This document shows, one piece after another, positions 1-64,000 of a stretch of 64,000 nt of DNA. Positions within the stretch are counted from its first letter, which is position 1. Each line of letters opens with the position of its first letter. Both the position numbers and the translations under genes were made by a program. Source of the DNA: Candidatus Moanabacter tarae (GTDB lineage Bacteria > Verrucomicrobiota > Verrucomicrobiia > Opitutales > UBA2987); contig CP029803.1 in NCBI GenBank assembly GCA_003226295.1, positions 2,175,001 to 2,239,000 on the forward strand, in the 5' to 3' direction. The notes under the pieces are model-generated. The model searched no databases and had not been told where the DNA came from. It saw only the letters and a list, made by a program, of their open reading frames with translations.

Positions 1-1248
1 TTGGGCCATGATATGAATACCTAGAATACGATTGCTCTCAGTATCCGCGATCACTTTTACGAGACCATCGGTGACGCCTGAAGCAATTGCTCGTCCATTT
101 GCTGCCATAGGAAATCTTCCTGTCGTTACATTAATACCGTCCTTTTTTGCGGAAGTCTCGGTCGATCCTACGCATGCGATTTCGGGATTTGTGTAAATGA
201 CATTGGGGATGGAGTCATAGTTCACTGCTCCGTGATGCCCTGCAATTGTTTCGGCAACCGCAACTCCTTCTTCCTCAGCTTTATGAGCGAGCATCGGGCC
301 TTCTACAGCATCCCCAATTGCATAAACACCTGCAACATTGGATTGGAGGTTTTCATCAGTGACAACGAACCCTCGATCGTTGGTTGCAATTCCTATTTTC
401 TCTAGCCCCAATCCGTCGGTGCAAGGCGATCGCCCTACCGCAATAAGTACTTTATCCGTTTCGATTTGAAAACGCTCTTCTCCTCTTTCAACGTGGACGT
501 TAATTCGTTCTTCACCTTCTTCTAATCCAGATACTTTGGCGGAGGTTTCAATTCGAAATCCCTGTTTTCTGAATATGCGTTCAGCCAATGCGCTGATTTC
601 CTCGTCGAACGTTGGTGCTATTCGGGGTAGAAATTCAACAACCGTCACCTTAGTTCCCAATCTAGCCCATACGGATCCGAGCTCGAGTCCAATCGCCCCA
701 CCTCCGACAACGACCAAGTCGTCTGGAGCACGATCAAAAGCAATTGCGTGATCACTGGAAACGATTCGATTGCCGTCAATACTAATTCCGGATAGCTCTG
801 ACACTTTCGAACCAGTAGCGATCACGATATTGGATGCATAGATTATCTGCGATTCGTCGGGCCCCTGCACTCTAACTGAACCGGGTTCAATAATCTCCCC
901 CACACCATGGAAGATTTGAATATCCCGTTTGCCCACCAGCATCTCTACTCCTTTTCGAAGTTTGGAAACAACCTGATCCTTTCTCCTCATTAGGTTATCT
1001 ATATCAATGGATACCTCTCCCATTTTAATTCCATGAGAGCGGCTCTCATGAGCGGCGAAGTGATACATCTCAGTAGAATGGAGTAGCGCTTTACTTGGTA
1101 TGCATCCCACATTAAGACAGGTACCCCCAAGAAAAGGATCCTTTTCAATGATCGCTGTTTTAAGTCCAAGTTGAGCAGCCCGGATAGCACAGACATAGCC
1201 GCCCGGTCCGGCGCCTATGACGATTAAATTGAAGTTGTTCTCTGCCAT
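1..1248 (-). CDS. lpd: Dihydrolipoyl dehydrogenase (E3), C-terminus cut by window edge
   Basis: This is the FAD/NAD-dependent E3 subunit that reoxidises dihydrolipoamide in the 2-oxoacid dehydrogenase and glycine cleavage complexes. Reading back from the ATG at 1248, the frame is open to base 1 (416 codons). It shows an N-terminal FAD-binding GAGPGG at about residues 12-17, the redox-active disulfide motif GGTCLNVGCIPSK (Cys44 and Cys49), and a second NAD-binding VVGGGAIGLELG. The family is about 460-475 residues long, so roughly 50 residues including the catalytic His-Glu region of the dimerisation domain lie outside the window. The assignment as lipoamide dehydrogenase rather than mercuric or glutathione reductase rests on the disulfide motif and is secure. 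No E1 or E2 genes are visible in the window. Confidence 0.95.
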   Translation of the reverse strand, partial: MAENNFNLIVIGAGPGGYVCAIRAAQLGLKTAIIEKDPFLGGTCLNVGCIPSKALLHSTEMYHFAAHESRSHGIKMGEVSIDIDNLMRRKDQVVSKLRKGVEMLVGKRDIQIFHGVGEIIEPGSVRVQGPDESQIIYASNIVIATGSKVSELSGISIDGNRIVSSDHAIAFDRAPDDLVVVGGGAIGLELGSVWARLGTKVTVVEFLPRIAPTFDEEISALAERIFRKQGFRIETSAKVSGLEEGEERINVHVERGEERFQIETDKVLIAVGRSPCTDGLGLEKIGIATNDRGFVVTDENLQSNVAGVYAIGDAVEGPMLAHKAEEEGVAVAETIAGHHGAVNYDSIPNVIYTNPEIACVGSTETSAKKDGINVTTGRFPMAANGRAIASGVTDGLVKVIADTESNRILGIHIMAQ

Positions 1249-1331
1249 GATCAGATTCTAGATTATAGAAGATTTAGATTTTAAATTGATTCTAAAAAAG
1301 ACCTCGAAATCAAACAAATTGGAAAAGCCAA

Positions 1332-1544
1332 ATGAATCTCACTGATATCGCGAACTGCCTGAAGATCATTAATAATACTTTGGACAGTAATCAGATTTTA
1401 GAAGAAATTAAGAAGTTAGATCACATTCTGAACACGCATAGGCTCGATCTTGAACCACGTCTGGTGCATTTCCTTGAGCGTCGCAGCTATCAAAAAGCGC
1501 TTCGATTTATCGAGGAAGAAACTGATCCCCAAAAAGGGAAGTGA
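1332..1544 (+). CDS. Small hypothetical protein, 70 aa
   Basis: This small protein of unknown function lies divergently from lpd. A GGAAAAG sequence sits 4 bases before the ATG and could act as a ribosome binding site. The product is hydrophilic and predicted helical, with alternating acidic and basic residues and no signal peptide or membrane segment. The ending, with a run like RLVHFLERRSYQKALRFIEE, looks like a real folded helical protein and not random translation. I recognise no catalytic motif and assign no function. An antisense frame over the same bases is less protein-like and was left out. Confidence 0.55.
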   Translation: MNLTDIANCLKIINNTLDSNQILEEIKKLDHILNTHRLDLEPRLVHFLERRSYQKALRFIEEETDPQKGK

Positions 1545-1548
1545 GGGT

Positions 1549-1571
1549 AAGCTGAGTGGCTTAGTCAGCTT
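1549..1571. terminator. Hairpin between convergent genes, possible terminator
   Basis: A perfect 7-bp inverted repeat (AAGCTGA/TCAGCTT, 9-base loop) begins 5 bases after the stop of the 70-aa gene and ahead of the convergent end at 1616. No run of T follows on either strand, so it may only protect RNA ends or work with Rho. Confidence 0.3.
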
Positions 1572-1615
1572 GCAATAGGCTGATAAAATATCCCAACAAA
1601 ATATTGATCCAATCA

Positions 1616-3376
1616 CTATTCGTCGGCGAAGGCTATATCGGGTTGAAAAGAGATGGAAAGGCGGTATTGCTGACCAGGACGCATAATTAGAGGGTAATCT
1701 CGCTTAAGAATTTGCAGATAATGAATATTACCGTAGCAAGTTTTGTAGCGGGATTCGTCCGTAACCACCTCCGTCTCGGCCCAAGAAGCCTGGAAATCGT
1801 CCTTAAGGACGATACATCTAAGACCTTCGGACCCTAAAGTATAGGAGGTGGAAAGGCGGTAAACCGAGTGAGGTGCAGCAATAGCCAAGACATAACGCAT
1901 CCTGTCCATCTGTACCTGGTTCTTTACGGAAAAGATGAATTCGCTCGTAACTTTATTCTCAGAAAAAGTCCAAGAAACTTTTGAGGAACCCAGACCTGGA
2001 ACGAGCTTTTCGTCTTTGGTGATCAGTTCGGGTTGCTCGAAACGGAAATAGAATGATTTTCTTAACCCCAGACCAGTGACACATCGCTTTCCGTAATAGG
2101 AAGGAATAATGATCTGATCGCCAAAAGTGAGCTCCGGAATCATTATCGGCATGTAACAATCTGTTGGCCAATCAAAAATCCCCGGACAATGCGGAAAGGA
2201 CAGGGAGTCAGAGGTTTTTTCGGAACCTGCACCCACTAGGGGAACCTGAATTTGCAAACCGCTTACGGTATCCTGATAGAGAAACACGCCTTGTTCCTTT
2301 CGATTTGACTTATCGAAAATCACAAATCGTCCTCTGGTCCGTTCGGTTACGGTTTCAGGAATCATCTCTCCGCCAATGGCCCGCGCAAGACGTGCCCATT
2401 GGCAAAAACACCGTGCCCCATCGAGATTTGCTAATCTAGTAGTATTCTCCGCGTCCGCGCCCCGTTCTTCGTCGCGAATGACAAGAAACCCTTGTTCTTG
2501 GTCAAGATAGGTCATGAAGAAGAACTGAAAGAGCCGACGCAAAATATCGAAATAGAGGTGTTTTCTTTCCTCGGATATCCATCCATCGCGCATTCCCTGA
2601 AGGATGATACTTATACAATGCATCTGGCCGTAAGCCCCAATGCCTTTTCCGTAAATCCAGCCCAACCCATCCTGGCGGACAATGTCCGGCATGATACGGA
2701 TGTATTTCTCGGCAAAGGTTCTTAGGCTAGGAAGTTTTCGTTCGCGAAGGTTTATGTTGGCGTGAAGCTGTAGGACTTGACGGATAAAGACAAAGCTTAG
2801 GATGCCTTGAAGATCGAAGGTACCACCAATCCCTTTTTCGGGTACATCGTCACAATAGTTCGCAGAACTATTGTGACTTATCCCCTCAATGAAACGGTCA
2901 ATCAAGTTGCTCGTCTCATCTTGCTTAGCTAGACCCATACTGAATCGGGCGGCTGCTTTCGCTACATTGAAGGCCTGCAGGGAACCTGAATTGTTGGTTC
3001 GGCAGAGTAATCTGTCGGCAAGCTGCTCTCGCGTCGGGTCAAGAAGGCGTTCCCAAATGGGATTTCTATCTTTCGATGCCCCGAAAGACAACAGCCCGAG
3101 GGCAGCAAAAGCCAATCCATTTTCATTTGATTGTTCAGTAAAGGCCTGCGCTGTGATGCAACGAGCAGAAAGGTCGATAAGGTCGTGCTCTCCAAGCTGG
3201 GACTCATTTGTGAGGCGATAGAATTCCCCCATGGCGAGAACCGCATGACCGGGTTCCTCAAGTCGTGCAGTTTCGTTACCAAATGGCGAAATTGAGCCAT
3301 CCTCGTTAATTGAGTCCAAACTGTGGCCCAGGGTAGAACGGGCCATATCTAGGCATTGGTCAGCAAAATTCAGCAT
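1616..3376 (-). CDS. Unknown 586-aa protein, possible alpha-toroid plus beta-sandwich fold
   Basis: I do not recognise this gene with certainty. The first 350 or so residues are rich in amphipathic helices with repeated Trp, Tyr and Gly positions (for example GWIYGKGIGAYGQ near residue 240). The rest is strand-rich, with many aromatic residues. That order resembles (alpha/alpha)-toroid enzymes with a C-terminal beta-sandwich, such as heparinase- or alginate-lyase-like proteins and DUF2264 relatives. No signal peptide or transmembrane segment is evident, so the protein would be cytoplasmic as read. The ATG at 3376 lies only 6 bases after the rho stop codon, so it is probably the second gene of a rho operon. 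Any enzymatic role is inference. Confidence 0.8.
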   Translation of the reverse strand: MLNFADQCLDMARSTLGHSLDSINEDGSISPFGNETARLEEPGHAVLAMGEFYRLTNESQLGEHDLIDLSARCITAQAFTEQSNENGLAFAALGLLSFGASKDRNPIWERLLDPTREQLADRLLCRTNNSGSLQAFNVAKAAARFSMGLAKQDETSNLIDRFIEGISHNSSANYCDDVPEKGIGGTFDLQGILSFVFIRQVLQLHANINLRERKLPSLRTFAEKYIRIMPDIVRQDGLGWIYGKGIGAYGQMHCISIILQGMRDGWISEERKHLYFDILRRLFQFFFMTYLDQEQGFLVIRDEERGADAENTTRLANLDGARCFCQWARLARAIGGEMIPETVTERTRGRFVIFDKSNRKEQGVFLYQDTVSGLQIQVPLVGAGSEKTSDSLSFPHCPGIFDWPTDCYMPIMIPELTFGDQIIIPSYYGKRCVTGLGLRKSFYFRFEQPELITKDEKLVPGLGSSKVSWTFSENKVTSEFIFSVKNQVQMDRMRYVLAIAAPHSVYRLSTSYTLGSEGLRCIVLKDDFQASWAETEVVTDESRYKTCYGNIHYLQILKRDYPLIMRPGQQYRLSISFQPDIAFADE

Positions 3377-3382
3377 TTCGGT

Positions 3383-4513
3383 TTAAATTTCGATCATCTC
3401 GAGGAACTTATCATTTGAATCTGTCTTAGCCAGTCTGGTAGTCGCGGTTTCGGCTGCTTCATCAACTTTCATATTCACGAGGGCACGACGAAAAAAATGA
3501 CAGCGGTCGAGTCTTTTTGAATCGAGTAGGAGCTCCTCTCTCCTTGTCCCAGAGGACGCAATGTCTATTGCGGGCCATAATCGCAGGTCGGCTACTTTTC
3601 GATCGAGGACCATCTCCATATTCCCTGTTCCCTTAAATTCCTGGAAAATGAGATCATCCATCCGACTACCAGTGTCGACCAACGCTGAGGCTATTATCGT
3701 AATGCTCCCAGCCTCCTCGGTATTCCGTGCGGTCGAAAAAAGCTGCCTCGGCTTTTCCAGGGCACGGATGTCGAGTCCTCCAGTCATCGTTCTTCCGCTA
3801 CCACCCTTAGCCGAATTATGGGCCCGCGCAAGGCGAGTAAGGGAATCAAGCAGTAAGACAACATCCTTTCCTACTTCAGCTAATCTCTTCGCACGATCGA
3901 TCGCAATGTTGGCTACACGAAGATGGTTCTTCAGATCTTCATCGTTAGAAGAGGCGAACAATTCAGCCGGCACGCTGCGCTGAATGTCTGTGACCTCCTC
4001 AGGCCGCTCATCGACAAGTAGGATCATTACATGACAATCTGCATGATTTTCCAGAACCCCAAGGGCAATATCTCTCAGCAAAGTAGTTTTACCGGTTCTA
4101 GGTGGAGCAACAATAAGACCTCTCTGTCCCCGCCCAATTGGGCAAAATATGTCCATCATACGTACTGTCATTGCTCCATCTAATGTCTCCAACCGAAGCC
4201 ATTGGTCTGGAGTAATCGTCGTAAGTTGGCTGAAATCAGCTACCTTTTGTCGTTCCTCTACTGCCAAACCATCGATGCTCTCAACATAGCGGATTTTTGG
4301 ATTGGGAAATCGATCCTCCTCCTGTGCTTGTCCAACTATCCAGCTACCCGTCTTAATTTTAAATCGGTTTACCAAGTCGCGGGGCAGGAAAGGGTCATTC
4401 CTTCGCGATTTCCCATTATGTTCTGGATTAAGCAATTGCCCCGACTTATTCTGTTGCGGTTCAAAGATGCCTTCAACTCGGATGTTTTTGGACTGTGTGA
4501 TATTCTCGTGCAT
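3383..4513 (-). CDS. rho: Transcription termination factor Rho, short form
   Basis: Rho is a hexameric RNA-dependent ATPase that releases transcripts. Visible parts are a cold-shock-like RNA-binding region at about residues 12-65, a P-loop APPRTGKT at 136-143 (the usual form is APPKAGKT), Walker B VVLLLDSLTR at about 218-227, and the Q/R-loop region with EKPRQLFSTARN and DLIFQEFKGTGNME. The protein has 376 residues against about 419 in E. coli. The N-terminal helical Rho_N domain is missing, and the start is fixed because an in-frame TGA lies four codons upstream of the ATG at 4513. The first P-loop lysine is replaced by arginine, while the catalytic lysine is kept. It is the first gene of a likely pair with the 586-residue unknown. 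Confidence 0.95.
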   Translation of the reverse strand: MHENITQSKNIRVEGIFEPQQNKSGQLLNPEHNGKSRRNDPFLPRDLVNRFKIKTGSWIVGQAQEEDRFPNPKIRYVESIDGLAVEERQKVADFSQLTTITPDQWLRLETLDGAMTVRMMDIFCPIGRGQRGLIVAPPRTGKTTLLRDIALGVLENHADCHVMILLVDERPEEVTDIQRSVPAELFASSNDEDLKNHLRVANIAIDRAKRLAEVGKDVVLLLDSLTRLARAHNSAKGGSGRTMTGGLDIRALEKPRQLFSTARNTEEAGSITIIASALVDTGSRMDDLIFQEFKGTGNMEMVLDRKVADLRLWPAIDIASSGTRREELLLDSKRLDRCHFFRRALVNMKVDEAAETATTRLAKTDSNDKFLEMIEI

Positions 4514-5024
4514 GTGAAAGTCGCGTCATTAGACAATTACCCGTTCTTAACAAGGACCGGTAATATCCTGCAGCAGGCAAATCTACTCTGGCTAAGGGGA
4601 CTGCCTAGCAAAATCTTTATACGGGCTGATCCACGCAGCCTGGAAACCGGATGCTAGGAGAATTAATACCTCTGTCAATGTCTCAGATTAGCATTGTCCG
4701 TCATCGATTGTCGGTTTTCAATCTATGCTTCGTTGGATCCTGCGATGCATAACAAAACTGGATATTCGACAAATCTGATTCCACAAGATTGGAACATTGT
4801 GAGTAAGCGACAATTCTTTTGCACAATCCCGATTTTAGCATCTTTGAGATTCGCAGCCTTTTATAGAAAATTCCAATGGGGTTTTGACCATGGCGTTGAG
4901 GTATTGATTCTATCCAGTGAGCACGTGATTCCTCTAGCTAACTCAGTGGTCACTTATCCACCCAAAGCGCTATGGAATTATCAGTGAATGTGGGATCGAA
5001 GTTGTTTAATTGATCGAAATTCAC
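4514..5024. other. Intergenic region between divergent rho and menA
   Basis: This 511-base region must hold the promoters for rho (leftward) and menA (rightward), but I cannot point to convincing -35/-10 pairs. A 97-codon rightward frame (4694-4987) has no ribosome binding site and no recognisable protein character. One near-match to a DnaA box (TTATCCACC at 4954-4962) is isolated. Nothing else is supported. Confidence 0.5.
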
Positions 5025-5903
5025 ATGACAATTATGAAGGTCTGGATCCTGGCAGCGCGACCTAAGACTCTGTCCGCAGCTATTTCACCGATCCTAATAG
5101 GGATAGGATTGGCCTTCCGGGAAGAGACATTTGAAAAAAATCCGGCAATGCTCTGTCTTCTTTTTGCTGTCCTAGTTCAAATTGGAGCAAACTTTGCGAA
5201 CGACTATTTCGATCACGCCAAGGGCGCAGACACTGAAGATCGAATAGGACCAACACGCGCTGTTGCAGCAGGGTTAGTTGACCCTCCACGCATGCGACAA
5301 GCCTTTTGCGCAGTTTTCCTTCTCGCTTTCGTTGTTGGGTGTGGACTAGTTTATTACGGAGGTTTGTGGTTACTAGCCATAGGCATAGCCAGCATTCTCT
5401 CGGGAATCGCTTATACAGGAGGGCCCTTCCCCTTCGGCTATCACGGCCTTGGAGACCTCTTCGCCTTCTTGTTCTTCGGTATCATTGCCGTATCGGTTAC
5501 CTTTTATACCCAGGCTGGTTATTTCTCGGTAATTTCCCTACTCCCAGCCACTGCTATTGGATCGCTTGTTACAAATATTCTCGTTGTTAATAACTTTCGA
5601 GATATAGATTCGGATCGCCGAGCCGGGAAATCAACTTTGGCAGTTCGATTTGGACAGAATTTCTCCGTGCGCGAGTATCAGGTGAACTGTCTGATTGCGC
5701 TCGTCGTTCCAGTTGTTCTATGGCGACTGAGTTTCGGACCTTGGATACTCCTGCCTATAGTTTGTTGGCCTTGGAGCTTAGTTCTACGGCGCAGATTGCA
5801 GGAGTACCGAGGAAATCAATTGAATCAGGTTCTCGCTGATTCGGCACAATTTCTTCTTCTCTACAGTATTCTACTCTCGATCGGAATTGCACTCGGAAAG
5901 TGA
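5025..5903 (+). CDS. menA: 1,4-dihydroxy-2-naphthoate prenyltransferase
   Basis: This membrane prenyltransferase attaches a polyprenyl chain to 1,4-dihydroxy-2-naphthoate to make demethylmenaquinone, so the cell probably uses menaquinone. The UbiA-superfamily signature is clear: WILAARPKTLSAAISPIL at the N-terminus, the first aspartate-rich motif NDYFDHAKGAD, and the second NNFRDIDSDRRAGKSTLAVR. Around eight hydrophobic segments follow. Length (about 292) fits the family. ATG at 5025 is preferred over the TTG at 5010; a further ATG at 5034 is possible, and no strong ribosome binding site separates them. No other men genes are in the window. Confidence 0.92.
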   Translation: MTIMKVWILAARPKTLSAAISPILIGIGLAFREETFEKNPAMLCLLFAVLVQIGANFANDYFDHAKGADTEDRIGPTRAVAAGLVDPPRMRQAFCAVFLLAFVVGCGLVYYGGLWLLAIGIASILSGIAYTGGPFPFGYHGLGDLFAFLFFGIIAVSVTFYTQAGYFSVISLLPATAIGSLVTNILVVNNFRDIDSDRRAGKSTLAVRFGQNFSVREYQVNCLIALVVPVVLWRLSFGPWILLPIVCWPWSLVLRRRLQEYRGNQLNQVLADSAQFLLLYSILLSIGIALGK

Positions 5904-6181
5904 ATCTTGCTCCTGGACTTGTCCGTTACTTCTAGAGAGTCAGGGGTAATTACGGTCAACAACCGATCATAAGCCTAGGTTACCAAGGAGATCTTTCACA
6001 AAAAGCCACATCAAAGCCCATTCTAAATCAGAGCTTGATACCAAACTTGGCCAAATAGCAAATCATCAGGAAATAACAGGCACAGTAACCGCGATTGAAA
6101 TACCCAGACTACGAGAGGGAACGCTAGTTTTCAAAACCCTGTGGATGGGCGAAAAAGCTTTCAGAGAAGAGATAACTGCAT

Positions 6182-7450
6182 TTAAGGAGACGCAGTGTTC
6201 CGGTAAGCTGCGTCAAGCAGCTCCATTGTATGATAGATAGGCATATCCTGCCCCAATAAATTGAGATGTTTTCGTATCTGGGTCATACAACCAATATTTC
6301 CGGTCACAACAGCTTCAGGCCGAGTTGATAAGAGATTGCGCGCTTTTCTCTCTCCGAGCTGATTGGCCAAATCAGGCTGATCAATATTGTAGGTGCCAGC
6401 AGATCCGCAACAGAGCTCCCACTCAGGAGGCTCGAGCAGAGTTAAATTCGGGATTCCCGAAAGAAGTTCCCTCGGGGCAATACGTTCCTTCTGAGCATGC
6501 GCCAGATGGCAAGCGTCATGGTAAACAACTCGAGTTAGTTCAATCGCATTCTCCGGAGGACGGAATCCGATAGCATGAAGAAAACCACTCACATCAGTGG
6601 TTTTCTTTGACAAATAAATTGCTTCCGGCTCCTCTTCTTGCCCCCTAAATAGAAGACCGTATTCACGCATTCCAGATCCGCATCCAGCAGCATTGGTAAC
6701 GATCGCATCGATGTCGGTCGGGAATGCACTCAAGTTCTTTCTCGCCACCGCCCGGGCCTGTTTTTCCTCACCGATATGCATCGCCAAGGCACCACAGCAT
6801 GCTTGTTTGCTAGGAACAAGAACATCGACGCCGTTCCGATTGAGAACCCCTATGGTAGCAAGATTAATGTTGGGACCTATAACCTGTTGTGCACAACCGG
6901 CGAGCAGCGCTACTCGGGCTCTACGTTTTCCCATAGCAGGATAGAAGTTTGAAAGAGCGGTTGAATCCGACAGCTTCTCAGGGAGCAATTCGAGTCCGGC
7001 CCGCAGTTGTGCGGGAAACAAACCTTTTAAGGGTCGGAAGATAATCCCGAAAAGCACTGCCATTCGAAATCGCTGCGGGTACGGCAAGATCCGCATTAAA
7101 ACAAGACGGCGCAGACGTTCAATTAAGCCTCTTTTCGACTCTTTTTCAGAAAATGCTCGAAAAGGCGCAAGAAGGTCACCGTACTCGACACCGGAGGGAC
7201 AGGCAGTGACACAGGAAACACAACCCAGGCAATGGTCGATATAGGGCCTGGCTAACTCCGCATCCAGATTGCCCTCCATTACTTCCTTCATGAGAATGAT
7301 ACGGCCGCGAGGCGAGTCCATCTCCTCGCCCATGGTAACGTAGGTGGGGCAAGTAGGGAGACAGAAACCGCAATGCACGCAAGCTTCCACAGCTTTAGCC
7401 ATTGCGTCACCTTGGGGACCCAAATTTTCCTTTAGGATCTTATGCTGCAT
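6182..7450 (-). CDS. glcF: Glycolate oxidase iron-sulfur subunit
   Basis: GlcF carries electrons from the GlcD/GlcE flavoproteins of glycolate oxidase toward the respiratory chain. Two 4Fe-4S motifs are visible near the N-terminus, CVHCGFCLPTCPTY (about residues 24-37) and CLGCVSCVTACPSG. Two cysteine-rich CCG domains follow, each with a Cys-Cys-Gly core (SKQACCGAL and WELCCGSAGTYN). Length (422) matches E. coli GlcF (about 407). It is the last of three consecutive minus-strand glc genes, 61 bases or more after glcE. Some paralogues act on lactate (LutA/GlpC), but the adjacent glcD and glcE make glycolate the best guess. Confidence 0.92.
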   Translation of the reverse strand: MQHKILKENLGPQGDAMAKAVEACVHCGFCLPTCPTYVTMGEEMDSPRGRIILMKEVMEGNLDAELARPYIDHCLGCVSCVTACPSGVEYGDLLAPFRAFSEKESKRGLIERLRRLVLMRILPYPQRFRMAVLFGIIFRPLKGLFPAQLRAGLELLPEKLSDSTALSNFYPAMGKRRARVALLAGCAQQVIGPNINLATIGVLNRNGVDVLVPSKQACCGALAMHIGEEKQARAVARKNLSAFPTDIDAIVTNAAGCGSGMREYGLLFRGQEEEPEAIYLSKKTTDVSGFLHAIGFRPPENAIELTRVVYHDACHLAHAQKERIAPRELLSGIPNLTLLEPPEWELCCGSAGTYNIDQPDLANQLGERKARNLLSTRPEAVVTGNIGCMTQIRKHLNLLGQDMPIYHTMELLDAAYRNTASP

Positions 7451-7511
7451 ATAATCAGCTTATCTCGTGAGTCATTAAAAAAGATCGGTGCTATTCGGCA
7501 CCATGTCGCAT

Positions 7512-8615
7512 TTATAAAAAGGGAAGAAATCTACCATCAGGGTCGATTGCGTTCTTTATTCGATTGAGGAAAAACCGTCCCGGATAGGCCCCAATCAGAG
7601 GCGATACGTTTTCACCTAAGAAGACGAGTGCAGAGAAACCCAGTGTCTTAAGGTTCTCCCCAAACGCAACCACACTTTCCGAGTTTGAGAGTCCAACCCA
7701 GGCGACCCTACCACCGGCACCATATCTTCGTATAGCAAATCTGTTGTTGAGCAAATCTTCAATTTCAGAAATACGCGGCGGCGAGATTGGCATCTTAAGG
7801 AGGGTTGGATAGCCTTCAGTGTTCTTAAATTCACGGAAATTTTGCCACAGAAGCGCTTCGAAACGTCCCGAAAAAACTTCCCCGTTAATCCTTAGGAGGC
7901 TCTGAATACGTGAAATCCGCGAAGCGAAAGAAGTCTCGAGCCCTCCGATCCGGACGTAAAGTGTAGCATCAGATTCTAGTTCGAGCCCAGCGAGATCAAG
8001 AGATTGGGAGATTAACAATATGATTGCATCTTTCGCATGATCAATAGATTGGAATTCAAATCTCAAAGTCTGGAAATCCTCTGATTGAGGAAAGACTTTG
8101 AAGGTAACTTCTGTTAGAATGCCTAGCCGGCCGATGCTGCCGACCATTAATTTTGGAAAATCAAAGCCCGCGGAATTCTTCACGACTTTTCCACCCCCTC
8201 TAATTTGAATACCGCGCCCGTCGACGAATCGAACTCCTAGAATGAAGTCGCGGATCCCCCCATACCTTTGACTTCCCGGTCCAGATAGACCTGATGCAAC
8301 AACTCCTCCGATCGTTGCCCCTCTCTCTACTAATGGAGGGTCAAAAGGGAGAGACTGTCCATTTGCTTCAAGTTCCGTTTGGATCAAGGCTACGGACGTC
8401 CCCGACTTGACGGTGATTGTAAATTCTTCCGGCGCATATTCGACGATACCGCTAAGCTTTTCCAATCGCATGCCAATACAATCCTCAGGAAAATGCGAAA
8501 GCCCTGACTTGGTCCCAAATCCGATGGGTTGGACTCTTCGATGAGTCCGAACAATTTCGGAAATTTCATCTGCCGCTTCCGGATAGAAGGTGGTTTTTAG
8601 ATCCTTTTTTGACAT
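7512..8615 (-). CDS. glcE: Glycolate oxidase FAD-binding subunit
   Basis: GlcE is the smaller FAD-binding (PCMH-type) subunit of glycolate oxidase. The flavin-binding core is visible as PIGFGTKSGL, PFDPPLVERGATIGG and VASGLSGPGSQRYGGIRDF, followed by GGKVVKNSAGFDFPKLMVGS, all typical of GlcE. The start at 8615 (MSKKD) is preferred because GGAGGG lies 10 bases before it; an upstream ATG at 8633 would add six residues and has no such site. It sits between glcD and glcF on the minus strand. About 100 bases separate it from glcD, leaving room for a local promoter, though none is obvious. Confidence 0.9.
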   Translation of the reverse strand: MSKKDLKTTFYPEAADEISEIVRTHRRVQPIGFGTKSGLSHFPEDCIGMRLEKLSGIVEYAPEEFTITVKSGTSVALIQTELEANGQSLPFDPPLVERGATIGGVVASGLSGPGSQRYGGIRDFILGVRFVDGRGIQIRGGGKVVKNSAGFDFPKLMVGSIGRLGILTEVTFKVFPQSEDFQTLRFEFQSIDHAKDAIILLISQSLDLAGLELESDATLYVRIGGLETSFASRISRIQSLLRINGEVFSGRFEALLWQNFREFKNTEGYPTLLKMPISPPRISEIEDLLNNRFAIRRYGAGGRVAWVGLSNSESVVAFGENLKTLGFSALVFLGENVSPLIGAYPGRFFLNRIKNAIDPDGRFLPFL

Positions 8616-8732
8616 CCAGACGTAACCCTCCATGGAGAAAATAGTTATCCTATTGAGTGGTGTGGCAAAAATTTAGAACTTTGAATAAGATAAAATTTTA
8701 AGACGAATAGCATTTTTTCACAGTATACTGAG

Positions 8733-10190
8733 TTATTCTCTTGAGAGAATTCCTGCTTTCTCAAGGGGATGTGGACCTTTTAAGGAAAGAGCGGGCGCAT
8801 CGCCACCGGGAAACATTTTACCCCGATTAGAGATCTCTTTTGGATCGATGGAGCGCCGAATCTCTTTCATGAGCTGAATGTCATCGAGAGAAAACATCTC
8901 GGAAAGGTAATCCTTCTTTTCCATCCCCACTCCATGTTCGCCCGTAATTGATCCACCCAATTTGACACACAGCTGAATGATTTCACCAGCGAGCTCTTCA
9001 GCTAATTCCAGCTCCCCTTCATTCAATCCGTTGTATAGGATTAGAGGATGAAGATTTCCGTCGCCGGCGTGAAATACATTTGCCACGCGGATCCCATATT
9101 TTTGACTTAGTTTTTGAATTTCCACGAGTGCTTCGCCCAGTTTTGTTCGTGGAACAACTCCATCTTGGACAATAAAGTCAGGGCTGAGGCGTCCTACGGC
9201 AGAGAAGCAGCTTTTTCTTCCCTTCCAAAAATTGATTCGTTCCTCTTCGTTCACAGCTACCCGTGTTTCGTAGGCACCAGTCTCCGTGATGAGCGCATTC
9301 AACCTCTCGTAATCTCCTTCAACAGCGTCCTTTTCACCATCGAGTTCAACCAACAGAAGTGCCGCTGCATTTTTAGGATAACCAGCGTTAACAGCAGCCT
9401 CTGCGGCTTCGACGGAGAGTTGATCCATAATTTCGATAGCCCCAGGAAGGAGGCCAGAAGACACAACGCAAGAAACAGCATTACCGGCATCCTCAAGGGA
9501 ACGGTAAGCCGCCAGAACCGTGCGATAGTGTTCTGGTTTAGGCGAGAGCCTGAGAGTGATTTCCAGTGCGATACCAAAAAGTCCCTCATTCCCGCAAAAC
9601 AAGCCAGCTAAATCCGGCCCAACAAATTCCAGACTCTCGTTCCCGAATTCCCCGACTTCGCCATCTGGTAGTACACCCTTAATTTTAAGTATGTGGTTTG
9701 CTGTCATTCCGTATTTGAGACAGTGGGCTCCCCCGGAATTAAAAGCGACGTTACCCCCGATGGTACAAACTTGCTGACTACTCGGATCGGGCGCATAATA
9801 GAGGCCGTAATGAGCTGTGGCCGTCGATACGTTTAAATTAATCACACCTGGTTCAACAATCGCGATGCTCGACTCCGGATCCAGTTTAAGGATCCTATTC
9901 ATGCGATTCATTCCGATCACAATTCCCTCAGCGTTCGGAAGGGAGCCTCCGGACAGACTGGTCCCACTACCGCGTGCTACGAATGGTATAGCATGTTGGT
10001 GACAAAGACGAACCGTCTTGATAACTTCCTTCTGGTTTTCCGGTAGGACCACTGCGAGAGGCCGAGCCCGGAAAGCAGTTAGGCCGTCAGATTCGTAGGG
10101 TGTAATCTCCGCAGATTCTTTAAGGAAGCGGTTCTGCGGGTAAATTCGGCTAAGATCGGAGAGGAAGGGCATAGAGTCAATCTGCAGCAA
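8733..10190 (-). CDS. glcD: Glycolate oxidase catalytic FAD subunit
   Basis: GlcD is the main FAD-dependent 2-hydroxyacid dehydrogenase subunit that converts glycolate to glyoxylate. It shows the PCMH FAD-binding domain ([16 protein letters not shown], then [20 protein letters not shown]) and the C-terminal FAD-oxidase domain ending in the conserved [16 protein letters not shown] and [15 protein letters not shown]. Length (485) matches the family (about 495). It probably heads the glcDEF unit and lies 244 bases downstream of the enolase-family gene on the same strand. A D-lactate dehydrogenase is the main alternative, made less likely by the neighbouring glcE and glcF. Confidence 0.93.
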
Positions 10191-10434
10191 AATAGTTTGT
10201 GGGCTTCTGCTAGGTTTAATTCCTCAAATTCCATTACCTATTAATCCTAAAGTCGAACTCTTTGAGAACCAGGATTCTTGGAATCCGAAATACGAAAACA
10301 AATCGGGGAAATACCAAATCCACACCCAACTCATCTCACCCAGACGGGATTCGAGAAAATACGCCTCCCATCCTCCAGACAAATTTTTGTGCCCAGATTT
10401 CCTGAAATAGGTACACCCAAATTTACCTTCCACA

Positions 10435-11604
10435 TTAGTCATAAATGACACTGCCTACTCGGTTTTTTTCTACAAAGTCCCAATTAATCTCGACCCCAAG
10501 TCCCGGTCCCTGCGGAACAATGACATGACCGTCTTTCCCAATATTGTGGAGTTCATCGAGAAATTCGGCAGGATAAATTGGAGGTTTAGTATTCTCCACT
10601 TTTGGGTTCAGGAGTCCATACTCGTAATAGTTTGTATTGCGAACTGCCGCGATACAGTGACGATGAGGTAATCCGCCGCCGTGGAATTCAACATCGAGCC
10701 CGAACCCCTCGGCAGCGTGGGCTACCTTCATTGCACCAGTGATGCCTCCATCCTCAAAAACGCCCGTCCGGACAAAATCGGTTCCACCATTGGCGATGAA
10801 GTCGACGTGCTGTTCAAGTCCGTTAACATGCTCTGTCTGGAGGATGGGGGTTGTGAGTAAACCGCGTAGTTTTTTGTGCCCAAAGATCGACACTCCTCCA
10901 TCTTTGTAGGCATCCTCGAGCCAAAAAAACGATTCTTCGTCGCAGGCGCGGCCCACTTTCAAGGCGTCAGCCCATGTTTCCAGTTCACAGGCTGGATCAA
11001 CCATTAAATCCATATGATGACCGACTCTCTGGCCTACCGCGTGAATCGTTTCCACCTCCCGCCTAGCAGATGTATCTCCCCAGCCATGAATCTTGAAAGC
11101 AGAAAACCCCAATTCACCGCACTCTTCAGCAAAATCCGCATAGGCTTCTGGCGAATCGAGCCCGCCATTTTGGTCTCCGTGATATGTGCTAGCGTAGGTA
11201 GGGAGTCTCGTCTTATAACCACCCAGCAGCTGATAAATAGGAGCGTCGTACGCCTTACCCGCTAAATCCCAAAGTGCAACGTCGATCATGCTGATGGCAG
11301 TGCGATCCGTATGACGGAGCCCTCTTTTTAGGTCATTATAGATTTTCTCCCTTTCGAAAGGATTCTTGCCGATTAGATAACTTGAGATAGAATTAAGATC
11401 ACTTTTTGCTTTCGCTTCTCCATAGGTTATCGGGTATTCTCCCCTAAGGCCAGTGTCTGTGTGAACAGTAAGTATTACCGGGTGACGGGTCATCGCACTT
11501 CCCTTCTCGTAGACCTGGTTAAATCCATTGTAATCAACCCCTAGATTTTCTATGCGGTATTCAAACGAGGTAAGTTCAAGTTTTTTAATTTTGGGTGATT
11601 TCAT
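10435..11604 (-). CDS. Enolase-superfamily sugar-acid dehydratase (MR/MLE type)
   Basis: This is a mandelate racemase/muconate lactonizing enzyme-like member of the enolase superfamily, which abstracts a proton alpha to a carboxylate. Metal ligands are visible as Asp in LMVDPACE, Glu in FFWLEDAYKD and Glu in LQTEHVNG. The second-strand base motif is KIH (in FKIHGWG) instead of the usual KxK, and the other side carries a histidine in VEFHGGGLPHRH. This pattern suggests a sugar-acid dehydratase, but the exact acid (galactonate, rhamnonate, fuconate and so on) cannot be read from sequence. Its position just upstream of glcDEF suggests a shared acid-catabolism theme. Confidence 0.85.
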   Translation of the reverse strand: MKSPKIKKLELTSFEYRIENLGVDYNGFNQVYEKGSAMTRHPVILTVHTDTGLRGEYPITYGEAKAKSDLNSISSYLIGKNPFEREKIYNDLKRGLRHTDRTAISMIDVALWDLAGKAYDAPIYQLLGGYKTRLPTYASTYHGDQNGGLDSPEAYADFAEECGELGFSAFKIHGWGDTSARREVETIHAVGQRVGHHMDLMVDPACELETWADALKVGRACDEESFFWLEDAYKDGGVSIFGHKKLRGLLTTPILQTEHVNGLEQHVDFIANGGTDFVRTGVFEDGGITGAMKVAHAAEGFGLDVEFHGGGLPHRHCIAAVRNTNYYEYGLLNPKVENTKPPIYPAEFLDELHNIGKDGHVIVPQGPGLGVEINWDFVEKNRVGSVIYD

Positions 11605-11999
11605 TCTATTCTGTTTTATTGCTCTCTTAAATATACGCTGTCATAATCTATAAATATTGGTATCAAGATTAGCAAACTCTCTCCGTGCATTCTTCTTGAG
11701 ACTCAGAACTTCTAGGGCTCGGCACTCTATTTCTAACCAAAACACTTACTTCCTAAAGCACCAAGGCTAGCGAATGACACCCAGAAAATCGGGATCCTCA
11801 ACAGTGTCCGAGTGGGTGAGTCTACAAAATTTACCACTCTCCCGAGACCAAGGATAAGAACGGAAACACGATTCAAGCTAAAACGATCGGAATTAAGTTT
11901 CGTCCCGAAAGCTCGGTAACAGTGAGAATTATCCCGGATAAGCATCCCCGGACTGCCATCGAGTGACTGGGAGTCACAATGGCCCGCATACCAAGCGCT
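11605..11999. other. Intergenic region between the enolase-family gene and the 84-aa gene
   Basis: This 395-base stretch contains no convincing gene. A 70-codon minus-strand frame (11733-11945) has no ribosome binding site and an implausible composition. A perfect 6-bp hairpin with a 3-base loop lies at 11963-11977 (GTGACT/AGTCAC), 23 bases past the end of the 84-aa gene, without a T-tract. The rest probably holds the promoter of the enolase-family gene. Confidence 0.45.
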
Positions 12000-12254
12000 T
12001 CAACAAGAGGGAGTATTTTTTGCCAAGAGATCGGCTAACTCATTTGGTTCGACCGATTCAAGTTCTTTGCCGCGTTCCTCGAGCGCTTCAAAAGTTTTAA
12101 CCACAGTCTCGGTCATATTCTCATGAGTTTCCTCAGAGCCCCCGACAATCGAAAACTTCTCCGCTAAAGTTATGCGCTTGTGCCCATCCTTATTATCGAG
12201 GCCTACACCAAGAAGATGTCCCTTCACCCCATCCTTTGACGGTTTTTCTCTCAC
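12000..12254 (-). CDS. Small conserved-looking hypothetical protein, 84 aa
   Basis: This hydrophilic small protein starts with GTG. Its centre reads like a conserved family (DNKDGHKRITLAEKF, then VGGSEETHENMTETVVK), and the C-terminus is helical and acidic. It has no signal peptide or membrane segment and no cysteine pair that would suggest a metal site. I recall similar short proteins in Verrucomicrobia and Planctomycetes genomes but cannot verify this, and I assign no function. It lies 214 bases downstream of scpA on the same strand. A weak AGGG precedes the start. Confidence 0.6.
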   Translation of the reverse strand: MREKPSKDGVKGHLLGVGLDNKDGHKRITLAEKFSIVGGSEETHENMTETVVKTFEALEERGKELESVEPNELADLLAKNTPSC

Positions 12255-12419
12255 GAGCCCTAAAGTGTAGTCTCTTGTAAATTAATCAAGAAAGATTTCT
12301 TTACTGATCGAGCTATAGGAACAGGGATTTCAAATTATTATTGGTACTGAATACTAAAATGTTGGCTGGAGCACCTAGTGTTGCTGTTGAAATTAGATCG
12401 GTTGTTCACCAGAACCAAG

Positions 12420-12458
12420 CAAGGCGCAAACAAACCTCTGCTTTGCGGTAATGCCTTG
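12420..12458. other. Bulged hairpin downstream of scpA
   Basis: Nested inverted repeats (CAAGGC/GCCTTG outside, GCAAA/TTTGC inside) lie 10 bases past the scpA stop. On the minus strand this would fold right after scpA and could act as an RNA 3' end or a Rho-assisted stop. There is no T-tract. Confidence 0.35.
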
Positions 12459-12468
12459 GGCCTGAGAA

Positions 12469-13260
12469 TTATTTGAAAGTTCCAGGACGAAAGATCTCTT
12501 TGTCCTCACCAGCACTGCATTTCAAATCAGCAAAGGCTTCGGCCTGCTCAATATTTAGTTTTCTAAGGCGAGCCAATTCGAGAACAGCTAGGAAGGTGGC
12601 GACGAATAGAGGGGGGCTGAAGGCACTTTCTGGAAGCAATTCCGTAAAATAGAAGTTCTCTTGATTTGCAAGTTTAGCGAGGATAAATTCCATACGATCT
12701 GTCACCGTAATTTTATCATCATGGATTTGCCCGACCGTAATTTTGTCAGAAATCCTTCGCAGGATTTGATTGAATACGTTCCATACTTCGAGTCGGTCAC
12801 TCGATTCGAGTGGCCGAGGGATCCTCTCTTCCTTGAGAATTGAGAACCGCCTAGGAAGCTGATTCTGAGCTGTCTCCATAAGGCTGGATAGACCTTCCGA
12901 AGCCTCCTTAAATTTTTTATACTCGATCAACTGATGAACAAGCTCCCAGCGGGGATCTAATTCATCACTCTCGCTCTCCTCCTCAAGCGGTTGTTCATTT
13001 TTTGGAAGAAGGAGCCGACTTTTGATGTGCATGAGGGTAGCTGCCATTATAAAAAATTCACCAGCTACTTCCAATTTAAGCTCTTCCATTTCATTAAGGA
13101 CTTCGATGTATTGCCGGGCAACGGACTCGATAGGGATGTCGTGAATGTCGATCTCATTCTTCCTAATTAGAAAGAGCAACAAATCAAGTGGACCTTCAAA
13201 AATAGGCAGCCGAATAGGATGCTCGAGAGATTGCACGAGACTTTCTTTAGTAGAAATCAT
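12469..13260 (-). CDS. scpA: Segregation and condensation protein A
   Basis: ScpA is the kleisin that bridges SMC dimers for chromosome condensation and segregation. The N-terminal signature FEGPLDLLLFLIRKNEIDI is diagnostic, followed by the helical domain EFFIMAATLMHIKSRLLLP and an acidic linker (EEESESDE). The C-terminal winged helix ends near residue 250. Length fits the family. Starts at TTG 13269 (overlapping the lptD stop) and ATG 13260 are both possible; the ATG is chosen here. Translation is probably coupled to lptD. ScpB and SMC are not in the window. Confidence 0.93.
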   Translation of the reverse strand: MISTKESLVQSLEHPIRLPIFEGPLDLLLFLIRKNEIDIHDIPIESVARQYIEVLNEMEELKLEVAGEFFIMAATLMHIKSRLLLPKNEQPLEEESESDELDPRWELVHQLIEYKKFKEASEGLSSLMETAQNQLPRRFSILKEERIPRPLESSDRLEVWNVFNQILRRISDKITVGQIHDDKITVTDRMEFILAKLANQENFYFTELLPESAFSPPLFVATFLAVLELARLRKLNIEQAEAFADLKCSAGEDKEIFRPGTFK

Positions 13261-13265
13261 ACGGA

Positions 13266-15503
13266 TCAAAAACTTAGTAACCCAGCTCGAATATTAAAGC
13301 TGGTTTCATTTTCTCTGTTGCTACCCTCATGAAAGACAGCCTGATACTCTACTTCCCAGATACCGGATATTCTGTGGCGTAATGCAAAAATGCGTTCTGC
13401 AAATTCATTCCGACGGACATCAAACCTCAGGTGAGTACGAAATGCCCATCTTTCGTTGAGTTTGTAGAAAAAATCCACGTCCCATTGATTAATCTCGTTT
13501 CGAAGATTATTTAAAGAGAAGCCAATTGTCCAGATTTCACCATCATTGATAGAAAGTTGAGTTCTCGTTTCTATTGATATCAGGTCATCAAATTGAAACC
13601 GATTGAAAAAGTCTAAGTCCAACCATTGGGCTGGGGAGAGATTCAATTGGGTAAAGAAATTCGACCAGCCGCCAGGATTCTTCGTAGAGTTGAAATGGTA
13701 GTCCTGGTACAGGTTAAGCTCCACGAGGTTACGCGAACCATATTCTTCGGCTCGAGTCTGAAGGAAATTCTCAATGCCTATTCGGATGACATTCAGGTCC
13801 AAGAGATCGTCAATAGAGCGAATGTTAGCAAGGGCAATAGGGGGCAGGGAAGTATTGAATACCTCCCGATCGATTGGGATAATTTTCTTTTTACCAGAAG
13901 CTCCTCCTGGGAGATAGCGGTACCTGAAAACCGGCCTAAAAATATGACGAAGGCCGTCGATATCCCAAATTTTGCTCTGAATCTCCCAAGCGGCATAGGC
14001 CTTGATCTCAGCATCGATTCCAAGCTCACCCATAATTCGTGTGAAGCTACCATCAGATGACAGAGTCTCAAAATAATGGGTAAGGCGGGTCCCGAATATC
14101 GGCAAAATATTTAGCCAGTCCTTCACCCGAAAGGGCCGATATATAGAATAGAGAAAGTCGAGCCTTTCGTTTTCGGTTTTCAGATCGATTACATTGCCGT
14201 CCTCTATCCGGGCGTAACTCGCGGTAAAATGGTGAAAAAACCGGGTGTCGAAAAAAGGAGAAGTCATCATATCATATCTGACTTCGGGAAGACGCTTCCG
14301 AGTGATAAAGAAATCGTTTCCCTGGAACCTTGTAAGGAGAGAGAGAAAGCCGTTTTTTGTCACATAAAGGGCTTCTACGAAATTATCTGGTTGCTGATAA
14401 TGGCGGAATGTTTCGGGGCGAAAGTCGCGGATGACCTCCGAGTCGCTCCATAGGTTTATTTCGGCCGAGAGAGCTAGTCCTTTTTCGAGTAGTTGCTTGT
14501 GTCGCAAAGTTAAAAAGTAACGATCTTTTTTAATCGGTTCACCATTTATGTCGAAACTTCGAGGACCAGAGTCATTTATGTAGGCACCTTTGAGATCGCC
14601 TACGATGCGGCGAATTAAACCGGGTTGTGTCCAAGTAAAGGAAGAACCCGCAAGGAATCCTCTTTCGGAATAGGCATCCAAGATGGCCCCCATACTCCAG
14701 TGAGTAGACACTGGGAATAGGGTCTCTAACTTGAAAATAGCTCCCAAGTTTCCACGATAACCTAGTTCACTATCAATCTTGGAGTCAAATTCACCAGCCT
14801 TTTGAGAATAGCTCGGCAAATAGAAAAGCGGAAATTTCCCAATCCGAACAAGAACCTGTTTAGCAATGATTCTCTCACTAGGGATGATCTTAAAATGCTT
14901 CGCCTTCAAATTTGGTGAGACTGATGTCGGCTCACGCCAGTACAGATTAACCTCCTGGAACTCGATCTCTCCTGGGCGCCCTTTGATACCTTTCCCTTCA
15001 GCATAAAACGGGAAATATCCCGCACGAAACTCTGGGCAAGTAAATTGCCTCGAACCGATATCGTAGAGAAGGCGCTGACTGAGCAAACGTAGAGATTGGA
15101 AATTGAGTCTAACATTTCCAGATGCTGTAGCCTGCCCTTCATTTTTAAAGTAGAGGATCTCATCAGCGGTAGCATGAAGGTCTTGGTATTCTATGGTAGC
15201 ATCACCTCGCGCTAGAAACTGTTGTTTCTCAAAGTCGAATACAATAGGCTGATCGGAGCTAAGGATGGGTTCGTCGCTGTAAGCAATGCATGTACTTGCG
15301 AAAAGGACAACGCACGCAAAGAAACTGAGTTGGCTGGAAGGGAGTAGCCCTCTCTTTGATACTCCGGATTTTCTGCGGTCCCGGTAGGATTGAATAGGCG
15401 AGCAAGTATTAGCTAACGCAACCTTGGTGCTCCCCAACACACACTGTAATTGGGAAAGGAATTGTAAGCGACAGTTTTGCGACCTTCGAAAATTTTCGAA
15501 CAC
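13266..15503 (-). CDS. lptD: LPS-assembly outer-membrane protein LptD-like
   Basis: LptD forms the outer-membrane beta-barrel that inserts lipopolysaccharide. After a hydrophobic signal-like segment at about residues 57-74 (LSFFACVVLFASTCIA), an OstA/LptA-like beta-jellyroll follows (FDFEKQQFLARGDATIEYQ and YFKNEGQATASGNVRL), and then a long strand-rich barrel region with alternating aromatic residues that ends at LLSF. The ORF begins with GTG at 15503 but the signal peptide begins about 50 residues later, with no good ATG or ribosome binding site between, so the true start is uncertain; a GTG/TTG pair near residue 22 is one option. It overlaps scpA. LptE is not seen. Confidence 0.85.
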   Translation of the reverse strand: MFENFRRSQNCRLQFLSQLQCVLGSTKVALANTCSPIQSYRDRRKSGVSKRGLLPSSQLSFFACVVLFASTCIAYSDEPILSSDQPIVFDFEKQQFLARGDATIEYQDLHATADEILYFKNEGQATASGNVRLNFQSLRLLSQRLLYDIGSRQFTCPEFRAGYFPFYAEGKGIKGRPGEIEFQEVNLYWREPTSVSPNLKAKHFKIIPSERIIAKQVLVRIGKFPLFYLPSYSQKAGEFDSKIDSELGYRGNLGAIFKLETLFPVSTHWSMGAILDAYSERGFLAGSSFTWTQPGLIRRIVGDLKGAYINDSGPRSFDINGEPIKKDRYFLTLRHKQLLEKGLALSAEINLWSDSEVIRDFRPETFRHYQQPDNFVEALYVTKNGFLSLLTRFQGNDFFITRKRLPEVRYDMMTSPFFDTRFFHHFTASYARIEDGNVIDLKTENERLDFLYSIYRPFRVKDWLNILPIFGTRLTHYFETLSSDGSFTRIMGELGIDAEIKAYAAWEIQSKIWDIDGLRHIFRPVFRYRYLPGGASGKKKIIPIDREVFNTSLPPIALANIRSIDDLLDLNVIRIGIENFLQTRAEEYGSRNLVELNLYQDYHFNSTKNPGGWSNFFTQLNLSPAQWLDLDFFNRFQFDDLISIETRTQLSINDGEIWTIGFSLNNLRNEINQWDVDFFYKLNERWAFRTHLRFDVRRNEFAERIFALRHRISGIWEVEYQAVFHEGSNRENETSFNIRAGLLSF

Positions 15504-15731
15504 GAGGAAGAGAAACGATATCTGATCTTCTTATCGGTTAATTCTGCCCCTGGAGAACCTGGGAATTCCGCCCAAGAACTCACTCGGGCACACACATTAA
15601 TTCTCAGTATGAATTAATGATTCCTAAGTTGTCGACAAGGTTAAGAAGTGAAGTTTAAGCCGGTTTCCCGATGTGAAAAGGTGAAATATTTACTTTCTGA
15701 CTGTCCACCGCTGTAGCTGACACAGTCAGCT
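15504..15731. other. Region upstream of lptD
   Basis: These bases lie between the possible small gene at 15732 and the lptD frame. A short minus-strand frame overlaps it without protein-like features. The lptD promoter is expected here or slightly upstream, but I cannot assign it. Confidence 0.35.
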
Positions 15732-16058
15732 TTATCGGAAAATCCCTTCGGGTGAACCACGGGTTTCTTTAAACACGGCCTGACCGCCCTTAAGATTTTT
15801 GGGTAGAATAGTACTGGAAGAAATAGGGCGGAAGCCCTCTCCATAAATTTTCAGTCCGATTTGAGCGAACAATGAGTCATCCCAATATGGCACTTTTTCA
15901 GTTCTGCATATCTCTAATCTCTTAATTGTCTCATTTTCGAGATGCATACCAGTGACTTTTACGAGAATTCGTATAATTCTCAGACTAAAGCACCCCTCAT
16001 TGGAAATCGAACTCAATTGAAATAGCCCCAACACCGCCACCACCAAGCAATTGACCAC
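15732..16058 (-). CDS. Possible small secreted protein upstream of lptD
   Basis: A minus-strand frame from GTG 16058 encodes about 108 residues. It begins with a hydrophobic stretch like a signal anchor (VVNCLVVAVLGLFQLSS) and continues with a hydrophilic part containing MHLENETIKRLEICRTEK and a C-terminal YGEGFRPISSSTILP. It points into lptD in the same orientation, where LptC or another envelope gene is often found, but it is shorter than LptC and not clearly related. The frame stays open upstream into the divergent glgB, so the start is uncertain. It may be real or chance. Confidence 0.35.
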   Translation of the reverse strand: MVNCLVVAVLGLFQLSSISNEGCFSLRIIRILVKVTGMHLENETIKRLEICRTEKVPYWDDSLFAQIGLKIYGEGFRPISSSTILPKNLKGGQAVFKETRGSPEGIFR

Positions 16059-16094
16059 ACCCCCGGGCTGTGAAAACCTGTTCGTGTGGAACAA

Positions 16095-18308
16095 ATGTAT
16101 TCTAAGGAACTCAAAGCTCTCTTGTCCGGACGACACCGGAACCCCCATCGTTTTTTGGGTATGCACTTAATAGATGCTGGTGAAAAGAAAGGAGTCATTG
16201 TTCGGGCACTGCTTTGGAATGCCGCCAGATGCGATGTCGTCGATTCTGAGAATGGGAATAAAATAAGGTACCCTTTGCGAAAGCGGAGCGAAGCTGTGCT
16301 ATTTGAAGGACATCTCAAGGGGGCGAATCACTGCTTCCCCTACTATCTGAGAGTAGTACAAGAAAACGGAGATATTCGGCGAATCGTTGACCCTTACTCA
16401 TTTCTTCCCCTTTTTTCCCAGGAAGAACTGCAGCAACTCTCCAAGGGAGAGCATCCAAAAACCTATGAAGTTCTTGGAGCCCATCTTCGAAAAAGAGACG
16501 GGGTACAAGGGTTCGCCTTTGCTGTATGGGCACCCCGAGCAGAGGGAGTATCGGTGGTGGGCGATTTCAACAACTGGGACGGATGCTATCATCCTATGCG
16601 TGCTCTTGGTAATTCAGGATTCTGGGAACTATTCATCCCCGGACTACAAGTTGAAATGCTTTACAAGTTCGAAATAAGGTCTCCCGGAAAGGGTAGATTC
16701 TTAAAATCCGACCCCTTCGCTACCGCCTTTCAGCCTCCTCCACACAACGCATCTGTTCTCTACAACACGCACGGATTTGAGTGGACTGATCAAAAATGGC
16801 TGGAGACCCGAAGCTATCGGAACTGGGCCAAGGAACCTATAAGTATCTATGAAGTGCATGCTGGATCATGGCGGCGCGACTGTAAGCATGGAAATCAGTT
16901 GCTCTCATATCAGCAACTCGCCGTTGAGTTGGTTGCCTATGTTAAAGAAATGGAATTCACTCATGTTGAATTCATGCCTCTTGCAGAGTTCCCTTTTGAT
17001 CCCTCTTGGGGATATCAAGTTACAGGCTTTTTTGCACCAACCCACCGTTATGGTAAACCCCGTGACTTCATGTTCCTCGTCGATCTCCTCCATCGCGAAG
17101 GCATCGGAGTAATAATGGATTGGGTCCCCGGACACTTTCCCGATGACTCTTTTGCTTTGTCACGCTTTGATGGTACACATCTGTATGAATATGCCGATCC
17201 CCGCCAAGGGGTGCATCAGGATTGGGGAACCCTTATCTTTGACTATAGCAAACCGCAAGTCAGAGCCTTTCTGACGGCGAGCGCGCTAGCGTGGGCCGAA
17301 CGTTATCATGTTGATGGCCTACGCGTGGATGCTGTCGCTTCCATGATCTATTTAGATTACTCTCGAAAAGAGAATGAGTGGATTCCAAATAAGTATGGCG
17401 GTCGGGAAAACCTCGAAGCCTTGGAATTTCTAAGGACAACGAACCAAGTCCTACACAAACGGTACCCAGGATTTCTTATGATTGCGGAGGATTCGTCGAC
17501 CTGGCCCCAAATAACAGGACCTACCGGGGAAGGAGGATTAGGCTTCGATTTGAAATGGAATATGGGATGGATGAACGACGTTATCGCCTATTTTTCGGGC
17601 GATGGCGGAGAAAGAAAGAAACGCCACAAAAGTCTGACCTTCAGCTCTGCTTATCAATTCTCAGAACACTTTGTACAAGTATTTTCTCATGACGAAGTAG
17701 TTCATGGAAAGGCGTCTATGATGTGGAAAATGCCTGCCCACTCAATGGCCCAAAGGGCACGGATGCTACGGTCTCTCTATACCTTAATGTGGACTTGGCC
17801 AGGGAAAAAGACCTTGTTCATGGGAAGTGAATTTGGCCAGTCCTCGGAATGGAAATATGACGCCTCTCTCGATTGGAACCTCTTAGAGTACATGGACCAT
17901 CGGGGCATCCAGCTTTTGGTGGCGGATCTTAATAAACTTTACCAACGATGGCCCGTACTATCCCAAACAGATTGCGATCCCAATGGGTTTCGCTGGATCA
18001 GCGAAAATGATTCCGAGAATTCGGTAATATGTTTCCAGAGGTATCTCTCTCAGACTGAAGAAATATTTCTAGTTGTAGGGCACTACGCGGATCTAGAACT
18101 CTCGAATTACCGTGTCGGTGTCCCACGGGCAGGATTCTGGGTAGAGGAACTTAATTCCAATGCCTCTTTTTATGGAGGTAGCGGAACGGGTAATGATTGC
18201 GGTCGATCGAGTGAACAGATTCCATACGAGGGTCAACCGTATTCTATACAGCTCATTTTACCTCCACACACAACGATAGTGTTTCGGATCGATCGTTTGC
18301 GTACCTAA
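16095..18308 (+). CDS. glgB: 1,4-alpha-glucan (glycogen) branching enzyme
   Basis: GlgB creates alpha-1,6 branches in glycogen. Similarity to E. coli GlgB is visible throughout: the N-terminal N1/CBM48 region (FLGMHLIDAG, then FAVWAPRAEGVSVVGDFNNW), the catalytic GH13 barrel with nucleophile aspartate in VDGLRVDAVASMIY and acid glutamate in MIAEDSSTWP, and SHDEVVHGKASMM. Length (737) is as expected. ATG at 16095 follows GTGGAACAA, in which GGA could act as a weak ribosome binding site; a GTG three codons upstream is possible. It is divergent from the lptD-scpA genes. No other glycogen genes are near. Confidence 0.95.
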   Translation: MYSKELKALLSGRHRNPHRFLGMHLIDAGEKKGVIVRALLWNAARCDVVDSENGNKIRYPLRKRSEAVLFEGHLKGANHCFPYYLRVVQENGDIRRIVDPYSFLPLFSQEELQQLSKGEHPKTYEVLGAHLRKRDGVQGFAFAVWAPRAEGVSVVGDFNNWDGCYHPMRALGNSGFWELFIPGLQVEMLYKFEIRSPGKGRFLKSDPFATAFQPPPHNASVLYNTHGFEWTDQKWLETRSYRNWAKEPISIYEVHAGSWRRDCKHGNQLLSYQQLAVELVAYVKEMEFTHVEFMPLAEFPFDPSWGYQVTGFFAPTHRYGKPRDFMFLVDLLHREGIGVIMDWVPGHFPDDSFALSRFDGTHLYEYADPRQGVHQDWGTLIFDYSKPQVRAFLTASALAWAERYHVDGLRVDAVASMIYLDYSRKENEWIPNKYGGRENLEALEFLRTTNQVLHKRYPGFLMIAEDSSTWPQITGPTGEGGLGFDLKWNMGWMNDVIAYFSGDGGERKKRHKSLTFSSAYQFSEHFVQVFSHDEVVHGKASMMWKMPAHSMAQRARMLRSLYTLMWTWPGKKTLFMGSEFGQSSEWKYDASLDWNLLEYMDHRGIQLLVADLNKLYQRWPVLSQTDCDPNGFRWISENDSENSVICFQRYLSQTEEIFLVVGHYADLELSNYRVGVPRAGFWVEELNSNASFYGGSGTGNDCGRSSEQIPYEGQPYSIQLILPPHTTIVFRIDRLRT

Positions 18309-18362
18309 TAATTTTTTTGCTTATGCTGTCGAGTGTGGAAAAGAAAAGGGGCTATTCTACAA

Positions 18363-18390
18363 TTGACCGCATCCAGTCATATTGTATTAG
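18363..18390 (+). promoter_or_regulatory. Candidate sigma-70 promoter for tig-clpP-clpX
   Basis: TTGACC at 18363 and TATTAG at 18385 are 16 bases apart, 84 bases before the tig start. The match is reasonable for a housekeeping promoter, but it is unverified. Confidence 0.4.
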
Positions 18391-18473
18391 CTTCTCGCTT
18401 TCCATAGGAGCTTACACCCAATAGTTGTTCTGGGGCTTGAAGCTTCTCTACTATGTTAAAGAGGATGTGATCA

Positions 18474-19805
18474 TTGAATCTGACAATAGAAGATATTAAC
18501 GAAACTCGGAAAAAACTCCATGTATCTTTTACTTCGGAGGAAGTTGAAAGAGAACAGGGAAAAATTCTGAAGGACTTTTCCGGTCATGCCCGCATTTCGG
18601 GATTCAGACCTGGGAAAGCACCCCAATCACTTATTCGGCAGCGCTACAGAAAGGAATTGGCGGAAGAATTGGATCGGAAAATCACTTCTCTCGCCTACGA
18701 AACAGCCGTCAAAGAATCTGAGATGGATATCTTTGCCGTCATTGATTTGACGAAAGAAGAAATAAAATCGGGGGAAGAAGGCGATTTGACAATTACGGTG
18801 GATATTAATCCGGATTTTGATCTTCCCGATTACAAGGAAATTCCTACCGAGATTTCCTCTACTGAGGTAACTGATAAGGAGATCGATGAGGCCATTCACG
18901 AATTTCGCAGGCAGCGATCAAGTTTCGAGGTGGTAACCCGGGCTGCGGAGATAGGAGACTTTATTAAGGTGTCTTACAATGGAATGATCGATAATCAACC
19001 TATTGCAGACTTAGTCCCGGACATAAAGATTTACGGAAAACAAGAAAATACATGGGAAGAGGCAGGCGGCGAGGAGGGAACCGGAATCAAGGCAGTAGTT
19101 GATGGCTTAGTCGGTATGAATGTGGACGAGGAAAAGGAGGTAGAAATGGAATTCCCGTCCGACCTACCAGTAGAAGCGCTCGCCGGGAAAAAGGCAGTTT
19201 ACCACATGAAGGTACATGAGGTAAGGGAGAGAGTTCTACCCGATATCGATGAGAAGCTGCTCGGGACTATGCAAATGGAAAACTTAGATCAGTTTCGCAA
19301 CCGAGTTAGTGATGAGATCAAGGCTTCCAAAGACGCATCTAATAGGAATAGCCAGAGGCAACAGATCCACGATCGATTGAATGAACAGATCGAATTCCCC
19401 CTCCCTGAAAGCGCCGTTGAATCAGAGACTCAGGCCCTCATGCGAGACCTGATGGCACAAAATTTTCGGCGTGGAGTAAGCGAGCAAGAGATGGAAAAAC
19501 ACAAGGAAGAAATCTTCCAGAATGCTCGTACCGCTGCCAACGATAGGGTCAAGATGAACCTTCTCCTGAGCAAGATTAGTGAAAAAGAGAGCATTGCTGT
19601 CGATGAAAAGGACATACAACAGTGTCTTGTACGGGAAGCCATTAGTTCGGGAAGTCAGCCAGAGAAATTCATCAAAGAAATACGGCGTGATCGCGACCGG
19701 TTGGCTAGCATTCACCAATCCATAAGGATGAATAAAACCTGGGATATGCTGGTCGAGCATTCGATCGTCTCAACAATTGAGGATGATCAAAAAGATGGCA
19801 AATGA
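18474..19805 (+). CDS. tig: Trigger factor
   Basis: Trigger factor is the ribosome-bound chaperone that meets nascent chains. The ribosome-docking signature GFRPGKAPQSLIRQRY is at about residues 43-58, followed by a central PPIase-like (FKBP) domain, here with an insertion and lacking some usual active-site residues, and a helical C-terminal chaperone domain. Length (443) is typical. The TTG at 18474 is supported by AGAGGA 8 bases upstream. It opens the conserved tig-clpP-clpX order, which couples folding at the ribosome with degradation. Confidence 0.95.
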   Translation: MNLTIEDINETRKKLHVSFTSEEVEREQGKILKDFSGHARISGFRPGKAPQSLIRQRYRKELAEELDRKITSLAYETAVKESEMDIFAVIDLTKEEIKSGEEGDLTITVDINPDFDLPDYKEIPTEISSTEVTDKEIDEAIHEFRRQRSSFEVVTRAAEIGDFIKVSYNGMIDNQPIADLVPDIKIYGKQENTWEEAGGEEGTGIKAVVDGLVGMNVDEEKEVEMEFPSDLPVEALAGKKAVYHMKVHEVRERVLPDIDEKLLGTMQMENLDQFRNRVSDEIKASKDASNRNSQRQQIHDRLNEQIEFPLPESAVESETQALMRDLMAQNFRRGVSEQEMEKHKEEIFQNARTAANDRVKMNLLLSKISEKESIAVDEKDIQQCLVREAISSGSQPEKFIKEIRRDRDRLASIHQSIRMNKTWDMLVEHSIVSTIEDDQKDGK

Positions 19806-19886
19806 TCTAAAACAGTGCTATGGTCTAGCTAACTTTAAAAGGATTCGGATAATCAGAACTGAATTTGCTAGAAAGGAAACCCTCGA

Positions 19887-20507
19887 GTGAGTTACTATTT
19901 ACCCATACCCAGTGTGGTTGAAACAGACGGTCGAACCGAGCGTCACTGGGATATCTATAGCCGGCTTTTAAAGGACCGTATTATATTCATTGGCTCTCCC
20001 ATAGACGACTACGTTGCTAATGGGGTAATTGCGCAACTACTTTTCCTCTATATGGAAGACCCGAAAAAAGACATCAGTCTCTATATAAACTCCCCAGGAG
20101 GGAGTGTTACTGATGGGATGGCAATCTATGATACGATCAACTATCTTCGTTGTGATGTCAGCACAACCTGTATCGGTCAGGCCGCTAGCATGGGGACTGT
20201 GCTCCTCGCCGGAGGAACACCCGGGAAACGATATGCTCTCCCGCACAGCCGGGTGATGCTTCACCAACCAACCGGATACGCTACAGGACAGACATCAGAT
20301 ATATCAATCGCCGCCAAGGAAATCCTCCGGTGGCGACAGACCATGAGCAAAATTTTGGCAAAACATACAGACACGGATGTCGAAAAGATTGAAAAAGACT
20401 CTGATCGAGATTACTATATGACAGCAGAGGAAGCGAAAAAATATGGCATCGTTGACCGGGTTATTGAGTTCCACAAGGATACAGAAGAAAAACAGAATAG
20501 TGCCTAA
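19887..20507 (+). CDS. clpP: ATP-dependent Clp protease proteolytic subunit
   Basis: ClpP is the barrel-shaped serine peptidase that degrades substrates delivered by ClpX. The catalytic triad is visible: Ser in [14 protein letters not shown], His in [11 protein letters not shown], and Asp in the [18 protein letters not shown] region. Length (206) is typical. The GTG at 19887 is preceded by AAGGAAA. The gene lies between tig and clpX, 18 bases from clpX, and is probably cotranscribed. Confidence 0.96.
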
Positions 20508-20525
20508 TCGCGGGACTTTCGACAG

Positions 20526-21815
20526 ATGGCTAAATCGACTAAAATGACTTTCTGTTCATTCTGCGGTAAATCGCAGAATGAGGTACAAAAGATGATTGCC
20601 GGTCCAGCAGGGGTCCATATTTGCGATTCTTGTGTTACGGTCTGCAAAACCATTATCGATCGAGAACTTAAATCCTCTCAGCAGCAAACACGGTCGGGAT
20701 TTAAATTGAATAATCCGGAAGAAATCAAGAACTCGCTTGATAACTTCATCGTCGGCCAGGAGTACGCTAAAAAGGTCCTTTCGGTAGCCGTCTATAATCA
20801 CTATAAACGTCTCGTTTCGGAAGCATCATCTAAGAATTCGGAGCTCGGATCCGATAGCTCTGAATTTGGGGAAATTGAACTTGAGAAGAGCAATATTCTT
20901 CTGATTGGACCGACCGGAAGTGGGAAAACCTTGCTCGCGCGGACCCTGGCTAATTTGCTTGAAGTGCCTTTCGCCATTGCCGATGCCACTACGTTGACCG
21001 AGGCTGGATATGTGGGTGAGGACGTGGAAAATATTGTCCTCCGACTCCTACAAGCAGCAAACTACGAGGTAAAAAAAGCAGAATGCGGGATCATCTATGT
21101 AGACGAAATTGATAAGATTGGTCGCAAGACAGATAATGTATCGATTACCAGAGACGTATCAGGCGAAGGCGTGCAACAGTCCTTGCTGAAAATTCTCGAA
21201 GGCACAGTGTGTAATGTTCCGCCTCAGGGTGGTCGAAAGCATCCTAACCAGGAATATATTCAAGTTGATACTAGTCGTATCCTGTTTATTTGCGGTGGCG
21301 CCTTTGTCGGACTAGAAAGCATTGTCAAACAGCGAGTGGGCGGCAAAATCCTGGGTTACAATATAAAGGAAGAGCACGAAGATGGTGATTCAGAGAATCT
21401 AATGGAACACCTAGCACCGGAAGATCTGGTCAAATATGGATTGATTCCAGAATTTATCGGCCGTCTGCCCATTGTTTCGAATTTAGATGAATTAACCGTT
21501 ATCGAACTGGAAAAAATCCTCCTGGACACACGCAACGCCATCGTCAAACAGTACGGAAAACTGTTTTCTATGGAAAAGGTACGTCTGAATTTTACACGAG
21601 ATGCCGTCAAAGCAGTAGCCGAGAAAGCAATGGAGTTAAAGACTGGCGCGCGTGCACTCCGTTCCATAATGGAAAAATTGATGTTGGACGTGATGTACGA
21701 ACTCCCTGGCTTGTCAAACGTCGAGGAGGTTACCATTAACCGGGCCGTAGTGGACGGAAAAAAGAAGCCAAAATATCGAACTGCCCCCAAACCTAGCCGG
21801 CGATCCGCCGCCTAG
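20526..21815 (+). CDS. clpX: ATP-dependent Clp protease ATP-binding subunit ClpX
   Basis: ClpX unfolds proteins and feeds them to ClpP. It carries the N-terminal zinc-binding domain with four cysteines (CSFCGKS then CDSCVTVC), a Walker [16 protein letters not shown], Walker [12 protein letters not shown], the RKHPNQE segment, and the C-terminal sensor-2 region [19 protein letters not shown]. Length (429) is as expected. The stop codon TAG lies inside the stem of an intrinsic terminator, which closes the operon. Confidence 0.96.
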
Positions 21816-21821
21816 GTTTTT
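21789..21821 (+). terminator. Intrinsic terminator overlapping the clpX stop
   Basis: A stem of 8 bp, one C-C mismatch and 5 bp, with a 3-base loop, is formed by the last codons of clpX and the bases after its stop, and is followed by TTTTT (21817-21821). This is a strong Rho-independent terminator for tig-clpP-clpX. A second imperfect hairpin lies about 12 bases further on (from 21834). Confidence 0.75.
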
Positions 21822-21923
21822 GAAAAATAGGTTTAGAAGCGCGTGGGTAACCCTCATTTCACGTGTGATCGCAAGCGTTCCACACTTCTAAATTTTGAGA
21901 CCGTTAAATTCTAGGCTGCGGAC

Positions 21924-22994
21924 CTAAAATTGGCCGGTTTGTCCTGGGAGGAGAGTACGGGCAAAAGCTACCAGCAAGCGGACACAGTTTTCTACATCAT
22001 TTAGATCGACGACTTCACTCGGCGTGTGCATGTAGCGCAGAGGTATCGAAACTACCGCTGTGGCAACCCCTTTTCGTCCGATTTGAATTGCTCTTCCATC
22101 GGTTCCAGTTGGCCGAGGGTCGGCCTCGATCTGATAAGGAATCTTTTCCTTTTCGGCACACGCAATAAGCCGGCGATAGATAATCGGATTGACGTTTGCA
22201 CCCCGCGTAACGATCGGGCCGCCACCTAACCTGAATTCGCCAAATTTCCGGTTGTCACAATCCGGATGATCGGTAGCGTGCCCAACATCGACAGCTATTG
22301 CGAAGTCCGGGTTGACAGAATATGCAGCCGGGATCGCGCCGCGGGTTCCAATCTCCTCCTGGGCCGTCGATACCACCACTAATTTCGTCTTGAAGGACTT
22401 GAACTTTGCCAATCGAAGAAGAGCCTCGTTAACAACATAGGCTCCTGCTTTGTCGTCGAAAGCCCGTGCCACACAAAGGCTTCCTCGGAGAACCTCGAAA
22501 CCATGGTCATAAGTTGCTGGATCGCCAATACTGATTAACCGAAGCGCCTCCTGTTTGTTCTTAGCCCCAATATCGATCCACATATTGTGGATTTGGGGGA
22601 CAAGTTTTCGATCCTCCGGTTCCATAAGGTGGACGGCGCGTTTTCCTGTTACACCTCTGACAACTCCTTTCTTTGTCATGATTGAAACGCGACGGCCCGA
22701 AATCATGATACGATCATGCCCGCCAATCGTGTCAAAATAAACAAAGCCATCTTTATCGATGTATTTTACAATGAATCCCAGTTCATCGATGTGGCCGGCA
22801 AACATCAGACCCGGGTTACCATCAGGGTTGAGAGTAGCGAATCGATTTCCCATTACGTCCTTTGAATACTTATCGGCGATCGGCTGAACATACCGATCGA
22901 CGACAGCCTGTGCTTCTTCTTCAAATCCGGAAGGGGAGCGAGCATTCAAAAGGTCAATCAAAAATTTTGGTGGAGAGTATTTTTTACTTGGCAT
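21924..22994 (-). CDS. M42-family metal-dependent aminopeptidase
   Basis: This is a cytosolic M42 (TET/PepA-like deblocking aminopeptidase) or endoglucanase-M-type protein that trims peptides. Metal and catalytic residues are visible in FAGHIDELGFIV, RAFDDKAGAY, STAQEEIGTRGA, AVDVGHATD and RYMHTPSEVVD. Length is 356 from the preferred ATG at 22994, which follows AAGGAAAAAG; a longer frame to 23150 overlaps hisA and is rejected. It is convergent with clpX and divergent from hisA. The exact substrate is unknown. Confidence 0.9.
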   Translation of the reverse strand: MPSKKYSPPKFLIDLLNARSPSGFEEEAQAVVDRYVQPIADKYSKDVMGNRFATLNPDGNPGLMFAGHIDELGFIVKYIDKDGFVYFDTIGGHDRIMISGRRVSIMTKKGVVRGVTGKRAVHLMEPEDRKLVPQIHNMWIDIGAKNKQEALRLISIGDPATYDHGFEVLRGSLCVARAFDDKAGAYVVNEALLRLAKFKSFKTKLVVVSTAQEEIGTRGAIPAAYSVNPDFAIAVDVGHATDHPDCDNRKFGEFRLGGGPIVTRGANVNPIIYRRLIACAEKEKIPYQIEADPRPTGTDGRAIQIGRKGVATAVVSIPLRYMHTPSEVVDLNDVENCVRLLVAFARTLLPGQTGQF

Positions 22995-23053
22995 TGCTTT
23001 TTCCTTGAGAGGTGAGATTGAACAAGGTGTTCTCAGAAAGACCATCAAAATCC

Positions 23054-23782
23054 ATGATAATTTACCCATCGATTGATTTGAGGGAAGGTAGAGTAGTACG
23101 CCTCCTACAGGGCAGGAAGGAGGCAGAGACTGTCTATTTCGACAATCCACTTGAACCTGCGGAACGCTGGAAAGAAGCGGGTGCAGAATGGATTCATGTT
23201 GTTGATTTGGATGGAGCCTTTACCGGCAAACCAAAAAATTGGGAGGCGATCGGGTCAATAGTTACAACTGGACTCAAAGTTGAATTAGGAGGGGGACTGC
23301 GGAGTGAAGAGGACATCGAAAGAGCCTTTAATTGCGGAGTTTCCCGTGTAGTATTGGGAACTAAGGCAGTGAGTGAGGCGGACTGGCTGTCTAAACTCGC
23401 GGCCCAACATGGAAATCGGCTAGCAGTCGGAATCGACGCCAGAGGAGGGAAAGTGGCAGTAGAAGGCTGGGCAAAAACAACCGAAGTTGCCGCACAGGAC
23501 TTAGCCCTGGCGGCAGATGCTTCAGGCATTCAGTATATCATCTATACTGATATTGCGCGTGACGGGATGCTAACAGGTCCAAACTTTTCAGCCCAACGCA
23601 AGATGGTGTCTGAAGTTTCCGCCCGAGTAATTGCTTCAGGAGGGGTTTCAAAGATATCTGATATCCCACAATTCTTGCAAATTAAGGAAAAATTCAAGAA
23701 TTTTGATGGGATCATAATCGGCAAAGCACTCTATGAAAATAGGTTTAATTTGTCCGAAGCGATTAAACTGGCATCCGCATAG
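23054..23782 (+). CDS. hisA: HisA phosphoribosylformimino-AICAR isomerase
   Basis: HisA catalyses the Amadori rearrangement in histidine biosynthesis. The TIM-barrel signature is clear: IIYPSIDLREGRVVRLLQG with the N-terminal catalytic aspartate, VELGGGLRSEEDIERA, VGIDARGGKVAVEGW with the second aspartate, and YTDIARDGMLTGPN. Length (242) fits. The start at 23054 begins exactly at the conserved MIIYPSID; an upstream frame from 23012 adds unrelated residues. It is a lone his gene here and divergent from the M42 peptidase. Confidence 0.94.
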   Translation: MIIYPSIDLREGRVVRLLQGRKEAETVYFDNPLEPAERWKEAGAEWIHVVDLDGAFTGKPKNWEAIGSIVTTGLKVELGGGLRSEEDIERAFNCGVSRVVLGTKAVSEADWLSKLAAQHGNRLAVGIDARGGKVAVEGWAKTTEVAAQDLALAADASGIQYIIYTDIARDGMLTGPNFSAQRKMVSEVSARVIASGGVSKISDIPQFLQIKEKFKNFDGIIIGKALYENRFNLSEAIKLASA

Positions 23783-23796
23783 GAATCAACCGGTTG

Positions 23797-23818
23797 GGCA
23801 ATCGCATTGATTGCCTTT
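23797..23818 (+). terminator. Weak intrinsic terminator after hisA
   Basis: A perfect 7-bp inverted repeat GGCAATC/GATTGCC with a 5-base loop lies 14 bases after the hisA stop and is followed by TTT. It is a plausible but weak terminator. Confidence 0.45.
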
Positions 23819-23953
23819 GTCAGTTTAGTTTATTAAGCTGAATTTAGTCGTCACTAATGTTAGTGATATCCCTCCACATTTCTCATTAGAGATTCGTGGT
23901 CTCGGTACAATGGAGCATTGCAAGGAAGGTCGATATCAGCATTGTGCTGATCA

Positions 23954-24964
23954 ATGCCTTATCAAGCCGAACCGAAGCTTGCGGAGTTTGTTCAAAGTCT
24001 CCCCAAGACCGAGACGCATCTGCATATCGAAGGAGCTTGCCCGATTGAATTACTACGAGAGGTAGATCCGGTTCAGTTTAAGGATCCACCAAGAATGTGG
24101 GCAGATAATTTTCGCTATTCAAGTTTCGATCACTTTATGGAGATTTATGGGATACCGTGCGAAACAGTATTCACTTCCGCAGATCAATACCATCGAGCCG
24201 CAGCGATTGTTTTAAGTAACTGTTCCCGGCAAAATGTGCGTTATGTTGAGACGAGTTTTCACAGTGGAATTTTTAATACCATTAAGGATACTGGCCCAGA
24301 GCTTATTCGGGCGATCAAGAGCGCGTCCCCTGACAACCTAGAAGTGCGTGTGTTCATGGGAATGAGCCACAACGCCATGGATGGAATCGGACAGGAGATC
24401 GTTAGCGATTGCCATCGATGGGAGGAACTCGATGGAATAGATCTCCATGGTCCAGAATATTGGCCATTTGAAGCTTGGACCGCCGAAGTCTGGGCTCGGG
24501 CACGAGAAGTCGGCCAATTCACTAAGGCTCATGCCGGAGAATTCATGGGAGCGGACTTTGTAGCAAAGATTTTGGATGAACTTAAGGTAACCCGGATTGA
24601 ACATGGGGTGCGATCCATCGAGGACCCTGCTGTCGTGAAACGGTTAGTTAAAGAAGGAATCACACTCGATGTCTGCCCGATAAGTAATGTGAAACTCTCC
24701 GTCAAAGGAATTCCAAATATGGCTGCACATCCAATTCGTCAGTTATTTGATTCGAATGTCAAAGTCACGATAAACTCGGATGACCCCTACATGTTTGGCA
24801 ATACTTTGAGCGAGGAATATTATGCTCTCTTTCAGGATCTGGATTTTTCGGAAAGGGAACTCGTCGATATCGCGCAAAATGGTTTTGAGGTCGCCCTTTG
24901 GGAAGGAGAGGCAAAGGATCGATGCATCGAAGAACTTAACTCTATCGCTGCTGGTATGGATTGA
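23954..24964 (+). CDS. Adenosine/adenine deaminase-family metallohydrolase
   Basis: This amidohydrolase-like zinc enzyme of the adenosine/AMP deaminase family deaminates a purine or a related base. Zinc and catalytic motifs are visible: KTETHLHIEGA near residue 18, HAGE, TRIEHGVRS, and TINSDDPYMFGNT. The usual KxELHxHLxG is here KTETHLHIEG. Length (336) fits adenosine deaminase-like proteins, adenine aminohydrolase or more distant members, so the exact substrate is open. The gene stands alone with the Rieske gene about 100 bases downstream. A true adenine deaminase of another family is found at 36964. Confidence 0.85.
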   Translation: MPYQAEPKLAEFVQSLPKTETHLHIEGACPIELLREVDPVQFKDPPRMWADNFRYSSFDHFMEIYGIPCETVFTSADQYHRAAAIVLSNCSRQNVRYVETSFHSGIFNTIKDTGPELIRAIKSASPDNLEVRVFMGMSHNAMDGIGQEIVSDCHRWEELDGIDLHGPEYWPFEAWTAEVWARAREVGQFTKAHAGEFMGADFVAKILDELKVTRIEHGVRSIEDPAVVKRLVKEGITLDVCPISNVKLSVKGIPNMAAHPIRQLFDSNVKVTINSDDPYMFGNTLSEEYYALFQDLDFSERELVDIAQNGFEVALWEGEAKDRCIEELNSIAAGMD

Positions 24965-25066
24965 GGTATGGGATATCGGAGAGCTAGAGTTTCAAGTCCC
25001 CGTTCGAGTTTGCCAATCCTCCCCGGTTTTGCTTTACCCTCATACACCCAGAATCTATTCTGAATT

Positions 25067-25381
25067 ATGCGCGAATTCTCTAAAGTTGCAACCCTATCGG
25101 AAGTTAGTCCCGGCGAGAAAATCCGAATTGATTACCAGGGCGAAGCCGTGATTCTAATAAATGTGGCAGGCGAGATCTTTGCCATTTCGGACATCTGTAC
25201 CCACGATGGACAGCCTTTAATAGACGGGGACATTGATGGTTTTGAGATTGAATGTCCGCGGCACGGTGCGCGATTTAATATGAAAACTGGCGAGGAAACT
25301 CCTCCCGCCTTCGAACCCGTACCGATTTACGATGTTAGGATAGAGGGAACCGCCATCCTTATCGCTCCAAGGAATGAATAA
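25067..25381 (+). CDS. Rieske 2Fe-2S ferredoxin-like protein
   Basis: This small Rieske iron-sulfur protein is a likely electron carrier. The two ligand motifs are intact, CTHDGQPL and CPRHGARF, with the short spacing of BphF/NirD-type ferredoxins. Length (104) fits. It follows the deaminase-family gene in the same direction, but no oxygenase or reductase partner is near. It could serve a dioxygenase, a nitrite-reductase-like system or Fe-S maintenance. Confidence 0.9.
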   Translation: MREFSKVATLSEVSPGEKIRIDYQGEAVILINVAGEIFAISDICTHDGQPLIDGDIDGFEIECPRHGARFNMKTGEETPPAFEPVPIYDVRIEGTAILIAPRNE

Positions 25382-25905
25382 ATGGCGTTGATGGGAAAGA
25401 AATAGACCATAGATTAGGGTCTTCGTTCGTATCTCTTTCTGGATTCTTTTAAGATGGTTCTACCTAAGAATATCAGTTCCATCAAACGCAGGATTTTGAG
25501 TGAATTAGAAGTTCAGATAACGTAATCAAACGACAACCTTAGGTTTGCTGTAAAAGTAGAACGGACCTCCTCCATCTTCCTAGATGTTAGGCTTCCCAAT
25601 CCCCACCATAGCGGCCAAATCGTCGAATTTTTTGTGGGACCTGCCGTCACTCCATGTCGCTGTTCAATCGATGGACTTGGCGCTTTTCGAGGATTCCAGT
25701 ACACCGAAAGGAAGGCCATGACATCTTCATTCTACGTTCACTGTGATTATGCAATTTGACTTGCTACCAATTTGCGGAAACTCAACAATGCAAGGCTTTA
25801 TGTTTCCGTTCTTCTAAGTGTGCGTTAAACGAAGTCCGGAGGAGTTTAAATAGGTAACAGTACTAAGTTACACAAAAGTGAATAACAATATTTAGGAGGA
25901 AAAAG
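25382..25905. other. Intergenic region before aldehyde dehydrogenase gene
   Basis: This 524-base region has no supported gene. Open frames exist on both strands at 25513-25757, but without start codon and ribosome binding site support. A short inverted repeat GTAAC/GTTAC lies at 25854-25871, some 35 bases before the aldehyde dehydrogenase start, and might be an operator. The ALDH ribosome binding site (AGGAGG) is the strongest in the window. Confidence 0.4.
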
Positions 25906-27423
25906 ATGACGGCAACGGCAGCTATTAGCGAACCTATCACTTTCAGTTCAAAAGCTCGGGAATTCCTTTCTTCACCGAAGAAAATTCTTGTTGATGGAAG
26001 GTGGATCAATGCGGCATCAGGAAAAACTTTTGACGTATTTAATCCAGCCACCGGCGAGACAATCGTCCAAGCCGCCGAGGGAGACAAAGAAGATATCAAT
26101 ATAGCTGTTACAGCAGCACGGAGAGCTTTTGAATCGGGCCCATGGCCAAACCTTACTCCTTCAGAGAGAGGGAAGATGATCTGGAAGATTGGAGACTTGA
26201 TCCTGGAAAATCTGGATGAGCTTGCCGAGTTAGAATCCATTGATAATGGAAAGCCGATGGCAGTAGCTCAGGTAGCCGACGTACCTCTTTCGGCCGACCT
26301 TTTCCATTATATGGCAGGATGGGCTACCAAGATTGAAGGGAACACAATTCCAATATCAGTTCCTTATGCCCCCGGCACCAATTATCACGCCTATACAACA
26401 CGAGAGCCTGTTGGTGTCATAGGGCAGATAATACCTTGGAATTTTCCTCTCCTAATGGCTGCTTGGAAGCTCGGTCCGGCGCTGGCTACTGGGAATACAG
26501 TTGTTTTAAAGGTTGCTGAACAGACTCCCATCACTGCATTGCGGCTTGGAGAACTTCTCCAGGAAGCCGGTCTTCCAAATGGAGTTGTCAACATCGTAAC
26601 TGGCTTCGGTGAGACAGCAGGTGCTGCTCTCGCTGCCCACGATGGAGTTGACAAAGTGGCCTTTACGGGCTCCACCGAAGTCGGGAAACTGATTGTCCAG
26701 GCAGCGGCCGGCAATCTTAAGAAAGTCTCGCTAGAATTGGGCGGGAAGTCACCCAATGTACTTTTCAATGATGTCCTGGATATGGGAACTGCTATTCAGG
26801 GAGCGGCCAATGCTATCTTTTTTAACCATGGCCAGTGCTGTTGCGCTGGATCCCGGCTCCTTATAGAAAGAGATATTTTCGATGAAGTAGTAGAAGGGGT
26901 CTCGGATGCGGCTAAAAAAATCAAAATTGGGCCGGGGTTGGCCACCGATACTGAAATGGGCCCCCTAGTTTCCGACGAGCAATTTCAACGCGTTACCAGC
27001 TACATCGACGATGGAATTAGTACCGGGGCTTGTACAATGACCGGAGGCAAGCGATTCGGGAAGGAGGGTTACTTTGTAGAACCAACCGTTTTTACCGATA
27101 TCAAGCCGGATATGAAAATTGTCCGTGAGGAAATTTTTGGCCCTGTAGTAGTCGCGGAACCATTTGACGAGGAAAATGAATTGATAACAACAGCCAATAA
27201 TTCAACCTATGGTTTAGCTGCTGCCGTCTGGACCAAAGATATTGCAAAAGCCCATCGTGCCGCAGCACAACTCCGTGCTGGAACCGTTTGGGTAAATTGC
27301 TACAATATATTCGACTCTTCGCTTCCTTTCGGTGGATATAAGCAGTCGGGCTGGGGTCGAGAGATGGGACATGAAGTTCTAAATAGCTATACTGAAACCA
27401 AGGCCGTCGTGGTGGCATTATAG
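25906..27423 (+). CDS. NAD(P)-dependent aldehyde dehydrogenase
   Basis: This aldehyde dehydrogenase oxidises an aldehyde to its acid with NAD(P). The diagnostic features are present: IPWNFPLLMAAWKLGPAL with the oxyanion-hole Asn, SLELGGKSPN with the general-base Glu, and FFNHGQCCCAGSR with the nucleophilic Cys. Length (505) includes an N-terminal extension of about 15 residues. The start is fixed by AGGAGG six bases upstream. The substrate is not predictable; the family covers betaine, phenylacetaldehyde, aminobutyraldehyde and general aliphatic aldehydes. It is a single gene, convergent with the SGNH gene. Confidence 0.93.
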   Translation: MTATAAISEPITFSSKAREFLSSPKKILVDGRWINAASGKTFDVFNPATGETIVQAAEGDKEDINIAVTAARRAFESGPWPNLTPSERGKMIWKIGDLILENLDELAELESIDNGKPMAVAQVADVPLSADLFHYMAGWATKIEGNTIPISVPYAPGTNYHAYTTREPVGVIGQIIPWNFPLLMAAWKLGPALATGNTVVLKVAEQTPITALRLGELLQEAGLPNGVVNIVTGFGETAGAALAAHDGVDKVAFTGSTEVGKLIVQAAAGNLKKVSLELGGKSPNVLFNDVLDMGTAIQGAANAIFFNHGQCCCAGSRLLIERDIFDEVVEGVSDAAKKIKIGPGLATDTEMGPLVSDEQFQRVTSYIDDGISTGACTMTGGKRFGKEGYFVEPTVFTDIKPDMKIVREEIFGPVVVAEPFDEENELITTANNSTYGLAAAVWTKDIAKAHRAAAQLRAGTVWVNCYNIFDSSLPFGGYKQSGWGREMGHEVLNSYTETKAVVVAL

Positions 27424-27448
27424 TATGGAAATACCCTATGAGGACTCC

Positions 27449-28867
27449 CTAATCAGAAAGAGGGAAGTGTTCCGATAGAGCTTGAGCAGTTATGTAAGCA
27501 CCCTTAGGCGAAAAGTGGCCGTCGTTGGGGAGGAATAAACGGGAATGCTTTTCGGTTTCGAATGTCTCTCGGAGAGACAGGTATTCTATTCCTTCGATCT
27601 TACAGAACTTACCAAAAATTTCATCGTAAATTCCATCGTACTGCTGTCCTGTGTATATATAAACGAAGCCCCAGTTAAAAGTGTCTTGCTGACCCAAAAA
27701 CTGAATCTTTTTGAGCGCGTGTAACTGGAATCTCATTGCCCTGAGGTAATCAGGCCTAGAAATGAATGGTTCAGAGCCTTTATACACCCCTAGGAAATCA
27801 TCATGGTTTAACGATTCTATCAGTTCCTTATGATTGGATTCGGGATTCGAGAACTTGGAGGCCTCCGGAAGTCGAACCTTCGCGATAGATGCCATCGGAG
27901 GCACTTGCACTTGATCCACCAGAGTTGCCCGTGCCTTCGCCAAAAGCTCGGCGCCAAAAGCTCGGCACCATTTTCTTAGGTACAGTGTACCTGCTCGATA
28001 GAGCCGTAGCGTGGGGGAGTAGAGAAGCCTCTGTTCGAGAGCGTGCAAAATCGGCTTTGCTCCCCTCGCCTTCTTACTCACGTAGGAATAGAAGGGATTT
28101 GAAACCGCCGAGTTTATAAAATTAATTTGCTCCTCTGCTGAGAGTTTCACTGTTAAGTCATTAAGATCATTGTTGAGGAAGAAGACGAAAACCCAATCCG
28201 GCGCGAGCAGTAGCGCATCACGAAGTAAAAATTGGAATTCTTCGTGAATTGAGGCTCCCTGTTTACCCATATTATAGACCTTCCTCCCGGTCAATTGCTC
28301 GAGATTCGATGCTACTGTGAAATCCGATTCCACTCCATGACCGTAGATCATAGAGTCTCCGATTAGGACGATATTCGCACTGGTATATTCGATGTCATTT
28401 CTAAATCCCCTTGAATCAGTTTGATGGTACCAACGATATCCGTTGAAGTACATTTCCCTGGAATATTCCGGTCGCATTCGGAATGTCCTCGTGTCATGAT
28501 CTTTATAGTCAATGCCTCGTCCCCATTCGCTGTACCCTGTACCAACTTCGTTGGCGATGGTTTGAGGCAAAAGGTGGAAATAATTCCGAAAACCCAACTC
28601 CAAAGTTAAGAAGCAGAGGATAACGGAAACACCCATAGCGAAAATTTCTCTTCTTCTTTGGTACCAGGACCCGAACACCTTGAGGTCGATAGTTTTTGGC
28701 AGTAGCCCATTATCTAGACGCAGAATAATTTTGAACCAAAATGCAGGAGGAAGGAAGAGCAAGTAAAGAGCGGCGTCAGCAACTTTAATCCCAAGGTCAT
28801 CTAAAACGAAAAAACACGTCCAGATCGCAACGTAGATTTCGAAAGAAATAGATAAAAATCTTTTCAC
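27449..28867 (-). CDS. Membrane-anchored SGNH/GDSL hydrolase-like protein
   Basis: This 472-residue protein has two or three hydrophobic segments in its first 100 residues, then an SGNH-type domain. Block I is IVLIGDSMIYGHGV with the nucleophile Ser, and block V near the C-terminus is LPNDGHFSPKGAY with the Asp/His pair, consistent with an esterase or acyltransferase. The GTG at 28867 follows AGAAG. It may modify cell-surface sugars; no neighbouring polysaccharide genes are seen. A 14-base tandem duplication is present in the middle (27939-27966). Confidence 0.75.
   Translation of the reverse strand: MKRFLSISFEIYVAIWTCFFVLDDLGIKVADAALYLLFLPPAFWFKIILRLDNGLLPKTIDLKVFGSWYQRRREIFAMGVSVILCFLTLELGFRNYFHLLPQTIANEVGTGYSEWGRGIDYKDHDTRTFRMRPEYSREMYFNGYRWYHQTDSRGFRNDIEYTSANIVLIGDSMIYGHGVESDFTVASNLEQLTGRKVYNMGKQGASIHEEFQFLLRDALLLAPDWVFVFFLNNDLNDLTVKLSAEEQINFINSAVSNPFYSYVSKKARGAKPILHALEQRLLYSPTLRLYRAGTLYLRKWCRAFGAELLAKARATLVDQVQVPPMASIAKVRLPEASKFSNPESNHKELIESLNHDDFLGVYKGSEPFISRPDYLRAMRFQLHALKKIQFLGQQDTFNWGFVYIYTGQQYDGIYDEIFGKFCKIEGIEYLSLRETFETEKHSRLFLPNDGHFSPKGAYITAQALSEHFPLSD
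27939..27966. repeat. 14-bp tandem direct repeat inside the SGNH gene
   Basis: GCCAAAAGCTCGGC occurs twice without a gap. Because 14 is not a multiple of 3, the two copies are read in different frames (giving CRAFG and AELLA). Confidence 0.85.
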
Positions 28868-29188
28868 CTTCTACTCAGTAGAGACCCTCAATCCCATCTC
28901 TTCGTCACGCAGTAATGGTTGTTAAGAGAGATCTTCATGGAAGCGTTAGGTGCCGAACTAAACGAAAACAACGGGATAAAAGTTTTTAATTAGGGTTTGT
29001 GGGCAGTTGAGTTGAGTTAGGAATCCAGATTTAAACGCTCATATATAAAGATTTGCAGTACCATTTCATAGCCAGGAACCACTGGTTAATCTCTTTGATT
29101 CAACCATATCGACCCGAAAAACATTCATTGATGCAACAATTAATCTAATTGAAGCGAGAAGTTGACATCAGGTTGTCCCATACCCGTT
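28868..29188. other. Intergenic region upstream of the SGNH gene
   Basis: This 321-base region separates the end of the DUF1152 gene from the start of the SGNH gene, both on the minus strand. It is AT-rich in parts and should hold the SGNH promoter. I see no gene, RNA or repeat that I can support. Confidence 0.4.
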
Positions 29189-30193
29189 CTATTTCGTCCG
29201 AAAGAAATCGATCACATGGTGCATCCGAGATTCAGGAAACTGTCCCAACTTTTCTCTGTATATCTCCTCAGCCTCTTCCAAGGACTCCGTCTGCACGAGA
29301 TCGGCAATCCCAGTTGAGCATACTTCTCCGAGAACATCGGGATCAAATAACATCATGACCGAAGCGAGAGGCGTCACTTTAACCACAGTCCCGTAGGGAC
29401 CGTTGGTCCAAACATTCCTGAAGCCGAATTCGCCTCGAGCAGCACGATAAGACATCGGCTCAATCGGATCAGGATAAGCTTCGCTTGCCCTCTCCATTTC
29501 CAACACGTCCTGTTGGGTAAGCCCATGGGCACCTAGATAACCCCCCGCCTTCATAACTCGACTTACCCGCTCATCCAGCTCTTCCAACTGCATCTCCCCA
29601 TCGCAGCCATATCCAGAAACGCCGTAAATCGTCGGACATTCCAGTCGTGTAATTGCTCCCAAGCTGATAAAATCGACTAGGGAAGTTTTTGCCGGAGATG
29701 CTTCCTTCCCATCATGAAAGGAGTCGGATCCGATATCGACACCAACAAAGAGATCAATCCTCTCATCAGCAATTAATTGGTTGAGGCTTCGCGCCAATCC
29801 TATAACACCGCCCGAGAGACCTGCCACAAAGACCTCCTCGGCGGGAATCAGACTTGCCAGGCGAGCTTCACAGGGTCGCTTTCCGTTATAGTTCGAGTTC
29901 TCATTTACCAATGCAACATGCGGGGCTACGAGCTCCGCTTCTTGTAAGTCAGACACGGGGTAGACAGTAGGTCCCATTACCGCACTCCCCCATTCATTGG
30001 CCAACGGGTTTCCATCGGGCGTCCACCATTGGCAACTGACTCCACCCATAAAGACTTTCTTGACTCCTAATTGCCTCATCAAATTGGCGATTGGGATTCC
30101 CTGTATAACATCTCCGCCCCCGCCAATGCCCATGATAATTGCCGATTCCGACTTCAATATCCGATCGATCAGTGAGGGCTTAGTTCGTTGCAT
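29189..30193 (-). CDS. DUF1152 family protein
   Basis: This protein belongs to the DUF1152 family, whose function is unknown. The N-terminal glycine-rich motif IIMGIGGGGDVIQG (about residues 18-31 from the chosen start) is typical of nucleotide binding in this group, and the rest (LFVGVDIGSDSFHDG, and GVSGYGCDGEMQLEEL) suggests a Rossmann-like or ATPase-like fold. Length (334) fits. ATG at 30193 is preferred over the upstream TTG at 30205. No close operon partner is seen. Confidence 0.75.
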   Translation of the reverse strand: MQRTKPSLIDRILKSESAIIMGIGGGGDVIQGIPIANLMRQLGVKKVFMGGVSCQWWTPDGNPLANEWGSAVMGPTVYPVSDLQEAELVAPHVALVNENSNYNGKRPCEARLASLIPAEEVFVAGLSGGVIGLARSLNQLIADERIDLFVGVDIGSDSFHDGKEASPAKTSLVDFISLGAITRLECPTIYGVSGYGCDGEMQLEELDERVSRVMKAGGYLGAHGLTQQDVLEMERASEAYPDPIEPMSYRAARGEFGFRNVWTNGPYGTVVKVTPLASVMMLFDPDVLGEVCSTGIADLVQTESLEEAEEIYREKLGQFPESRMHHVIDFFRTK

Positions 30194-30499
30194 GGTCAAA
30201 ACCAAGATGCTATCTCAAACGATTCGGTAGTAAATAGGAAAATGGACCGGATAGACAATCTAAAGTGAACACTTTCAAGTCCGAAAAACGAATTAACGAC
30301 TGACACTTAAGTTTACTATTGAGAGTTTAGAGATTGTATGCTGATCCGTTATATATTTCCAAAGGATGGAACATACGGTGTATGTGTTCTAACCCTTGCC
30401 TCTTTATGCAGTACCGCAAATAAAGATAGAGATACCTAGTCCGTCTAGCATTACCCCAGACTACTTGACAAAACTTGGACACAGGAAGATACAAAAATA

Positions 30500-31642
30500 A
30501 TGGATAATCTTGGTATCGGGCTAATTGGTTGTGGCGGCATGGGCATGTCGGTAGTTCGAAAGCTTCTTGCCTTGGATAAACCTCTCGAGGTTCGAGGTAT
30601 CTTTGATCCCGATGAGAGATCAATCAAGAGTGCACGTGAGGAAATCACGACGGATCCCTTCGTCTTTGATAGTTACAGTGACCTCGTTTCGTCACCTGAA
30701 ATTGACTGGGTCATGATAGCCTCTTGGAATTGCTTTCACAAGGAACAAACTGTCGCATCATTTGAGGCCGGGAAACACGTATTCTGTCAGAAACCATTGG
30801 CAACGACTATAGAGGATGCAAAATCAATGTTCGACGCATGGCGTAAGACAAAGAGGATGTTCAATCTCGGTTTTAGTCTACGCTATTCAAACCATTACCG
30901 GAGAATACGCTCTATGCTCGAAGAGGGGCTGGTAGGCGACCTAATCAGTTTCGAATTTAACGAAACACTCGATTTTAATCATGGAGGATACATTATGGGG
31001 GACTGGCGGAGGCTTCAGAGGAATGCAGGAACGCACCTTCTGGAAAAATGTTGCCACGATATCGACTTGGCTAACTGGATGGTTGGGAGTCGCGCCCGCA
31101 GAGTAGCTTCGTTTGGGGGACTCAATTTCTTCACCACGAAGAACCAACACCGCATTGGGGAGATCGGGAAAAGTAAAGAAGGAGAAGAAGCCTATACTAC
31201 CTGGAAAGGCCTAGAAAAGCACAACCCATTTACATCGAACAAAGATATAAACGATAATCAGGTCGTTATAATAGAATATGAAAACGGAGTCCGGGCAACT
31301 TTTCACACCAACTGTAATTCAGCTTTGCCGGAGAGAAGAATGTACATTTTGGGCACCGAAGGAGCAATTCGAGCTGACTTATTAACTGGCTTAATAGAAT
31401 CCAAGCGAATTGGATTCGAGACCGAAAAAGTGGAAGAATCGAGTTCAGTCCATGGTGGACATGGCGGGGGAGATGAAATACTGGTAAAAGAACTGGCAGA
31501 AAGCATGCTTGATGGGTTTACCCCTACAGTCGGAATGGAAGAAGGGCTGCGAGCAGCTGTCACATGCTTCGCTATTGACCAAGCATCCGATCAGGGATCA
31601 GTCGTAGATCTCGGTCCTTCTTGGAAATTTGTCGGACTCTGA
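30500..31642 (+). CDS. Gfo/Idh/MocA family oxidoreductase
   Basis: This NAD(P)-dependent sugar oxidoreductase-like protein has the N-terminal Rossmann motif GLIGCGGMGMSVV, the conserved CQKPLA (the EKP-type lysine) and, in the C-terminal domain, GTHLLEKCCHDIDLANWM with a histidine. Length (380) is as expected. The start at 30500 is supported by AGGAAGAT 10 bases upstream. The substrate (sugar, inositol or other) is unknown. Confidence 0.88.
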   Translation: MDNLGIGLIGCGGMGMSVVRKLLALDKPLEVRGIFDPDERSIKSAREEITTDPFVFDSYSDLVSSPEIDWVMIASWNCFHKEQTVASFEAGKHVFCQKPLATTIEDAKSMFDAWRKTKRMFNLGFSLRYSNHYRRIRSMLEEGLVGDLISFEFNETLDFNHGGYIMGDWRRLQRNAGTHLLEKCCHDIDLANWMVGSRARRVASFGGLNFFTTKNQHRIGEIGKSKEGEEAYTTWKGLEKHNPFTSNKDINDNQVVIIEYENGVRATFHTNCNSALPERRMYILGTEGAIRADLLTGLIESKRIGFETEKVEESSSVHGGHGGGDEILVKELAESMLDGFTPTVGMEEGLRAAVTCFAIDQASDQGSVVDLGPSWKFVGL

Positions 31643-31691
31643 GGAATTCGGTGTAACTATCGATTACAATCGATCTTAAACATCAATCAGG

Positions 31692-32231
31692 ATGTCAGAG
31701 AGTTCAATGTCTCCCCAAGTGGCCTCATTATTTAAAGAATTGGGTATCTGTGAATCCAAAATCGCACATCGTCGGCTCCAGCTTCAGCCGGAAGCATCTA
31801 AACTCATTGAAGTTTTCGAAGACAAGAGGGCATACAAGCTTTCTCCCAAAGCTGCTACAGCGTGGGATGCAATGAAAGATGCAGCTGGAGAAACTGGGGT
31901 CTCTCTGCGTCTAGTCTCAGCATTTCGATCCGTAGCCTACCAGGGGGAGCTAATCAGGAGAAAACTAAGCCGGGGAGAAAAAATCGATTCGATTTTGCGT
32001 GTGAACGCGGCGCCCGGATATAGCGAGCATCACACTGGGAATGCTATCGACGTCACTGTCAATGGTTGCCCACAACTAACCGAGGAATTTGAGCAAACAC
32101 AGGCCTTTCGATGGTTGACTAACCATGCTTCTTGTTACGGTTTTCAATTGTCGTACCCGAGGGATAATCCTTACGGGTACAAATACGAACCATGGCACTG
32201 GTGTTTTCATCCCAATTTCTCTGGGCGATAA
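31692..32231 (+). CDS. D-Ala-D-Ala carboxypeptidase-like M15 peptidase (VanY type)
   Basis: This small M15B (VanY-like) peptidase removes the terminal D-Ala from peptidoglycan precursors or stem peptides. The zinc motif GYSEHHTGNAIDV (Ser-x-His-x-x-Gly-x-x-x-Asp) and the C-terminal EPWHW with the second His are intact. SAFRSVAYQ contains the usual substrate-binding Arg. It has no signal peptide as read, which is unusual for a periplasmic enzyme; a later ATG (MSPQ, residue 6) changes little. Length is 179 residues. It follows the Gfo gene in the same direction. Confidence 0.88.
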   Translation: MSESSMSPQVASLFKELGICESKIAHRRLQLQPEASKLIEVFEDKRAYKLSPKAATAWDAMKDAAGETGVSLRLVSAFRSVAYQGELIRRKLSRGEKIDSILRVNAAPGYSEHHTGNAIDVTVNGCPQLTEEFEQTQAFRWLTNHASCYGFQLSYPRDNPYGYKYEPWHWCFHPNFSGR

Positions 32232-32239
32232 ATTTAACC

Positions 32240-32433
32240 TTGCAGGAGTGTCCTTCCAATTAGCTAGGGAGTCAGCTCGTAGAGCTTTAAAGACCAATGG
32301 CAATTGTCCAAACTCGATCGAGATCATGGATGAAATGCCTATGGCTGCAACGGGGAAGGAAGGTCTACGTTGGGATGAAATGATCTTGCGTCACAATATA
32401 TTATTGGGGAAATCAGAAAATGTTTACCAATAG
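32240..32433 (+). pseudogene. Remnant of an AMP-forming acyl-CoA synthetase C-terminus
   Basis: A rightward frame that starts inside the M15 gene and ends at a TAG at 32431 reads CPNSIEIMDEMPMAATGK, closely matching the conserved C-terminal region of AMP-binding enzymes (typically CPxSIEFVDELPxTATGK, with the catalytic lysine at the end). There is no N-terminal domain, no start codon in the right place and no ribosome binding site, so this looks like a decayed fragment, not a gene. The match is by eye only. Confidence 0.4.
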
Positions 32434-32496
32434 ATGAACGGACCCATGAGGAGGGGATGAGAAAGCGGGAAATTGCGGTGAGGGAACCCCCTCTAC

Positions 32497-34086
32497 CTAC
32501 AGAACACCAATCTCATCCGTTTCCTCGGTAATCCAAGGGGTCACAGAGAGGACCACTGCCATGACAAGATATCCCCAGGTCCATTTAGAAATGGAGAATC
32601 CAATCTCCCCAAGAACATCTGTAGGCACAAATAGGTAGGTATGGATGAATCCAATCGACGAGAGAAAGGCGCCAGCAAGGAACCAGCCAGCAGCATTACG
32701 AAACTTCCGTTCGATGATGCATACGGTAGCAGCTGATAGAATTATTGAGGTGTAGACCCAGCCCTGTTCCAAGGCGAAAGCGCCGTCGGAATAGAAACTT
32801 CGCATCTTTACGAAAAGATCGTTCACTTCAGGTTTAAAAAGGAATACACCTGTTGCCGCTCCGCTTACGAAAAGAGCATGCTTAATCGTCACGGAGACAT
32901 AGGCGGCGATAACTGGAAGAATCCCCACCACAACGGCAGGAGCGTGCCTGGTTGGGGTCGCTTGAAACGCTTGGGTTCCCATCATTAGACCGATCCAAAT
33001 GAGAATTGCCATGCCAGCTTCGATCGGAATGAAATAAACAATAACGCTTAGGGTGCCCGAGAAACAGACGAGGGACCACACAACAGCATTAAGGGTCGAA
33101 TATCCGGCTCGACCACCAATAGCTTTCCAGCCTGGATGGCCAATGTAGATTGTGGTGGGAAATGGAGATCCGAAGAGGGCGGTCCCGATAGTTCCTAATC
33201 CGTTACATGCTAACGCCGGTCGACTCTGGTAGCAATCGCCGGCTGCAGCCGCCGATTCGATATTCTGCAAAGAGAGGACCAGATTGATAAAGCCCATGGG
33301 TATAATGACAGGCAAATACTCAACAAGATATGAGAAAGATGAAATGAGATCCCCAAACACTGGAAGTGGAATACGTAATCCGACCTGCTCCCATGCCAAA
33401 ACGCCTACTGGCACCACACTTTCACCGGTAATCGCATACAGCAGCCAGGCGATGAGGGTTCCCAGGGTAAGAACAACCAAGCCACCCGGAATTCCAAACT
33501 TAAACCGGACACGTCCGAAATATATTACTAAAGTAAGGGCAAAAGTCGTGAATCCGATCAAAGGGTTCGCGTATCCGCGAAAAATGAAATCCATAGCGAT
33601 GAAGGCAATTCCAATCCCAGCAAGGGCAGAAAGAAGAGCAGCCCTGGGTGTGAACTTTCGGATGTTTTCGACCACGAAAGCACCGAAAAACTCGATCAAT
33701 CCAGAACCGATGCAGGCTACTAGGCCCGCCTGCCACGCGATCTCATTAGCCCGTTCCGGGGCGAGACCAGATAATAGCGCCTTCTGCTGGGCTGGATACA
33801 TGACTAGGAAAACAAAAACAATGGTCGTAACTAGATTGACTCCATAGGGAATAGCACAGACATCGGTGCGGTTTTCCTTGTCTGCGAGTTTCAATGCCAT
33901 ACGGGCATAATAGAGATTCCCAATGACTAAACCAATCGCCATAGCTGGAAGAATTCGTCCATAGAAGAGTTCATTGGAAAACCCAAGATACCCAAGACAG
34001 AGGCTGCTCATCAGGAGGAACATGATGAGATTGTCTAGGCCGAGGGCGAAGAAGCCGTCTAAGTCGCCTTTTACTAATCGCTTCAT
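32497..34086 (-). CDS. NCS2-type nucleobase (xanthine/uracil/purine) permease
   Basis: This polytopic inner-membrane protein of about 12 hydrophobic segments belongs to the NCS2 (xanthine/uracil/AzgA-like) group. Marks are the N-terminal KGDLDGFFALGLDNLIMFLL, and the GSPFPTTIYIGHPGWKAIG and GRAGYSTLNAV segments. Its length (529 from ATG 34086) is larger than UraA. The ATG lies 3 bases after the T-tract of an intrinsic terminator, so the longer frame from TTG 34113 (inside the hairpin loop) is rejected as start. No ribosome binding site is visible. Adenine deaminase and a TonB receptor upstream suggest a purine substrate. Confidence 0.85.
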   Translation of the reverse strand: MKRLVKGDLDGFFALGLDNLIMFLLMSSLCLGYLGFSNELFYGRILPAMAIGLVIGNLYYARMALKLADKENRTDVCAIPYGVNLVTTIVFVFLVMYPAQQKALLSGLAPERANEIAWQAGLVACIGSGLIEFFGAFVVENIRKFTPRAALLSALAGIGIAFIAMDFIFRGYANPLIGFTTFALTLVIYFGRVRFKFGIPGGLVVLTLGTLIAWLLYAITGESVVPVGVLAWEQVGLRIPLPVFGDLISSFSYLVEYLPVIIPMGFINLVLSLQNIESAAAAGDCYQSRPALACNGLGTIGTALFGSPFPTTIYIGHPGWKAIGGRAGYSTLNAVVWSLVCFSGTLSVIVYFIPIEAGMAILIWIGLMMGTQAFQATPTRHAPAVVVGILPVIAAYVSVTIKHALFVSGAATGVFLFKPEVNDLFVKMRSFYSDGAFALEQGWVYTSIILSAATVCIIERKFRNAAGWFLAGAFLSSIGFIHTYLFVPTDVLGEIGFSISKWTWGYLVMAVVLSVTPWITEETDEIGVL

Positions 34087-34089
34087 GGT

Positions 34090-34123
34090 AAAAAAAGAGG
34101 CACCCAATCTCAAGGGTGCCTCT
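34090..34123 (-). terminator. Intrinsic terminator between TonB receptor and permease
   Basis: A perfect 10-bp stem, AGAGGCACCC (34096-34105) and GGGTGCCTCT (34114-34123), with an 8-base loop, is followed on the minus strand by seven Ts. It lies 25 bases after the TonB-receptor stop and ends 3 bases before the permease ATG, so it should block most receptor transcripts from reaching the permease. Confidence 0.85.
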
Positions 34124-34148
34124 GATTAGAACACATAAGCCGTTTCTT

Positions 34149-36650
34149 TTAGAATTTGTGCGTCACGCTGACTTCCCAATTTGCGGGTAATTGAGGCAGT
34201 ACCGTAACACCCCCAAACAAACCAGGAAAGTTTCCGCGAAAATAACGCTCGTCTGAAATATTTCTTCCGATAAAACGAATATTCCAGCGATCGGTATTAT
34301 AGACAACCGCTCCGTTAACAATAAAAGCTTCGGGTAGCTTAAGTTGAGTCAACCGATCTCCCGCAACCGGGGCAAGATATGTTACACCCAAATTTGCCTC
34401 CCAGGGGCCATTAGAACGCCAGGTCGTATTAAAACTGAGGGTTTTGTCTGGGATACCGGGTCGCTCTTCATGGGCTTTTTCGCAACAGGCATTCGAGTTG
34501 CTCAGTGTTCCGGCCCAGTAATTCTCCCCCTTTGCTGGGAGTCCGGTTAGGTATGCAACCTGTTCAGGATTAAGAAACGCAAAATCAGCGTTTCCTTCTA
34601 CAAGTGGGCGATAAACCGTCTTTTGCCAATTTGCCGCGAAGGAAAAGGCCCAGAACTCGTTGGGAACGATACGAAACTCTACTTCATAACCGGTTCCCCT
34701 TGTTGCCGTGACCGTCAATTGCTGTGCATTGAACGCTTGTAGGGTCTGTTGGTAAACGGCGAAAGTGTAGAAAAACTTGTTTTCCATAGCTTTGCCTTTT
34801 ATGCCTCCTTCCCAGAGACTAGTATTGGCCATGGGGTCACCGCTTTTCGTAATACTGTTGGGAACACCTCCTGTTTGATCCGTCATTATCAAGGGCTGTC
34901 GCGCGTTCGTGGCGTAGATATTGAATCCCGCTGGAACTTTGTATGTTGCGCTAAGATTGTAAGCCCACTCCCACTTGTCTGCTTTGTAAGTATTTCCGGC
35001 ATCATCGTCGCGATTGTTTTCGGCCAGCGACTCAGTTTCGACATTTACATAATTTGTTCGGCCTCCCAAAAGAAGGTGGAGCTTATCTCCAATATGAACG
35101 TTCGAGAAAAGTCCGGTGCCAAATTCCCAGAAATCGGTAACGTCGGCTCCGGTCCAAGGATTCTTTTCCGGGGTGTCGAGAGAATTGGCACGACGGTCGT
35201 TAGGAGTCCCAGTACCCCCATTTAGAGAGAGGTCGCGGCGATCGAATGTTTCCACAACAAAATCCTGAAATGTCTCAGCGTGGTAAATCCGAAATGAAGG
35301 CGCCACTTGCCAGTCAGCCCGAATTTTATCCCCCAATCTTGTATTTCCTGCTAGAATAATTTTCTCTTCAAGCGACCATCCATCGTTGCGTTGGGAAAAC
35401 CCATAGCTAGCTCTCTTTTCACGGTCCAACCAGTCGAAAAATACTTTATTAGTAAAACTGAGGTTATCGCTCACGTCGAAGATTAAGTCGAAGAAAACTC
35501 CAAGACTTTCAGAGTCTAGATAATCGCGGGAGTCCACTAAAACATCCGACTCGTGGATTGTTGTAGTGCGGACAGTAGCTGGATCGAGAGCCAACACCTC
35601 ATTAGCTCCGTTCATACCGGATGGCGGAAGGCTCCCAAATCCTGGGACTTCCAGCGGAAATCCCAACTTAGAATTTAGAAAATAGGATAGTGGGAATGTG
35701 ATATTTTGGACTGTTTGGGCTTCGCCTTGGTCAAGAAACCCGTCTCCATCACCACCCCATTTGTGCAAGTCGGGATTTACCAATGGAGCCCCCGCAGTGT
35801 AGGTGTTGTTGTCTATAAGGGCTTGCGTAACGCGGTTCCACCCTGCGTTTTCTGTCGAACTATAGTATTGGAACTGTTCACCGAACTCAATTCGGGCACG
35901 GTCCGAAAGATCGATGTTGAATGTAGATTGGATGATGTACTGATCGGTGCCAACATTGTTATAGAAACTATCTGAGTTCTCCACCAGTGCGAATAGATAG
36001 TATCCGCCATCCTTGCCTTCAAGGGCCATCGGTCCACCGACTTCCGCCTGAAGCACTCTCTTATCCCATGAACCAGTGGTCCCAGTAATGCTTCCTTTGG
36101 GCTTTTCGTAGTACTTGCCCGTCGAAGCCCTGGCTGATTTCGGAATAAAATTTAGATATCCCCCGATCTTCCCGAATCCGAAAATGGGAGATGGCGGACC
36201 ACGGACTACGTCAACCCGGTCAGAAGCGCCGATTGGAGTCTGGTAGTTACCTGGATTCTCAATACGTTTCATCCCCCTAAAATAAGTTTCTCCGGGAGCA
36301 CCACGGATATCAAGTTGACCGGCCACGCCGAAGAATGAAGTGGTAAAAGTGCCGGGGGAAAAGGCAACTAGCCCGTTTATATCATCAATGCCGTATTGTT
36401 CGATCATCTCGGCGCTGATTGAGCTAACAGAGCGAGGAGTATCAACGATATTTTGACCGAACCCGAAAACAGAGTTAACCGGAACTTGGGGAAGGACCCC
36501 AACGGGATCAATCACCTCTTCTTCAATCTCGAATTCTTCCAACTCTTCAACCTCTGATTCCTCCTGGGCAATTGCTACATTAAGGCTAAAGACAAGAGCG
36601 AAAACCAAAAACAGCTCGGTTAAATTCTCATGTATTCTTTTTTTTGTCAT
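34149..36650 (-). CDS. TonB-dependent outer-membrane receptor
   Basis: This outer-membrane receptor imports a scarce solute with TonB energy. A signal peptide ends after residue 28 (SLNVAIA), then an acidic stretch (EELEEFEIEEE) probably contains the TonB box, followed by the plug domain (FGQNIVDTPRSVSSISAEM, then DRVDVVRGPPSPIFGFGKIG) and a strand-rich barrel ending at VSVTHKF, the usual aromatic terminus. Length is 833. The gene lies between ade and an NCS2 permease on the same strand, suggesting a nucleobase, but siderophores and other ligands are not excluded. ATG at 36650 follows a weak TAAGAAAA. Confidence 0.93.
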   Translation of the reverse strand: MTKKRIHENLTELFLVFALVFSLNVAIAQEESEVEELEEFEIEEEVIDPVGVLPQVPVNSVFGFGQNIVDTPRSVSSISAEMIEQYGIDDINGLVAFSPGTFTTSFFGVAGQLDIRGAPGETYFRGMKRIENPGNYQTPIGASDRVDVVRGPPSPIFGFGKIGGYLNFIPKSARASTGKYYEKPKGSITGTTGSWDKRVLQAEVGGPMALEGKDGGYYLFALVENSDSFYNNVGTDQYIIQSTFNIDLSDRARIEFGEQFQYYSSTENAGWNRVTQALIDNNTYTAGAPLVNPDLHKWGGDGDGFLDQGEAQTVQNITFPLSYFLNSKLGFPLEVPGFGSLPPSGMNGANEVLALDPATVRTTTIHESDVLVDSRDYLDSESLGVFFDLIFDVSDNLSFTNKVFFDWLDREKRASYGFSQRNDGWSLEEKIILAGNTRLGDKIRADWQVAPSFRIYHAETFQDFVVETFDRRDLSLNGGTGTPNDRRANSLDTPEKNPWTGADVTDFWEFGTGLFSNVHIGDKLHLLLGGRTNYVNVETESLAENNRDDDAGNTYKADKWEWAYNLSATYKVPAGFNIYATNARQPLIMTDQTGGVPNSITKSGDPMANTSLWEGGIKGKAMENKFFYTFAVYQQTLQAFNAQQLTVTATRGTGYEVEFRIVPNEFWAFSFAANWQKTVYRPLVEGNADFAFLNPEQVAYLTGLPAKGENYWAGTLSNSNACCEKAHEERPGIPDKTLSFNTTWRSNGPWEANLGVTYLAPVAGDRLTQLKLPEAFIVNGAVVYNTDRWNIRFIGRNISDERYFRGNFPGLFGGVTVLPQLPANWEVSVTHKF

Positions 36651-36963
36651 TTTTCTTATATTTGATCTTTGGGCAATAGAATAATCTGTATTTCCTTGAA
36701 AAGGAATGTTTTATGCCACTCATTTTCAATATATTTGCAACGACTTCCACACCATAAAACCAGCCCCCCCTCTAAAATGGCCCCAGATTCGGAGCGTAAC
36801 GCAGCATTTTAAAACTGATGCTTTATTCCCTTATACAAAATGCCCTTGACGCAATATTTTGCAGTTGAAGGATGTTTTTTATCTCGACGATCAAGCGTTC
36901 TCGGATAAGCGTTGAGAACCTTCTGGTAAACGTATAGGGTTCTCGGAAAAGGGATCAACAATT
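36651..36963. other. Intergenic region between ade and the TonB-receptor gene
   Basis: This 313-base region holds the ade 3' end and the receptor 5' leader. On the minus strand a 7-bp inverted repeat (GGTTCTC/GAGAACC, 36914-36944, 17-base loop) follows the ade stop by about 20 bases, and a shorter GTTCTCGG copy is repeated nearby. A small hairpin (TTCCTT/AAGGAA, 36692-36706) lies in the receptor leader. No promoter is certain, and I do not see a purine riboswitch core. Confidence 0.45.
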
Positions 36964-38757
36964 TTATTCATACAGGGGTAGCAATTCCATCTCCGGAACC
37001 GTCACGAGGCCTTTGTCGGTAATTCGAATTTCGGGAATTACCGATAAAGTGATTAGGTTGAATCCCATGTAGGGAAGCGTACACCCCGCCTTCTTCCAGG
37101 CTTTTTTAAGTGCCGAAGCCTCATTTGCAACCTCTGTTGCCCGTTTATCGGAAAGAAGCCCAGCAATAGGAAGAGAGATCAAGGCCATAATTGCACTATT
37201 TTCTACTACCACTACTCCCCCGTTATTTTCTCTCAGGATGCTGACTGCCATTTGCATATCTTCCTCGTTTTTCCCTGCCACGACTAGATTATGGGCATCG
37301 TGGCCAATGGTGCTAGCAACAGCGCCAGTTTTCAGACCAAAGTTCTGGAGAAACCCGTGAGCGACACCTCCATTCATCCCGTGCCTTTCGACTACCGCAA
37401 GGAAACAGAGATCGTTCTCGAATAGTAGAGGTTCCCATTTTGTGAGAGTCGTCGAGATTTTAAGCTGTTTTCGGAGTGTCACAATCCCTGGTAATTCAGT
37501 ACGAATAATATTGATCCGAACGGGAACCATGGGGAGATCTGGAACGAGTTTCAGATCCTTTGCTATTGTGACCGTCTGATAAGCTCGATCCGGATAATTG
37601 TACCGGTGATTAGAAAGTTGTTCATCTAATAATGGAGTAATTGATCCATTTTGCACAACCAGCTCACCCCCGTACCAAGTGTTTTGAACTTCATAATCAT
37701 CGTTGAGTAGGGTCAGATCAGCTCTTCGGCTGTGCCCAAGTCCTCCGATCTCCATATCCATCCCATAGCGCATGGCAGGATGTAACGATGCCATACTCCA
37801 TGCCTGGGTCGGGCGCATTCCTGCTTCCACCGCCTGGCGTGCTACCCAATCGAGACCAAACATAAAGAGATCATCTGCGTCGCGGTCGTCGGTACAAACG
37901 CAGACTCGTTTGTGGCTCGCCCCCAGTTCAGTTATAACTTTGATCGCTTCCGGAAGACTATGCCATGGTGTTGTTGGAGGTCCGCCGCGAAGGAATATCC
38001 AGATACCTGCTTCGACAAAATCCTCTGCAATTTCTCTGTCAATTGCTTCGTGCGTATCGGTTACCCCGCTGGCCGCGTAGGCCGCAACGAACTCTCGCCC
38101 GTAAATATGCCCAGAAACGGGCCTTCCCCTTTTGAGTGATTCGGCAATTATCGCGTGACTTCGCTTATCTCCCACGCAAACCGGAACAAAGTCCATCTTC
38201 TCGCCCAGTGCTACCGCCTCAGGCCACTTGTCAAATAGAAAGCCTATTTTTTCCGCAGTGAGATCTCCGCCGGCAGTTTCTAGACCCGGATTGGTTGCCG
38301 GAATTGTACTCGGAATCGTTAGGAAAATGTTGAGAGGTGCTGCCCTAGAGTCTTCCAGCATCCACTCAATTCCCTCGCGATCACAAACATTGCCAATTTC
38401 GTGGCTGTCGCAGAATAGGGTCGTGGTCCCATTGAGGAGAGCCGCTTCAGCGTAGGCGCAGGCCGACATCATACTGGATTCGATGTGGATGTGGGGATCG
38501 ACCAAGCCCGGAGCAATAATTCCCCCTTCCGCATCGTAGTAGTGCCCACATGCACTTTTCGCTGCTGTCCCAGACGGTTTGACCGCCGCAATCCTGCCCC
38601 GATGTATCCAAAATTCCCGCCCTGAAAGGATACGATCCGTGTAAACAGAAAGCGACCGGGCCCCAGCAATAACGAGCTCGGGCTGGCACCTGCCGGAAGC
38701 GACGGCAGCGAGCTCTTGAGTAACACTATGGAGAGGAGGGACTGACAATCGATTCAT
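36964..38757 (-). CDS. ade: Adenine deaminase
   Basis: Adenine deaminase converts adenine to hypoxanthine and ammonia. It has the AdeC arrangement: [12 protein letters not shown] (His89 and His91 metal ligands), [15 protein letters not shown], then [13 protein letters not shown], and the C-terminal domain with [11 protein letters not shown] and [13 protein letters not shown]. Length (597) matches the family. It is probably the first gene of a purine-use locus, followed by a TonB receptor and an NCS2 permease. The ATG at 38757 lacks a clear ribosome binding site. Confidence 0.95.
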
Positions 38758-39063
38758 AGGAAGTTTTTAATAATAAGAACTTTTTTTATTAATCATACAC
38801 TGGTCTGGTCGCACCGGATTGAGGCAACTTAATTTTGCCTCTGTTCACTTCGGTCCCATCAGTAAATTAGGGCACAATTCATTCTTTACCGAAATTCATA
38901 CTTGCCCTCAAAATCTGCACTATGGAGTGTCCTTATAGTTTAGAATAAAGCCGGCTTAGAAAGCCTTCTTTTGGCATATTTTGGTTCTGTGGAATCTGGA
39001 AAATCCTCTCTGCCCGCTACGTTTTCACCACTCCAGTTGATTTGCTTGCCATTGCTGGGGCCT
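38758..39063. other. Intergenic region upstream of ade
   Basis: This 306-base region separates the small membrane protein gene from ade. It contains a perfect 6-bp hairpin (GAGGCA/TGCCTC) around 38819-38839 and an A/T-rich hairpin just before the ade start. It should contain the ade promoter, but no -35/-10 pair is convincing. Confidence 0.4.
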
Positions 39064-39372
39064 TCAAAGGCGGCTGTTGGGTTCAGTTACATCATGGACC
39101 CCTTCCAGCCCCTCCTCAATCACATACGGCTCATCGCTATCCGGGCTTGAGAGCCTCACCCAGATATTTACGATGATTTGTATAATAATTATCGCAATAG
39201 CGATACTGAAAATTCGCTTTTTTTGCTTATCAAAAGAAATTTTCGGGGATGGCGTTGAATCAATTCTCTTCTCGGCTTTTTGCTGGGCAATAGATTCGCG
39301 TACCGCTCGCATTTTGGCATCCATCGTCTCTTGCTGTGCCCTAGCTTGCGCTTTTACATCATCTTGTTCCAT
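39064..39372 (-). CDS. Small single-pass membrane protein, 102 aa
   Basis: The first 45 residues form a charged coiled-coil-like helix (QARAQQETMDAKMRAVRES), followed by one transmembrane segment (IFSIAIAIIIIQIIVNIWV, about residues 54-72) and an acidic tail. No enzyme motif is visible. It lies 84 bases downstream of argH on the same strand and may be cotranscribed. Function unknown. Confidence 0.65.
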   Translation of the reverse strand: MEQDDVKAQARAQQETMDAKMRAVRESIAQQKAEKRIDSTPSPKISFDKQKKRIFSIAIAIIIIQIIVNIWVRLSSPDSDEPYVIEEGLEGVHDVTEPNSRL

Positions 39373-39456
39373 TTTTTGTATGGGGGAGCGGTCAATCCTT
39401 ACTCTGCTTTTCCTGAACTTTGCTGTAGGACTTTCCCCTGCGTTCTAACAGGCCAA

Positions 39457-40854
39457 TTACCTAAGTAATCGCCGCCAGCGGGCTAACTGTCGCTTCACTT
39501 GTTTTGGTCCAGGCATTCCACGATTTTCCCGTCGACTTAGCGACTTAGAGACATCGAAGATCTCGCTCCAAACCCCGACCAATGCGGGATGAACGCGCTT
39601 GACCTTCCTTAGGTCCAGCCCCTTAAGAGAAACACCTTCTTTTTCTGAAAGGGCGACGAGTTGACCCACCATATGATGGGCCTCACGAAACGGAACTCCT
39701 TCCATTACCAATATCTCGACGATATCGGTGGCAAGAAGAGTCGGATCTGCCGCAGCAATGGCGCAGTTCTCCTTTTTGAATGTAAGACCTTTGAGGACTC
39801 CGCACATCACTTCCAGGCATAGGAGCGTCTGATCGAAAGAGTCAAAGACTGGCGGTTTATCTTCCTGCAGGTCCCGGTTATAGGTAAGGGGTTGAGCCTT
39901 AAGAAGTGAATATAGGGTTTGTAGGCTTCCCTGCAAGCGCGCTGCCTTTCCCCGAACGAGTTCCAAAGAATCAGGATTTTTTTTGTGAGGCATAAGACTG
40001 GAACCTGTCGTAAAAGCCTCAGGCAGTGAAACAAAGTCAAACTCCGTCGTAGACCATAGGATGAGATCCTCCGCAAACCGCGAGAGATGCAATCCACAAA
40101 GCGCACAGACCGAAGCAAATTCGATAAAGAGATCACGGTCCGCTACCGTATCCATGCTGTTTTCCGAGAGAAGAGGCCGCCCTTGCTTGTCGATAAAGCC
40201 CAATTCCATAGCAATGGATTTCCGATCAATAGGCAGCGTAGAACCAGCCACCGCACCGGCTCCGAGCGGGCACCGATTAGCACTCTTCGCAACCGATTCG
40301 ATCCGATCTTGATCCCTCTGGAACATCTCCATATAGGCTAGCAAATAGTGCGCAACAGAAACAGGCTGGGCTCGCTGTAAATGAGTGTATCCTGGGATCA
40401 GGAGGTCAAAGTTCTCTTCAGCTAACCACAGTAACACCCTAAGAAGCTGCGCGAGGACCTGATCTAATTCACAGCAGGCCGATTTAAAAAAGAGACGCAT
40501 ATCCGCTGCAACCTGCTCATTACGGCTACGAGCGGTGTGGAGTTTTTGCGCTGCCGGCACACGCTCAGTCAGGGCGTGCTCGATATTCATGTGTATATCT
40601 TCAAATTCCGGTTTCAGGTGGATGCGACCACTCTCAATCCCCTTTAGCACTACGTCCAATCCATCCCGGATGGCCTTGCACTCGCCAGAAGTGAGGAGCC
40701 CGATCTTCTTCAACATTGCGGCATGGGCCTTGCTTACAGCAACATCGAACGGTGCTAACCGCCAATCGAACGAGATCGATTCGCTAAAACGTTGCATAAG
40801 TTCCGACGGCGGCGATGCGAAACGTCCTCCCCATGTGGGCTGCTTTGATGCCAT
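39457..40854 (-). CDS. argH: Argininosuccinate lyase
   Basis: ArgH splits argininosuccinate into arginine and fumarate, the last step of arginine synthesis. The fumarase-superfamily signature GSSLMPHKKNPDSLE is present, with the N-terminal TWGGRFASPPSELMQRFSES and HLQRAQPVSVAHYLLA. Length (465) is as expected. ATG at 40854 has no strong ribosome binding site. A small membrane protein gene follows it. No other arg genes are seen. Confidence 0.96.
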   Translation of the reverse strand: MASKQPTWGGRFASPPSELMQRFSESISFDWRLAPFDVAVSKAHAAMLKKIGLLTSGECKAIRDGLDVVLKGIESGRIHLKPEFEDIHMNIEHALTERVPAAQKLHTARSRNEQVAADMRLFFKSACCELDQVLAQLLRVLLWLAEENFDLLIPGYTHLQRAQPVSVAHYLLAYMEMFQRDQDRIESVAKSANRCPLGAGAVAGSTLPIDRKSIAMELGFIDKQGRPLLSENSMDTVADRDLFIEFASVCALCGLHLSRFAEDLILWSTTEFDFVSLPEAFTTGSSLMPHKKNPDSLELVRGKAARLQGSLQTLYSLLKAQPLTYNRDLQEDKPPVFDSFDQTLLCLEVMCGVLKGLTFKKENCAIAAADPTLLATDIVEILVMEGVPFREAHHMVGQLVALSEKEGVSLKGLDLRKVKRVHPALVGVWSEIFDVSKSLSRRENRGMPGPKQVKRQLARWRRLLR

Positions 40855-41072
40855 TATTTTGAGGTTTCGTTGAATAAAATAGCTTAAAACAAATGCAGAA
40901 TGTTGTTTGAAAAATAAATTACAATTGCTTTTCGCTCATCTTCAGACTCTCCCTCGTTTCTCTGAACGGCGATCCAATTAAGGGAAATCCATTAGGATTA
41001 TCTCTGCAATACCGCGGCAATGTTGAAAGCGAACAACGTCCTCCGTATCCCCCTACAATAACGAGGATTGGA

Positions 41073-43000
<1,928 letters not shown>

Positions 43001-43083
43001 ATTCTCAGCACCTCTGATTTCGTAGTCAATCTGGCAACCTCGCTAACGTCTCTTCTAACTCATAATTAAGGCATGCTAGAACC

Positions 43084-43105
43084 GCTCTTCGCCAACTAGA
43101 AGAGC
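43084..43105. other. Hairpin between divergent genes
   Basis: A perfect 7-bp inverted repeat GCTCTTC/GAAGAGC with an 8-base loop lies in the region between the pyrG-leading gene and the rRNA/tRNA methyltransferase gene. It may be an operator or a 5' leader structure. No T-tract follows. Confidence 0.35.
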
Positions 43106-43293
43106 AAGACAAGAAAACGTACAGTAAAGGTAAAACATGATTACGCATATATCACCTCCGTTGATTCAACCTACGGAAGAATTGTTCATGACTTGTACCC
43201 CATATTACCTTCAGTTGACAAACCGAGCATCTCACCAGATCTTGGAGTCAATAGAATTCGATTAATCCCGCAATCGAAAAGAGAGAGGTTGTT

Positions 43294-44025
43294 TTGGGAA
43301 CTCGAAAATATAGACCCTACAGAAAGGATTCCGATATCAGCTACACGGTCGGGGTCTATCCCACGATTGAGTTGCTGACTAAAAGGCCTGATCTGGCGGA
43401 ACGGGTTCTGACCTCGACGGAAATAGTTCCGAGCGAAGGCTACACCCGCATCCATACTCTTTGTTCTAAACTGTCCCTTAATTTGGAGAAAAACGATCGC
43501 TTAATCGCGCGCCTATGCTCAAGAAAAGACTGCCATGCCCTAGGAATTTTTCGTAAAACGAACCCTCCGTTGGTCCCAGATTCTCATCACATTTTGCTCC
43601 ACCGCCCGACAGGAAGGGGAAATGCGGGAACCATCATAAGAAGTATGGCAGGATTCGGGCTGAGAAACCTTATACTGATACGACCAGCGGTCGATCTTTG
43701 GCATCCCAGTGTCATTCGTGCTTCTATGGGTTCCCTCTTCCAGATCGGTTTTCGCTACTTCGACTCGATCGAGGAATATTTCTCCTACGCAAAATTGCCC
43801 CGGTTCGTGCTGAGCAAAGAAGGAAAGGTATGTCTTTCGGACCTAAAGGTGAAATCAACATCTGTTTTTATCTTCGGAAACGAAGGAGAGGGAATTCCTC
43901 CCAATACCGCGGAAGGGGCCACGACTGTGCGTATAAATCAAACGGATGGGATCGACTCTCTTAACCTGTCCGTTGCAGCCGGTATTACCCTATACTCTCT
44001 CTCGAGAAAAAAGATGACAGAATAG
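43294..44025 (+). CDS. SpoU/TrmH-family RNA 2'-O-methyltransferase
   Basis: This SPOUT-class methyltransferase adds a methyl group to a ribose in rRNA or tRNA. The three family motifs are visible: GRGNAGTIIRSMAGFG (motif 1), VFIFGNEGEGIPPN (motif 2) and DSLNLSVAAGITLYS (motif 3), which form the knotted SAM site. Length is about 243. The TTG at 43294 follows GAGAGAGGT. An in-frame stop lies 14 codons upstream. The target RNA is not known. Confidence 0.9.
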   Translation: MGTRKYRPYRKDSDISYTVGVYPTIELLTKRPDLAERVLTSTEIVPSEGYTRIHTLCSKLSLNLEKNDRLIARLCSRKDCHALGIFRKTNPPLVPDSHHILLHRPTGRGNAGTIIRSMAGFGLRNLILIRPAVDLWHPSVIRASMGSLFQIGFRYFDSIEEYFSYAKLPRFVLSKEGKVCLSDLKVKSTSVFIFGNEGEGIPPNTAEGATTVRINQTDGIDSLNLSVAAGITLYSLSRKKMTE

Positions 44026-44049
44026 AAAGCCTATACCCCTCTACATTAA

Positions 44050-44997
44050 ATGTCACAGTTAAAAGACCGCGTTCTCTTCTCTTCGGAAAATTCGCCAGCA
44101 GCCTTAGTTGTTGGGTCGGTGGCTTTTGATAAAATCATCACTCCGACCCAACGTACTGAGCGTACCTTGGGCGGGGCAGCTTCATATGCTAGCATCGCCG
44201 CCAGTTATTATTCTCCAGTCCGTTTGGTCGGAGTAGTAGGCCACGATTTTGACACGGAGGTTATAAAACGATTCGAGAGAAGAAAAATCGATTTGGAAGG
44301 ACTAAAGCGGGATGATTCGGGTCCAACCTTTTTCTGGTCAGGGCAATATAGTGAGGGTTTCTCAAGGCGGAAGACACTTGAAACCCACCTTAACGTTTTC
44401 GAAAGATTTAGACCAAATTTACCGGTTGGGTATCTTGATACACGCTACATCTTGCTTGGAAACATTGATCCTGACTTGCAACTTCACGTCTTGGAACAAC
44501 TCCAGGGAGAATTTTTTTCCGTAGCCGACAGTATGGATCTGTGGATCGATACGAAAAATAAAGAACTAAGAGCCCTCATTAAGCAAATCGACTGTCTGGC
44601 CCTAAATGACACCGAGGCAATTCTTCTCACTGGGGAAAGAAACTTAATCAAGGCCGGCAGAAAGCTGCTAACGATGGGCCCGACGATGGCGATTATAAAA
44701 AAAGGTGAGCACGGTGCATATCTTTTTCACCCAGAGGGACTCTTTGCACTGCCTTCGTATCCGGTCACAATGGTACAGGATCCAACAGGGGCCGGTGACT
44801 CATTTGCAGGGGCCTTCGTCGGCTATCTTGCTGCGAAAGACAAGACCGATTTCCACTCGGTCAAACAAGCAATGATTTATGCCGCCGTTACTGCTAGTCT
44901 GACCATTGAAGCCTTCAGTTGCGACGCACTCGAGTTAGCCGGAGCGGAAGAAATCGAGCAGCGGTATATCGAGCTTGTCAATATTATGCGGATATAG
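44050..44997 (+). CDS. PfkB-family carbohydrate/nucleoside kinase
   Basis: This ribokinase-like sugar or nucleoside kinase has the N-terminal Gly-Gly segment [12 protein letters not shown] and the C-terminal signature [18 protein letters not shown] with the catalytic Asp. Length (315) fits. It is 24 bases after the methyltransferase gene and 13 bases before proA, so the three genes may be one unit. Substrate unknown. Confidence 0.88.
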
Positions 44998-45010
44998 AGG
45001 ATTTAGAGAG

Positions 45011-46312
45011 ATGACCTCTGCCGAAATAACCATTGCGGGGCACACTGCTATGGAAGAAGAAATGCGCATTATGGCGAGGAGTGCCCAAATGGCCTCCCTG
45101 GAGCTAGCTACTACTCCAACAAAAAACAAGAATGCCGTCCTGACAACCTTGGCAGACTTTCTCCATGCAAGCACCGATTCTCTTCTTGCGGAGAACTCTA
45201 AGGATCTAGAAGCAGGCGTCGAAGCAGGACTTTCCGAATCCCTTCTAGAAAGGCTCACCCTCTCACCAGAGAGAATTGAAGCGATGGCGGAAGGCGTCCT
45301 GAAAGTTGCCCGGCTTCAAGACCCAGTGGGGGAAGAGTTGGAAAGGAGTCGGAGGCCCAATGGGTTGGAGATCCGGAAAGTTCGAGTGCCAATCGGTGTC
45401 ATAGGTATCATCTACGAATCAAGACCGAATGTGACAATTGATTGTGCAGCCCTGTGTCTGAAGAGCGGTAATGCCTCAATCTTGCGAGGAGGGAAAGAAG
45501 CTTTTCATACCAATGGAGCCCTCGCTAGTCTTATTAAAAAGGCTCTCTTCAAGCATGAGGTCGATCAAAGCTGCGTCCAGTTTGTCGCAACCACCGATCG
45601 GAAGGCGCTCAATACATTGCTAAAATGTGACGATACCGTAGATTGCATCATTCCAAGAGGAGGAGAGAGTCTAATTCGATTTGTGACGGAGAACTCTCTT
45701 ATTCCCGTCATAAAGCATTACAAAGGGGTCTGCTGTGTGTACGTCGACCAGGAAGCTGATATTGAGCTAGCCCAAAAGATTGTGGTGAATGCGAAGGTCC
45801 AGCGTCCAGGTGTCTGCAATGCCGCCGAGAATCTCTTTATTCACGAAGAAACGGCTCATGTGATGCTACCTAAAATAGCAGGTGCCCTGGCCCAAGCCAA
45901 TGTGGAGCTTCGTCTCGATAAGCCCGCCCGTGAGATCCTACACGGAATCGAGGGTCTACGCTGGCAGCCTGCTTCAGAGGAGGATTTTTACACCGAATAT
46001 CTAAGCATGACACTGGCGGTAAAGATCGTCCCTACTCTACAGGCTGCTATCGAAGCAGTTAACCGATACGGAAGTAGTCACAGTGACGCCATTGTCACTC
46101 AGAACGAGGAATCAGCGAAAAAGTTTCTTACTGGGGTCGATTCAGCGACTGTGTATTGGAATGCAAGCACCCGATTTACAGATGGATTCGAATTTGGGCT
46201 AGGCGCAGAAATCGGAATCTCAACGGACAAACTCCACGCCCGTGGTCCCATGGGGCTCCGCGAGCTAACAACTTACAAGTACATGATCTTCGGATCAGGA
46301 CAACTCAAATAG
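45011..46312 (+). CDS. proA: Gamma-glutamyl phosphate reductase
   Basis: ProA reduces gamma-glutamyl phosphate to the semialdehyde in proline synthesis. The ALDH-like domain has [20 protein letters not shown], the nucleophile Cys in [14 protein letters not shown], and the C-terminal [17 protein letters not shown] and [19 protein letters not shown] at 45011 follows AGAGAG; a longer frame from 44975 overlaps the kinase and is rejected. Length is 433. proB is not in the window. Confidence 0.96.
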
Positions 46313-46328
46313 GAACTAATTAAAATAG

Positions 46329-46373
46329 AAGGAAGTTTACTCATCTCTACCAATTGTCGTTTTCTTCCTTTTT
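46329..46373 (+). terminator. Possible terminator after proA
   Basis: A 7-bp inverted repeat AAGGAAG/CTTCCTT with a 28-base loop is followed by TTT. The long loop makes it a weak candidate. Confidence 0.3.
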
Positions 46374-46513
46374 AAGTGTGGCGTCACATCTCTAAAGACA
46401 TAGATAGCATAAGTCAGGCAAAGAGACTTCCTAGCGAGATACCACCCACTATTAGCCCAATCTCCAAAAGGGCCTAAAAATAGGGGATGAGGGGAACTGA
46501 GGGAATTTAACCA

Positions 46514-47455
46514 ATGTCTACCAATAGCATTGAAAGCCAAAGGTTTCACGATCAGCTCCTCCGTCTTTTGCGATGGGAAGATCTCGACGAAGAATATATC
46601 CGTCAACTAATTACGCTTGCGAAGGAAGAGGATCTAGAAGGTGCCGGCCTTGAAGCTATCCCGCCTTCTCCTGGCGATGTCACAACCAGTGCCATTGCTA
46701 CTGACGAAACAAAACGAGCGCAAATCGTGGCTTCCGAGGAACTCGTGATCTGCGGACTACCATTAGTCCCCCTAATTTTGGATGCCTACGGAACAGACCA
46801 AGACTTCGAAGCTCTGGTGGAAGAGGGGGTCCCAATGCGGGAAGGGGAAGTTCTTGCTGAGTTTTCGGGCTCGGCCACGTCGATCATCACCGCCGAACGC
46901 GTAATTTTGAACTTCTTGGGACACCTCTCCGGTATCGCGACGAACACAGCCAGATTTGTGGAGGAGTTGCACTGGAGTACCACCAAGTTGATCGATAATC
47001 GGAATTCTGTGCCTGGCCTCCGAGTCCTGGAGAAATATGCCGTAGCACAGGGGGGAGGGTGGAATCATAGAGTCGGTCTTTTTGATCGAATAGTGATCAG
47101 CGAAAAGCATTTTTGCCAAAGCCACACTGTCGCTACCGAGCGATTCGCCAACGCAGTTGACAGAGCACGTCATTGTTATCCAAATCTCCCTGTTGAAGTG
47201 GAGCTGCATTGTCTAGATCAGATACCCGCAATCGTAGAGAGTGGAGTCGAAGTTATACGATTGCTTAATTTTTCTCTGTGCGACCTAACTAAGGCAGTGG
47301 AGTTGATCGGAAACGCAGCCTTCAGTGAAGCGAGTGGTCCGTACTGTCTTCAGGATATATCGCAACTCTCTAATATTGGACTCGACTTTGTCTCTTGTAG
47401 CACCGTCATCAATCAAAGCGCTCGGAAAGAGATGAATCTTATCTGGTGCGACTAA
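46514..47455 (+). CDS. NadC-family (quinolinate phosphoribosyltransferase-like) protein, altered active site
   Basis: The protein is clearly built like nicotinate-nucleotide pyrophosphorylase (NadC), with an N-terminal sandwich, an alpha/beta barrel, and the LEKYAVAQGGGWNHRVGL segment. Several active-site residues are changed. The TRKT motif is NRNS (residues 162-165, so its lysine is Asn), the usual lysine of the IKDNH segment is Ser in ISEKH (196-199), and the LDN aspartate is Leu in RLLN (251). Arg163, His185/Arg186 and Glu230 remain. It may have lost or changed activity. It stands before birA and coaX. Confidence 0.85.
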   Translation: MSTNSIESQRFHDQLLRLLRWEDLDEEYIRQLITLAKEEDLEGAGLEAIPPSPGDVTTSAIATDETKRAQIVASEELVICGLPLVPLILDAYGTDQDFEALVEEGVPMREGEVLAEFSGSATSIITAERVILNFLGHLSGIATNTARFVEELHWSTTKLIDNRNSVPGLRVLEKYAVAQGGGWNHRVGLFDRIVISEKHFCQSHTVATERFANAVDRARHCYPNLPVEVELHCLDQIPAIVESGVEVIRLLNFSLCDLTKAVELIGNAAFSEASGPYCLQDISQLSNIGLDFVSCSTVINQSARKEMNLIWCD

Positions 47456-47528
47456 GCGGATTTTGCTTCTTTACCTTACCGAAATTTTTGGAGGATTTTT
47501 TTAATCCAATTACCACTACTTAAAATGG

Positions 47529-48212
47529 ATGACGCAAAACTTCTTAAAACAGTCCTTATATAACTCTCGAATTAGTGAGTCAGAGACAATTGACGCTTCC
47601 CGCATCAGGAACCACCTGCGAATCACGGGGTGCAATATTCCGATTCTTCACTTCCCTGAAGTTGATAGCACAAATCTTGAAGTCCCGCGGCAACTTGATA
47701 TGGGGCGATCACCTCCCTTTGCCATCCTGGCATCCAAGCAACAGTCTGGACGGGGAAGGCTGGGAAGACGCTGGCACAGCCCGGAAGAAGGAAACTGTTA
47801 CCTGAGCTTTGCCTTTACTCCTGATGCCGCGCCAGACAAACTTCAAAAACTCACCTGCTGGATTGGCCTCGAAATTTGTCGTCTCCTTCGAGACGAGTGT
47901 AAGATCCCGGTTCATATGAAATGGCCAAACGATCTTAAAGTAGGCCATCGAAAGATCGGAGGGATGCTGTGCGAAAGCCGGACCGAAGGGGGAAAGCTAC
48001 TCTATCTCGTTTTTGGGGTTGGGATTAATGTTAATTGCCGCTGCTCGCAGTGGCCCCCGCCAATAAAGGAAATCGCCACTTCTCTGGCCGAGGAGGCAGG
48101 AAAACAGCTGGCCCTAAATCATTTTATTGCCATGCTTGTAATCAGAGTCATACAGGCTTGGCAACAGTTCGGGACAGGAGAATTATCCGAAACAGATCCT
48201 TTATGCCTTTAA
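47529..48212 (+). CDS. birA: Biotin protein ligase, short form without C-terminal domain
   Basis: BirA attaches biotin to the carrier lysine of acetyl-CoA carboxylase, here most likely AccB at 57977. The catalytic core is intact: EVDSTNLEV, SGRGRLGRRWHSPEEG (biotinyl-AMP loop), MKWPNDLKVGHRKIGG and GVGINVNC. It lacks the N-terminal DNA-binding domain, so it is not a repressor. It ends at residue 227, just after the last catalytic-domain helix, without the usual SH3-like C-terminal domain. No frame after the stop restores it. It is probably functional or recently truncated. Confidence 0.85.
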   Translation: MTQNFLKQSLYNSRISESETIDASRIRNHLRITGCNIPILHFPEVDSTNLEVPRQLDMGRSPPFAILASKQQSGRGRLGRRWHSPEEGNCYLSFAFTPDAAPDKLQKLTCWIGLEICRLLRDECKIPVHMKWPNDLKVGHRKIGGMLCESRTEGGKLLYLVFGVGINVNCRCSQWPPPIKEIATSLAEEAGKQLALNHFIAMLVIRVIQAWQQFGTGELSETDPLCL

Positions 48213-48323
48213 CCTCCAACATTGACAAAACTTGGGGATAACAACACCTCACAATATAATTTGGAACTGCCAATTAGCAAGCTACCTGGTAATTTTTATA
48301 TGTATACTGAGAATTTTCGAGAA

Positions 48324-48351
48324 TTGTTTGATTTGCAACAAGTGTGATAAG
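48324..48351 (+). promoter_or_regulatory. Candidate promoter for the coaX operon
   Basis: TTGTTT at 48324 and GATAAG at 48346 with 16 bases between, with a TG before the -10, lie about 75 bases upstream of coaX. The match is moderate. Confidence 0.35.
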
Positions 48352-48426
48352 ATGCTGATACGATGAATTCCAATCGGATCGACAAGATTAAAAAGACAGA
48401 GACGATTGCAAAGTCCCGGGTGCGCA

Positions 48427-49203
48427 ATGCGCGTCTTTACGGTTAACATTAATAACACGAATACTCAATTCGGTACCGTCCAAAACAATCGGTTGGTCGA
48501 GCGTAAAAGCATTTCGACGACCCTCTTGGACAACCCGGAAAGGGGCATTCGGCAAATTTTGCATTCTGTGCTTAAATCGAACCCAAAGCCGGATGGGCTT
48601 TGTTACAGTTCTGTAGTGCCTAAGAGTACTTGCTTGTTTAAAGAAGCAATGGATAACGCGAAGTGGAATTTACCGGCCATCCAGCTCACTTATAGGAATT
48701 GCCCCCTAAAGCTGAATTTCCCCAAACCAGAGGAAATTGGACAGGACCGACTAGCCAATGCCATTGCAGCTGAATATCTCTACCAGGTACCAGCAGTCGT
48801 TATCGATATGGGAACTGCGGTCACCTTTGATATCGTCTCAAGTCGGGGTTACGAAGGGGGCTTAATCGCGCCTGGACTCGATTTGATGACACGGTACCTT
48901 AACGAGCAAACGGCCTTGCTTCCCAAACTTGATCCTGACGATTTGATTGTTTCAGCCGGTATTGGGAAATCAACTCTTGAGGCAATGAAACTGGGTTGCG
49001 TAATTGGTATGGAAGGTATGATTCGGGCCCTGCTCTTGCGTGTGAGAAAGGAATTGAACCGTCTAGGCGAAGGCAAGCCCACTGTAATTGCAACTGGAGG
49101 GAGCGTTGGTGTCCTACCCAAAAAATGGCTACCTGATATCACCTTTAATCCCGACATTGCGTTGATTGGTCTCGCCAGAGCCTATCAGGTTTTGAAAGTA
49201 TGA
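48427..49203 (+). CDS. coaX: Type III pantothenate kinase, atypical N-terminal motif
   Basis: CoaX phosphorylates pantothenate, the first step of coenzyme A synthesis. The ASKHA-type motifs GQDRLANAIAAEYL and VVIDMGTAVTFDIV, with GGLIAPGLDL, are conserved. The usual first phosphate motif DxGNTN is here NINNTN, so both the Asp and the first Gly are Asn (residues 7 and 9). The chosen ATG at 48427 begins just before this motif; a longer TTG frame from 48406 adds seven unrelated residues. Its stop overlaps the start of the ABC ATPase gene by 4 bases. Confidence 0.85.
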   Translation: MRVFTVNINNTNTQFGTVQNNRLVERKSISTTLLDNPERGIRQILHSVLKSNPKPDGLCYSSVVPKSTCLFKEAMDNAKWNLPAIQLTYRNCPLKLNFPKPEEIGQDRLANAIAAEYLYQVPAVVIDMGTAVTFDIVSSRGYEGGLIAPGLDLMTRYLNEQTALLPKLDPDDLIVSAGIGKSTLEAMKLGCVIGMEGMIRALLLRVRKELNRLGEGKPTVIATGGSVGVLPKKWLPDITFNPDIALIGLARAYQVLKV

Positions 49204-50177
49204 GTGGTCCATGTCTAAAGATTGAAGCAGACAAGCTCACCAAGCAATACGGCAAGGTCGCTGCTATTAGAGATGTTTCCTTTACTGTATCCGATGGTGA
49301 AATCGTTGGCTTTCTCGGGCCTAATGGTTCCGGGAAGAGCACCACATTGCGTATTCTCTGCGGCTTAATACCTGCATCATCCGGAGTAGCAAAAATCTGT
49401 GGAATCCCAGTAGCCAGTCATCCTGAGGAAATAAAAAGTCGCATCGGATACATGACAGAAAACAATCCCCTTCCTGCAGATATGCGAGTAATTGAATATC
49501 TCGATTTTCGGAGTCGCCTAAAAGGTGTAAGAGGGAAAGATCGGAAGAAGAAAATCGAGGAGGTGATGGCTCTCTGTGAGCTGAATAGAACCCACCGAAG
49601 GCAGATAATTGGCACTCTATCAAAAGGTTACCGGCAGCGAGTCGGAATCGCAGATGCGATTCTAGGGGAACCAGAAGTAATCATTATGGACGAACCTACG
49701 ATCGGGTTGGATCCCCATCAGGTCCTAGCTATTCGGGAACTAATCGATACCCTTAGAGGAAATATGAGTGTCGTCATTTCAAGCCATATCTTAGCGGAAG
49801 TAGAGCTCTCCTGCGACCGCATTATTATAATCAACCAAGGTCGGATCGTAGCCGATGGGAACGCAGACCAGCTGCGAAATGAATTCGCCAACAGCGCAAA
49901 GTATATCCTCTCTGTAGCCGGAGACTTTACCGGGCTCCTTGCCTCGATCAAGGAACTCGATTCTTGTTTCCATGACTTCACTCAGAAAGAAATTCGGAAA
50001 GACGGAAGCTGGGAAATTGTTTTCGAATCCTCTTCTAGGGAGGATCTCTCAGGGAGAATAATGAGAACAATTTCCCGCTACCCTGAAGCTCGAGTTCGGT
50101 CTTTAGTCCGTTCTGAATCGAGCCTGGAGGATATCTTTCTTGCAGCAACAAAGAGAAGTTGGGACGAAACACTGTGA
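49200..50177 (+). CDS. ABC transporter ATP-binding protein (GldA-like)
   Basis: This ATPase energises an ABC complex with the following permease and GldG-like genes. It has Walker A GFLGPNGSGKSTTLRI, signature LSKGYRQRVGIAD, Walker B VIIMDEPTIGLD and a switch His. Length (325) includes a C-terminal extension typical of the GldA/NatA group. The start overlaps the coaX stop, and its stop overlaps the next start (GTGA at 50174), so translation is coupled. Confidence 0.92.
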   Translation: MSGPCLKIEADKLTKQYGKVAAIRDVSFTVSDGEIVGFLGPNGSGKSTTLRILCGLIPASSGVAKICGIPVASHPEEIKSRIGYMTENNPLPADMRVIEYLDFRSRLKGVRGKDRKKKIEEVMALCELNRTHRRQIIGTLSKGYRQRVGIADAILGEPEVIIMDEPTIGLDPHQVLAIRELIDTLRGNMSVVISSHILAEVELSCDRIIIINQGRIVADGNADQLRNEFANSAKYILSVAGDFTGLLASIKELDSCFHDFTQKEIRKDGSWEIVFESSSREDLSGRIMRTISRYPEARVRSLVRSESSLEDIFLAATKRSWDETL

Positions 50178-50932
50178 GATACTTTTTTATCCTCTTACGG
50201 CAGGAATTACGAACGCTCCTTTTCTCTCCCGCTACTTACACCGTAGCTGTTCTCTTTCTCGGTCTTATGGGCTGGATTTATTGGCGGATACTATTGCAAC
50301 TTAGTCTTGAGTCACAACCGGACCTGCCCTCGCGAGTTTTCTTTGAATTTTTCTGGTTGCCCGTTTTTTTTGTGGTGCCTCTTCTCACAATGAAAAGTTT
50401 AGCAGAAGAAAGGCGGCTTGAAACTCTGGAAGCACTGAAGACGACACCGGTTACAGCCCTCGAAATTGTGTTGAGCAAATTCTTTGCCGCCTACTTACTC
50501 TACAATCTGCTCTGGCTATTGACCTTAGCTTATCCCATATTAGTCGCTTCGGCACTTAGCTCTACCCTGGCCAAGAATCAGCTTCTTGAACCCGGAGTTC
50601 TCATAGGCGGTTATCTCTTCATCGCAAGCAGCGGTCTCCTTTTCACCGCTGTTGGGATCCTTTGCAGCAGTTTAACCCGAAGTCAATTCGTTGCGGGTAT
50701 GCTGTCATTCTGTACTCTATTCATCATTATCATAGGATTTCGAGAACTCCAGCAGGAAGCCGGAAATTGGCTTCCTGCTATGTCGCAGACATTGAACTAT
50801 TTTCAACCGTTTCGGGATCTAGAGAATTTCAGTGGCGGAGTTCTCGACTCAAGACCCTTAATATTTTACCTCAGTAACACATTCCTTGTTCTTGGATTGT
50901 CTGTTTTGGTGGTTGATGCAAAATCCTTATGA
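50174..50932 (+). CDS. ABC transporter permease (GldF-like)
   Basis: This membrane protein has about six hydrophobic segments (for example TYTVAVLFLGLMGWIYW and LSFCTLFIIIIGF) and is built like ABC-2 permeases and GldF, with the conserved segment PLLTMKSLAEERRLETLEA. Start GTG 50174 overlaps the ATPase stop; its stop overlaps the GldG-like start (50929). Length is 252. It forms the membrane part of a complex with the GldA- and GldG-like proteins. Confidence 0.9.
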   Translation: MRYFFILLRQELRTLLFSPATYTVAVLFLGLMGWIYWRILLQLSLESQPDLPSRVFFEFFWLPVFFVVPLLTMKSLAEERRLETLEALKTTPVTALEIVLSKFFAAYLLYNLLWLLTLAYPILVASALSSTLAKNQLLEPGVLIGGYLFIASSGLLFTAVGILCSSLTRSQFVAGMLSFCTLFIIIIGFRELQQEAGNWLPAMSQTLNYFQPFRDLENFSGGVLDSRPLIFYLSNTFLVLGLSVLVVDAKSL

Positions 50933-52410
50933 ATCTCCCCGAAAATTTCAAAACCGTCAATTGCCTCAACCTTACTAATCGCATCCTCCAAATCCTTCTT
51001 GGAGTGTCCTTTATCTGTGGTTTAAACTACCTCGCCTCTCGACACTATTCCAGGACCGATCTCACACGAAATCGCCTTTATTCTCTATCTCCTGAAACGA
51101 TTGCCTATATTTCCGAAATTAAAACCCCGGTCAAAATCATCGTCACCATACCTTCCGATTCTGAGGAACCAAGCATCTCCCTACTCTATCGATATGTCCG
51201 GAACTTGCTCCAGGAGTACGAGAACGCGGGACGAGATGGACCAGCTAAGAAAATTGAAGTCGAATTTGTCGATGTCTTTCGTGAACTTCGCAAAGCGGAG
51301 GCAATTTCCCGTAGCTACGGAATAGAAAATCCCAACGAGACTCTTGTTATCAGCGGGGACAAGAGAAGGAGGATTCTACCTGCTGATCTCCTTGATACAA
51401 GTGAAGGAAGTACGACTACCTTTTGGGGCGAACAGGCCTTTACTTCCGCCATTATTGAAGTGACAGACGAAAAGCCGGATCGAGTCTATTTTCTTGTCGG
51501 ACACGGCGAGATGCAAACCGACGACGTCGACCCCAGGCGGGGTCTTTCCCAATTCGCTCACGAACTAGAAATGCGGAACTTCACACTCAAGGCACTCGAT
51601 CTCAGCAAAGAGAAGCAAGTCCCAAAAGATGCTGATCTCATTATTTCCGCCTCGCCTCAGAGCCCGCTGACTGCAAATGAGAGTGAGGCCCTGAGAAGAT
51701 ACCTTTCCGATCGTGCCGGACGGCTGATTGTATTCCTCGATCCATGGCGAAACCATGGCTTTGACGACCTCTTCTATGAATGGGGTATCCTAGCCGATAA
51801 AATGCTGATAGTAGATAACGGTCCAGATTTCCAAGTTGCCAGTGGAGATCTCATAATTCGGCAATTTGCCGAGCATGCGATCACGGATCCCCATTTGAAG
51901 AATCGCATCCCGGTGATAGTCGGTCTAAGCCGACCAATCCGCCCCGACCTGGATGCACCGCCCGACGAACGGAGGAATACTGTTTCGTTGATCGGCAGCT
52001 CACCGACGAGCTGGGCCGAAAGCTCCTACCAAAAAGCCCGAGAAATCGACAATCTGCAGTTTAATCCCATCACCGACCTCAGGGGGCCGGTGCCAATCGC
52101 TTGCTCTTCCGAACGAACCGTCTCCTCCCCGTTTCTCAGCATTGCCGGTGGTCGACTCGTCGTCTTCGGGAACTCTGACTTTGCCACTAATCAGAGAATT
52201 TCTTCATTTGGCAATCACATGCTTCTCCTCAATACGGTAAAATGGTGTCTGGACCGCGACACTCTCCTCGCCATTCGAGGCAGGGCTGTAGAGACTTACC
52301 AGATGTTAATCAGCCGTAAGGAACTCAATCAACTGGGATTGTTAATTTCTACCGTCCCCTCAATAATAGCAGTCTGGGGATTGGTGATATACTGGACACG
52401 CCGGCGCTAG
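50929..52410 (+). CDS. GldG-like ABC-transporter auxiliary protein
   Basis: This 493-residue protein has one N-terminal membrane segment (about residues 17-36), a large periplasmic domain and one C-terminal membrane segment before the final RTRRR-like tail. Marks of the ABC_transp_aux/GldG family are YFLVGHGEM, LKALDLSKE, VPKDADLIISASPQSPL and GRLIVFLDPW. In gliding bacteria GldG works with GldA and GldF, but such trios also occur in non-gliding bacteria with unknown cargo. It overlaps the permease stop. Confidence 0.88.
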   Translation: MNLPENFKTVNCLNLTNRILQILLGVSFICGLNYLASRHYSRTDLTRNRLYSLSPETIAYISEIKTPVKIIVTIPSDSEEPSISLLYRYVRNLLQEYENAGRDGPAKKIEVEFVDVFRELRKAEAISRSYGIENPNETLVISGDKRRRILPADLLDTSEGSTTTFWGEQAFTSAIIEVTDEKPDRVYFLVGHGEMQTDDVDPRRGLSQFAHELEMRNFTLKALDLSKEKQVPKDADLIISASPQSPLTANESEALRRYLSDRAGRLIVFLDPWRNHGFDDLFYEWGILADKMLIVDNGPDFQVASGDLIIRQFAEHAITDPHLKNRIPVIVGLSRPIRPDLDAPPDERRNTVSLIGSSPTSWAESSYQKAREIDNLQFNPITDLRGPVPIACSSERTVSSPFLSIAGGRLVVFGNSDFATNQRISSFGNHMLLLNTVKWCLDRDTLLAIRGRAVETYQMLISRKELNQLGLLISTVPSIIAVWGLVIYWTRRR

Positions 52411-52414
52411 TACC

Positions 52415-54262
52415 ATGCGAATTAGATTAACCATTTCCCTAGTTGTTTTCAACGCCATCCTTTTTGGCACACTCTATGTCCTAGATAATAACCCCGCTGA
52501 AACCTCTTCTAGATTCGAAACTGTGATTCCGGAGGAGGTGCTCGACCGGGTAAACCGACTTAGCATTGAGAGACGTAATCCTGCCCTCCGCTGGGTCCTC
52601 GAGAAAAAAGGAAGCGCCTGGTTAATCGTCGACCCAATTGAGTGGAAGACTAACCGCTTCGCCGTAAACCGAATTCTCAATCAGTTGCAATTTATCGAAC
52701 GAATAACGAGTTTTTCGGTCCGGGACATCAATAGAGCGGGCCAATCGTTGAGCGATTATGGACTGGCCGAACCCAGCGCCATCCTTGTGCTCACGCACGA
52801 TGGGATGGAAACTAAGATTAAGATCGGGAGTTCGACCAAAGTGGGAAATCGTCTCTATATTCTCTCTCACGATGAGAGCGAGGTCTTCGTAGTCAACCGC
52901 GAGCTGCTCGATAGTGTAACGATAGCGCTGGAGGATCTACGCAATCAGTTGGTATTTGATATTCCCTTATTTGAGATTCAATCCATTAATCTGCGGCGAA
53001 AAAGTCTTCCTCTCCGTATCGTTAGACACGGCGAAGGCTGGCGGTTCGAAACACCGATTGAGGCCGAGGCTGACACCGCTAAAGTGGAAACTGTCCTGAA
53101 TAAACTGAGCGGGATTCGGCTAGTGGGATTCCATTCCCCGAACCCCATCGCCCAGGGGCTTGACCGCCCTGCTATCAGGATAACCTTTGAAGGAAATAAC
53201 CGCAGAGAAACCCTCCTTCTCGGTCACCAGGTTCTAGAGAATTCTGGGGAAATGCTCTATTACGCGCGCCTAGAAAATAACCCTTCCATATTCACTGTCC
53301 CCTCGGAACCTTTCGGCGACCTACTCCAAGCACAAAGAAAGCTACGTAACCGTCAGTTAATCCGTATCTCACAGGATTCTATCAATGGAATCGAGATTGC
53401 TGTTGGTAGCGAATCAGTGCGGCTTCAAAAATTGGAAACAGGGGCTTGGCAGGTACCGCGAAATGAGCCAACCGGTGATTTGGCTAACTGGCCTGCTGAC
53501 CCAATTCTGATTGCCGAGATGCTCACCGGTATCCTCGGGACAAAAGCCGTTTCATTCGTTACCGATGCCCCTTCCACAACCGACCTCGAAGAATTCGGCC
53601 TCGAAGATCCCCAGAGGGAAGTCCGGCTCATCAGCAACGATCAGACTAGTGTTCTCTTAATCGGCAACCTTACTGGCAATCAGAACACTGTATTTGCTAA
53701 AATAGCCGATAGGCCTACTGTCTATGAGATTGACAGCGGATATATCTTTCCCCTTCTCCAAACTCGCCCCTTGCATTATCGACTTCGGCTTTTTGGGCAA
53801 CAGTCGAACGCTGTTAAAATTGAAACCGTCGATCTACAAGATCTGGACGGGAAAAGGAACCTTCTTTCGCTCGATCTCCGTTTGGAACCAAAAGGTCCAG
53901 ACGATCCCAAGTCTAATCTAATCGGAGTCACACATGATGATCGAGGGCCGGTCCAGTCGTTGCTGCAGTACGGAAAGGGTTTTACCGTAAACTCCTACAT
54001 TACCCAGTCCTTTACCGAAGGATATGATTCAGGACAGAAGATATTTCCTTGGAAGTACCGCCTCCGCCTTGAAATTGTTCTTCCGGGTGGGGAACAATTT
54101 CAAAGGAAATCGCTTACCTATTTTTTTACGGAACGCATGGGAGCTAGCACACAGGTTGGAGGTTCTCCTGATTTCGAGATAACTTTCCTTCTCGATCAAA
54201 ACCTAATTGATACCCTCTTCCACTTTACGTTTGAACGAGGTTCTGACCCCCTCGATCTGTGA
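52415..54262 (+). CDS. DUF4340 domain protein with repeated domains
   Basis: An N-terminal membrane segment (ISLVVFNAILFGTLYVLD, residues 7-24) is followed by what looks like three successive copies of a DUF4340-type module. Each copy contains a GWRF/GAW-like strand and an EP/DP turn followed by a LIIG/LLLG strand, at about residues 40-170, 185-300 and 305-440. Length is 615. DUF4340 proteins commonly follow GldG-like genes, and this one starts 4 bases after that stop. Exported role unknown. Confidence 0.85.
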   Translation: MRIRLTISLVVFNAILFGTLYVLDNNPAETSSRFETVIPEEVLDRVNRLSIERRNPALRWVLEKKGSAWLIVDPIEWKTNRFAVNRILNQLQFIERITSFSVRDINRAGQSLSDYGLAEPSAILVLTHDGMETKIKIGSSTKVGNRLYILSHDESEVFVVNRELLDSVTIALEDLRNQLVFDIPLFEIQSINLRRKSLPLRIVRHGEGWRFETPIEAEADTAKVETVLNKLSGIRLVGFHSPNPIAQGLDRPAIRITFEGNNRRETLLLGHQVLENSGEMLYYARLENNPSIFTVPSEPFGDLLQAQRKLRNRQLIRISQDSINGIEIAVGSESVRLQKLETGAWQVPRNEPTGDLANWPADPILIAEMLTGILGTKAVSFVTDAPSTTDLEEFGLEDPQREVRLISNDQTSVLLIGNLTGNQNTVFAKIADRPTVYEIDSGYIFPLLQTRPLHYRLRLFGQQSNAVKIETVDLQDLDGKRNLLSLDLRLEPKGPDDPKSNLIGVTHDDRGPVQSLLQYGKGFTVNSYITQSFTEGYDSGQKIFPWKYRLRLEIVLPGGEQFQRKSLTYFFTERMGASTQVGGSPDFEITFLLDQNLIDTLFHFTFERGSDPLDL

Positions 54263-57015
54263 ATCCCAACAGAACGAATGAAGGCTTCACCTGGGGGATT
54301 AGACTCTTCAGCAATCTCCTCAATTCGCTTCTCATTCTGATCGCAATTTTCCAGGGACTACTCGTCCTGCTCGTCCTATTTCAAAAGGAGATTCCTCTGC
54401 CCGCATTCGTCCTGCGAGACCTCGATCGGAAATTAGACAAATTGGGAATCGATTTCGAGGTTGGTAAAGCTACCTTTGATACCAGCGGGCGTCTCTATGC
54501 CAATAATTTACAACTCTTTCAGAAAGAAACACGAGATCTCCTATTGGAAAGCGAGAGCGTAATTATAGCGTTTGAACTTCCCATGCTCTTCATCCTAAAA
54601 GCGGCGGCTGAAGAGGTGGAGATCAGAAACACAAAGCTTAATTGCCCCTCTCTATACTCCTTAAGCGGATCGGAGGAAGCGATTGCCCAACGAATCAACG
54701 GCCGCTTAGTCAACACTTCGCATGGGTGGAATATCAGGCAATTGAGTTTCTTCCTTCATAATCTTCGGCTTGGAATACGAGGTCCACTGCCAGAGGCTAT
54801 CCTTCGTGGCGATAAAGTCTTAACTCCTGAGATGAAAGAAGAACCACTCAAACAATTTTTCATGTTTTGCCGTTCTCTTTCGGAACTTCAAAAACCACTT
54901 GCTACCTTAAAAGATGCTCATGCACAAATTCGGCTACGTGAAATTCGGGGTTTTCACCCCTTTCTTGAAGTGGATCTGTTCGGCAAAAGTTTTCATTGGC
55001 CGGACGCACCTCGGATTGGAAGATTTCACGTGCATGCCCCCAGGATCGACCTCCTTACTTTGGACCTCTTGGATCCAATCCAAGTACATGCCGACTCTCT
55101 CGTCATCGATGGGAAAATTAGGACAGGCCTCATTCGCTTTCTAATCGAATCCAAATCAATCCATAAGGAGGAATCTGATGGGTTATTTCGTGCCTTCTTT
55201 TCCACCCCAAATTCCGATTCTCCCGTCTTTTCTGAAACCGGCTTATCGGGATACATCAGGTTGGAAAAATATCCGTTGGTTGAAGGCAACGTTTTTGTGG
55301 GCCTGGACGGCGGGCCACTCGTCATCAAAGGGCGGATCGATATGGAGCTAGGAACCGGCCATCTGAGCTTGCGTTCAGAAGCAGACCTCAAACATCTGAA
55401 AAATATCGTCAGTCTCTCAAAGTATCGTTTTCTAAAGTTCTTCGCGTTTCCTAAAACATCTCACCTGTACGCTGATCTCACAATCGATAAGTCTTTCTCA
55501 TTTTACGACGCCAATTTTTCCTTTAGCTCCGATTGGCTAAAATTAGGAAACGCGAAATTGTCGAATCTTCGGATGAGCGGTTCTTTGGACCCATATTCAA
55601 TTCGATTTTCCCGAATCGAATTCGATCAGTCAGGCCATCGAACGGAAGGATCCATTAAGATAGACCTTGTAACCGAACAGACTCGCACTCTTTTAAAGGG
55701 CCACCTTTACCCTAGACGGTTTAACTCGATTCTTCCCGATTGGTGGGCCAAAACTTGGAAAGACTTTGTATTCTTTGGACAACCTCTCCGAGGAGATATC
55801 GAATTTCAGACCAATTGGAAAGAAGGGCGGCTGCTTTTCCACTATGGCGCCATAGCCGGGGAAAACCTCAGTTATCGGGGCATGGATATATCTGAGATAA
55901 GACTAAACAGTTGGGCCATTCCAGGCTTTTTTGAGCTATTCCAAATCGAGTCAAAACGTCCAGAAGGAGAAGGAGAAGGCTCGATGCGGTGGATCTTCAA
56001 GGAACCTACCCAAATGGCACGGTTTCTCGACATAAAGACTCAGTTCCACCTTGCTAACCTTTCTGCTTTGGTCGGTGATGAATCCGCGTCCTTTATTGAT
56101 GACTTCGAACTCCCCGACCCTCCTCTATTAGAAATAGAAGGGCTTCTCTACAACAGGGATGCAGCACCATCAAATCAGCGAGCTTTACGCATTAAGGTAG
56201 AGTCGAAAAGACCGTTCAATTATCGAATGCTTTCCTTCGACCACCTAGCATTAGATGGGCGTCTTGGGTCCGAAAATTTCTCTTCTGATTCCCTCTCATT
56301 TGGTCTTGCTGGGGGCAATGGGAATGGGAGTCTGGAATGGGACCGAAGTGGGTCAGCCTCAAATGTTTCCCTCGACTTGTCTCTACGTGGAGCTGACTCA
56401 GAAATGTTACTAGAGATGATAGGCCTGCATAAAAGCCTATCTTCTACCCCACCCCAAGACGACTCCACCCGAAGCAAACCGGAATCATCTGGTGGGATCG
56501 TCAACCTTGATCTCAAGGCGATAGGCGATCCTAAAGATTTCCTCGATTTCCGGGGTTCAGGCTGGTTGCAGATGTCACAGGAAAGTCTGGGGAAAATTCA
56601 CCTATTTGGTGGACTTTCCAGACTGTTCTACGGTTCGTGGATCGGCTTTACAACCCTTCGCCTGGAACGGGGGGAAGGATATTTTCTTCTCGATCAAAAT
56701 AAAATTAGTTTTCCAGATCTTAGATTCTATGGCCCCAACGCTCTTGTTCAGGCCAAGGGAGACCTCCTTTTTCCTCATCACGAGATTGATTTCAAAGTAC
56801 AAGTTAAATATATGGAACGTGTAATCAATCCCATAGCGACTGCCCTGAGTCCCCTTTTTAAGCCACTCATAGATTCCCTGGAAGTCGAACTCTCGGGGCT
56901 GCTTGCCAATCCACAATGGCGTTTTTCAGTCCATCCCTCAAATATTTTTGAATCCCCTACATTTTCCTCTCGCCCAATCGCCCCGCTCGAGAGAGCAGAG
57001 GATGAAGAACCCTAA
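54259..57015 (+). CDS. AsmA/DUF748-like large envelope protein
   Basis: This 918-residue protein has an N-terminal membrane segment (residues 21-44, LNSLLILIAIFQGLLVLLVL) and a long strand-rich periplasmic body with repeats of the type found in AsmA-like, TamB/YhdP-type proteins. The C-terminal part (for example KISFPDLRFYGPNALVQAKG and DLLFPHHEIDFKVQV) is the most AsmA-like. The GTG at 54259 overlaps the DUF4340 stop. It may carry lipids across the periplasm, but this is inference. Confidence 0.8.
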   Translation: MNPNRTNEGFTWGIRLFSNLLNSLLILIAIFQGLLVLLVLFQKEIPLPAFVLRDLDRKLDKLGIDFEVGKATFDTSGRLYANNLQLFQKETRDLLLESESVIIAFELPMLFILKAAAEEVEIRNTKLNCPSLYSLSGSEEAIAQRINGRLVNTSHGWNIRQLSFFLHNLRLGIRGPLPEAILRGDKVLTPEMKEEPLKQFFMFCRSLSELQKPLATLKDAHAQIRLREIRGFHPFLEVDLFGKSFHWPDAPRIGRFHVHAPRIDLLTLDLLDPIQVHADSLVIDGKIRTGLIRFLIESKSIHKEESDGLFRAFFSTPNSDSPVFSETGLSGYIRLEKYPLVEGNVFVGLDGGPLVIKGRIDMELGTGHLSLRSEADLKHLKNIVSLSKYRFLKFFAFPKTSHLYADLTIDKSFSFYDANFSFSSDWLKLGNAKLSNLRMSGSLDPYSIRFSRIEFDQSGHRTEGSIKIDLVTEQTRTLLKGHLYPRRFNSILPDWWAKTWKDFVFFGQPLRGDIEFQTNWKEGRLLFHYGAIAGENLSYRGMDISEIRLNSWAIPGFFELFQIESKRPEGEGEGSMRWIFKEPTQMARFLDIKTQFHLANLSALVGDESASFIDDFELPDPPLLEIEGLLYNRDAAPSNQRALRIKVESKRPFNYRMLSFDHLALDGRLGSENFSSDSLSFGLAGGNGNGSLEWDRSGSASNVSLDLSLRGADSEMLLEMIGLHKSLSSTPPQDDSTRSKPESSGGIVNLDLKAIGDPKDFLDFRGSGWLQMSQESLGKIHLFGGLSRLFYGSWIGFTTLRLERGEGYFLLDQNKISFPDLRFYGPNALVQAKGDLLFPHHEIDFKVQVKYMERVINPIATALSPLFKPLIDSLEVELSGLLANPQWRFSVHPSNIFESPTFSSRPIAPLERAEDEEP

Positions 57016-57895
57016 GCAGAAACACCGTGAACTCATGTCGAATATCCAACATGCCGTAGGAGCTCACTGCTCTATAGCTGGCGGCCACGATAAAGCCCTC
57101 GAATTAGGAAAGGAATTGGGCTGCGAAGTTGTTCAGATTTTTACAAAGAACAATATGCAATGGTCAGCCAAAGCGATCGAACAAACAACTCTTTCCAATT
57201 TCTCCCGAGCAAAGAAGAAAACCGGCATTAATCGCATCTTTGCCCACGCCGGATACCTTATCAACCTCGCCTCCGTAGATCGTGGAAATTTACAAAAGTC
57301 CCGGCAGGCACTCCTTGACGAACTCGAGCGCTGCTCCCTCCTAGAACTGCCTTTCATCGTGCTCCACCCCGGCGCCCACATGGGTGCTGGGGAAAGAAAG
57401 GGCTTGCACCGAGTCGTCCAATCAATCAACTGGATTCTGGAACGTTACGAGGGGAACACCCAAATTGCTCTTGAATCGACTGCAGGTCAAGGTACGGTAC
57501 TGGGAGCCGAAACATCCCACCTCGCTTACATTATAAAGCATTCGCAACAACCAAATCGGCTCGCCATCTGTCTAGATACCTGCCATCTCTTCGCAGCCGG
57601 ATACGATGTGAGAAAAAAGACTAACATCGAATCCTACTTAAAGCACTTTAGGCAGCATCTCTCTTGGGAAAAGGTTCTTTGTCTCCATCTCAATGACAGC
57701 AAGGGAGCCCTTGGTCAGCATCTCGATCGGCATGAAGTCCTCGGTCGCGGGCAAATCGGTTGGCCTTGTTTTGAAACCATATTAACCCACCCTGCTTTTG
57801 CCCCAATTTCTCTCTGCCTGGAAACGCCTAAGGGCAAAAACAACATCAATGACCGGGAAAGCCTCACTCAACTGAAACGTCTTAGACCGCAATAA
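57002..57895 (+). CDS. nfo: Endonuclease IV
   Basis: Nfo is an AP endonuclease of base-excision repair. The zinc-site motifs are visible: VGAHCSIAGG, HAGYLINLAS, VLHPGAHMGAGER, LDTCHLFAAGYD and LHLNDSKGALGQHLDRHEVLGRG, here split as they occur. Length is about 297. ATG 57002 overlaps the AsmA-like gene end by 14 bases; ATG 57035 (MSNIQ) is a close alternative. It is the last gene of a tightly packed run. Confidence 0.94.
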   Translation: MKNPKQKHRELMSNIQHAVGAHCSIAGGHDKALELGKELGCEVVQIFTKNNMQWSAKAIEQTTLSNFSRAKKKTGINRIFAHAGYLINLASVDRGNLQKSRQALLDELERCSLLELPFIVLHPGAHMGAGERKGLHRVVQSINWILERYEGNTQIALESTAGQGTVLGAETSHLAYIIKHSQQPNRLAICLDTCHLFAAGYDVRKKTNIESYLKHFRQHLSWEKVLCLHLNDSKGALGQHLDRHEVLGRGQIGWPCFETILTHPAFAPISLCLETPKGKNNINDRESLTQLKRLRPQ

Positions 57896-57976
57896 TGAAA
57901 TTGCCTAATTCGGGTCGGACTCTAGGCTAGTAGTTAGACTCAAAAACTCCCATCACTCCTTAAGGAGACAGAAATC

Positions 57977-58456
57977 TTGAACATAGAAGAAATCAAAAAG
58001 ATTATTGACCTTATGAAAAGCTCGGACCTATCGGAGTTCGAGATCGAGGAAGATAGTTTCAAGCTTCGAATAAGTCGTCGCAAAGAGGACCAAACTAACA
58101 TTCTCACAACGGGCCTCTCTCCACCTTTCGCTGCTCCGCACCACGCGTCACCGCTCCCCGTCCCTCAAGAAACTACTGACGGCAAAATATCATCAGTAAG
58201 CGAGTCGGAACCGACGGGTGATTTCATTACCTCACCAATGGTTGGAACATTCTACCTCGCTCCGTCTCCTGAGAGTTCGCCTTTCGTTGAAAAAGGCACT
58301 GAGGTAAATAACGAATCCGTTGTCTGTATCATAGAGGCAATGAAGGTGATGAATGAAATCCAAGCTGAAATGTCGGGAGAAATTCTGGAAGTCCTCATTG
58401 AAAATGGTCAATCGGTTGAGTTCGGCCAACCGCTTTTCAAGATCAGAAAAAGCTGA
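57977..58456 (+). CDS. accB: Biotin carboxyl carrier protein of acetyl-CoA carboxylase
   Basis: AccB carries the biotin moved between AccC and the carboxyltransferase for malonyl-CoA synthesis. The biotinylation motif [11 protein letters not shown] has the target lysine. The N-terminus ELKI-like portion [19 protein letters not shown] and a flexible Pro/Ser-rich linker precede it. Length is 159. TTG 57977 follows AAGGAG by 10 bases. It is followed closely by accC. Confidence 0.95.
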
Positions 58457-58485
58457 ATCCGAATCAGCAAAATGGAGTCGGAGTC

Positions 58486-59868
58486 ATGTTTCAAAAAATT
58501 TTAATCGCTAACCGGGGCGAGATCGCTCTGAGGGTTATACGCGCTTGTAAGGAGTTAGGGATTAAAACCGTCGCCGTCTACTCCGAAGCAGATGAACAAT
58601 CGTTACATGTCCAACTGGCTGACGGGGCGATCCGTATCGGATCCTCGCCTAGCGGTGAAAGCTATCTAAAATCGGACCGCATTCTCAGCGCCGCCGAGAT
58701 CGCAGACGTCGACGCGATCCACCCAGGCTATGGCTTCTTAGCAGAAAAAGCAGAATTTGCAGAGCAATGCGAGAGCTGCAACATCAAGTTCATCGGACCT
58801 AAGTCTGAAACCATACGGCTAATGGGAGACAAAGCGCAGGCTCGTGAAACCGTTAGAAAAGCACGAGTTCCTGTCACTCAAGGGAGCGAAGGACCTGTGG
58901 AAGATGGGCAAGCCGCCTTGCGGGTTGCGAAGCAAATCGGTTTTCCTGTAATTATAAAAGCAGTCTCAGGAGGAGGAGGAAGGGGTATGCGAACGGCAAA
59001 TAATGCCGCAACCTTGTTAAAGGAGTTTGCCAATGCTCAAAGTGAAGCAGAGAAGGCTTTTGGTGACGGGACCCTTTATGTAGAAAAACTGATCGAAAAT
59101 CCCCGCCATATTGAATTCCAGATCCTGGCTGACAACCACGGGCAAGTGATCCATATGTTGGAGCGCGACTGTTCGGTCCAACGAAGACATCAAAAGTTGA
59201 TCGAGGAATCGCCTTCGCCTTTCCTAAGTAACGATTTGCGAAAACGAATGGGACGCGCTGCTATCCGTGCTGCAGAAGCCTGTGAATATGTGAACGCAGG
59301 AACCATTGAATTTTTGGTCGATGAAAGAGGAGAGTTCTACTTCATGGAGATGAATACACGAATCCAGGTGGAGCACGGCGTTACGGAAGAAGTCACGGGA
59401 TATGATCTCATCGAGAAACAGATCCGCATCGCGGCTGGAGAGAAGCTGCAAATCGATCAGAAAGATATCAAATTCAATTGTCACGCGGTTGAGAGTCGGA
59501 TCTGCGCCGAAGATCCGACCCGGGGCTTTGCCCCCTGCCCCGGAGAAATCTCCCTCTACTACCCACCGGGTGGGCTCGGGGTCAGAGTTGACTCACACAT
59601 CTATGGAGGATATACAATTCCTCCACACTACGATAGTATGATCAGCAAAGTTATCTCGTGCGCGAGAACGCGTGACCTTGCACTCGATCGGATGCATCGC
59701 GCCCTAAGCGAATACCTGATTAGAGGAATTAAGACAACAATTCCCTTCACTATGGCTGTTATTCAAGATCCTGTTTTCAGGCAGGGAGGTGCCACTACTG
59801 CCTATGTCGAGGAATTTATTGGCCGGTCACCGAAAAGCCTTTTACTCGACACCAACCACTTGAACTAG
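58486..59868 (+). CDS. accC: Biotin carboxylase
   Basis: AccC carboxylates biotin on AccB with ATP and bicarbonate. It carries [20 protein letters not shown], the ATP-grasp region [32 protein letters not shown]-type residues (written [15 protein letters not shown]) and a C-terminal domain with [16 protein letters not shown]. Length (460) is as expected. It starts 29 bases after accB. Confidence 0.97.
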
Positions 59869-59875
59869 GTCTGAT

Positions 59876-60346
59876 ATGCCAAAGAAAAAACCCGTTTTAG
59901 ACAAAAGAGACGACATTGGTCATATACCAACTATCAGTGAGGATTCCTCGGCTCTTGGAGAAATTAAAATCAATCATAAAGTGGTGGCGAATATCGTTCA
60001 GCTTGCGACGCTTGAAGTAGAGGGAGTCGTAGCGGTAGCGGGAAGCAATTTTGTTGATCGTATCGAAGGTATATTCCACAAAAAAGAAGCCGGAGCGGGT
60101 ATCCGGGTAGAACTGGACGGGAATGATCACTACCACATCTACATCCAGGTCATCCTATCCTTCGGAGTCGAATTAGCCAAAACTGCCTTCAACATCCAGA
60201 CTACGGTGCGTGACCATGTTAATAAGATGACCAATAAGCAGGTCGCAAAGGTAGACGTAATCATTGAGGACATCAAACAGACTGAACAGCAGGGAGAAAA
60301 AGAGGAAGAGACCGAGAATTGGCCTGCCGGCGAACACACCGATTAG
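59876..60346 (+). CDS. Asp23/Gls24-family envelope protein
   Basis: This 156-residue Asp23/Gls24 protein has the family pattern GEIKINHKVVANIVQLATLEVEG (as split parts), then VAGSNFVDRIEGIF and VELAKTAFNIQTTVRDHV. In Firmicutes Asp23 sits under the membrane and is linked to envelope stress. Here it follows accC by 7 bases and is followed by an AmaP-like membrane protein. Confidence 0.88.
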   Translation: MPKKKPVLDKRDDIGHIPTISEDSSALGEIKINHKVVANIVQLATLEVEGVVAVAGSNFVDRIEGIFHKKEAGAGIRVELDGNDHYHIYIQVILSFGVELAKTAFNIQTTVRDHVNKMTNKQVAKVDVIIEDIKQTEQQGEKEEETENWPAGEHTD

Positions 60347-60387
60347 ATATCCGGCCAATTCTAACTTGTGGCTTCTAGGAAACATCG

Positions 60388-60891
60388 ATGATTCAACAAT
60401 ACCTAGATAGGACCTCGTATATCCTAGAACACCTGATCGAAAGGCCCTACCTATGGATTGCATGTCTAACTATCGTCCTTCTAATCATCCTTTGGTTCTT
60501 GCTATCTCGAAGAAAGTCCGGACCGATTATTGCCTTTGATAGCGCTACCGGGGATGTCAAGGTCTCAAGACAGGCAATTCAGGAACTCGCCCAAAGGACC
60601 AGCCAATCGATAGAATCGGTGGGTAAATGTCTAACCAGGATCAATACTCGAGGCGATGTTTTGAACATTGAAATGAGGATCCGCTTGATCGGCGGGAGCC
60701 GGCTTAACGACGTATCCACGGAACTTCAGACCCGACTTATCCAGGCACTTCAGGAAAATCTAGGAATCGAGCGCCTCGGGAATATTGATATCGTTGTCAC
60801 GGGTTTCATAGGAGATCCCTTTGCAGCAGCTCAGCCCACAGTTGATGAAGCCTATGGATCTGACGAGGACGAGGACGAGAATAGAGTGTAG
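60388..60891 (+). CDS. AmaP-like membrane anchor for Asp23
   Basis: One hydrophobic segment (WIACLTIVLLIILWFLL, residues 23-39) precedes a domain resembling Asp23/AmaP (VKVSRQAIQELAQRTSQS, then DVLNIEMRIRLIGG). The acidic tail (DEDEDEN) is at the C-terminus. In Firmicutes AmaP anchors Asp23 to the membrane. The pairing here supports the same role. Length is 167. Confidence 0.8.
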   Translation: MIQQYLDRTSYILEHLIERPYLWIACLTIVLLIILWFLLSRRKSGPIIAFDSATGDVKVSRQAIQELAQRTSQSIESVGKCLTRINTRGDVLNIEMRIRLIGGSRLNDVSTELQTRLIQALQENLGIERLGNIDIVVTGFIGDPFAAAQPTVDEAYGSDEDEDENRV

Positions 60892-60935
60892 AAACGATTT
60901 ATCTCCTTTCGCCAACACGACAATTAATTGGAGGC

Positions 60936-61601
60936 ATGTCCAGCGGTTCAACTCAAGCTAAGAAAACTGTTGATTTTCTAAATCAAGCGCGTTTCTACGC
61001 TATATTGGATACCGGTTATGTAGCACCCGAAAAACTGGTTAGCAAATGTCGAGATCTCATCGCGGGGGGTGCTGATCTTATCCAACTCCGGGCAAAAAGG
61101 GAGTCTCCTCGGCAACGGTATGCAATCACGGAATCGCTTATCCCCATCTTCGAATCGAGTAGCATTCCTCTGGTGATTAATGATGACGTCCAACTTGCGG
61201 CTGCCTTTCCTGATCTTGGATTGCATATAGGCCAAGATGATACCCCGCCGATAATAGCTCGAGAAAGCTTGGGGCCCAATCGCATTATTGGTCTCTCTAC
61301 CCACTCTCTCGAACAAGCAAAAAGAGCAGTTGATCTTGGCCCTATGCTCAGCTATTTCGCTGTAGGTCCAGTTTTTACTACTCCTACCAAACCTGAATAT
61401 CAGGCAGTCGGAATCAAGTTAGTTCGCAAAGTAAGCAATTTGAAACCACCAACTCCCTTTTTTTGCATTGGAGGCATAAAGAGGCAAAACGTCGCACAGG
61501 TGATTGAAAGCGGAGCTGAACGAATCGTGGCCGTATCCGATGTCCTCAACGCGCAGGACACAGCAGGCGCAGTACGGGAATTCAAACGATTTTTTCTCTA
61601 A
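60936..61601 (+). CDS. thiE: Thiamine phosphate synthase
   Basis: ThiE joins HMP-PP and thiazole phosphate. The motifs are LIQLRAKRESPRQRYA, VINDDVQLAAAF, LHIGQDDTPP, IGLSTHSLEQA and VGPVFTTPTKPEY, and the C-terminal FFCIGGIKRQN. Length (221) fits. It lies last in the accB-to-thiE run and is convergent with prmA. No other thi genes are near. Confidence 0.94.
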   Translation: MSSGSTQAKKTVDFLNQARFYAILDTGYVAPEKLVSKCRDLIAGGADLIQLRAKRESPRQRYAITESLIPIFESSSIPLVINDDVQLAAAFPDLGLHIGQDDTPPIIARESLGPNRIIGLSTHSLEQAKRAVDLGPMLSYFAVGPVFTTPTKPEYQAVGIKLVRKVSNLKPPTPFFCIGGIKRQNVAQVIESGAERIVAVSDVLNAQDTAGAVREFKRFFL

Positions 61602-61629
61602 AGGGATCTTTCATCCCGCCACTCTGAAA

Positions 61630-62514
61630 CTAGACTAGCGATCTCAAAGCTAAATCCCACCAGTCGCCCTCCTCCCGACAGTCGATAGTGAACCGAATAC
61701 CTAGTTGCTCTCCACTCCCCAAAAAATGACCAAACACTGAATCGATGTCGCAGCTAAAGATCCCACCAAGCACGAGAACGCCCCCCGGTTTAATGGCCTC
61801 AATAAGCTCTGAGCTGTTTCGACACAAAATATCGGATTCAATATTGGCAAGAACAAGATCTACCCTTTTTCCTTTCAGACAATCTTCCACCCCGCCTTGT
61901 CGGTATTTCACTTGTCCCTCAAGTTGATTCAAAGTCAGATTCTTTGCACACACCTGAATGGCATTTGGATCGATATCGAATCCGAAAACGGACCCGAACC
62001 CTAAACGAGCAGCGGAAAGAGCGAGTATACCTGATCCGGTCCCTGCATCTACGACCGAACAATCTGAAATTTCGCCGTTTCGGGAGTCGATAAAGTCGAG
62101 CATCCGGTAAGTACACAACCGGGTTGTAGGATGGTCACCCGTCCCGAAAGCCAAGCCTGGTTCAATAAAGATGACTGCTTCTCCGACTGGGACATCAACT
62201 GTATCTCTCATCCACAAGGGAATCCAATGCAGACCGCGGCAAGACCAAGGCCTGAAACTCTCTCGATATCGGTTTATCCAACTCTCTTCATCGACCTCCT
62301 TTTTCTCAGTGATTTCAGGAAGAACGGTAAATCTGGAACGAAGATACCTCCAATCTTTTTCGGCCTGAGGATGGTTATCAAAGTAACCAACTAGCCTAAA
62401 GTATGTCTCCTCTTCCATTCGGATGAGCATCCAAGGCGAATGTTCTAATTCGCAAAAGTACTGCTCAAGCAAATCCGCCAGATCCTCTGAGACCTGACAT
62501 GAAAGCAGAATCAT
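61630..62514 (-). CDS. prmA: Ribosomal protein L11 methyltransferase
   Basis: PrmA methylates lysines of L11. The SAM-binding core is [19 protein letters not shown], with [15 protein letters not shown] before it and [10 protein letters not shown] after it, as in PrmA. Length (294) fits. The start at 62514 overlaps the dnaJ stop by 4 bases, so dnaJ and prmA are coupled. Confidence 0.93.
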
Positions 62515-63650
62515 TCGAAAAACCGTTTCGCTTTTCTAAAGAAGCTATCAGACACCGGATGATCAGCATCTCCGCAAGCTATGGCGAAGTCCTCAAGTTT
62601 CTTTCGCTCGTCTTTGTTAAGACGCGTCGGCACTTCAATCTGAACGCGTATCAGCTGATCACCAGATCGCCTATCATGGAGTCCCGGTACGCCATGGCCG
62701 CGTAAACGAAAGGTAGTGCCACTCTGGGTGCCATTTGGAATCTTGAGCGACGCCTTGCCGTTGAGAGTTGGAACATCAATTGTTCCACCAAGCGACGCCA
62801 ACGTAAATTTAATGGGGATTTCACAGAGAAGATCATCGCCGATTCGCTCGAAAATTTCATGTTCTACTACGTGAATGATAATGTATAAATCCCCCGATTC
62901 TCCTCCCGCTAATCCTGCCTCCCCATTGCCTCTAGATCGAAGTCGTGTCCCAGTATCCGCCCCCGCCGGAATCCTCACATTAATTTTGCTCGTTTTGGTC
63001 ATTCTGCCTTCACCTCGACATTTGCCGCAAGGATTCTGAATTACGACTCCATTCCCCTCACAAGTAGGACACAATTGGCGAACGCTGAAGAAGCCTCTCT
63101 GAGATGTAACCTGCCCCTGTCCTCCACACATTGTGCAAGTCGTCTTCTGCGAGCCTGGCTCAGCCCCATCCCCATCACATCGCTCACAGGTAGCCGCTCT
63201 GCGAAATGAGATCTGCTTTTCAACACCCTTCGCTGCCTCCGACAATTCGATCTCAAGATCGTATCTCAAATCGGCTCCACTACGACTACCTCCATGGGAC
63301 CCCCCACGACTGCCGCCAAAAAACTCTTCGAAAATTCCTCCCCCACTGCCGCCAAAAACCTCCTTGAAAAGATCAAAGGGATCATGGAATCCCCCAGATC
63401 CAGGGCCTCGTCCAGCACCTGCAGACTGGAATGCAGCATGTCCGTACCGATCGTAGGCTGCCCGCTTTTCTGAATCCTTGAGCACTTCGTATGCTTCGGA
63501 GATTTTTTTGAACATTTCTTCTGCTTCGACGTCACCCGCATTTTTGTCCGGATGGTACTTCATAGCCATCTTCCGATAGGCCTTCTTAATTTCATCCGCA
63601 GACGTGTCCTTAGAAACGCCCAGAAGTTCGTAATAGTCTTCCTTAGCCAC
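62511..63650 (-). CDS. dnaJ: Chaperone protein DnaJ
   Basis: DnaJ stimulates DnaK and delivers clients. It has the J domain with YHPDKN (HPD), a Gly/Phe-rich linker ([14 protein letters not shown]), and four zinc-binding motifs ([32 protein letters not shown]), followed by the substrate-binding C-terminal domains. Length (379) fits. It follows grpE by 50 bases. Confidence 0.97.
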
Positions 63651-63700
63651 AGTTTATTAGATTCACGTAGTTATAAGATCGATCAAAGGCGATGGAATCT

Positions 63701-64000
63701 CTACGTCGGATCGACGACGTCCTTTCCTTCAGGTTCGACCTTTTCCTTTTCACAGGGCATACCGCTCGACACAACAACCGTAGCGGCGCGCAACAACCGA
63801 TCATGCAACCGATAACCCAACCTTGTCACAGCCAAGATCTTCCCCTCCTCGAACAAGTCGCTCGGTTGTTGCGAGACGGCTTCATGCGAATTAGGGTCAA
63901 AAACTTCGCCATCCGGATCAATCTCGGTAACACCGTGTTGCTCCATTGCTGTCTTGAACTGGGCACGTACCATTTCAAACCCTTCTACAACCGATGCCGC
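63701..64000 (-). CDS. grpE: GrpE nucleotide exchange factor, N-terminus cut by window edge
   Basis: GrpE releases ADP from DnaK. The frame is open to base 64000, and the visible 99 residues (AASVVEGFEMVRAQF then GKILAVTRLGYRLHDRLLRA) match the C-terminal beta-domain of GrpE. The N-terminal coiled coil lies outside the window. It precedes dnaJ on the same strand, the usual heat-shock order. Confidence 0.92.
   Translation of the reverse strand, partial: AASVVEGFEMVRAQFKTAMEQHGVTEIDPDGEVFDPNSHEAVSQQPSDLFEEGKILAVTRLGYRLHDRLLRAATVVVSSGMPCEKEKVEPEGKDVVDPT

Follow-up and report, generated by a model that had tools for sequence, protein, structure and literature searches.

A displaced native NadC of an Opitutales genome has lost its catalytic residues and is probably retained as a folded pseudoenzyme

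The closest described system is NadC itself (TIGR00078; PF02749 plus PF01729). In the porcine enzyme complexed with NaMN, as given in the available part of PMC3633916, the ribose is held by Glu201 and Asp222, the phosphate is held by Gly249, Gly250, Gly270, Lys139, Asn223, and Gln274, and the carboxylate pocket consists of Arg138, His160, Arg161, and Lys171. For the QAPRTase of Mtb, the accessible portion of PMC4065032 reports that the K172A single mutant, among others, has no detectable activity. Two further systems are comparable: ModD (TIGR01334), a NadC-like protein of unproven function, and the AdoMetDC prozyme, an example of pseudoenzymes reported to serve active paralogues as dead partners or regulators (PMC5201418). 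A search of the open-access literature found no paper on a dead NadC or on the nadC replacement described here. The gene under study lies in a window of 64,000 nucleotides (the whole stretch of DNA analysed) from a genome of 2.63 Mb in one contig. Its product resembles NadC in the full-length two-lobe fold, the synteny, and the retained Arg129, Arg163, His185, Arg186, and Glu230, and differs from it in that the positions of Lys164, Lys196, and Asp251 are replaced and the curated cut-off is missed. With ModD it shares the NadC fold and an altered KDNH lysine (VFDEH in the ModD-type protein L206), whereas L206 still has the lysine of TRK and the aspartate of LDK, both lost in the window copy. 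ModD identity was ruled out by a score of 52.7 bits against the TIGR01334 cut-off of 178.85. As in dead-partner pseudoenzymes, an apparently dead copy that retains its fold is found together with an active copy in one genome; unlike those systems, the active copy here comes from another family lineage, and the two copies are not known to interact. We conclude that the window copy is probably a displaced NadC that has turned into a non-catalytic, still folded pseudoenzyme.

The gene and its syntenic partners are as follows.

46514..47455, + strand: gene for a NadC-fold protein (putative displaced native nadC), 313 aa, without the catalytic Lys/Lys/Asp
47529..48212, + strand: birA, downstream syntenic partner; TIGR00121 141.8 bits; PF03099 only, the catalytic domain
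48406..49203, + strand: coaX, type III pantothenate kinase, syntenic partner; TIGR00671 129.9 bits, cut-off 58.2

The nadC-type gene is a single open frame of 313 codons, with the start ATG at 46514 and the stop at 47453-47455. The original prediction had given these coordinates with an intact frame and a NadC-type fold; the former are right, and the latter holds on the Pfam domains, the AlphaFold2 (AF2) model, and Foldseek matches to NadC structures. Both QRPTase domains occur in order, PF02749 (64.8 bits) followed by PF01729 (106.6 bits), each over its cut-off. Against TIGR00078, the window copy scores 191.4 bits and does not reach the curated cut-off of 198.4, while four native orthologues score 243-269 bits and P0002, the second copy of the same genome, scores 311.8. 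The AF2 model (mean pLDDT 90.5, pTM 0.89) indicates compatibility with the fold and is not proof of it, since 43 orthologues served as its alignment. Foldseek placed NadC structures at the top (best PDB match 3paj, E 4e-28; type II phosphoribosyltransferase fold). The window copy is about 40-50% identical to most orthologues of the order (nearest about 50%), and the codon-position G+C of its gene is like that of the neighbouring genes. A promoter and terminator scan around the gene gave nothing above chance.

The order nadC-birA-coaX is common to the window and to loci L115, L112, and L239, the last from G001 of the same family. Judging by orthology and synteny, the window copy is the ancestral native Opitutales nadC. 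The nadC-birA linkage is not universal, because G084 has a native nadC and none beside its birA. The birA of the window, the sole birA found in the genome, lacks the N-terminal HTH_11 and the C-terminal BPL_C, both of which are present in the orthologue L115, and inspection by eye of the three forward frames downstream revealed no evident C-terminal relic.

Comparison with NadC structures and with orthologues revealed replacements at three catalytic positions, each placed by both PDB and orthologue alignments.

47003..47005, + strand: codon 164, AAT (Asn), replacing the TRKT lysine (Mtb K140)
47099..47101, + strand: codon 196, AGC (Ser), replacing the KDNH lysine (Mtb K172)
47264..47266, + strand: codon 251, CTT (Leu), replacing the LDN aspartate (Mtb D222)

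These are the three altered residues that had been called from the sequence at first sight (N164, S196, and L251), and the PDB alignments together with the 115-sequence alignment confirmed that they fall on the K, K, and D of the family. Further conserved residues are lost that the earlier reading had missed, including T162, T165, D197, N198, D232, H300, W304, and others. Misalignment masking the catalytic residues was ruled out, as the independent PDB and orthologue alignments agree, and sequencing error was ruled out, since several altered codons involve two nucleotide differences and the reading frame is unbroken. K/K/D is present at the catalytic sites in 142 of the 147 NadC-type sequences of the order; the remaining five comprise the window copy, a ModD in which K196 has become F, and three sequences shortened before at least one site. 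No close orthologue among the 147 shares the altered residues, and a lineage-wide pseudoenzyme family was ruled out, with no second example in this set. The orthologue alignment showed no compensating lysine or aspartate in the window copy, and a search of genome contigs with the window protein as query confirmed no relative. Because three catalytic residues are lost together, NadC activity is very unlikely, and the sequence evidence strongly supports the loss of NadC catalysis in the window copy.

The losses were sorted by subsite. The contacts to the phosphate and ribose of NaMN (PMC3633916) take in the lysine and the aspartate that the window copy has lost. In the carboxylate set, five of six residues are kept (R129, R163, H185, R186, and H199) and K196 is lost, while the phosphate/ribose set keeps three of eight (E230, N252, and G275), with K164, D251, G276, G296, and H300 lost. 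This contrast (1/6 versus 5/8 lost) is only suggestive (Fisher P 0.14), and changes at G276, G296, and H300 are also found singly in other orthologues. Ligand contacts are not hit preferentially (4/12 lost versus 13/47 of the other conserved columns, P 0.73), and such an even loss is also expected from general relaxation. By lobe, 3 of 18 conserved columns are lost in the N-lobe and 14 of 41 in the C-lobe (P 0.22). A phosphoribosyltransferase that has exchanged these residues yet still works on quinolinate or a different acid would fit the kept fold, the presence of E230 and N252, and the largely preserved carboxylate pocket. We consider such an enzyme highly improbable: the phosphate- and ribose-holding positions (K164, D251, Gly276, Gly296, and H300) are replaced, the alignment offers no compensating lysine or aspartate, and K172A alone abolishes the Mtb activity in the portion of PMC4065032 cited above. 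The option, raised in the original prediction, that the protein acts on another substrate is likewise disfavoured, because the site has lost most of its phosphoribosyl-binding side.

For the conservation analysis, 152 native-like and 10 other-type loci were found, of which 115 and 9 were aligned once duplicates, sequences contained in others, and native sequences no longer than 250 aa had been removed; among the nine other-type sequences, which were sorted by bit score, are a ModD and three divergent members of family f2. Conservation of at least 97% in 114 native orthologues defines 59 columns; the window copy is changed at 17 of them, and the next worst orthologue at 2. Among the neighbouring genes of the window, changes at conserved columns number 0/29 in coaX (33 orthologues), 0/33 in the ABC ATPase (29 orthologues), 2/131 in proA (16 orthologues), and 3/27 in the ABC permease (26 orthologues). 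As these four genes show just 0-3 changes each, the loss of constraint is specific to the window nadC, and a genome-wide loss of constraint was ruled out. In birA, 5 of 42 conserved columns are changed and 8 are gapped, all near the shortened ends (62 orthologues). At 0.95, against a median of 0.20, the terminal branch of the window copy is the longest in the native set of 115. In the gene tree, the window copy joins L094 from another family of the order and not its own family (support 0.91-0.94; the first tree included L238, a duplicate of the window copy, and the second was built without it), a grouping that is perhaps long-branch noise.

A second, canonical nadC, which the original prediction had proposed to look for, is present elsewhere in the genome: P0002 carries the canonical motifs and is just 35-36% identical to the window copy. 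It stands directly after nadA and is followed by nadB in a nadA-nadC-nadB cluster; this nadB scores 442.6 bits, slightly below the TIGR00551 cut-off of 452.75, and L-aspartate oxidase models top its list. In the tree, P0002 falls into a clade of 14 (support 0.945) with sequences from f3 and f13, which are two further families of the order. The nadA genes of the window's genome (G000) and of G005, G015, G030, and G036 score 282-293 bits in a set of 52 genomes, and the other 34 nadA over the cut-off in this set score 328-388 bits, with two fragments set aside. The nadA and nadC of these five genomes thus belong to another lineage, nadA by score and nadC by tree. In the window's genome, nadA, nadC, and nadB stand in line at L192 (4679-8414), with nadA and nadC of the type seen in families f3 and f13, which suggests transfer of the pathway cluster or its differential loss within the order.

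A survey of the order found a match to the window protein in 294 of 372 genomes; sequences were examined for those retrieved as loci. Eight genomes, including G000, gave more than one match. In G022 and G137 the extra match is a distant copy (24-25% identical), typed as ModD for G022 only; in G068, G198, G307, and G324 the extra matches are adjoining pieces of one gene, and in G216 the match is a piece at a contig end. Two full-length NadC were seen solely in the window's genome among the 372 searched, and nadC in the order is normally single-copy. The split loci (L199/L209 in G068, L200/L208 in G307, L202/L203 in G324, and L201/L207/L210 in G198) reflect either real disruption or assembly error. 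The ModD-type protein L206 of G022 (1351-2196) scores 242 bits, over the cut-off, and adjoins nadA; its counterpart in G137 is L205. The survey gave no match in 78 of the 372 genomes, and most of the 20 such genomes listed are 0.8-1.3 Mb assemblies, suggesting that reduced genomes of the order have lost de novo NAD synthesis.

The main rival to a retained pseudoenzyme is an ordinary pseudogene at an early stage of the decay that followed replacement of the gene, its frame open by chance or kept open by the polarity of stops on birA/coaX. Such a relic is possible, though we hold it to be rather unlikely. The functional-looking second nadC makes the window copy redundant, the losses extend beyond ligand contacts, and the adjacent birA is shortened too. 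The native nadC can also be dispensable: no significant match to it was detected within 1.5 kb upstream of birA in G005, G015, G030, G036, G134, G153, and G206, all of which carry a nadC of the P0002 type only (best upstream match E 0.12, in G030). Against these points, the 313 codons contain no stop, and neutral simulation up to 28.8% of residues changed keeps 0.8% of frames open (P 0.008); in simulations started from three relatives, 0-2% remain open. None of 298 core columns is deleted, and no inserted column is specific to the window copy. Among hydrophobic-but-variable columns, 1 of 56 is violated versus 7.1 expected under neutral drift (P 0.007; at most 2 in other orthologues), and polarity accounts for the absent stops, not for this preserved core. 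Among the changed conserved codons, 5 of 17 need at least two nucleotide steps versus 9.5% expected (binomial P 0.018), so at least some changes are of older date, and two-step changes are too common for a young relic. A single target level (17/59, 95% CI 0.18-0.42) underlies all the neutral simulations, and at its lower bound the tests weaken (P of no stop 0.06-0.07; hydrophobic P 0.06); the four measures of stops, indels, hydrophobicity, and two-step changes are not independent. The folded chain thus appears to be still kept by selection. Free decay, the degeneration considered at the outset, is disfavoured because the frame is intact, indels are lacking, and the hydrophobic core is kept. 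The inactive regulator of the original prediction fares best in its first half: an inactive and retained protein fits the evidence best, its loss of catalysis being strongly supported by the lost residues, while a ligand-binding or regulatory role, and with it what the protein binds or regulates, is plausible and speculative.

In the reading that we prefer, a displaced NadC turned pseudoenzyme, the enzymatic job of the ancestral nadC would have been taken over by the P0002 nadC in its nadA-nadC-nadB cluster. Once freed, the window copy would have lost the phosphate-holding lysine, the quinolinate-contacting lysine, the ribose-holding aspartate, and the surrounding residues, with selection presumably continuing to maintain the folded chain. 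The protein could still offer a pyridine-carboxylate pocket composed of R129 (from the partner subunit), R163, H185, R186, and H199, and its role might be the binding of quinolinate or a similar carboxylate, or pairing with another NadC chain, rather than NaMN synthesis. A more specific proposal makes the protein a binder of pyridine carboxylates that catalyses nothing: it would sense or buffer quinolinate, or would modify the canonical NadC as a subunit, with PRPP handling erased and the acid pocket and fold under selection. This proposal is tentative and, as it stands, unlikely. Least probable among the alternatives is a mixed dimer in which the window copy would regulate or stabilise the canonical NadC, its retained Arg129 completing the site of the partner. 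R129 (Mtb R105', given across the dimer) is indeed kept, conserved columns are less lost in the N-lobe than in the C-lobe, though only at the P value given above, and partner-activating dead paralogues are known (PMC5201418 and PMC3663545). A shared interface is nevertheless unlikely given the low identity of the two copies and their separate lineages, and the window copy and the canonical nadC are not co-located.

Genes of this kind should not be labelled functional NadC in annotation, even where, as here, the score falls barely below the curated cut-off. The window copy is a clear snapshot of the fate of a biosynthetic enzyme once another version takes over, and, if the dead copy is functional, it would represent a pseudoenzyme in NAD synthesis.
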